The notes under the pieces: generated by a model
What the model was told of the DNA's origin: nothing
The model's input: the letters and a program-made list of their open reading frames with translations, nothing else
Databases searched by the model: none
Made by a program: the position numbers and the translations under genes
Shown: in pieces, positions 1-32,081 of the stretch
Numbering within the stretch: position 1 is the first letter of the stretch
Layout of the letters: every line of letters begins with the position of its first letter
DNA from: Acidobacteriota bacterium
GTDB lineage: Bacteria; Acidobacteriota; Polarisedimenticolia; Gp22-AA2
Reading direction: 5' to 3'
NCBI GenBank assembly: GCA_003223145.1
Contig: QHXY01000070.1
Span: 1-32,081, forward strand
DNA: 32,081 nucleotides

Positions 1-716
1 CGGCCGGGAAGAAGCGGACGGGCGGACGGAACAACCTCGGCTGGATCGCCATCCGGCACCGCGGGGGCGGTCACAAGAGGGCCTACAGACTGATCGACTT
101 CCGGCGTGACAAGAAGGACGTGCCGGGCAAGGTGGCGACGATCGAATACGACCCGAACCGCTCGGCGCGCATCGCCCTGATCCATTACGCCGACGGCGAC
201 AAGCGCTACATCATCGCTCCGCAGGGGCTGCAAAAGGGCCAGACGATCATCAACTCCGCCTCGGCCGACATCCTGGTGGGGAACACGCTGGCGTTGAAGA
301 GCATCCCCCTGGGCACGGCGATCCACAACGTCGAGATTCAGCCCGGGCGCGGCGGCCAGCTGGTGCGCAGCGCCGGCAGCAGCGCCCAGCTCCTGGCGAA
401 GGACGCCGGATGGGTGCAGATCAAGCTGCCCTCGGGCGAGATCCGCCGTGTGCTGGAGGACTGCCAGGCGACCATCGGGCAGGTCGGGAACTCCGACCAC
501 GAGAACATCTCCTTCGGCAAGGCGGGGCGCCGCCGCTGGCTCGGCATCCGGCCGACAGTGCGCGGGGTCGCGATGAACCCGATCGACCACCCGCTCGGCG
601 GCGGCGAGGGGAAGACCTCCGGGGGCCGGCACCCGTGCACCCCGTGGGGCGTGCGCGAGAAGAAGACGCGCAACAACAAGCGGACGGACAAGTTCATCGT
701 CCGCCGCAGAAAGTAG
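1..716 (+). CDS. rplB: 50S ribosomal protein L2 (5' end outside window)
   Basis: L2 is a 23S rRNA-binding protein near the peptidyl-transferase centre. The reading frame is open from base 3, upstream of the GTG chosen by the ORF track, and gives about 237 residues of a protein that is usually about 275. Visible hallmarks are [12 protein letters not shown], the [17 protein letters not shown] block, and the C-terminal [18 protein letters not shown] segment. The window therefore starts inside the gene, and the GTG at 120 is an internal codon. It ends 3 bp before rpsS, in the normal S10-operon order. Identification is secure; only the missing N-terminus is uncertain. Confidence 0.97.
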
Positions 717-719
717 ACC

Positions 720-1067
720 ATGGCGAGAAGCATCAAGAAGGGACCGTTCGTCGACGCCTATCTCCGCAAGCGCATCGAGGAGATGAACCGGCGTTTCGAG
801 AAGAAGGTGCTCAAGACCTGGTCGCGGCGCTCGACCATCATTCCGGACATGGTGGGGCACACGATCGCGGTTCACAACGGGAAGAAGTTCATCCCGGCGT
901 ACATCTCCGAGAACATGGTCGGGCACAAGCTGGGCGAGTTCGCCCCGACCCGCACGTTCCGCGGCCACTCGCGGGCCGATTCGGCCGCCGCCACCGCGGC
1001 GGCCGCGGGTCCGGGTGGTCCGCCGGGCGCGCCACCGGCGGCCGGCGTCGTGCAGACGTCGCAGTAG
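720..1067 (+). CDS. rpsS: 30S ribosomal protein S19
   Basis: S19 binds 16S rRNA in the head of the small subunit with S13. The 115-aa product starts [12 protein letters not shown] and contains the family blocks [16 protein letters not shown] and [11 protein letters not shown]. The normal protein is about 90 aa. Here about 25 extra residues rich in Ala, Gly and Pro follow the GH motif. It sits 3 bp after rplB and 13 bp before rplV. The tail is low-complexity and probably disordered. Confidence 0.97.
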
Positions 1068-1080
1068 AGGGAGGTCGAAC

Positions 1081-1602
1081 GTGCTGCCACAGGATCTGGT
1101 CGCGAGCGCGAGGCTGCGCTATCTGGGGACATCGGCCCAGAAGACCCGCCTCGTGGTCGACCTGATCCGGGGCAAGGACGTGGGCGAGGCGGCGGCGACG
1201 CTGCGCTTCACCAAGAAGGCGGTCGCCAGGGACCTGGCGCGCCTCCTGGATTCGGTCGTGGCGAACGCGCGCCAGAAGCGGCAGGACGTCGATGTCGATC
1301 GTCTGTACGTGAGCACGGTGTTCGTCGACGGCGGGCCGTCGCTCAAGCGGATCCAGCCGGCCCCCATGGGGCGCGCCTTCCGCATCCTGAAGCGGATGTG
1401 TCACGTGACCATCGGTGTGGGCGAGCGCGCCGCCGCGGCGCCGCCGGTCCGTCGGGACGGCGAGGACGAATCGCCCCGCCGGGCGGCCCCCGCGGCCCAG
1501 ACGGCACGGCGGCGCCGGACGGCCGGGGTGGACAAGACGGGTGCGAAGGCGGCGGCGAAGAGCCGGGGCCGGCGCGGTCGAGCGACTCGGGGCAAGACGT
1601 AA
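1081..1602 (+). CDS. rplV: 50S ribosomal protein L22 with C-terminal extension
   Basis: L22 lines the nascent peptide exit tunnel. I start it at the GTG at 1081, preceded by GAGGGAGG, giving [16 protein letters not shown]; the longer ORF-track start would run into rpsS. The core (about residues 1-113) has [13 protein letters not shown], and ends in the loop/strand block [12 protein letters not shown] and CHVTIGVGE. About 60 further residues are rich in Arg, Ala and Lys and are not part of the usual 110-115-aa protein. The product is 173 aa. The tail resembles the basic tails on other ribosomal proteins in this operon. Confidence 0.95.
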
Positions 1603-1624
1603 GTCATCGGATCGAGGTGAGAGA

Positions 1625-2290
1625 GTGGGCCAGAAAGTTCATCCGTTCGGATTCCGGCTCGGTTTCAACCGGACCTGGCAATCCCGCTGGTACGCGGAAA
1701 AGACGTATTCCGCGCTGCTGCACGAGGACATCAGTCTGAGGACCGACCTGAAGAAGCGGCTGGCGCACGCGGGCGTGGCGCGGATCGACATCGAGAGGGC
1801 CGCGAACAAGCTGAAGATCAATATCCACACCTCGAGGCCCGGCATCATCATCGGGCGCAAGGGCGCCGAGGTGGACAAGCTGCGCGACGACCTGCAGAAG
1901 AAAACGGGCCGCGAGATCTTCATCAATATCATGGAGATCCACAAGCCGGAGCTGGAATCCCAGCTGGTCGCCGAATCGGTGGGGCTGCAGATGGAACGTC
2001 GCGTCGCGTTCCGGCGGGCCATGAAGAAGGCGATCGAGTCCGCCATGCGTTTTGGCGCCAAGGGCGTGAAGATCCGGGTCTCAGGGCGGTTGGGCGGCGC
2101 CGAGATCGCCCGTTCCGAATGGTACCTGGAGGGTCAGTTGCCGCTGCACACTCTGCGCGCCGACATCGACTACGGCTTCGCCGAGGCGCGCACCACCTAC
2201 GGTCAGATCGGCGTGAAAGTCTGGATCTACAAGGGAGAGCTGAAGAGCGTGACCCGGCCCCAGGACAGGCTGGGCCTGGCGCAGATCTGA
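1625..2290 (+). CDS. rpsC: 30S ribosomal protein S3
   Basis: S3 forms part of the mRNA entry channel. The start is the GTG at 1625, giving [14 protein letters not shown], the invariant S3 N-terminus, preceded by GAGGTGAGA. The ORF track begins 70 codons too early, in rplV territory. A KH domain is visible around [16 protein letters not shown], and the C-terminal domain has [13 protein letters not shown] and [19 protein letters not shown]. At 221 aa the length is typical. It is 22 bp from rplV and 9 bp from rplP. Confidence 0.97.
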
Positions 2291-2299
2291 GGACGTCCC

Positions 2300-2710
2300 A
2301 TGCTGATGCCGAAGAAGGTGAAATATCGGAAGCAGATGCGCGGGCGGCGCCGCGGCAAGGCGTGGCGCGGCTCGACCATCGCCTTCGGCGACTACGGGCT
2401 CAAGGTCCTCGAGCCCGGCTGGGTGACGGACAAGCAGATCGAGGCGGCGCGCATCGCCATGACCCGCTTCGTGAAGCGGGGCGGGAAGATCTGGGTGCGC
2501 ATCTTTCCCGACAAGCCGGTCACCAAGAAGCCGGCGGAGACCAGGATGGGAAAGGGGAAGGGAGCGCCCGAGGGATGGGTGGCCGTCGTGCGGCCGGGGC
2601 GGGTTCTGTACGAGATGGAGGGCGTGACCGAGGACATCGCACGCCAGGCGCTGCGCCTGGCGGCGGACAAGCTCGGTCTCAGGACGATGTTCGTGCACCG
2701 GGGGATCTGA
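2300..2710 (+). CDS. rplP: 50S ribosomal protein L16
   Basis: L16 sits at the A-site of the large subunit and helps tRNA positioning. The 136-aa product has the N-terminal [16 protein letters not shown], followed by [35 protein letters not shown] and [15 protein letters not shown]. These are all strong L16 signatures and the length is standard. ATG at 2300 lies 9 bp after rpsC. The next gene, rpmC, starts 2 bp after its stop, so translation is probably coupled. Confidence 0.97.
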
Positions 2711-2712
2711 CG

Positions 2713-2937
2713 ATGGCGCGGGTGAAGGCATCGCAGCTGCGCGAGAAGACGCTGGACGAGCTCAAGACCCAGGAACAGACGCTGCGCGAGCAGATCTTCA
2801 AGCTGCGCTTCCAGCAGGCCACGGGTCAGGCGGAGAGCCCGCAGAAGATCCGGCTGGTCCGTAAGGAGCTGGCGCGCGTGCTCACGGTGATGCGGGAGCG
2901 TGCGGCCGCGGCGCCCGCGGCGCCGGGGGGGGCCTGA
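2713..2937 (+). CDS. rpmC: 50S ribosomal protein L29
   Basis: L29 is a small helical protein at the tunnel exit that helps dock trigger factor and SRP. The ORF track hides it inside the 2119-2937 frame. The real start is ATG at 2713 ([17 protein letters not shown]), giving 74 aa. The helical hairpin is followed by [17 protein letters not shown] and a short Ala/Gly tail. Its TGA overlaps the ATG of rpsQ by one base (TGATG), which indicates translational coupling. Confidence 0.95.
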
Positions 2938-3221
2938 TGCCCGAGACCCAGATCGAGCGGACCGCGCCGGTACGGCGGCGGCTCCTGAAGGAAGGGATCG
3001 TCATCAGCGACAAGATGGACAAGACCGTCGTGGTGGAGGTGGAGCGGCTGGTCATGGACCGGATGTACGGCAAGTACCTGAAGCGGCGCTCCCGCTTCAT
3101 GGCCCACGACGAGAAGAACGAGTGCAAGGTTGGGGACCGCGTGCGCATCGAGGAATCGCGGCCGCTGTCCCGGCACAAACGCTGGGTGGTCAAGGACGTC
3201 CTGGAGAAGGCCTCGGAGTAA
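2937..3221 (+). CDS. rpsQ: 30S ribosomal protein S17
   Basis: S17 is an OB-fold 16S rRNA-binding protein. The 94-aa product carries [34 protein letters not shown] and [18 protein letters not shown], the classical S17 motifs. It has about 15 extra N-terminal residues compared with the shortest family members. The ATG overlaps the rpmC stop. A 51-bp gap follows before rplN, one of the longer gaps in this operon. Confidence 0.96.
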
Positions 3222-3232
3222 TGCGGGGCCCC

Positions 3233-3250
3233 GGCCGCCGGCGAGCGGCC
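3233..3250 (+). other. Small GC hairpin between rpsQ and rplN
   Basis: GGCCGC and GCGGCC form a perfect 6-bp stem around a 6-base loop in the rpsQ-rplN gap. No run of T follows, so it is not an intrinsic terminator. It could be an mRNA processing or stability element, or it could arise by chance in GC-rich DNA. Confidence 0.3.
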
Positions 3251-3272
3251 CTGTGCGGGTCGGGAGGGTGAC

Positions 3273-3641
3273 ATGATCCAGATGCGGACGATTCTCGAGG
3301 TCGCCGACAACTCCGGCGCCAAGAGGATTTCGTGCATCCACACCCGCGGCCGATCGATCAACTTCTACGGCCGCATCGGGGACGTGATCACGGCGAACGT
3401 CAAGGAGGCGATTCCCGAGGGGAACGTGAAAAAGGGCCAGGTGGTCAAGGCGGTGATCGTGCGGATGAACAAGACGCAGAAGCGGCGTGACGGCACGTAC
3501 ATCCGCTTTGACCAGAACGCGGCCGTGTTGATCAACGAGGCGGGGGAGCCGATTGGCACCCGGATCTTCGGGCCGGTGGCCCGCGAGCTGCGCGAGAAGA
3601 ACTTCATGAAAATCGTCTCGCTCGCGCCGGAGGTAATCTGA
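3273..3641 (+). CDS. rplN: 50S ribosomal protein L14
   Basis: L14 lies at the subunit interface, binds 23S rRNA and contacts L19. The 122-aa product begins [17 protein letters not shown] and contains the L14 blocks [26 protein letters not shown] and [13 protein letters not shown]. The length equals the family norm. The ATG is preceded by GGGAGGGTGAC, a good ribosome binding site. It is followed after 3 bp by rplX. Confidence 0.98.
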
Positions 3642-3644
3642 GCC

Positions 3645-3989
3645 ATGGCGACGGAAGCGGCGCCCCGGGCACGCAGCGTCAAGAAGAACGACACGGTGCT
3701 GGTCCTGGCGGGCAAGAGCAAGGGTCGCACGGGCCGCGTGCTGCGCGTCTTTCCCGCGGAGGGGCGCGCCATCGTCGAGGGCGTGAACTTCGTGCGCAAG
3801 CACACCAAGGCGAACCCGCAGAAGAACATCAAGGGAGGCATCCTGGAGCGGGAGGCGCCCGTGGATCTCAGCAATCTCATGGCGATCTGCGGTGAGTGCG
3901 GCAAGCCGGCGCGCGTCGGCCACAAGCTCCTGGACGACGGCAAGAAGGTCCGGACCTGCCGGCGTTGCGGCGGCATCCTGGACAAGTAG
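3645..3989 (+). CDS. rplX: 50S ribosomal protein L24
   Basis: L24 is an assembly initiator that binds the 5' part of 23S rRNA. The 114-aa product has a KOW motif near residues 15-40 ([20 protein letters not shown]) and the block [13 protein letters not shown]. It ends with a C-terminal zinc-ribbon-like pattern, CGEC then CRRCG, so it belongs to the cysteine-containing L24 group. A short Ala-rich N-terminal stretch precedes the KOW domain. rplE follows after 28 bp. Confidence 0.97.
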
Positions 3990-4017
3990 GGCCGGGCGAA
4001 GAGGCGGAGGACAGGCG

Positions 4018-4602
4018 ATGGCGCAACAGGCGGCGGCGGTGCGACCAGAGGGTCGGTACGTGCCGCGCGTCAAGCAGCTGCACCAGAAGGAGATCGTGCG
4101 CCAGATGATGGAGCGCTACGGGTACAAGAACCCGATGGCGGTCCCCCGGCTGCACAAGATCGTCGTCAACATGGGAGTCGGCGAGGCGAGCCAGAACATC
4201 AAGATCCTGGATGCGGCGGTCGACCAGCTGGCAGCGATCGCGGGACAGAGGCCGGTCATCCGCCGCGCGCGCAAATCGATCGCGAACTTCAAGATCCGCA
4301 AGGGCATGCCGATCGGATGCACGGTGACCCTGCGGGGGGACCGGATGTATGACTTCTTCGACCGGCTGGTGACCATCGCCCTGCCGCGCGTGCGCGACTT
4401 CCGCGGGCTGCCGACGCGCGCCTTCGACGGCCGGGGCAACTACACGCTGGGGCTCAAGGATCAGCTGGTGTTCCTGGAAGTCAATTACGCCAAGGTGGAC
4501 AAGGTCCACGGCATGAACGTGACGCTGGTGACGACGGCCGGGACGGACGAGGAGGCCAAGAACCTTCTGACGCACCTCGGCATGCCGTTCCGGCGCGACT
4601 GA
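4018..4602 (+). CDS. rplE: 50S ribosomal protein L5
   Basis: L5 binds 5S rRNA and contacts the P-site tRNA. I take ATG at 4018 ([17 protein letters not shown]); the ORF-track start at 3892 lies inside rplX. The 194-aa protein shows the L5 blocks [48 protein letters not shown] and [16 protein letters not shown]. The length is about 15 aa above the usual 179-180 because of the N-terminus. rpsN follows after 15 bp. Confidence 0.96.
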
Positions 4603-4617
4603 GGAAACGGGGGAGCG

Positions 4618-4803
4618 ATGGCGACGACGGCCTGGGTCGCGGCGATGCGCAAGAAGCAGAAATACGCGATCCGATACCGCAACCGCTGCCGGCGCTGCGG
4701 GCGGGCGCGGGGCTTCCTGCGCAAGTTCCAGATGTGCCGGATCTGCTTCCGGAACCTGTCCCTGCAGGGGCTGGTCCCGGGTGTCACGAAATCGAGCTGG
4801 TAA
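4618..4803 (+). CDS. rpsN: 30S ribosomal protein S14, zinc-binding (type Z)
   Basis: S14 is in the head of the small subunit next to S3 and S10. The 61-aa protein is the short zinc-binding form, with CRRC and CRIC pairs placed as in the family, then FRNLSLQGLVPGVTKSSW at the C-terminus. The zinc form has no need of the longer zinc-free paralogue seen in many proteobacteria. The ATG at 4618 has GGGGGAGCG just before it. Confidence 0.97.
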   Translation: MATTAWVAAMRKKQKYAIRYRNRCRRCGRARGFLRKFQMCRICFRNLSLQGLVPGVTKSSW

Positions 4804-4826
4804 CCGGAAGGACGCGAGAGGACACG

Positions 4827-5219
4827 ATGATCGACCCGATCGCAGACATGCTGACGCGCATCCGCAACGCCGTGCGTTCCGGACACCCGCGTGTTGACGT
4901 CCCCCACTCGAGGATGAAGCTGGCCATCGCAGGCATCCTGAAGGCGGAGGGGTACGTCGGGGCGGTGGCGGGGGTGGAGAAGGGGAAGTTCAGGTACATC
5001 CGGATCGCGCTGCGTTACGACGACGAGGGGTTGCCGCTGATCTCCGGGCTGTCCATGGTGAGCCGGCCGGGCCGACGCACCTACGCCGGCCATCAGGAGA
5101 TCCCGCCGGTGATGGGCGGGCTGGGTCTGAGCATTCTCTCCACGCCGAGGGGAGTCCTGAGCGCCCGCGAGGCGCGCAAGGCCGGCGTGGGCGGTGAGAT
5201 CCTGTGCAACGTCTGGTGA
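4827..5219 (+). CDS. rpsH: 30S ribosomal protein S8
   Basis: S8 binds the central domain of 16S rRNA; in E. coli it is also the translational repressor of the spc operon. The start is ATG at 4827, giving MIDPIADMLTRIRNA, the canonical N-terminus; the ORF-track start at 4734 lies inside rpsN. The C-terminal half has GLGLSILSTPRGVLSAREAR and GGEILCNVW, both diagnostic. The 130-aa length is standard. rplF starts 7 bp downstream. Confidence 0.97.
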   Translation: MIDPIADMLTRIRNAVRSGHPRVDVPHSRMKLAIAGILKAEGYVGAVAGVEKGKFRYIRIALRYDDEGLPLISGLSMVSRPGRRTYAGHQEIPPVMGGLGLSILSTPRGVLSAREARKAGVGGEILCNVW

Positions 5220-5226
5220 GGGCCGC

Positions 5227-5784
5227 ATGTCGCGCATAGGGCGTCAGCCAATCCCGATCCCGTCCGGCGTGAGCGTCAAGGTCCAGGGCGCGGCGGTCGT
5301 GGTGGAGAAGGGAAAGACTTCCCTCGCCAACCCCCTGCCCCCCGGGATCACCTGCTCGGTGGATCAGGGCGTCGTCCTCTTCAAGCGCGCCGACGATACG
5401 CGCCGGCAGCGGGCCCTGCACGGCCTGACGCGGGCGCTCGTGGCGAACGCCGTGAAGGGCGTCAACGAGGGGTTCAGCAGGGACCTGGAGATCGTCGGTA
5501 TCGGCTACAAGGCGCAGGTGCAGGGACGCGTGCTGCAGATCGCCCTGGGCTTCTCGCATCCGGTCGAGTTCGCGATTCCCGACGGCATCGAGATCAAGGT
5601 GGACAAACAGACGCGCCTGGCGGTCAGCGGGGCCGACCGTCAGAAGGTGGGACAGGTGGCGGCCGAGATCCGCGGCCTGCGGCCGCCGGAGCCGTACAAG
5701 GGCAAGGGAATCCGGTACACGGACGAGGTGATCAAGAAGAAGGCCGGCAAGGCCGGCAAGACCGGCACGGCGGCGGGTGCGTAG
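5227..5784 (+). CDS. rplF: 50S ribosomal protein L6
   Basis: L6 lies near the sarcin-ricin loop, where GTPase factors bind. The start at ATG 5227 gives MSRIGRQPIPIPSGVSV, the invariant start; the ORF-track start is inside rpsH. Two L6 repeats are visible. The diagnostic C-terminal motif is RPPEPYKGKGIRYTDE. The 185-aa protein ends in a short Lys/Gly/Ala tail. The stop is directly abutted by the GTG of rplR with no spacer. Confidence 0.97.
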   Translation: MSRIGRQPIPIPSGVSVKVQGAAVVVEKGKTSLANPLPPGITCSVDQGVVLFKRADDTRRQRALHGLTRALVANAVKGVNEGFSRDLEIVGIGYKAQVQGRVLQIALGFSHPVEFAIPDGIEIKVDKQTRLAVSGADRQKVGQVAAEIRGLRPPEPYKGKGIRYTDEVIKKKAGKAGKTGTAAGA

Positions 5785-6156
5785 GTGGCCAAGAAGCTGC
5801 AGGAAATCGACAAGGTCCGGGCGCGGGAGAAGCGCCACGCGAGGGTGAGGGCCAGGGTGTCGGGGGACGCCGAGCGCCCTCGCCTGTGCGTGTTCCGCAG
5901 CCAGAGACATCTCTACGTCCAGGTAATCGACGACGCGCGCGGCGTGACCCTGGCCACCGCCTCCACGCTCGAGCTGCGCGCGGCGAAGACCGCGACGGCG
6001 AACGTGACGGCCGCGAAGAAGGTCGGTGAGCTGATAGCAGGGAGGCTGAAGGACAAGGGTCTGGAGAGGGTGGTGTTCGACCGCGGCGGGTATCTCTACC
6101 ACGGCCGCGTCAAAGCAGTGGCGGACTCGGCGCGCGCTGCCGGGCTCAAATTCTAA
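5785..6156 (+). CDS. rplR: 50S ribosomal protein L18
   Basis: L18 binds 5S rRNA together with L5. The 123-aa product contains [20 protein letters not shown], the [20 protein letters not shown] region and [20 protein letters not shown], all L18 landmarks. The start is a GTG immediately after the rplF TAG, so initiation is probably coupled to rplF termination. The length is slightly above the usual 117-120. Confidence 0.96.
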
Positions 6157-6190
6157 GCGGGTCCCTCGGGAGCCGCGCCAGAGGCGAAGG

Positions 6191-6721
6191 GTGCCAAGGA
6201 TCAAGCCAGATTCGCTGGAGCTGAAGGATAGGGTCGTCCACATCAACCGCGTGACCAAGGTCGTCAAGGGCGGCAAGAACTTCCGCTTCTCGGCCCTGGT
6301 CGTGGTCGGGGACGGCCGGGGGCATGTCGGCTACGGATCCGGGAAGGCGAAGGAGGTCCCACAGGCGATCGCCAAGGGGATCGATCGCGCCAAGAGGAAC
6401 CTGATCCTGATCCCGCTCAAGGGGACGACCATCCCGCATCCGGTGTTGGGGATCTTCGGTGCCGGCCAGGTGCTCCTCAAACCGGCATCACCCGGGACCG
6501 GCGTCATCGCGGGCGGCCCGGTCCGGGCCGTGGTGGAATCGGCCGGGGTGCAGGACGTCCTGACGAAATCGCTCGGGACCGCTAACCCGCACAACGTCGT
6601 CAAGGCGACCTTCGACGGGCTGATGAAGCTCAGGGACCCGCAGGCTCACCGCCGGCGGCGCGGGTCGGTCGAGGCGCCTGGACCGGCGGGCCCGCCGCGT
6701 ACGGAGGCCGTCGATGCCTAG
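6191..6721 (+). CDS. rpsE: 30S ribosomal protein S5
   Basis: S5 is at the mRNA entry channel and contributes to decoding accuracy. The start is a GTG at 6191, with GAGG six bases upstream. The 176-aa protein has the dsRNA-binding-like N-domain ([20 protein letters not shown]), [18 protein letters not shown], and the C-domain [20 protein letters not shown] and [15 protein letters not shown]. The last 20 residues are Arg/Pro/Ala rich. Its end overlaps rpmD by 8 bp. Confidence 0.96.
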
Positions 6722-7121
6722 CGCCAGGAAGCCGGGCGGAACGCGCCCCGCCCGGACCAAGAAGGAACGTGGACCCGTCTCGAAAAAACGCCCCTCCAGG
6801 AGGAGCACGGCGGGCGGATCGACCGCGGCCTCGTCGTCGGCGGCCCCCGCTCAGGCCGGCACGCGCCCCGCCGAGGCGCAGCCCGTGGCCGCGACGGAAG
6901 GGAAGACGCCGGGCGCGCGCCGGGCGGTGGGCAAGACGATCGTCATCGAGCAGTACGGGAGCGGCATCGGATGCCCCTTCCGGCAGAAACGCATCCTGAG
7001 GTCGCTGGGTCTGCGCCATCCGCGCCAACGTGTGTTACGGCCCGACAACCCGGCGGTGCGCGGCATGGTGAACGCCATCCCGCACCTCGTGAGAATCGTG
7101 GAGGCTGATCGTGCCGCGTAG
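6714..7121 (+). CDS. rpmD: 50S ribosomal protein L30 with long N-terminal extension
   Basis: The C-terminal ~62 residues are L30: [37 protein letters not shown], and [14 protein letters not shown]. The usual protein is about 60 aa. Here about 70 Ser/Ala/Arg/Lys/Pro-rich residues precede it, for 135 aa in total. The early ATG at 6714 is backed by a strong GGAGG six bases upstream and an 8-bp overlap with rpsE. A GTG at 6927 would give a standard-length protein, but it would leave a 200-bp gap that is out of character here. Identity as L30 is secure; the start is less so. Confidence 0.9.
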
Positions 7122-7575
7122 CCTCGATCTGTCGAGCCTCAAGCCGGCGAAGGGATCGCGCAAGAAGCCGAAGAGGATCGGCCGAGGTCCGGGCTCGGGG
7201 CACGGCAAGACCGCTACGGCGGGAAACAAGGGGCAGCTGTCGCGCTCGGGGCGCAAACAGTACTTCGGCTTCGAGGGCGGCCAGATGCCGCTGCAGCGCC
7301 GCGTTCCGAAGCGCGGGTTCACCAACCTGTTCCGCAAGGAGTATGCGGTGGTCAATCTCGGCTCGCTCAACGCGCTCGAGGGCGAGATCACGCCGGAGCG
7401 CCTGGTCAAGGAAGGCCTGGTGAAGAAGCTGCTCTCCGGCGTCAAGGTGCTCGGCGACGGCGAGCTGACCAGGCCGATCGTTGTGAAGGCGCACCGCTTC
7501 AGCAAGTCGGCCCTGGAGAAGATCACCCGGGCCGGGGGTCGGGCCGAGACCATCACCGCGACGTCGGGAGCTTAG
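7111..7575 (+). CDS. rplO: 50S ribosomal protein L15
   Basis: L15 is a late-assembly 23S-binding protein. The 154-aa product has the glycine-rich N-terminus [20 protein letters not shown], then [17 protein letters not shown], and a C-terminal globular part with [20 protein letters not shown] and [11 protein letters not shown]. The GTG start at 7111 overlaps the end of rpmD by 11 bp. secY follows after 10 bp. Confidence 0.97.
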
Positions 7576-7585
7576 AGGCGCAGGC

Positions 7586-8977
7586 ATGTTCGAGTCGCTC
7601 AAGAACATCTTCAGCATCCCGGATCTCAGGAAGCGCGTCGTCTTTACCTTCCTGATGCTGGCGGTGTACCGCGTCGGCGGCCACATCCCCGTGCCGGGGA
7701 TCAACTTCCAGGCCCTGGAGGCGTTCTTCCGGCAGCAGGGTGGCGGGATCCTCGGCTTCCTGGACCTGTTCTCGGGCGGCAATCTCAGGCGGCTGACGAT
7801 CTTCGCGCTCGGGATCATGCCGTACATCTCCGCCTCCATCATCCTGCAGCTCCTGACCGTCATCTGGCCTTATCTCGAGAAGCTCTCGAAGGAGGGCGAG
7901 GTCGGCCGGAAGAAGATCACGCAATACACGCGTTACGGCACCGTCCTTCTGTCCTTCGTGCAGTCGCTCGGCATCGCCTTCTGGCTGGAGAACATGTCCG
8001 GCTCGTCCGGCAGCGGCGTCGTCCCGCACCCGGGGTGGTTCTTCCGCCTGATGACGGTCCTGACGCTCACCACAGGGACCGCCTTCATCATGTGGGTCGG
8101 CGAGCAGATCTCGGAGCGCGGCATCGGCAACGGCATCTCGCTGATCATCTTCGCCGGCATCGTCTCCGGTCTTCCGAAGGCCGTCGCGACGCTGTGGCAG
8201 GACATGAATACCGGCAACCTGAACGTCCTCGAGATCCTGCTCCTCCTGGTCCTGATGGCCGCAGTGGTCGGGGTGATCGTCTGGGTCGAGAGGGCGCAGC
8301 GGAAGATCCCGGTGCAGTACGCGCGCCGCGTGGTGGGCCGGAGAATGTACGGAGGGATGCAGACCCACATGCCGCTGCGGCTGAATACCGGCGGCGTCAT
8401 CCCGGTCATCTTCGCGTCATCCGTCCTGGCGTTCCCGCTGACCCTCATGCAGTGGCTGGGGGTGCAGGACAAGCCGTGGCTGGCGAGCCTGTACCGGCAG
8501 CTCGACTACGCCATGCCGCTCCACAACCTGCTGTACTTCGTGGCGATCATCTTCTTCTGTTACTTCTACATCTCGATCATCTTCAACCCCATGGACGTGG
8601 CCGACAACATGAAGAAATACGGCGGGTTCATTCCGGGGATCCGCCCGGGTCGCCGCACGGCGGAGTACCTGGATCAGATCCTGACGCGCCTGACGTTCGT
8701 CGGGGCGATCTACCTCGGTCTCATCGCCCTTCTTCCCCAGGTTCTGATCAGCGGGCTCAAGGTGGAGACGCTCCCGTTCATCGGTCCCGCGCTCGACAGG
8801 TATCTGCCCTCGGCCCTGACCCAGGGGATGGGGCTCAAGTTCTATTTCGGCGGGACGTCGCTGCTGATCGTGGTCGGCGTCGCCATGGACACGGTGCAGC
8901 AGATCGAGTCGCAGCTCATCATGAGGCATTACGACGGCTTCCTGAAGGGGGCGAGGATCCGCGGCCGACGCGGGTGA
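7586..8977 (+). CDS. secY: Protein translocase subunit SecY
   Basis: SecY is the pore-forming subunit of the SecYEG channel in the cytoplasmic membrane. The 463-aa product has the expected ten hydrophobic segments. It opens with LRKRVVFTFLMLAVYRVGGH and shows the plug region GGNLRRLTIFALGIMPYISA. The family block GIGNGISLIIFAGIVSG follows, then the cytoplasmic loop MPLRLNTGGVIPVIFASS. The C-terminus has GTSLLIVVGVAMDTVQQIES. The length is slightly above E. coli SecY (443). Position between rplO and adk is the common arrangement. adk starts 4 bp downstream. Confidence 0.98.
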   Translation: MFESLKNIFSIPDLRKRVVFTFLMLAVYRVGGHIPVPGINFQALEAFFRQQGGGILGFLDLFSGGNLRRLTIFALGIMPYISASIILQLLTVIWPYLEKLSKEGEVGRKKITQYTRYGTVLLSFVQSLGIAFWLENMSGSSGSGVVPHPGWFFRLMTVLTLTTGTAFIMWVGEQISERGIGNGISLIIFAGIVSGLPKAVATLWQDMNTGNLNVLEILLLLVLMAAVVGVIVWVERAQRKIPVQYARRVVGRRMYGGMQTHMPLRLNTGGVIPVIFASSVLAFPLTLMQWLGVQDKPWLASLYRQLDYAMPLHNLLYFVAIIFFCYFYISIIFNPMDVADNMKKYGGFIPGIRPGRRTAEYLDQILTRLTFVGAIYLGLIALLPQVLISGLKVETLPFIGPALDRYLPSALTQGMGLKFYFGGTSLLIVVGVAMDTVQQIESQLIMRHYDGFLKGARIRGRRG

Positions 8978-8981
8978 GCGG

Positions 8982-9665
8982 ATGGGCGGCAGGCGCGGCG
9001 GCGGGTTCCGGCTGGTCCTCCTCGGGGCCCCGGGGGTCGGAAAGGGGACGCAGGCGGCGGAAATCACCAAACGCGTGGGTCTGGCGCACGTCTCGACTGG
9101 CGACCTGTTGCGGGCGGCCATCCGGGAGGGCTCGCCGGTCGGCCGAAAGGTTGCGGCCATCGTCGATCGGGGCGAGCTGGTCCCGGACGATGTGGTCGGC
9201 GACGTGATGGCGGAGCGGCTCTCCCGGGCGGACGCGGCCGATGGGTTTCTCCTGGATGGGTTTCCCCGGACGATCGCCCAGGCCGACCTGCTGGACCGGC
9301 TCCTGGCGGAGCGGGGTCAGACGCTCGATCGGGTGATCAGCATCGAGGTGCCCGAGCCCGAGATCTTCGACCGGTTGACCGGCCGCAGGTGGTGCGCCCG
9401 GTGTGGCGCCGTGTATCACGTGCGCTACGGGCGGCCCAGGGTCGAGGGAGTCTGCGACCGGTGCGGCGGGGAGCTGAGGCAGAGGAGCGACGACACCGAG
9501 GGTGTGATTCGCGAGCGCCTGCGGGCCTATCGGGAGCAGACGGCGCCGCTGATCGCGCGGTACCAGAAGACCGGGCTGCTCCTGACGGTGGACGGGCGCG
9601 GCCGCCCGGACGAGGTGTTCGGCCGGATCGCGGCCGGGATCCCGGGACTGGGATCAAGGGCATGA
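8982..9665 (+). CDS. adk: Adenylate kinase, zinc-lid type
   Basis: This cytosolic enzyme catalyses AMP + ATP = 2 ADP. The P-loop GAPGVGKGTQA lies near residue 14. The AMP-binding segments GDLLRAAIREGS and FLLDGFPRTIAQAD follow. The LID domain carries four cysteines (CARCG and CDRCGG), the zinc-binding lid found in long-type kinases of many non-enteric bacteria. At 227 aa it is a long-type enzyme with about 7 extra N-terminal residues. Its stop overlaps the map start by 4 bp (ATGA). Confidence 0.97.
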   Translation: MGGRRGGGFRLVLLGAPGVGKGTQAAEITKRVGLAHVSTGDLLRAAIREGSPVGRKVAAIVDRGELVPDDVVGDVMAERLSRADAADGFLLDGFPRTIAQADLLDRLLAERGQTLDRVISIEVPEPEIFDRLTGRRWCARCGAVYHVRYGRPRVEGVCDRCGGELRQRSDDTEGVIRERLRAYREQTAPLIARYQKTGLLLTVDGRGRPDEVFGRIAAGIPGLGSRA

Positions 9666-10423
9666 TTATTTACAAGTCCCGGGATGAGATCGAGACCATG
9701 GACCGCTGCAATCGTGTGGTGGCCCAGATTCTGGCGGAAGTCGCGGGGCGGGTGGACGCGGGCGTGACCACGGCGGACCTCGATCGGCTGGCGGAGAGGC
9801 TCTGCCGGGAGGCGGGCGTGAAGCCGGCGTTCAAGGGGTACCGCGGATACCCGTGTGTGCTGTGCACCTCGGTCAACGAGGAGGTCGTGCACGGCATACC
9901 ATCGTCGAAGAAAGCATTGAAGGAGGGGGACATCGTCGGCCTCGATTTCGGAGTTGTCCTGGGGGGCTATTACGGCGACGCCGCGGTCACGGTGCCGGTG
10001 GGTCGGATCTCCCGCGAAGCCGAGGAATTGCTCCGCGTCACGCGGGAGTCGCTCCTCGCGGGCATCGCCGCGGCCCGCCCCGGACGGCGGCTGTCGGACA
10101 TCTCGGCCGCCGTGCAGGGGTATGTGGAGGCGCGCGGCTACTCGGTGGTGCGCGATTTCGTCGGGCACGGCATCGGCACGTCGCTGCACGAGGATCCCCA
10201 GGTCCCCAATTACGGGGTCCCCGGGACGGGCCCGGTCCTGAAGGAAGGGCTGGCTCTGGCGATCGAGCCGATGGTCAACATCGGAGGTCCGGAGGTACGC
10301 ATCCACTCGGACGGCTGGACCGCGTCGACCGTGGACGGCTCGCTGTCGGCCCATTTCGAGCGCTCAATCGCCATCACCGGGGACGGACCCCTCGTTCTCG
10401 GGGGCGACGTGGAGGGGCTGTAA
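9662..10423 (+). CDS. map: Methionine aminopeptidase, type I
   Basis: Map removes the initiator Met from nascent proteins. ATG at 9662 (MIIYKSRDEIETMDRCNRVV) overlaps the adk stop; the longer ORF-track start lies inside adk. The metal-site residues appear in order: His in EEVVHGIPS, Asp in GDIVGLDFG and YYGDAAVTVP, His in GHGIGTSLHEDP, Glu in AIEPMVN and Glu in HFERSIAIT. The 253-aa length is normal for a type Ia enzyme. infA begins at the base after its TAA. Confidence 0.97.
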   Translation: MIIYKSRDEIETMDRCNRVVAQILAEVAGRVDAGVTTADLDRLAERLCREAGVKPAFKGYRGYPCVLCTSVNEEVVHGIPSSKKALKEGDIVGLDFGVVLGGYYGDAAVTVPVGRISREAEELLRVTRESLLAGIAAARPGRRLSDISAAVQGYVEARGYSVVRDFVGHGIGTSLHEDPQVPNYGVPGTGPVLKEGLALAIEPMVNIGGPEVRIHSDGWTASTVDGSLSAHFERSIAITGDGPLVLGGDVEGL

Positions 10424-10642
10424 TTGCCGAAGGACGAGGCGATCCAGGTTGAGGCCACGGTTGTGGAGCCGCTGCCCAACGCCATGTTCCGGGTGCAGCT
10501 GGACAACAAACACCAGGTGCTCGCGCACATCTCGGGGAAGATGCGCAAGAATTTCATCCGGATCCTGACGGGAGACAGGGTGCTCGTGGAGCTCTCGCCC
10601 TACGACCTGTCGCGGGGCCGGATCGTGTACCGCTTCAAGTGA
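10424..10642 (+). CDS. infA: Translation initiation factor IF-1
   Basis: IF-1 occupies the A-site of the 30S subunit during initiation. The 72-aa OB-fold protein matches the family length and has [37 protein letters not shown] and [18 protein letters not shown]. The start is a TTG directly after the map TAA, with GGAGG eight bases upstream. IF-3-type control of rare starts is known for infC, not for infA. The TTG probably works by coupling to map translation (inference). Confidence 0.96.
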
Positions 10643-10661
10643 GGCGGGAGGCCGGGAATCG

Positions 10662-10775
10662 ATGAAAGTCAGGGCGTCGGTCAAGCGAATCTGCGACAAG
10701 TGCAAGGTCATCAAGAGGCGCGGCGTGGTCCGGGTGATCTGCGAGAACCCGAAGCACAAGCAGCGCCAGGGATAG
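10662..10775 (+). CDS. rpmJ: 50S ribosomal protein L36 (not in ORF track)
   Basis: This short gene is missing from the supplied ORFs because of its length. Translating from ATG 10662 gives a 37-aa protein starting [15 protein letters not shown] and ending KHKQRQG. Cys11, Cys14, Cys27 and His32 form the L36 zinc site. The length (37-38) is standard. It lies 19 bp after infA and 13 bp before rpsM, the usual infA-rpmJ-rpsM order. Confidence 0.96.
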
Positions 10776-10788
10776 AAGGAGACGGACG

Positions 10789-11178
10789 GTGGCACGCATC
10801 GCCGGTGTGGATTTGCCCCAGAACAAGCGAATCGAGATCGCGCTGACCTACATCTACGGGATCGGCCGATCGCGCAGCAGCCGCATCCTCGGGAAGGCGC
10901 AGGTGAAGAAGGACGTCAAGGTGAAGGATCTGGGTGAGGACGAAGCGCGTCGGATCCGCGACGTCATCCAGGAGGAAGGGCAGGTGGAGGGAGACCTCCG
11001 CAAGAACGTCCAGATGGACATCAAGCGGCTGATCGACATCGGCTGCTACCGGGGGATGCGGCACCGCCGCAACCTGCCGGTGCGGGGGCAGAGGACGCAC
11101 ACCAACGCGCGCACCCGCAAGGGCCCGCGCAAGACCGTTGCCGGCAAGAAGAAGGCTCCGGTCGGCAAGAAGGGATGA
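10789..11178 (+). CDS. rpsM: 30S ribosomal protein S13
   Basis: S13 sits in the 30S head and makes bridges to the 50S subunit. The 129-aa product starts from GTG at 10789 ([19 protein letters not shown]). It contains the helix-two-turn-helix [15 protein letters not shown] and the C-terminal block [19 protein letters not shown] then [18 protein letters not shown]. The length is a few residues over the usual 118-126, through a basic tail. AAGGAGA is seven bases upstream of the start. Confidence 0.97.
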
Positions 11179-11193
11179 GGGTAAAGGAGATCC

Positions 11194-11748
11194 ATGGCTG
11201 AGCCGAAGGAACCGAAGGAAGGCGCCGCGAAAGAGGGCGCCCCGAAAGCCGAGAGGCCGCCGAAGGCGGCCAGGAAGGCCGACGCGAAGGAAGGGGCGGC
11301 TCCCCCCGCGAAGGAGGCCGCCGCCAAGGAGGCGCCGGCCGCCGCCGCGGAAGGGGCTCCGGCCGCCCGCCGTGCGCCGGGCAAGAAGAAGGAGAAGAAG
11401 AACGTGCCGTTCGCCATCGCCAACGTGCACGCGAGTTTCAACAACACGGTGATCAGCATCACGGATCAGGCGGGCAACGTGCTGTCCTGGTCGTCGGCGG
11501 GGTGCATCGGCTTCAAGGGATCCCGCAAGGGCACGCCGTTCGCCGCCCAGCTGGCGGCACAGGCGGCGGGGAACGCCGCCAAGGAGCACGGCGTGCGGCA
11601 GGTCGAGGTGCGCGTCAAGGGCCCGGGCGCGGGCCGCGAGTCCTCCATCCGCGCGATGCAGGCGATCGGCCTCGAGGTCAAGGCGATCAAGGACATCACG
11701 CCGATCCCCCACAACGGCTGCCGCCCCCCGAAGCGCCGGCGCGTCTGA
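11194..11748 (+). CDS. rpsK: 30S ribosomal protein S11 with N-terminal extension
   Basis: S11 is a platform protein of the 30S subunit. The core, from about residue 67, has [34 protein letters not shown] and the C-terminal [17 protein letters not shown]. The usual protein is about 129 aa. This one has 184 because of about 65 Ala/Lys/Glu/Pro residues at the N-terminus. The start is well supported by AAAGGAGA 4-9 bases upstream of ATG 11194. No later ATG with comparable ribosome binding site is visible near the core. The extension is low-complexity with mixed charge. Confidence 0.95.
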
Positions 11749-11763
11749 GAGGAGAGCAAGGGA

Positions 11764-12360
11764 ATGGCCAAGACACGTGGTTCGGTCTGCCGGCTGTGCC
11801 GCCGCGAGGGGCTCAAGCTGTTCCTGAAAGGGACCCGCTGCTACACGGAGAAGTGCGCCATCGAGCGGCGCAATTTCGCGCCCGGCCAGCACGGCAAGAG
11901 GCGCGTCAAGCTGCAGGGGTACGGCGTGCAGCTGCGGGAGAAACAGAAGGTCAAGAGGCTGTACCGGGTCCTCGAGAAGCAGTTCCGGCGGGCCTTCCAG
12001 GAAGCCAGCCGCAAGAAGGGCGTGACCGGCGAGCTCCTCCTTGTCAACCTGGAGCGGCGCCTGGACAACGTCGTCTATCGCCTCGGCTTCGCCTCGTCGC
12101 GGGCCCAGGCCCGCCAGCTCGTGGCGCACGGGCACGTGCGTGTCGGCGGGCGCAGGGTGGACGTGCCGTCGTACCTGGTGCGGCCGGGCCAGGTGATCAC
12201 GCTGCGTCCGAAGCTGGAGAAGCACGATGCCGTGCTCGCTTCGTTCGAGCAGGCGCGGGCACGCGGCTTCCCGCAGTGGCTGGCGGTGGACGCCGCGCAG
12301 ATCAAAGGCACCGTGGCTTCGCTGCCCCGCCGCGAGGAATGCCGATCCAGGAACAGCTGA
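11764..12360 (+). CDS. rpsD: 30S ribosomal protein S4, zinc type, apparent C-terminal frameshift
   Basis: S4 nucleates 30S assembly and, in E. coli, represses the alpha operon. The 198-aa frame has four N-terminal cysteines (9, 12, 26, 31) as in zinc-binding S4. It also has the block [11 protein letters not shown] and an S4 RNA-binding domain [20 protein letters not shown]. After LPRREE it ends abnormally with CRSRNS. The expected C-terminus, [13 protein letters not shown], is encoded in the -1/+2 frame from 12339 and stops at 12383. One extra base near 12338 would restore a 206-aa protein, exactly a normal S4 length. This is either a sequencing/assembly indel or a real frameshift. Confidence 0.93.
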
Positions 12361-12383
12361 TCGTCGAGCTCTATAGCAAATAA
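12339..12383 (+). pseudogene. rpsD: Out-of-frame conserved C-terminus of S4
   Basis: Frame 3 encodes [14 protein letters not shown] and then TAA. This matches the S4 family C-terminus, and directly follows LPRREE of the main rpsD frame in a different frame. It has no independent function; it is the displaced tail of rpsD. Sequence context is GAGGAATGCC, where GAGGAAATGCC would be in frame. Confidence 0.88.
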
Positions 12384-12391
12384 ACGAACCG

Positions 12392-12409
12392 GATCGCCCG
12401 CGGGCGATC
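12392..12409 (+). promoter_or_regulatory. Perfect 18-bp palindrome between rpsD and rpoA
   Basis: GATCGCCCGCGGGCGATC is its own reverse complement. As RNA it can fold into a 7-bp stem with a 4-base loop just upstream of the rpoA Shine-Dalgarno (GGAGGAAGG). There is no T-run, so a terminator is unlikely. It may be a translational control or processing hairpin; S4 autoregulation of this operon is known in other bacteria but not by this structure. Function is inferred. Confidence 0.45.
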
Positions 12410-12427
12410 GTCTGGAGGAAGGACCCG

Positions 12428-13408
12428 ATGCTGTGGAAAGGTTTCCAAAGGCCCAAGCGGCTTGAGTGCGATCTGGAGTCCCTGACCCCGACCTACGGGA
12501 AGTTCTACGCCCAGCCTTTCGAGCGGGGTTTCGGGACCACGATCGGCAATGCCATGCGGCGGGTCCTGCTGTCCTCGATCGAGGGGGCCGCGATCACCGC
12601 GGTGAAGATCGAAGGGGTGCTGCACGAGTTCACCTCGATCCCGGGCGTGGTGGAGGACACGATCGATCTGATTCTCAACCTCAAGCAGATCCCGCTGAAG
12701 CTGAACGTGAACCATGCCGAAACCATCTACCTGCGGGCCGAGGGTGCCGGCGAAATCAAGGCCGGCAACATCGAGACCAATCCGAACGTCGAGATCCTCG
12801 ACCCGGAGGTGCACATCGCCACCCTCAGCGAAGAGGGTCGCCTGAGCCTGGAGATGCGGGTCAAGCCGGGGCGGGGCTACGTGCCGGCCGACCGCAACTT
12901 CGACACCGACCTGTCCATCGGGTTCATCCCGATCGATTCGCTCCACTCCCCGGTGAAAAAGGTCAATTACACGGTGGAGGACGCGCGGCTGGGCCAGACC
13001 ACCGATTATGACAAGCTGACGGTCGAGGTCTGGACCAACGGCGCGGTGCAGCCGCAGAACGCGGTTGCCCTGGCGAGCAAGCTCCTGAAGGACCACCTGT
13101 CCATCTTCATCAATTTCGAAGAAACGCCCGAGATGGACGAGGAAGAGGTCGATCGTGAGAAGGACCGGATGCGCGAGAACCTGATGCGCTCGATCGAAGA
13201 GCTGGAGCTGTCGGTGCGGTCGTACAACTGCCTGAAGAACGCCGACATCAAGACGATCGCGGACCTCGTTCAGCGCACCGAGGCCGAGATGCTCAAGACG
13301 AAGAATTTCGGCCGCAAGTCCCTGAACGAGATCAAGGAGCTCCTGGCCGAGATGGGCCTGTCGCTGGGGATGAAGATCGACCACCTCCTGAAGCCGAAGG
13401 AGGAGTAG
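12428..13408 (+). CDS. rpoA: DNA-directed RNA polymerase subunit alpha
   Basis: Alpha dimerises to nucleate RNA polymerase assembly. The 326-aa product has the N-terminal domain (about 1-230), with [20 protein letters not shown], then [17 protein letters not shown], and [20 protein letters not shown]. An acidic linker ([17 protein letters not shown]) leads to the C-terminal domain (about 253-320), with [20 protein letters not shown] and [15 protein letters not shown]. The length is typical. It sits in the alpha operon between rpsD and rplQ, 7 bp before rplQ. Confidence 0.98.
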
Positions 13409-13415
13409 GGCTTCG

Positions 13416-13910
13416 ATGCGACACAACGTCGGCTACCGAAAACTCGGGCGCACCAAGGAGCACCGCCGCGCGCTGCTCCGCAATCTGGCCACCGATCTGT
13501 TCCGGCACGAGCGTCTGACGACGACGCTGCCCAAGGCCCGTGAGCTGCGGCCTTTCGCCGAGAAGCTGATCACCCTGGCGCGGCGCGACGACCTGCACGC
13601 GCGGCGGCAGGTTGTGCGACAGATCGGCGACCGGGTCGTCGTGAAGAAGCTGTTCGACACCCTGGGACCACGCTTCGCCTCGCGCCCGGGCGGCTACACG
13701 CGCGCCCTGAAGCTCGGCCCGCGTCCGGGCGACGGTGCCGACATGGCGATTGTCGAGCTGGTGGGCTCCGAGCCGGTGTTCAAGAAGCATAAAGAGGACA
13801 AGAAGGCCCGCCGGGAGCGCAAGGAAAAGGCCCGCGAGAAGGAAGCCGCCGAGACGGCCGCCGCCGGCGGAGGGGAAGTCGCCGGGGAGCCGGACGAGGA
13901 CAAGAAGTAG
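13416..13910 (+). CDS. rplQ: 50S ribosomal protein L17 with C-terminal extension
   Basis: L17 lies near the peptide tunnel exit. The 164-aa product starts [20 protein letters not shown], and shows [20 protein letters not shown] and [20 protein letters not shown]. The core ends around residue 120. About 45 Lys/Glu/Ala-rich residues ([18 protein letters not shown] and on) follow and are probably helical or disordered. It is the last gene of the superoperon. Only 13 bp separate it from the convergent rfaE2, and no intrinsic terminator is visible there. Confidence 0.97.
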
Positions 13911-13923
13911 CCCGAAGGATGCC

Positions 13924-14436
13924 TCACCCGCCGGCCCCGGAACGCCGCCGGATCCTCTCAATCAGGTCGGTGGAGGCGTGCCGCTTGGGATCGCCGGCGA
14001 TCCGGACCCGGCCACCATACGACAGGACGACCTGCCGCTCCGGAACGCTCTCCTCCGTGTAATCGGTCCCCTTGCACTGCACGTCCGGCCGCAGCTGCCG
14101 TAGAAGCGCGGCGACCGTGCGCGACCCGAACAGGACGACGTAATCCACGCCCTCCAGGGCCGCGACGAGGCGGGCCCGGTCCCGAGCCCGCGCGATCGGT
14201 CTCCCCGGGCCGCGCAGTGCGGCGGCCGAGCGATCGTCGTTCACGGCGACGACCAGAACCTCGCCCAGTCGGCTCGCGGCCCGAAGATAGCGCACGTGAC
14301 CGACGTGCAGGAGATCGAACAGACCGTTGGTCAGGACGACGCGGGGCCGGGGCCGCCGGCGACGCAGCCGGACGATATCACGCAGCAGGCGGGGAGAGTC
14401 TACGACGCGTCCGCCGCTGGGGCGCCAGGGCCTCAC
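13924..14436 (-). CDS. rfaE2: D-glycero-beta-D-manno-heptose 1-phosphate adenylyltransferase
   Basis: This enzyme uses ATP to make ADP-D-glycero-manno-heptose for the LPS inner core. The 170-aa product is a nucleotidyltransferase of the cytidylyltransferase-like fold: TNGLFDLLHVGHVRYL is the HxGH motif region, NDDRSAAALRG follows, then RPDVQCKGTDYTEESVPE. It corresponds to the C-terminal domain of bifunctional HldE but is a separate gene here, as in organisms with HldA plus HldC. Its start overlaps the upstream rfaE1 stop by 4 bp. It is the last gene of the LPS operon. Confidence 0.92.
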   Translation of the reverse strand: MRPWRPSGGRVVDSPRLLRDIVRLRRRRPRPRVVLTNGLFDLLHVGHVRYLRAASRLGEVLVVAVNDDRSAAALRGPGRPIARARDRARLVAALEGVDYVVLFGSRTVAALLRQLRPDVQCKGTDYTEESVPERQVVLSYGGRVRIAGDPKRHASTDLIERIRRRSGAGG

Positions 14437-15473
14437 GCTTGCCGGGCAGACGCGTCGAGGACCGGGTCGAACCGCACGGCCCGCCGCAGCTCCTCGCGGC
14501 TGACGGTCGCCGTGCCCCGCTTCATGACCACGATCCCGCCCGCGTAATTGGCCAGCCGGGCGGCCTCGATGGGGGTGCAGCCCGAGAGCATCGCGAGGGC
14601 GAGGGCGGCGATCACCGTATCGCCGGCCCCGGTGACGTCCGCCACCTCATCTGTTCCATAGACCTCCAGGTGCGCCGGCTGGGAGCCTCGCGAGAACACC
14701 GACATCCCCAGACTGCCGCGCGTGACGACGATCGCCTCCGCGTCGATCGCCTCGCGCAGGAGGTCCCCGGCCCGCCCCAGGCGGGTCAGATCCTCGCCGA
14801 CCCGTTCGCCGAGGGCCGCCTCGGCCTCCTGCAGGTTCGGCGTCGCGGCGGCCAGCCCGCGGAACAGGCGCAGCTGGGCGCGCGAGTCGACGAACAAGGG
14901 TCGATCGGCTGCACGCACCGCGTCGGCGACCGGGGCGATCGTCCCGGCGTGCAGCAGGCCAAGGGAGTAATCGGAGATCAGCGCCCCGCGCGCCTCGCGC
15001 GCCGCGTCGCGCACGCTCTCCAGGAGCGGCGATCCGTCGGTGCCGGCGGGCGGCCCGCCGCCGCGATCCACGCGGACGATCTGCTGCTGCACCGAGTGCT
15101 GGCTGCCGGCGAGGACGCGCCGCTTGACCGGCGTGCGGTAGCCGGCATCGACCCAGACGCGGCTGGTATCGGCGCCGCGGTCCCGCAGGAGTCTCACCAG
15201 ATGTTCACCCGCCTCGTCGCGGCCGATGCGGCCCACCACGATCGGGCGGCCGTCGAGCGCCGCGATGTTGTGCGCGGCGTTGGCCCCGCCGCCCGGCAGC
15301 CGATCGGTACGGCGATGGCTAAGGATCAGGACGGGCGCCTCCCGGGAGATTCGGTCGATCTCCCCGTACTCGAACTCGTCGAGCACCAGGTCGGCGACCA
15401 CCAGGACGCTCACCCCCGCCATCCGATCAATCGCCCGCAGAAGAGAATCGCGCGTGCCGTCCGGCGCCGTCAT
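14433..15473 (-). CDS. rfaE1: D-glycero-beta-D-manno-heptose-7-phosphate kinase
   Basis: This PfkB/ribokinase-family enzyme phosphorylates heptose-7-phosphate at C1. The start is ATG at 15473 (MTAPDGTRDSLLRAIDRMAG), overlapping the gmhB stop by 4 bp; the ORF-track start is inside gmhB. The 346-aa product has LVLDEFEYGEIDRISREAPV near the N-terminus, GGGANAAHNIAALDG, and the C-terminal ATP/catalytic motif DVTGAGDTVIAALALAML. It equals the N-terminal half of HldE. Together with gmhB and rfaE2 it covers three consecutive steps of ADP-heptose synthesis. Confidence 0.93.
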   Translation of the reverse strand: MTAPDGTRDSLLRAIDRMAGVSVLVVADLVLDEFEYGEIDRISREAPVLILSHRRTDRLPGGGANAAHNIAALDGRPIVVGRIGRDEAGEHLVRLLRDRGADTSRVWVDAGYRTPVKRRVLAGSQHSVQQQIVRVDRGGGPPAGTDGSPLLESVRDAAREARGALISDYSLGLLHAGTIAPVADAVRAADRPLFVDSRAQLRLFRGLAAATPNLQEAEAALGERVGEDLTRLGRAGDLLREAIDAEAIVVTRGSLGMSVFSRGSQPAHLEVYGTDEVADVTGAGDTVIAALALAMLSGCTPIEAARLANYAGGIVVMKRGTATVSREELRRAVRFDPVLDASARQA

Positions 15474-16048
15474 GCCGCCCTCCTGTTCAGGATCCAGCGC
15501 ACCGCCTCCAGCAGGTCCTCCGCCGTGTGCACCGGGGGAGTGCGGAAGCGGTCCTTCTGGTGCTCCACCAGGCCGCGGCCGTAGCCAGTGAGGACGAGCA
15601 CTCCCGGGACGCCCGCGGCGGCGCCCGCCTCGATGTCCACCACGCTGTCGCCGATCACGAACGAGGCGGGGAGGTCGATGGCGTGCTCGCGCGCGGCCCG
15701 CAGAATCATCCCCGGCTTCGGCTTGCGGCAATCGCAGGCCGACCGCCACGGGGCCGCCCCTTCGCTCGGATGATGCGGGCAGTAGTAGATGGCGTCCAGC
15801 CGGGCGCCGGATTCCTCGGCCAAATTCCGCAGCTTGCCGTGCACCGCCTCAACCAGGTCCTGGCTGAAATAGCCGCGCGCCACGCCTGACTGGTTGGTCG
15901 CGACGATGGTCAGGAGACCGGCTTGGTTGACCAGCCGGATCGCCTCGAGGCTGCGCGGCAGGAGCCGCCAGCGGGACAGGTGGTTGACGTACCCCACCTC
16001 CTCGCTGATGGTGCCGTCGCGGTCCATGAAAATCGCCCCGCGCCTCAT
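15470..16048 (-). CDS. gmhB: D-glycero-beta-D-manno-heptose-1,7-bisphosphate 7-phosphatase
   Basis: GmhB removes the 7-phosphate, between the RfaE1 and RfaE2 steps. ATG at 16048 gives MRRGAIFMDRDGTISEEVG, with the HAD nucleophile motif DRDGT; the ORF-track start is 49 codons too early, inside lpxL. The 192-aa product has the Thr motif VATNQSGVARGYF, the zinc-loop YYCPHHPSEG and CDCRKPKPGM, and motif IV FVIGDSVVDIEAG. This is a histidinol-phosphatase-type HAD with the GmhB zinc loop. It overlaps both neighbours by 4 bp. Confidence 0.94.
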   Translation of the reverse strand: MRRGAIFMDRDGTISEEVGYVNHLSRWRLLPRSLEAIRLVNQAGLLTIVATNQSGVARGYFSQDLVEAVHGKLRNLAEESGARLDAIYYCPHHPSEGAAPWRSACDCRKPKPGMILRAAREHAIDLPASFVIGDSVVDIEAGAAAGVPGVLVLTGYGRGLVEHQKDRFRTPPVHTAEDLLEAVRWILNRRAA

Positions 16049-17061
16049 GAGAACGACCCCGCCTCCGCGGCGGCACCGTCGCGCTCCGCCGACCGGTGCA
16101 CCGGGGCGGTCGCCGGGCGGGTGCGCCAGCGGTTGTGCATCCACAGCCAGCACTCGGGGCGCCGCCGGATCTCCTCCTCCAGGATGTGCGTGCATGCCTG
16201 CGTGACGGCGCGGATGTCGTCGGAGAGGACGCCGCGCCTCGATACGTGCACGGGTGGTCCGTAGCGGATCAGGATCCGGCCGTCCGCCAGGAGCGAGGAG
16301 AACACCGGCACGATCGGCGCGCCGCTCTTCAGAGCGAAGGTGGCAAGCGCCGGCGTGGTGGAGGCGGGAACGCCGAAGAAGTCGACGAACAGCCCGCCGT
16401 CGCCGCGGACGTTCTGGTCGATCAGAAGCGCCACCGCCCGCCCGGCGTGAAGCGCCTTGAGCACGCCGCGCGCGGCGTGGTACTTGGAGATCAGCTCGTT
16501 CCCGGTGACGCGCCGCAGGCGGCCGAGGTACGCATCCAGACGCCCGTTCTCGAGCGGGCGCACGACCATCGAGAACGGCACACCGATGCGGGCCTGGAGG
16601 AGCGCCACCAGCTCCCAGTGTCCGAAATGGCCGGAGAACACCAGCACGCCCCGGCGCCCGGCCGCGGCCTGCAGCAGGTGCTCCTTCCCTTCGTAGACCG
16701 CGACGCGCTCGATCGGCTGCCGGGCCGAGCGGGCGAAATAGGCCGCGTCTGCCATGATCATCCCGGCGTGCGCGAACGAGGCGCGCGCCAGGCGGGCGCG
16801 CTCACCTCGGGGAAGACCGTCCCCGAAGGCCAGCCGCAGGTTGTCGAGGGCGATGCGTCGGTGCCGGGCCGACAGGATGTAGAACAACAGCCCGCAGGCA
16901 CGGCCGGCCCCCCGGCCAATTGGCCGGGGCAGGAGCGACAAGCCGGACAGCGCGGCGCGGCAGGCGAGGTAGGCGAGATAGCGCCTGGGAGCCCGCAGCC
17001 GCTCCAGGTGGCGGATCCGGCGCAACAGCGGGAACCGGCTGCGGCGGCGGGAACGCCGCAT
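16045..17061 (-). CDS. lpxL: LpxL/HtrB-family lipid A acyltransferase
   Basis: These inner-membrane enzymes add secondary acyl chains to Kdo-lipid A. The 338-aa product has a basic N-terminus, a hydrophobic segment near residues 30-60, and the block RIALDNLRLAFGD. The catalytic HX4E motif is HFGHWE in VLVFSGHFGHWELVALL. RPLENGRLDAYLGRLR, LLIDQNVRGDGGLFVDFFG and WLWMHNRWRTRP are also family motifs. The length is near normal. One base separates it from lpxK. Which acyl position and chain it uses cannot be read from the sequence. Confidence 0.9.
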   Translation of the reverse strand: MRRSRRRSRFPLLRRIRHLERLRAPRRYLAYLACRAALSGLSLLPRPIGRGAGRACGLLFYILSARHRRIALDNLRLAFGDGLPRGERARLARASFAHAGMIMADAAYFARSARQPIERVAVYEGKEHLLQAAAGRRGVLVFSGHFGHWELVALLQARIGVPFSMVVRPLENGRLDAYLGRLRRVTGNELISKYHAARGVLKALHAGRAVALLIDQNVRGDGGLFVDFFGVPASTTPALATFALKSGAPIVPVFSSLLADGRILIRYGPPVHVSRRGVLSDDIRAVTQACTHILEEEIRRRPECWLWMHNRWRTRPATAPVHRSAERDGAAAEAGSFS

Positions 17062-17062
17062 T

Positions 17063-18142
17063 TCACCGCCCTCCGGCCGGGCGCAGCGACGCCATCCGGC
17101 CGAGCAGCCACGGCTGCAGACCCGGGCCCCCTGAAAAGCTCACCTGGATCGCCAGGGCGTACAGGGGCGGAGAGCTCTCGGGTGTCTCGACAATCCGCAC
17201 CAGGTCCTTCTCCGTCGTCACCAGGACATCCGCGCCGCGCAGGCGGGCCTCGCGCGCCACCTGCTCCAGATCGCCGCCGCGGTAGCGGTGATGGTCGGAG
17301 AATCGTCGCGAGCCCGCCAGGCGGATACCGAGGGACCGCAGATCGTCTTCGAAGCGCTCCGGGCGGGCGATGCCCGAGAAGGCATAGGCCGCGAATCCCT
17401 TCAGCGAAGCGGGACCGATTGATTCGCCGTCCGGCCCTACGAACGCGCGCGGCACCAGGCGGCAATGAAACAGCGCGGCGCCCGGGTTGTAGCGCTCCAA
17501 GGCCGCGAGCGCGCTCGCGGGGCACTGTCCGTCCGATCTCGTCAGGATGCAGGCATCGGCGCGCGCCATCGAGTCGATCGGCTCGCGGAGCGGGCCGCGC
17601 GGCAGCATTCTACCATTGCCCCATGGGTCGCGCCCGTCCACGAGCAGGAGGTCGATGTCGCGCGCGACCCGGCGGTGCTGGAAACCGTCGTCAAGGAGGA
17701 TCACCTCCGGGTCGGCGGCCCGCAGGAGGAGCCGCGCCGCCTCCACCCGGTCGGCGCCGACGGCCACGGGCACGGCCGGGTTGTCGCGCGCGATCAGGTA
17801 CGGCTCGTCTCCTGCGTGGCGCGGTTCCGCGAGGATCGTCTTCCCGTCCGATACCAGAAGGACGGAGCGCGTGCCCGTCCTGCCGTAACCGCGGCTCACC
17901 ACGCCGACACGATAGCCCGACTCGCGCAGCAACGAGGCCACCCAGGAGGTCAGCGGCGACTTGCCGGTACCCCCGAGCGTCAGGTTGCCGATGCTGATCA
18001 CACGGCACGGCAGGCGGTGCGCGCGCAGGCGGCCCGAGTCGTACAGGGCGTTGCGCAGACCAACCACGGCGCGGTAGGCGATCGCGGGAAGCGCCAGGAA
18101 CGGCCCGGCGGCGGGGGTGTCGAAGATCTCCTGACCGATCAC
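17063..18142 (-). CDS. lpxK: Tetraacyldisaccharide 4'-kinase
   Basis: LpxK phosphorylates the lipid A precursor at the 4' position. The start is GTG at 18142 (VIGQEIFDTPAAG), overlapping the waaA stop by 4 bp; the ORF-track start at 19030 runs through waaA in another frame. The P-loop lies in ISIGNLTLGGTGKSPLTSW. Downstream are GVVSRGYGRTG, HAGDEPYLIAR and ILLDDGFQHRRVARDID, all LpxK signatures. At 359 aa it is a little longer than E. coli LpxK. The N-terminal segment before the P-loop is consistent with membrane association. Confidence 0.94.
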   Translation of the reverse strand: MIGQEIFDTPAAGPFLALPAIAYRAVVGLRNALYDSGRLRAHRLPCRVISIGNLTLGGTGKSPLTSWVASLLRESGYRVGVVSRGYGRTGTRSVLLVSDGKTILAEPRHAGDEPYLIARDNPAVPVAVGADRVEAARLLLRAADPEVILLDDGFQHRRVARDIDLLLVDGRDPWGNGRMLPRGPLREPIDSMARADACILTRSDGQCPASALAALERYNPGAALFHCRLVPRAFVGPDGESIGPASLKGFAAYAFSGIARPERFEDDLRSLGIRLAGSRRFSDHHRYRGGDLEQVAREARLRGADVLVTTEKDLVRIVETPESSPPLYALAIQVSFSGGPGLQPWLLGRMASLRPAGGR

Positions 18143-19449
18143 GTGCGCGCGGCCTTGCGACCCGGCATCCCGGCGGGCGCCAGGTCTTCTTCGAGCATCG
18201 CCAGGGTCCTCTCGAGCGCGCCGCGGTTCGTCTCGACGACCCGCAGCGCCATGGCCGAGGCGACCCGGTAGCCGGCCCGGTCGGCCAGGAGGCGCACCGC
18301 CAGATCTCCGAGAGCCTGACCATCGCCCGCCACGAAGCCGGCGCCGGCGCTGGTCAAGGCCGCGGCCGCGGCCCGGAAATTGTCCATGTGGGGACCGAAC
18401 AGGACCGGCTTTCCGAGGGCGGCCGGCTCGAGCACGTTGTGGCCGCCGCGCGGCACCAGGCTGCCGCCCACGAAGACGAGATCGGAGGCGGCGTACACCT
18501 CCGGCAGCACGCCGAGGACGTCGAGCACCAGGACGTCCCAGGGCGCCGCCGCCCGCCCGCTCGTCGACGCGACTCGGCTCCACAGCGCCACCCGGTGCCC
18601 GGCGGCGCGGGCCGCGTTCTCTCCGGGGGCGAAGTTCTCCGGGTGACGGGGCGCCAGGACGAGCCGGGCCGAAGTGTCGGCCTCGCGCACGGCGCGGAAC
18701 GCGTGCAGGACCGGCTGTTCCTCGCCGGCGGCGGTGCTGCCGGCGACGAACAGCGTCGCGGAGTCCGGGAGGCCCAGCTTGCGGCGCAGGCCATCGCGAT
18801 CGGCGCGGGGCGGAGGCAGATCGAATTTGACGTTGCCCGTGACCCGCACCTTGTCGGCGGGGGCACCGAGGCTCTTGATCCGATCCGCGTCCTCGCCCGA
18901 CTGCATGCCGAACAGGCGCACTCCCTGGAGCGTTCGGCGCAGGAAGGAGCCCAGGGCGCGGTAGCGCGGGTACGTGCGAGCGGAGATCCGCCCGTTCACC
19001 ACGAAGACCGGCACGCCGCGGCGGGTGCACGACCTCAAGAGGTTCGGCCAGATCTCCGTTTCGACAATCAGCAGGGCGCGTGGCCGCAGGCGATCGAGAA
19101 GCCGACCCATCGTGAACGGCAGATCGAACGGCAGGGCCGAGATCGACTCGGGCGGCGCGCCGCCGCCAGCGGCGGCCAGAGCGCGGCCGGTCGCCGTACC
19201 CGTCGTGAAGTGCACCGGGGCGCCGGCGAAGCGCTCCCGCAGGAGCGGCAGCAACGACAGGGCCAGGCGCACCTCGCCCACCGACACGGCATGGATCCAG
19301 AAGCCGCCGGAAGGGCTGCCCGCGGGCAGGGAACCGAGTCTCTCACGAAAGGACAGCGAGGCCGTCCGTTTCAGCAACGCCATGACCATTTGGTAAGGAA
19401 GGACGGCGGCCCAGGCGAGAATCACAAGGGCCCCGTAAAGATGGTACAT
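18139..19449 (-). CDS. waaA: 3-deoxy-D-manno-octulosonic acid (Kdo) transferase
   Basis: WaaA/KdtA transfers Kdo from CMP-Kdo to the lipid A precursor. I start at ATG 19449 (MYHLYGALVILAWAAVLPYQ), which gives the family's N-terminal membrane anchor. The ORF-track start adds 35 unlikely residues upstream of the promoter. The 436-aa GT30 protein has the N-domain motifs FWIHAVSVGEVRLA and LLIVETEIWPNLL, and VRVTGNVKFD. The C-domain ends with FVGGSLVPRGGHNVLEPAA and PVLFGPHMDNF. It is the first gene of the leftward LPS operon. Confidence 0.95.
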   Translation of the reverse strand: MYHLYGALVILAWAAVLPYQMVMALLKRTASLSFRERLGSLPAGSPSGGFWIHAVSVGEVRLALSLLPLLRERFAGAPVHFTTGTATGRALAAAGGGAPPESISALPFDLPFTMGRLLDRLRPRALLIVETEIWPNLLRSCTRRGVPVFVVNGRISARTYPRYRALGSFLRRTLQGVRLFGMQSGEDADRIKSLGAPADKVRVTGNVKFDLPPPRADRDGLRRKLGLPDSATLFVAGSTAAGEEQPVLHAFRAVREADTSARLVLAPRHPENFAPGENAARAAGHRVALWSRVASTSGRAAAPWDVLVLDVLGVLPEVYAASDLVFVGGSLVPRGGHNVLEPAALGKPVLFGPHMDNFRAAAAALTSAGAGFVAGDGQALGDLAVRLLADRAGYRVASAMALRVVETNRGALERTLAMLEEDLAPAGMPGRKAART

Positions 19450-19457
19450 GCGGGCGG

Positions 19458-19487
19458 AGTATAGACCAGCGTTCCGAAGAGCGTCAA
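19458..19487 (-). promoter_or_regulatory. Sigma70-type promoter before waaA
   Basis: On the minus strand TTGACG (19487-19482) and TATACT (19463-19458) are separated by 18 bp. The predicted transcription start falls about 2-4 bases before the waaA ATG at 19449. This would make the message almost leaderless and supports the 19449 start over 19554. Confidence 0.6.
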
Positions 19488-19673
19488 CGCTTCGACGCGG
19501 CGCCCAGGGCGTGAAACCACCCCGTGGCGTGCGCCGCCAGGCACGATTTCGCAAACGGGGCGCGGCTCTTGTTCCCGGCCTCGGGTCGACCCATATTCAC
19601 CTGGAATGATGCCTGAATCTCTTGCAGCTCGGGGCGCAGCCGTCCGCCTCGCGGGCTCCTTCGGGAGATCCAC

Positions 19674-20855
19674 GTGAGCCGCCCGGCGATGCTTCTGGTG
19701 GATCACGACGAGGCCTCGCGCCTGCAGCTCAAGGAGCGCATCGCCGCCATCTGCCCGCCCGGCATGGAGGTCCTGGTCGCGCGATCGGCCGAGGAGGGCC
19801 TCGGCATCCTGTACTCCCTGCGCGAGCAGCACAGGACGATCGAGCTGGTGATCGCCATGCAGGGTATGCCCGGCATACCGGGCGGCCGCTTCCTGGAGAT
19901 CGTCAACGCCCAGTTCGCCGGGGTCGGCAAGATCCTGCTCTCCGGCAAACCCAGCCTGGACGAGGCGATCTACGCCATCAACAACGCCGGTCTCGACAAG
20001 TACATCCCCACGCCGTGGGACCCGGAGGACGTCAAGTTCACCATCACCGCCCTCCTGCGCCAGCGGGAGATGAAGCTCCTGAACGAGAAGCTGCTATCCG
20101 ACCTGCAGGTGCGCAACCAGCAGCTGACGTCGGCGCTGGGCAATCTCGAGCAGGCGCGCCACGACCTGGAGGGCTCGTACATCCAGACGGTCGAATCGCT
20201 GGCCATCGCCCTGGAGGCGAAGGACCGCTACACGGCGGGCCACTCGCAGCGCGTCGCCAAGTTCGCGCGCCTGATCGCGCGCTCCCTGGGAATGCCCCAG
20301 GGGGAGGTGGATATCGTCGGGCAGGTCGCGCTGCTGCACGACATCGGAAAGATCGGCATGCTGGACAAGATCCTGAACAAGCCGGCGAACCTGACGCCGG
20401 AGGAGCGCGAGGCGATCAAGACCCACCCCGTCGTCGGCGCCCAGATCCTGGCGCCGGTCGCGACCTTCTCCAAGCACGTGGAGGGCATCAAGCACCATCA
20501 CGAGATGTTCGACGGCACCGGCTACCCCGGGCGCCTCAAGGGGACCGACATCCCCCTGTCGGCGCGCATCGTCTGCCTGGCCGACGCCTTCGACGCCATG
20601 ACCTCGACGCGTCCCTATCGCGTCGGCCTGCCACTGGAGTTCGCCATCCAGGAGATGCAGAAGATGTCGGGGCGGCAGTTCTGTCCCGACTGCGTCGAGG
20701 CCTTCGTCCGGGTCCTGCAGTCGACGGCCGGCGCCGGCGAACTGGCGGCCTCGGCGCCGGCCGCGCCACCCGTCCCGCGGGCGACGGACGAAGGCGAAGG
20801 CCAGGCATCCCATGACGACGCCGAGCCCCGCGTCCAACTCCCCACCGGGACCTGA
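19674..20855 (+). CDS. REC-HD-GYP protein with degenerate receiver (gene A)
   Basis: HD-GYP domains are c-di-GMP phosphodiesterases. Residues 1-125 form a receiver-like domain. It keeps Asp10 and Asp12 in VDHDE and Ser90 in ILLSG, but the phosphoacceptor position in IELVIAMQGMPGIPG holds Met62, and the conserved Lys before Pro-Trp is Thr113 (YIPTPWD). A coiled coil (about 125-165) leads to the HD-GYP domain (about 166-345): GHSQRV, LLHDIGKIG, KHHHEMFDGTGYPGRLKG, LADAFDAMT. All metal ligands look present. The C-terminus has FCPDC. The GTG start follows GGGAGA. Residues 226-393 are identical to the end of the chimeric gene at 22367. The 393-aa protein probably senses by means other than phosphorylation. 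Confidence 0.9.
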   Translation: MSRPAMLLVDHDEASRLQLKERIAAICPPGMEVLVARSAEEGLGILYSLREQHRTIELVIAMQGMPGIPGGRFLEIVNAQFAGVGKILLSGKPSLDEAIYAINNAGLDKYIPTPWDPEDVKFTITALLRQREMKLLNEKLLSDLQVRNQQLTSALGNLEQARHDLEGSYIQTVESLAIALEAKDRYTAGHSQRVAKFARLIARSLGMPQGEVDIVGQVALLHDIGKIGMLDKILNKPANLTPEEREAIKTHPVVGAQILAPVATFSKHVEGIKHHHEMFDGTGYPGRLKGTDIPLSARIVCLADAFDAMTSTRPYRVGLPLEFAIQEMQKMSGRQFCPDCVEAFVRVLQSTAGAGELAASAPAAPPVPRATDEGEGQASHDDAEPRVQLPTGT

Positions 20856-20897
20856 AAGCTCCGTCCCACCGGAAAAACGCCAACAGACCCGAGCGAC

Positions 20898-20926
20898 TTG
20901 ACAGCGGACGGCCTGTGACTTATGAT
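20898..20926 (+). promoter_or_regulatory. Sigma70-type promoter before RHH-nadA (copy 1)
   Basis: TTGACA (20898-20903), a 17-bp spacer and TATGAT (20921-20926) are near-consensus. The region is strikingly AT-rich for this genome. Expected start is near 20933, about 50 bases before the RHH ATG. Confidence 0.75.
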
Positions 20927-20950
20927 GTTATTCGTAAAATATACATAAGT
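20918..20950 (+). promoter_or_regulatory. Inverted repeat overlapping the RHH promoter (putative operator, copy 1)
   Basis: ACTTATG (20918-20924) and CATAAGT (20944-20950) are perfect 7-bp arms. The left arm overlaps the -10 box and the arms flank the predicted start site. A further CTTATAT in minus orientation is at 20952-20958. Placement suggests repression by a DNA-binding protein, plausibly the RHH protein encoded just downstream. That link is inference. Confidence 0.5.
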
Positions 20951-20982
20951 TATATAAGAAGATCCTGACGCAGGAGTAACGC

Positions 20983-21198
20983 ATGCCCGTGTACAAGAAA
21001 ATCCGCACGTTCACCGCGACGGACCAGGAGCTGGACATGCTGGAGACGGTCGCGCGCTACCACGGCTTCTCGAAAAGCGCGACGATCACCAGCCTGATCA
21101 AGAAGGAGTTCTGGAGGGTGTTCCCGGCAGGGACCCGCGCCATCAGGCCCGATCGCGGGGCGCGCGTGTTCGACCGGGGCGCCGACCGGGGAGAGTGA
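20983..21198 (+). CDS. Small ribbon-helix-helix (CopG/Arc-like) protein, copy 1
   Basis: The 71-aa product looks like a ribbon-helix-helix DNA-binding protein. A basic N-terminal strand (YKKIRTFTATDQEL) is followed by helix 1 (LDMLETVARYHG), a turn at FSKSATI, and helix 2 (TSLIKKEFWRVFP). The last 20 residues are Arg/Asp/Gly rich. The start is firm: AGGAG lies six bases before ATG 20983. Its stop is 1 bp before the nadA ATG, so the two are surely co-transcribed. The promoter carries an inverted repeat, as expected for an autoregulator. Function as a NAD-biosynthesis regulator is a guess from context; an antitoxin-type or general RHH regulator is also possible, but no toxin partner is seen. 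The protein is identical to copy 2. Confidence 0.7.
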   Translation: MPVYKKIRTFTATDQELDMLETVARYHGFSKSATITSLIKKEFWRVFPAGTRAIRPDRGARVFDRGADRGE

Positions 21199-21199
21199 C

Positions 21200-22216
21200 A
21201 TGAGCGGCGTCGGGAGCGTCGGGGAGATCGTCACGATCGCGGCAGCATCGGTCCCGGAGCTCTGGCGGGTGGCCGACCCGAGGGAGGCGACCCGTCGAAT
21301 CGGACAGATCCGGGCTCTGGCGACGGCCCGGAATGCCGTTTTGCTGGCGCACAACTACCAGCTGCCGGAAGTTCAGGAGGCGGCCGACTTCGTGGGCGAT
21401 TCCCTAGGGCTTTCTCTCGAGGCGCAAAAAACCGGCGCGGACGTCATCGTCTTCTGCGGCGTCCACTTCATGGCCGAATCGGCCAAGATCCTCAACCCCG
21501 GGAAGACCGTCCTCCTTCCGAACCTGTCGGCCGGCTGCGCCCTGGCCGACTCGATCACGCCCGAGTCGCTGCTCAAGTGGAAGGAGCGCTACCCCGGGTA
21601 TCTCGTGGTCACTTACATCAACAGCAGTGCCGAGGTGAAGGCGCTGTCGGACATCTGCTGCACATCGGCGAACGCCGTCTCGGTCATCCGCAGCCTCCCG
21701 ACGGACAGGATCTTGTTCACGCCGGACCGCAATCTGGGTCGCTGGGTCGCGCGCCAGGTGCCGGAGAAGGACATCGTCATCTATGACGGGGCCTGCCCGA
21801 CGCATGACGTCCTGCGCGACGCCAGCGTCGAGAGGGTGAAGTCGGGGCACCCGGGCGCCGTCGTCATCGCGCACCCGGAGTGTCGCGAAGACGTCCTTCA
21901 AATGGCCGACGAGGTCTGCTCCACCTCCGGGATGGTGCAGGCGGTGCAGCGCCACCCTGAGGCGCGCACTTTCATCGTCGCCACCGAATGGGCCCTCATC
22001 CACCAGCTCAAGAAGCGCTTCCCGGACCGTGAGTTCATCCCGGCGGACGGCTGCATCGGCTGCCGGCTGCACTGTCCCTACATGAAAATGATCACTCTGG
22101 ACACAGTCCGGCGCGCCCTCCTGGAGAACGTTTTTGAAATCACCGTCGATGCGGAGGACGCCGCCCTGGCGCGGCGCGCCCTCGAGCGGATGATGGCGGT
22201 GCCGCGCGACCGTTGA
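21200..22216 (+). CDS. nadA: Quinolinate synthase NadA, copy 1
   Basis: NadA condenses iminoaspartate with dihydroxyacetone phosphate to quinolinate in de novo NAD synthesis, using a [4Fe-4S] cluster. The 338-aa product has LLAHNYQLPEVQEAADFVGD near the N-terminus. The three cluster cysteines fit the family: AGCALADS, CTSANAV with nearby CC, and the C-terminal GCIGCRLHCPYMKM. AHPECREDVL also belongs to the family. Other motifs are FCGVHFMAESAKIL and YINSSAEVKALSD. GGGGAGAG precedes the ATG. nadB and nadC are not in the window. The protein is identical to copy 2, with one silent base change at 21406. Confidence 0.95.
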   Translation: MSGVGSVGEIVTIAAASVPELWRVADPREATRRIGQIRALATARNAVLLAHNYQLPEVQEAADFVGDSLGLSLEAQKTGADVIVFCGVHFMAESAKILNPGKTVLLPNLSAGCALADSITPESLLKWKERYPGYLVVTYINSSAEVKALSDICCTSANAVSVIRSLPTDRILFTPDRNLGRWVARQVPEKDIVIYDGACPTHDVLRDASVERVKSGHPGAVVIAHPECREDVLQMADEVCSTSGMVQAVQRHPEARTFIVATEWALIHQLKKRFPDREFIPADGCIGCRLHCPYMKMITLDTVRRALLENVFEITVDAEDAALARRALERMMAVPRDR

Positions 22217-22270
22217 AGGCAGGTCGGCCGCGGTTCCGCGAACGCAAAGGCTGCTTCGGCCCTTCCCGGG

Positions 22271-22300
22271 TTGACTCTCCGCTCCGGCGGTCCCTATAAT
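22271..22300 (+). promoter_or_regulatory. Sigma70-type promoter before the chimeric HD-GYP gene
   Basis: TTGACT (22271-22276), an 18-bp spacer and TATAAT (22295-22300). Predicted start is near 22307, leaving a leader of about 60 bases. The TTG that the ORF track uses as a start codon is part of the -35 box. Confidence 0.75.
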
Positions 22301-22366
22301 CACTGCGCTCTTTGTCCTTCCGCGCGCCCGGCCACCGTCCACGAGGCAGGTGACTCCGGCTCCACG

Positions 22367-24208
22367 ATGACGCCCAACACCAGCCAGAAACTGAGCGACG
22401 CCGCCCGGCGCCCCACTCGCAAGATCGTCTACTGGTTCCTCCTGGTCCTCGCCGTCATGGGTCTTCTGCCGCTGGGCGTCTCCGCCTACAAGCTCATCAG
22501 CTACAGCCGCGAGGCGCTGGTCACCTCCCAGCAGGAAGTCCAGCTCCAGGTAGCGACGGCGGTGGCGCGTCAGCTCAACGCGGCGATCGAGGGAATCAAG
22601 ACGCAAATGGCCCGGCTGGGAGAGGCCGTCGCCGCGCTGCCGAAGGGATCGCCAGGTGGGGGCCGAGCCGTTCCCGATCGGGCCCTGATGGAGCGGCTGC
22701 TCGGGTCGGACCTGCTCCTGGTGCGCTACACGCCGCGCCAGGGCGAATCGATCGAGGCCCGCCAGCCGGGGTTCCCGCGCTCCGCGGTCGAAGCCGTGAT
22801 CCGCGAAGGGGTGGGCGTGGCGATGCAGGGGGGGCAGGACGTGAGCGATCCGATCCCGCTGCAAACAGACCAGGGGCAGCACTCGGTGCTGGTGGTGACG
22901 GTGCCGGTCGGGGCCGCCGGAGCGTCCTCCGGCGCGCTCACCGGGGTGGTCGATTTCGCCTCCTACTGGGATCCGGTCGTGGGCGGCCGGCGGACCAGCT
23001 ATATCATTTACGCGCTCGACAGCCAGGGCCGTCTGTTCGCGTCGCAGGACGAAGACGGCATTCTGGGGCGCGGGGACCTCAAGACGTTCGGCGTGGTACG
23101 GGACTGCCTGCGGGCCGGAGGCCACTCGGCTCTGACCTCCGAGTACCTTCTGACGGTGGACGGCAAGCCGGTGCCGTACATCGCCTCGTGCGACACCACC
23201 GCGCAGGGCTGGAAGATCTTCGTCCAGCTCGAGAAGAAGCAGGCCTACGCCACGGTCAACCAGATGATCCAGACGACTCTGTTCTGGGCCGGTCTGGCGG
23301 TGGTCCTGGCGCTCGTCCTGGCGTACGCGCTGGCCGCCAACGTCACCCGGCCGATCAAGGCGCTGGCGGCGGGCACCGAGGCGTTCGCCAAGGGCCAGCT
23401 CGACCAGCGAGTCCGCGTGAAGAGCCGCAACGAGCTCGGGGCCCTGGCCGACACCTTCAACGCCATGGCCGACCAGCTGCAGAACTACATCCAGAGACTG
23501 AGCGCCGCCGTCTCCCTGAACAGCGAGCTGTTCATGGGCACGGTCAAGGCGCTGGCCGAGGCCATCGACGAGAAGGACCCGTACACGCGCGGGCACTCCG
23601 AGCGCGTCAACCAGTACGCCGTTCTGCTCGCCAAGCAGATGGGTCTCTCCAAGAAGGAGATCTACGAGGTGCACATCTCGTCGCTGTTCCACGACATCGG
23701 CAAGATCGGCATGCTGGACAAGATCCTGAACAAGCCGGCGAACCTGACGCCGGAGGAGCGCGAGGCGATCAAGACCCACCCCGTCGTCGGCGCCCAGATC
23801 CTGGCGCCGGTCGCGACCTTCTCCAAGCACGTGGAGGGCATCAAGCACCATCACGAGATGTTCGACGGCACCGGCTACCCCGGGCGCCTCAAGGGGACCG
23901 ACATCCCCCTGTCGGCGCGCATCGTCTGCCTGGCCGACGCCTTCGACGCCATGACCTCGACGCGTCCCTATCGCGTCGGCCTGCCACTGGAGTTCGCCAT
24001 CCAGGAGATGCAGAAGATGTCGGGGCGGCAGTTCTGTCCCGACTGCGTCGAGGCCTTCGTCCGGGTCCTGCAGTCGACGGCCGGCGCCGGCGAACTGGCG
24101 GCCTCGGCGCCGGCCGCGCCACCCGTCCCGCGGGCGACGGACGAAGGCGAAGGCCAGGCATCCCATGACGACGCCGAGCCCCGCGTCCAACTCCCCACCG
24201 GGACCTGA
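22367..24208 (+). CDS. Chimeric membrane HAMP-HD-GYP protein (B N-terminus fused to A C-terminus)
   Basis: The 613-aa product starts at ATG 22367 (MTPNTSQKLSDAARRP); the ORF-track TTG lies in the promoter. Layout: membrane segment about 19-41, a periplasmic sensor of about 260 aa (dCache-sized), second membrane segment about 303-325, HAMP about 325-378 (NVTRPIKALAAG ... ELGALADTFNAMADQL), then HD-GYP. Up to about residue 448 (FHDIGKIG) it matches gene B at 25720, with one Val/Ala change. From there it is identical to the last 168 residues of gene A. The join is in frame and at the equivalent point of the domain, and all HD-GYP motifs (GHSERV, HDIGKIG, HHHEMFDGTGYP) remain. It is probably an active c-di-GMP phosphodiesterase with new C-lobe properties. 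Confidence 0.9.
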   Translation: MTPNTSQKLSDAARRPTRKIVYWFLLVLAVMGLLPLGVSAYKLISYSREALVTSQQEVQLQVATAVARQLNAAIEGIKTQMARLGEAVAALPKGSPGGGRAVPDRALMERLLGSDLLLVRYTPRQGESIEARQPGFPRSAVEAVIREGVGVAMQGGQDVSDPIPLQTDQGQHSVLVVTVPVGAAGASSGALTGVVDFASYWDPVVGGRRTSYIIYALDSQGRLFASQDEDGILGRGDLKTFGVVRDCLRAGGHSALTSEYLLTVDGKPVPYIASCDTTAQGWKIFVQLEKKQAYATVNQMIQTTLFWAGLAVVLALVLAYALAANVTRPIKALAAGTEAFAKGQLDQRVRVKSRNELGALADTFNAMADQLQNYIQRLSAAVSLNSELFMGTVKALAEAIDEKDPYTRGHSERVNQYAVLLAKQMGLSKKEIYEVHISSLFHDIGKIGMLDKILNKPANLTPEEREAIKTHPVVGAQILAPVATFSKHVEGIKHHHEMFDGTGYPGRLKGTDIPLSARIVCLADAFDAMTSTRPYRVGLPLEFAIQEMQKMSGRQFCPDCVEAFVRVLQSTAGAGELAASAPAAPPVPRATDEGEGQASHDDAEPRVQLPTGT

Positions 24209-24250
24209 AAGCTCCGTCCCACCGGAAAAACGCCAACAGACCCGAGCGAC

Positions 24251-24279
24251 TTGACAGCGGACGGCCTGTGACTTATGAT
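24251..24279 (+). promoter_or_regulatory. Sigma70-type promoter before RHH-nadA (copy 2)
   Basis: This is an exact duplicate of the 20898-20926 promoter: TTGACA, 17 bp, TATGAT. It now lies 42 bp after the chimeric gene and drives the second RHH-nadA pair. Confidence 0.72.
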
Positions 24280-24303
24280 GTTATTCGTAAAATATACATA
24301 AGT
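24271..24303 (+). promoter_or_regulatory. Inverted repeat overlapping the RHH promoter (putative operator, copy 2)
   Basis: ACTTATG and CATAAGT arms are unchanged from copy 1. If the RHH protein binds here, both copies would be under the same feedback, so duplication may not double NadA output. Confidence 0.48.
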
Positions 24304-24335
24304 TATATAAGAAGATCCTGACGCAGGAGTAACGC

Positions 24336-24551
24336 ATGCCCGTGTACAAGAAAATCCGCACGTTCACCGCGACGGACCAGGAGCTGGACATGCTGGAGAC
24401 GGTCGCGCGCTACCACGGCTTCTCGAAAAGCGCGACGATCACCAGCCTGATCAAGAAGGAGTTCTGGAGGGTGTTCCCGGCAGGGACCCGCGCCATCAGG
24501 CCCGATCGCGGGGCGCGCGTGTTCGACCGGGGCGCCGACCGGGGAGAGTGA
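24336..24551 (+). CDS. Small ribbon-helix-helix (CopG/Arc-like) protein, copy 2
   Basis: The 71-aa product is identical to the one at 20983, with the same AGGAG ribosome binding site and the same 1-bp spacing to nadA. It lies inside copy 2 of the tandem duplication, downstream of the chimeric HD-GYP gene. No base difference from copy 1 was seen. The RHH assignment rests on the strand-helix-turn-helix pattern and small size, not on a search. Confidence 0.7.
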   Translation: MPVYKKIRTFTATDQELDMLETVARYHGFSKSATITSLIKKEFWRVFPAGTRAIRPDRGARVFDRGADRGE

Positions 24552-24552
24552 C

Positions 24553-25569
24553 ATGAGCGGCGTCGGGAGCGTCGGGGAGATCGTCACGATCGCGGCAGCA
24601 TCGGTCCCGGAGCTCTGGCGGGTGGCCGACCCGAGGGAGGCGACCCGTCGAATCGGACAGATCCGGGCTCTGGCGACGGCCCGGAATGCCGTTTTGCTGG
24701 CGCACAACTACCAGCTGCCGGAAGTTCAGGAGGCGGCCGACTTCGTGGGCGATTCCCTGGGGCTTTCTCTCGAGGCGCAAAAAACCGGCGCGGACGTCAT
24801 CGTCTTCTGCGGCGTCCACTTCATGGCCGAATCGGCCAAGATCCTCAACCCCGGGAAGACCGTCCTCCTTCCGAACCTGTCGGCCGGCTGCGCCCTGGCC
24901 GACTCGATCACGCCCGAGTCGCTGCTCAAGTGGAAGGAGCGCTACCCCGGGTATCTCGTGGTCACTTACATCAACAGCAGTGCCGAGGTGAAGGCGCTGT
25001 CGGACATCTGCTGCACATCGGCGAACGCCGTCTCGGTCATCCGCAGCCTCCCGACGGACAGGATCTTGTTCACGCCGGACCGCAATCTGGGTCGCTGGGT
25101 CGCGCGCCAGGTGCCGGAGAAGGACATCGTCATCTATGACGGGGCCTGCCCGACGCATGACGTCCTGCGCGACGCCAGCGTCGAGAGGGTGAAGTCGGGG
25201 CACCCGGGCGCCGTCGTCATCGCGCACCCGGAGTGTCGCGAAGACGTCCTTCAAATGGCCGACGAGGTCTGCTCCACCTCCGGGATGGTGCAGGCGGTGC
25301 AGCGCCACCCTGAGGCGCGCACTTTCATCGTCGCCACCGAATGGGCCCTCATCCACCAGCTCAAGAAGCGCTTCCCGGACCGTGAGTTCATCCCGGCGGA
25401 CGGCTGCATCGGCTGCCGGCTGCACTGTCCCTACATGAAAATGATCACTCTGGACACAGTCCGGCGCGCCCTCCTGGAGAACGTTTTTGAAATCACCGTC
25501 GATGCGGAGGACGCCGCCCTGGCGCGGCGCGCCCTCGAGCGGATGATGGCGGTGCCGCGCGACCGTTGA
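24553..25569 (+). CDS. nadA: Quinolinate synthase NadA, copy 2
   Basis: This 338-aa quinolinate synthase is protein-identical to copy 1, and all cluster and substrate motifs are conserved (AHNYQLPEVQEAAD, AGCALADS, GCIGCRLHCPYMKM). The one base change found (24759 G against A at 21406) is at a Leu third position. Two full nadA genes in tandem are unusual because one copy normally suffices. Both copies look functional, so either the duplication is very recent or there has been selection or gene conversion. Confidence 0.94.
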   Translation: MSGVGSVGEIVTIAAASVPELWRVADPREATRRIGQIRALATARNAVLLAHNYQLPEVQEAADFVGDSLGLSLEAQKTGADVIVFCGVHFMAESAKILNPGKTVLLPNLSAGCALADSITPESLLKWKERYPGYLVVTYINSSAEVKALSDICCTSANAVSVIRSLPTDRILFTPDRNLGRWVARQVPEKDIVIYDGACPTHDVLRDASVERVKSGHPGAVVIAHPECREDVLQMADEVCSTSGMVQAVQRHPEARTFIVATEWALIHQLKKRFPDREFIPADGCIGCRLHCPYMKMITLDTVRRALLENVFEITVDAEDAALARRALERMMAVPRDR

Positions 25570-25623
25570 AGGCAGGTCGGCCGCGGTTCCGCGAACGCAA
25601 AGGCTGCTTCGGCCCTTCCCGGG

Positions 25624-25653
25624 TTGACTCTCCGCTCCGGCGGTCCCTATAAT
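25624..25653 (+). promoter_or_regulatory. Sigma70-type promoter before gene B
   Basis: TTGACT (25624-25629), 18 bp, TATAAT (25648-25653), identical to the copy at 22271. It should drive the gene B - HAD phosphatase - unknown - lexA run. Confidence 0.75.
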
Positions 25654-25719
25654 CACTGCGCTCTTTGTCCTTCCGCGCGCCCGGCCACCGTCCACGAGGC
25701 AGGTGACTCCGGCTCCACG

Positions 25720-27477
25720 ATGACGCCCAACACCAGCCAGAAACTGAGCGACGCCGCCCGGCGCCCCACTCGCAAGATCGTCTACTGGTTCCTCCTGGTC
25801 CTCGCCGTCATGGGTCTTCTGCCGCTGGGCGTCTCCGCCTACAAGCTCATCAGCTACAGCCGCGAGGCGCTGGTCACCTCCCAGCAGGAAGTCCAGCTCC
25901 AGGTAGCGACGGCGGTGGCGCGTCAGCTCAACGCGGCGATCGAGGGAATCAAGACGCAAATGGCCCGGCTGGGAGAGGCCGTCGCCGCGCTGCCGAAGGG
26001 ATCGCCAGGTGGGGGCCGAGCCGTTCCCGATCGGGCCCTGATGGAGCGGCTGCTCGGGTCGGACCTGCTCCTGGTGCGCTACACGCCGCGCCAGGGCGAA
26101 TCGATCGAGGCCCGCCAGCCGGGGTTCCCGCGCTCCGCGGTCGAAGCCGTGATCCGCGAAGGGGTGGGCGTGGCGATGCAGGGGGGGCAGGACGTGAGCG
26201 ATCCGATCCCGCTGCAAACAGACCAGGGGCAGCACTCGGTGCTGGTGGTGACGGTGCCGGTCGGGGCCGCCGGAGCGTCCTCCGGCGCGCTCACCGGGGT
26301 GGTCGATTTCGCCTCCTACTGGGATCCGGTGGTGGGCGGCCGGCGGACCAGCTATATCATCTACGCGCTCGACAGCCAGGGCCGTCTGTTCGCGTCGCAG
26401 GACGAAGACGGCATTCTGGGGCGCGGGGACCTCAAGACGTTCGGCGTGGTACGGGACTGCCTGCGGGCCGGAGGCCACTCGGCTCTGACCTCCGAGTACC
26501 TTCTGACGGTGGACGGCAAGCCGGTGCCGTACATCGCCTCGTGCGACACCACCGCGCAGGGCTGGAAGATCTTCGTCCAGCTCGAGAAGAAGCAGGCCTA
26601 CGCCACGGTCAACCAGATGATCCAGACGACTCTGTTCTGGGCCGGTCTGGCGGTGGCCCTGGCGCTCGTCCTGGCGTACGCGCTGGCCGCCAACGTCACC
26701 CGGCCGATCAAGGCGCTGGCGGCGGGCACCGAGGCGTTCGCCAAGGGCCAGCTCGACCAGCGAGTCCGCGTGAAGAGCCGCAACGAGCTCGGGGCCCTGG
26801 CCGACACCTTCAACGCCATGGCCGACCAGCTGCAGAACTACATCCAGAGACTGAGCGCCGCCGTCTCCCTGAACAGCGAGCTGTTCATGGGCACGGTCAA
26901 GGCGCTGGCCGAGGCCATCGACGAGAAGGACCCGTACACGCGCGGGCACTCCGAGCGCGTCAACCAGTACGCCGTTCTGCTCGCCAAGCAGATGGGTCTC
27001 TCCAAGAAGGAGATCTACGAGGTGCACATCTCGTCGCTGTTCCACGACATCGGCAAGATCGGCATCGAAGACAAAATCCTCCGCAAGCCGGCGGCCCTGA
27101 CCGACGAGGAGTACACTGTGATGAAGCAGCATCCGAACAAGGGGTACCAGATGCTGTCGAAGATCCGGGCGATGAAGGACATCATCCCGGGGATCCGTTT
27201 CCACCACGAGCGCTGGGACGGAAGCGGCTACCCGATGGGGCTGAAGGCCGATCAGATCCCGCTGCCGGCGCGCATCGTGGCGGTGGCCGATGCCTTCGAC
27301 GCCATGACCACGAACCGGCCGTACCAGAAGGCCATGCCGTTCGAGAAGGCGATCGCGCGGCTGTTCGAGCTCAGCGAGCGCGCCTACGATCGACGAGTGG
27401 TGGCGGCGTTCTCGGAGGCCTACAAGGCGGGGGCCTTCAAGGAGCCCGCCAAGGCCGCGGCGTACCAGGAACTGTGA
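25720..27477 (+). CDS. Membrane HAMP-HD-GYP phosphodiesterase (intact gene B)
   Basis: This 585-aa protein is the intact form: membrane segment about 19-41, periplasmic region of about 260 aa, second membrane segment about 303-325, HAMP about 325-378, HD-GYP about 385-565. HD-GYP motifs: KDPYTRGHSERV, SLFHDIGKIGIEDKIL, RFHHERWDGSGYPMGLKA and VADAFDAMTTNRPYQ. The family function is c-di-GMP hydrolysis; the periplasmic part is probably a ligand sensor, but its ligand is unknown. I start at ATG 25720 because the upstream TTG is in the -35 box. The stop overlaps the HAD gene start by 4 bp (GTGA). The N-terminal 445 residues are duplicated in the chimera. Confidence 0.92.
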   Translation: MTPNTSQKLSDAARRPTRKIVYWFLLVLAVMGLLPLGVSAYKLISYSREALVTSQQEVQLQVATAVARQLNAAIEGIKTQMARLGEAVAALPKGSPGGGRAVPDRALMERLLGSDLLLVRYTPRQGESIEARQPGFPRSAVEAVIREGVGVAMQGGQDVSDPIPLQTDQGQHSVLVVTVPVGAAGASSGALTGVVDFASYWDPVVGGRRTSYIIYALDSQGRLFASQDEDGILGRGDLKTFGVVRDCLRAGGHSALTSEYLLTVDGKPVPYIASCDTTAQGWKIFVQLEKKQAYATVNQMIQTTLFWAGLAVALALVLAYALAANVTRPIKALAAGTEAFAKGQLDQRVRVKSRNELGALADTFNAMADQLQNYIQRLSAAVSLNSELFMGTVKALAEAIDEKDPYTRGHSERVNQYAVLLAKQMGLSKKEIYEVHISSLFHDIGKIGIEDKILRKPAALTDEEYTVMKQHPNKGYQMLSKIRAMKDIIPGIRFHHERWDGSGYPMGLKADQIPLPARIVAVADAFDAMTTNRPYQKAMPFEKAIARLFELSERAYDRRVVAAFSEAYKAGAFKEPAKAAAYQEL

Positions 27478-28136
27478 AGACGACCTACCGCGCAGTCCTG
27501 TTCGACCTCGACGGCACGCTCACGCCCGTGGTCAGCGTCTGGCAGCACATCCACGAGGTCCTGGGCCTGTGGGTGGGCGATGCCGCCCGGCACCAGAAGG
27601 CGTTCGAGGGCGGCGCCATCAGCTACGAGGAGTTCTGCGCCCGCGACGCGGCCCACTGGAAGGGGATGCCCGAGTCCCGGCTCCGGGCGATCACGGACGC
27701 GATCCCCTATCGTCCGGGCGTGCGCGAGTGCGCGGAGCTGCTCCGGCAGGAGAACCTCCTGGTCGGTGTCATCTCCACGGGGCTGACGATCCTGATCGAG
27801 CGCGTGAACCACGATCTGGATCTGGCGTATGCCATCGCCAACCGCCTGGTGGCCCGGCACGGAATCCTGACGGGCGAGGTCAAGGTGAACGTCGAGCACG
27901 GGCGGAAGGGGGAGGCGGTGGACCTGTTCTGCGGGCAGTTCGGCGTCGACTACCGGGAGGTCATCACCGTCGGTGACAGCGACGGGGACATCTCGATGTT
28001 CGAGCACTCGGGCTTCTCCATCGCGTTCAACCCGGCCTCGGAAAGGACCGCCCGGGCCGCCAGCGCGATCGCCCGTGGCGAGTCGCTCCTGGCGATCGTC
28101 GACCGTCTACCGCTCGAGCGCCTGGCACCGCAGTGA
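27474..28136 (+). CDS. HAD-family phosphatase, SerB-like
   Basis: The 220-aa product is a HAD hydrolase of the phosphoserine-phosphatase-like group. Motif I is FDLDGTLTP (nucleophile and acid Asp), motif II is VISTGLTI, motif III is the Lys in HGRKGEAV, and motif IV is VGDSDGDISMFE. An alpha-helical cap is suggested between motifs I and II (about residues 20-75). GTG at 27474 overlaps the gene B stop; the ORF-track frame starts far upstream in gene B. Substrate is not known; phosphoserine is possible, but SerB identity is not proven. Being coupled to a HD-GYP gene hints at a nucleotide or signalling-related role (inference). Confidence 0.85.
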   Translation: MKTTYRAVLFDLDGTLTPVVSVWQHIHEVLGLWVGDAARHQKAFEGGAISYEEFCARDAAHWKGMPESRLRAITDAIPYRPGVRECAELLRQENLLVGVISTGLTILIERVNHDLDLAYAIANRLVARHGILTGEVKVNVEHGRKGEAVDLFCGQFGVDYREVITVGDSDGDISMFEHSGFSIAFNPASERTARAASAIARGESLLAIVDRLPLERLAPQ

Positions 28137-28166
28137 ACGCAACGCGTCAGCTGGGAGGAGAGCCGC

Positions 28167-28550
28167 ATGAGCGATGACCCGCAGACCGGGCTGGACCGGG
28201 GAGCCGTGAAGTGGGCCCTGAAAGACGCGCTGGACGAGCTCCTCGGGCTGTCCGACGTTCGCATGGCGGCGCGTTACGAAGGGGGCACCCTGGTCATCAA
28301 ACCGGGGAAGGCGGAGACGCAGGAGAAGGCGATCCCGCTGGAGGTGTTCTTCCATAAGATCACCATGGCGCGGGATCGGCTGCGCGTGCTGGAGCAGCGG
28401 ATCAACGCCCACCCCAAGCTCAGCGAGGAGGACAAGATCGAGCTGCAGCAGTACATCACCCGGGTCTACGGGTCGCTGACGTCGTTCAATGTGCTGTTCA
28501 AGGACAAGGACGACTGGTTCATCGGGGCCCGCTCGACGGCCGGGTCCTGA
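28167..28550 (+). CDS. Unknown 127-aa protein between HAD phosphatase and lexA
   Basis: I do not recognise this family. The 127-aa product is soluble with no signal peptide or membrane segment. It has predicted helix-rich stretches ([14 protein letters not shown] and [19 protein letters not shown]), a beta-like part ([15 protein letters not shown]), and a charged C-terminus ([13 protein letters not shown]). GGGAGGAGAG is upstream of ATG 28167. It is 30 bp after the HAD gene and 12 bp before lexA, so it is very likely co-transcribed. Codon use matches the neighbours, which supports a real gene. Confidence 0.8.
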
Positions 28551-28562
28551 CGGAGAGCGGGC

Positions 28563-29171
28563 ATGCTTCCGACGCACCGACAAAGGGAGATCCTGGAGGC
28601 GATACGGTCCCACGTCGCCCGTCATGGACGCGCTCCGACCCTGATGGAGATCGCGCACCGCGTCGGGCTGGCCTCCGTCTCGACCGTGCACAAGCACCTC
28701 GAGCTCCTCGAAGAGAGAGGCCTGGTGCGCCGCAAGAGGAAGGGGCGCCGGCAGATCATCGATCTCCTGCCGCAGGCGAGACGGGGCTCAGCGGTCGACG
28801 TGCCGCTCCTCGGTCGCATCGCCGCCGGGCATCCGATCGAGGCGATCGCCGACGAGCGCGTCGTGCCGCTCTCCCGCGAATTCGTCGCGCAGGGCCGCAC
28901 CTACGTCCTCGAGGTCAAGGGCGATTCCATGGTGCAGGAGCAGATTCTGGACGGCGACTACGTCGTCGTGGAGGACCGGCGCACGCCGAAGCTGGGCGAG
29001 GTGGTTGTCGCCTTGATCGACGGTCGCGAGGCCACGCTCAAGACGTTCCGCCGCGACCGGGGACGCGTCCGCCTGCAGCCCGCCAATCCGTCCATGGAAC
29101 CGATCATCGTCCGTCCCGAATCTCTCCAGATCCAGGGCGTCGTCAGGGGCGTGTTGCGCCGGTACGCCTAG
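28563..29171 (+). CDS. lexA: LexA SOS repressor
   Basis: LexA represses DNA-damage genes and cleaves itself when RecA is activated. The 202-aa product has an N-terminal winged-helix (MLPTHRQREILEAIRSHVAR, APTLMEIAHRVGLASVSTVH), a linker, and the S24 peptidase domain. The Ala-Gly cleavage site is in GRIAAGHPIEA, the catalytic Ser in VKGDSMVQEQI and the Lys in EATLKTFRR. The length is standard. It lies only 12 bp after an unknown gene and shows no promoter of its own in that gap, so it seems to be read from the gene B promoter or one inside the upstream genes. I could not find a known SOS box nearby. Confidence 0.95.
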   Translation: MLPTHRQREILEAIRSHVARHGRAPTLMEIAHRVGLASVSTVHKHLELLEERGLVRRKRKGRRQIIDLLPQARRGSAVDVPLLGRIAAGHPIEAIADERVVPLSREFVAQGRTYVLEVKGDSMVQEQILDGDYVVVEDRRTPKLGEVVVALIDGREATLKTFRRDRGRVRLQPANPSMEPIIVRPESLQIQGVVRGVLRRYA

Positions 29172-29472
29172 GAGCCGGTCCGGACAGTCGCGGCTCCCTC
29201 GCTGTCCGCGGGCCGCCTCGACGATGACCTCGCCCAAGTCGACGTGTCTGAGGGTCGTTCGCGCCGAAAGCCTTGGCCATCCGCTGGTTGGAGAGATTGG
29301 CCGACCGGGAGGCGCTTGAGCGCTGGATTATGGCCGACAGATATGCGGGCTACCATTTATGGGGTCAATGACATTCGGCGCCGCCTCTGGGTGTATTTCC
29401 GGGACTATTTCTTGACGCTCCGTCGGGCCCATGATAGCCTCAGGAGCCTTTGCGAGATATGTCTGGCGTCCG
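29172..29472 (+). other. Non-coding stretch between lexA and the outer-membrane protein gene
   Basis: These 301 bases hold no convincing gene. A short open frame around 29260-29368 (ending YAGYHLWGQ) has protein-like composition but no good start or ribosome binding site and is only about 30 codons, so it may be a gene remnant. The part from about 29330 is more AT-rich than the surroundings. The promoter at 29412-29440 lies in its right end. No terminator with a T-run is visible after lexA. Confidence 0.5.
29412..29440 (+). promoter_or_regulatory. Possible sigma70 promoter before the outer-membrane protein gene
   Basis: TTGACG (29412-29417), 17-bp spacer, TAGCCT (29435-29440). The -35 is good and the -10 modest. 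The predicted start near 29447 is about 25 bases before ATG 29473. Confidence 0.5.
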
Positions 29473-29961
29473 ATGAAATCACGCTACGCAGCCCCGCTCC
29501 TGCTCCTGCCGATCCTCGCCGCGCTCTCCAGCCCTGCGATGGCGCAGGGAACCGCCCACATCGCCTTCCGCGGCTGGGGAGTACGCGCCGGATTGAGCAA
29601 CAATCCCGACCAGGTCTACGCCGGGTTCCACTGGGATCTGGGGGAGTTCGCGCGCAACGTCCGCTTCCGGCCGTACGTCGAGGTCGGCTTCGGAGACCAC
29701 GTCACCACGCTTCAGGCCATGGGCGAGGTGCACTACATCTTCTCCAAGGTGCAGGTCTGGAAGCCGTTCGTCGGCGGCGGAGCCGGCCTGATCTACGCCG
29801 ATCCCGATCACGCGAACAGTGAGACGAATCTGAGCATCATGGGAGTGGGCGGCGTCGAAACCAAGCTCAAATCGGCCACCTCGTTCTTCATCGAAGGCAA
29901 GGTCGGGCTCACCAACGACGATCCCGATTTCAAGGCGGGGGTCGGCTGGACCTGGAAGTAG
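29473..29961 (+). CDS. Small outer-membrane beta-barrel protein
   Basis: I start at ATG 29473 (MKSRYAAPLLLLPILAALSS), which gives a clean signal peptide ending in PAMA-Q; the ORF-track start adds 14 residues that overlap the promoter. After cleavage the 162-aa precursor leaves about 138 residues of alternating hydrophobic and polar strands: AHIAFRGWGVRAGLS, VYAGFHWDLGEF, RFRPYVEVGFGD, VWKPFVGGGAGLIY. The C-terminal strand GVGWTWK is consistent with an OmpA/porin-like barrel and BAM recognition, though the last residue is Lys, not Phe. This is like the OMP_b-brl family; substrate and function are unknown. Confidence 0.75.
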   Translation: MKSRYAAPLLLLPILAALSSPAMAQGTAHIAFRGWGVRAGLSNNPDQVYAGFHWDLGEFARNVRFRPYVEVGFGDHVTTLQAMGEVHYIFSKVQVWKPFVGGGAGLIYADPDHANSETNLSIMGVGGVETKLKSATSFFIEGKVGLTNDDPDFKAGVGWTWK

Positions 29962-29968
29962 CCGGTCC

Positions 29969-29985
29969 ACCCGCGCCCGGCGGGT
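29969..29985 (+). terminator. GC hairpin after the outer-membrane protein gene
   Basis: ACCCGC and GCGGGT form a 6-bp stem with a 5-base loop, 8 bp after the stop. It is followed by CCCTTCC rather than a T-run, so it is at best a weak terminator or an mRNA 3'-end stabiliser. Confidence 0.3.
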
Positions 29986-30006
29986 CCCTTCCGCGTCTGG
30001 AGAGGA

Positions 30007-31032
30007 TTGGCACAGACCCTCGGGAGACTCCTGCGCGCCGCGCTCGAGGCGGCGCTCCGCCTGGGCGATGCCCTCGGGATGCGCGGCGCGCGCTGGGAGT
30101 GGAAAAAACAGACCTGGAAGCAGGCGCTCGAGACCCGCGTCGCCGGCTGGGAAAATCTCGAGCGCGGCGTGCGCGCCCGCACGCGCATGTGCCGGGAATG
30201 CCGCACCCTGGTGCTCCGCAACGAGCGCACCTGCCCATCGTGCGGCGCCTCCATGTTCGGGGTCCCGTCCGGCGGGTTTGGCCGGCTGGTCACGTTGACC
30301 TTCCCCGGATCGATGACGGTGACCACTCTGCTCATCACCGTCAACGTCGGCATGAGCCTGTTGATCCTCCTGGTCTGGGGGACAGGCGGTCCCTCCGCGG
30401 GTCCGATGCGGTTCCTGTCACCGCCGGGCGCGGCGCTCTATCTGTTCGGGGACAAGTCGACCCATGAGATCTTCCACGGCGAAGCCTGGCGGCTCATCAC
30501 TGCCAACTATCTGCATGGCGGGCTCCTGCACCTGCTCATGAACTGCTACGCCCTCGCGACCCTGGGGACGCTGGTCGAAGAATCGTTCGGCGCGCGCAAA
30601 TTGTTCCTGGTCTACACGGTCTGCGGCGTGTGCGCGTTCCTGACCAGCGCCCTGTTCAGCCCGGCGCCCGCCGTCGGCGCCTCCGGGGCGCTGTTCGGGT
30701 TGATGGGATTCGGGATCGTCTACGGGAAATTCCGCGGCGGCGGTGCCGGGCGGATGGTGGCGGAGCATCTCATGCGCTGGCTGATCTACGGCGCCGTCAT
30801 GCTGTTCATGCCCGGCATCGATAACCTGGCGCACTTCGGCGGTCTGATCGCGGGAGGTCTGTTGGGAGCCGTCGTACCTCCGGGCGAGCCCAAGAGCCGC
30901 GCCGGGGAGATGACGCTGCGTCTGCTTGCCGGCGCGGCGCTCCTCGTCACGCTCGGCTCGTTTGCCGCGATGGCGCTGACGTACGGAGGGCACCTCGAGA
31001 TGCTGCGGCAAAGAGGTCTGCTGGGCGGCTGA
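30007..31032 (+). CDS. Rhomboid-family intramembrane serine protease with N-terminal zinc ribbon
   Basis: Rhomboids cleave membrane proteins within the bilayer. The 341-aa frame has a cytosolic N-terminus with a CxxC...CxxC zinc ribbon (CRECRTLVL, CPSCG) near residues 60-82, then about six to seven membrane segments. Family motifs are HGGLLHLLMNCYALATLG, the catalytic Ser in VGASGALFGLMGFG, and the catalytic His in DNLAHFGGLIAGGLLG. The TTG start at 30007 is doubtful because the GGAGAGG upstream is too close; ATG 30079 is an alternative that keeps every domain. The zinc ribbon suggests a partner- or substrate-recruiting role (inference). Confidence 0.88.
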   Translation: MAQTLGRLLRAALEAALRLGDALGMRGARWEWKKQTWKQALETRVAGWENLERGVRARTRMCRECRTLVLRNERTCPSCGASMFGVPSGGFGRLVTLTFPGSMTVTTLLITVNVGMSLLILLVWGTGGPSAGPMRFLSPPGAALYLFGDKSTHEIFHGEAWRLITANYLHGGLLHLLMNCYALATLGTLVEESFGARKLFLVYTVCGVCAFLTSALFSPAPAVGASGALFGLMGFGIVYGKFRGGGAGRMVAEHLMRWLIYGAVMLFMPGIDNLAHFGGLIAGGLLGAVVPPGEPKSRAGEMTLRLLAGAALLVTLGSFAAMALTYGGHLEMLRQRGLLGG

Positions 31033-31046
31033 TGCCGGCGAACGTC

Positions 31047-31364
31047 TCAGCGAGCCGAGGCGTCTGACAGCGCCTCGAAATAGCCGAGACAGCGCTCCTC
31101 TTCAGTGAGCTCCTTGCAGCGCCGATCGATCGCCCCATATTCCGCGGCGTGCTTCTGAGAGAACGCGCGGTACGCCTCGAGGTCGGTCCAGACGTCAATC
31201 GTCAGGTAGCGGGAGGGGTCCTCCCGGTCGCGCAGCAGGCGGGTCTCCTGGTATCCGGACCCGTTGCGGAAGAAGGCCGCCCAGGTCCCCGCGCCGCCGT
31301 AATGCTCCTCGAACTCCCGCCGCCGGTCGGCCCTGACCCGGAACTCCCAGACGATGTGCAGCAA
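31047..31364 (-). CDS. ABM-type (dimeric alpha/beta barrel) monooxygenase-like protein
   Basis: The 105-aa product resembles antibiotic-biosynthesis-monooxygenase-fold proteins: LLHIVWEFRVRADRRREFEE, TWAAFFRNGSGYQETRLLRD and SRYLTIDVWTDLEAYRAFS. The fold is a dimeric ferredoxin-like barrel; many members have no proven reaction. The chosen start is TTG at 31364, with GAGGAGA six bases upstream. The ORF-track frame extends into the hisC-like gene in another frame. It lies 11 bp after that gene and converges with the rhomboid gene, 14 bp away. Confidence 0.7.
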   Translation of the reverse strand: MLHIVWEFRVRADRRREFEEHYGGAGTWAAFFRNGSGYQETRLLRDREDPSRYLTIDVWTDLEAYRAFSQKHAAEYGAIDRRCKELTEEERCLGYFEALSDASAR

Positions 31365-31375
31365 GACCCGTCTCC

Positions 31376-32081
31376 TCAGGCGGTGCGTATCTCCAAGCGA
31401 GGGAGCACGGCCCGCAGGCCGGCGAGGAAGGTCTTCATCTCCTCCGGCGTGCCGATCGACACGCGCAGCCAGGTCGGCAGGGAGGGGAACTTCCGGCCGA
31501 CCAGAAGATGGCGCTCGCGCAGGGCGCCGATCACCGGCTCGACATCCGAGCCGACGTCGATCATGACGAAGTTCGCCTCCGACGGGATGTGGGCGCGGCC
31601 GTCCTTGTCGAGCTCGGCGCACAGCCACCGTCTCGTCTCGTTGATTGCCCGGCGATAGCGCGGCACGTGGCCGGCGTCTTCGAGACTGGCCAGCGCCGCC
31701 TCGAGCACCGACGCGTTGGTGTTGCTCCAGATCCGGTGCCGGCGCATCGCCTCGATGGTCTCGAGTGTCCCGACCCCGTACCCCAGCCGCATGCCGGCCA
31801 GGCCGTAGATCTTCGAGAAGGTGCGGACGACGAGCAGGTTGGGGATCTTGCCGACCCACTCGAAGGCGCTGGCATAGCGGGCGTCCTCGACAAAGTGGTG
31901 ATACGCCTCGTCGACCAGGACCAGCGCGGTCTTCGGCACACGCCCGAGGAACGGCCCCAGATCGTCGCGCGTCACGATCGTCCCGGTGGGATTGTTCGGA
32001 TTGCAGACGTACACGAGTCCCGTCCGCTCCCCGCACGCGGCGGCCATGCGCGGCAGATCGTGGCGATGGTCGGCGGTCAGG
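31376..32081 (-). CDS. hisC: HisC-like aminotransferase (5' end outside window)
   Basis: This is a fold-type I PLP enzyme resembling histidinol-phosphate aminotransferase, which converts imidazole-acetol phosphate and glutamate to histidinol phosphate. Visible are VYVCNPNNPTGTIVT, LVLVDEAYHHFVED (PLP-binding Asp and Tyr), the Schiff-base Lys region RTFSKIYGLAGMRLGYG, and the C-terminal LPTWLRVSIGTPEEMKTFL. The frame stays open through 32081, so the N-terminus is missing. About 235 of some 350-370 residues are present. Other aromatic or histidinol-type aminotransferases cannot be excluded. Confidence 0.85.
   Translation of the reverse strand, partial: LTADHRHDLPRMAAACGERTGLVYVCNPNNPTGTIVTRDDLGPFLGRVPKTALVLVDEAYHHFVEDARYASAFEWVGKIPNLLVVRTFSKIYGLAGMRLGYGVGTLETIEAMRRHRIWSNTNASVLEAALASLEDAGHVPRYRRAINETRRWLCAELDKDGRAHIPSEANFVMIDVGSDVEPVIGALRERHLLVGRKFPSLPTWLRVSIGTPEEMKTFLAGLRAVLPRLEIRTA

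Follow-up and report, generated by a model that had tools for sequence, protein, structure and literature searches.

A near-identical 3353-bp tandem repeat with a chimeric HD-GYP gene at its join in an acidobacterial draft genome

Genes and features of the locus

The stretch of DNA analyzed here (the window, 32,081 bp read on the forward strand) is contig C349 of a draft MAG of an Acidobacteriota bacterium, which comprises 3.86 Mb in 474 contigs and is 88% complete. It carries, all on the forward strand, the gene order A, small ORF, nadA, B-A chimera, small ORF, nadA, B, as described in the initial annotation. Gene A (19674-20855) encodes an intact HD-GYP protein of 393 aa (PF13487, E=3e-34) with orthologues in six relatives. 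Its N-terminus is weakly receiver-like, with a Response_reg match below the Pfam cut-off, and this receiver-like domain (19674-20040) seems to lack the phospho-acceptor aspartate: it reads VIAMQGMPG, the usual receiver sequence at the phospho-acceptor site being LLDIMMPG. Gene B (25720-27477, 585 aa), with orthologues in four relatives, is an intact membrane sensor HD-GYP protein that consists successively of a transmembrane segment (TM), a dCache-like sensor, a second TM, a HAMP domain and the HD-GYP domain. The chimeric gene (22367-24208, 613 aa) joins the N-terminal part of B to the C-terminal lobe of A.

Each nadA copy (21200-22216 and 24553-25569) is an open reading frame for quinolinate synthase, assigned on copy 1 by PF02445 (E=4e-116). 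It is preceded by a small ORF of 71 aa (20983-21198 and 24336-24551) that also lies upstream of nadA in eight relatives. A sigma-70-like promoter, TTGACA-17-TATGAT, stands before the small ORF at 20898-20926 and again at 24251-24279, in a position kept in relatives. Another sigma-70-like promoter, TTGACT-18-TATAAT, conserved in four relatives, precedes B at 25624-25653 and the chimera, which inherited it from B, at 22271-22300.

Extent and divergence of the repeat unit

Self-comparison of the window reveals two head-to-tail copies of a 3353-bp unit in the same orientation (20349-23701 and 23702-27054), at an offset of 3353 and with 99.88% identity; the match extends 11 bp past the unit (20349-23712 against 23702-27065). 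Offset and copy number are those given in the initial annotation, which had, however, called the repeat exact, while four mismatches separate the copies: 21406 A/G, 22978 C/G, 23008 T/C and 23304 T/C. One of these changes an amino acid, exchanging V for A in TM2 between the chimera and B, and the other three are synonymous. All four look derived on copy 1, one of them ambiguously. The copies share long identical stretches, one of 1057 bp and the longest of 1571 bp. A near-identical (99.9%) repeat of kilobase scale cannot be due to chance. The unit does not occur elsewhere in the 3.86-Mb draft genome, and searches for overlaps between contig ends returned none.

The join between the two paralogues

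The ends of the unit fall in a 23-bp homology found in A at 20337-20359 (CACGACATCGGAAAGATCGGCAT), at the chimera join at 23690-23712 and in B at 27043-27065 (CACGACATCGGCAAGATCGGCAT), in each case on the forward strand. The version at the join is of B type, with GGC, and the switch from B to A occurs within its last 11 bp; the present A has a private GGA. As a result, A and B now share 22 of the 23 bp, with 11 bp exact at the switch. Both the 22/23 match and an in-frame join at the equivalent domain position had been claimed from the first inspection and are confirmed here, the join lying within the codons for HDIGKIG. Since GGC is present in six of six A orthologues where the present A has GGA, the homology was probably 23/23 when the event happened; in two relatives (G003 and G005), the two genes have CACGACATCGGCAAGATCGGCAT in common without a mismatch. 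Homology between equivalent codons keeps the reading frame automatically, so that selection is not needed to account for an open frame. A join at the longest A/B homology was also considered and is ruled out, the longest match being an 18-bp stretch located elsewhere, inside a 58-bp segment at 20550/27256.

The chimeric gene and its predicted product

The chimera is a single ORF whose ATG at 22367 and upstream promoter are conserved in four relatives. The list of open reading frames had placed its start at a TTG at 22271, and that of B at 25624. These triplets belong to the -35 box of the promoter, and the conserved ATG codons at 22367 and 25720 yield the corrected lengths of 613 aa for the chimera and 585 aa for B. 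With both promoters duplicated, the chimera possesses the promoter of B, and its transcription would presumably follow that of B. Residues 1-448 come from B (447 of 448 identical) and include TM1, the dCache-like sensor, TM2, HAMP and the HD-GYP domain up to HDIGKIG, and the final 165 residues are the C-terminal lobe of A (165/165 identical). The sensor of B and of the chimera matches PF02743 below the cut-off, and a low-depth AF2 model matches dCache structures with E about 1e-6. AlphaFold2 models based on 12 sequences reach a mean pLDDT of 60.5 for the chimera and 49.9 for B, values too low to judge the folding of the hybrid domain.

The HD-GYP domain of the chimera is recognized by PF13487 (E=7.5e-36) and by matches to HD-GYP structures of the PDB. 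Ten of its residues, D404, H410, H442, D443, K446, H471, H495, H496, D524 and D527, show no variation among A, B, the chimera and the orthologues. In a correspondence established in this analysis through the PDB match, they align in order with D183, H189, H221, D222, K225, H250, H276, H277, D305 and D308 of PmGH, for which the catalytic and metal positions are described in PMC4159591. As judged from this alignment, the hybrid domain keeps every HD-GYP catalytic position common to both parents. The HD-GYP phosphodiesterases PmGH (4mcw) and PA4781 (4r8z) belong to the same domain family as A, B and the chimera, and metal-site positions are conserved among them. The equivalent of PmGH E185 is a tyrosine in all three proteins of the locus, which would fit a two-metal site and makes one like that of PA4781 more likely. 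The chimera is predicted to be made in cells and to work as a phosphodiesterase.

Gene order in related genomes

The single-copy order A, small ORF, nadA, B, which the initial annotation suggested looking for in related genomes, was found in four of them, namely G001 and G003 from the same genus and G005 and G006 from other genera of the same family; in each, a kdtA/lpxK-like gene precedes A. The order is not readable in G002 and G004, whose contigs stop shortly after A. Only in the present genome does a 200-bp probe spanning the join match over its entire length; the 11 other genomes of the order lack the chimeric join and give partial matches, confined to the side of one parent, A or B. The single-copy order in four relatives and the missing join in 11 genomes together indicate that the duplicated state is derived.

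Origin of the duplication

The explanation that we regard as probable is a real and recent tandem duplication in the present lineage through short-homology exchange between HD-GYP paralogues. Sister copies of the ancestral locus (A, small ORF, nadA, B) would have misaligned at the 23 bp that encode HDIGKIG, then identical in A and B, or a replication fork would have changed template there. The segment from the HD motif of A to that of B would thereby have been repeated, leaving between the intact parents a third gene made of the promoter, sensor, HAMP and N-terminal HD-GYP half of B and the C-terminal half of A. This would be the reciprocal, duplication-type product of an unequal exchange between paralogues, and we infer both its existence in cells and its formation in one step. 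The initial proposal of short-homology recombination between paralogous HD-GYP genes, with both parents kept, thus finds support in the single-copy order of the four relatives and in the absence of the join from the other genomes of the order. The chimera itself is most likely a by-product whose benefit is unproven.

A second recent tandem repeat in the same MAG bears on this question. In contig C36 (locus L246, G000:C36), a 1213-bp unit is present twice with three mismatches (10852-12064 and 12065-13277). The duplication fuses a transaldolase tail onto a propionyl-CoA-carboxylase-beta-like gene; the two parent genes are single-copy in four relatives, and the product of the fusion is a truncated carboxylase. 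The C36 join adjoins a match of 13 bp, and the switch itself falls 5 bp beyond that match. As the C36 parents are unrelated and the product is broken, duplication appears to proceed independently of paralogy or usefulness, which lowers the standing of a reading as gene birth. The second duplication points to a general duplication process, or else to a problem of assembly or strain mixture, rather than to selected gene birth.

The main competitor, less probable but still to be taken seriously, is an artefact of this latter kind. Two single-copy strains differing at a few sites may have been merged, left-hand pieces of one strain, which carry the derived alleles, being connected through the 23-mer to right-hand pieces of the other. 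Alternatively, the join may stem from a chimeric library molecule; in both cases the unit would have been walked twice. The MAG carries N gaps of 5-208 bp, which are typical of short-insert scaffolding, so that it is apparently a short-read assembly; short inserts are unable to phase identical stretches as long as those of 1057 and 1571 bp. The derived alleles, including the private GGA of A at the edge, all lie on the left part, and A and B would offer an exact 23-mer provided that the ancestral GGC persists in the other strain. In C36 the differences are likewise one-sided, three of three looking derived on one copy; if changes fell evenly, the joint probability for both duplications would be 0.125 x 0.25 = 0.03. 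The only full-length carboxylase copy of C36 contains an in-frame TAG, which makes a literal reading of the assembly doubtful. Furthermore, the other readable contigs sampled from this MAG, about 0.80 Mb in all, hold one additional kilobase-scale, near-identical tandem, that of C36, while no such tandem occurs in loci from other genomes totalling about 1.5 Mb, a comparison of small numbers in which some loci overlap. The caution about assembly voiced in the initial annotation is therefore stronger than it was stated, given a scaffolded MAG that looks short-read, stretches that cannot be phased and one-sided differences.

Several observations nevertheless speak against an artefact. A and B of this genome match exactly over only 11 bp, and a pure k-mer join (k of at least 21) would require GGC in a second strain; the join was therefore probably present in the reads. 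At C36, the homology measures only 13 bp and does not include the switch, so that k-mer overlap fails to explain the join there. Multi-k assemblers normally resolve a 23-bp repeat, assemblers seldom write a unit twice without junction reads, and a second, single-copy version of the locus is absent from the bin. A k-mer loop as the sole cause was considered separately and is not accepted outright, in view of the same 11-bp and 13-bp matches.

Two narrower forms of the real-duplication reading concern its maintenance. Retention through selection on the dose of nadA, or of the small ORF, with the chimera as a passenger, is unlikely: nadA is duplicated whole with its promoter within the unit, and C36 illustrates that a fusion of no use can be carried along by a duplication in this genome, but three of the four differences between copies are synonymous and the fourth is conservative, which gives no signal either way. 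Quite unlikely, too, is the wider view that a hybrid sensor phosphodiesterase has only just arisen by unequal exchange, is expressed and works, in a genome unusually prone to short-homology tandems where catalytic motifs would seed the rewiring of c-di-GMP input and output. Adaptive gene birth, which would take the gene birth of the initial annotation to mean a retained and useful new gene, with the pairing of the B sensor and the A catalytic half itself selected, is very improbable despite the open frame, own promoter and intact shared catalytic positions of the chimera, because in-frame joining is automatic at homologous codons, the same positions already exist in both parents, fusions arise without use, as the truncated carboxylase of C36 illustrates, and there is no sign of selection.

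Relation to known rearrangements

Unequal crossing-over between paralogues is a classic source of a tandem with a hybrid gene, as in the anti-Lepore haemoglobin duplication. The present structure is similarly a reciprocal product in which both parents are kept with an in-frame hybrid between them. It differs in involving bacterial HD-GYP genes, a 3.35-kb unit with other genes inside, and an exchange at about 23 bp instead of long homology. In Pseudomonas fluorescens, as reported through PMC10333796, a diguanylate cyclase underwent a spontaneous domain fusion (Farr, Remigi and Rainey 2017) that likewise re-wired a c-di-GMP enzyme to a membrane part in a single rearrangement; according to that account it was a deletion with an observed phenotype, while here a duplication that keeps the parents is known from sequence. 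Bacterial gene fusions by deletion are well documented (PMC12803068; for M. tuberculosis, PMC7671302) and likewise create a new gene from parts of two genes, but they lose the intervening DNA that is duplicated in the present case. No fusion of HD-GYP genes by tandem duplication appeared among the titles and abstracts that a literature search listed.

The type of event is thus already known, and the present case adds its duplication-type counterpart between HD-GYP paralogues. If real, the locus offers a clean natural example of what short-homology exchange between paralogues yields in bacteria when it duplicates: neither parent is lost, and conserved catalytic codons determine where the exchange takes place. 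Further recombination of the RecA type between the two 3.35-kb copies should return the locus to its ancestral order or amplify the unit. For such structures in short-read metagenome assemblies, a check of the reads is needed before gene birth is called.

The small ORF upstream of nadA

The 71-aa ORF had been labelled RHH in the initial annotation, but it has no Pfam match even at E<=1, ribbon-helix-helix included, and the label is thus without Pfam support. The ORF is also adjacent to nadA in four genomes of a second family (L151-L154), where the stretch examined around the pair contains no match to A or B. Between its promoter and the ORF itself lies an AT-rich inverted repeat of the type TATATAA..TTATATA (20926-20983 and 24279-24336), which also precedes the small ORF in G001, G003, G005 and G006. 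This inverted repeat is a candidate operator for a regulator of NAD synthesis that the 71-aa ORF may encode.
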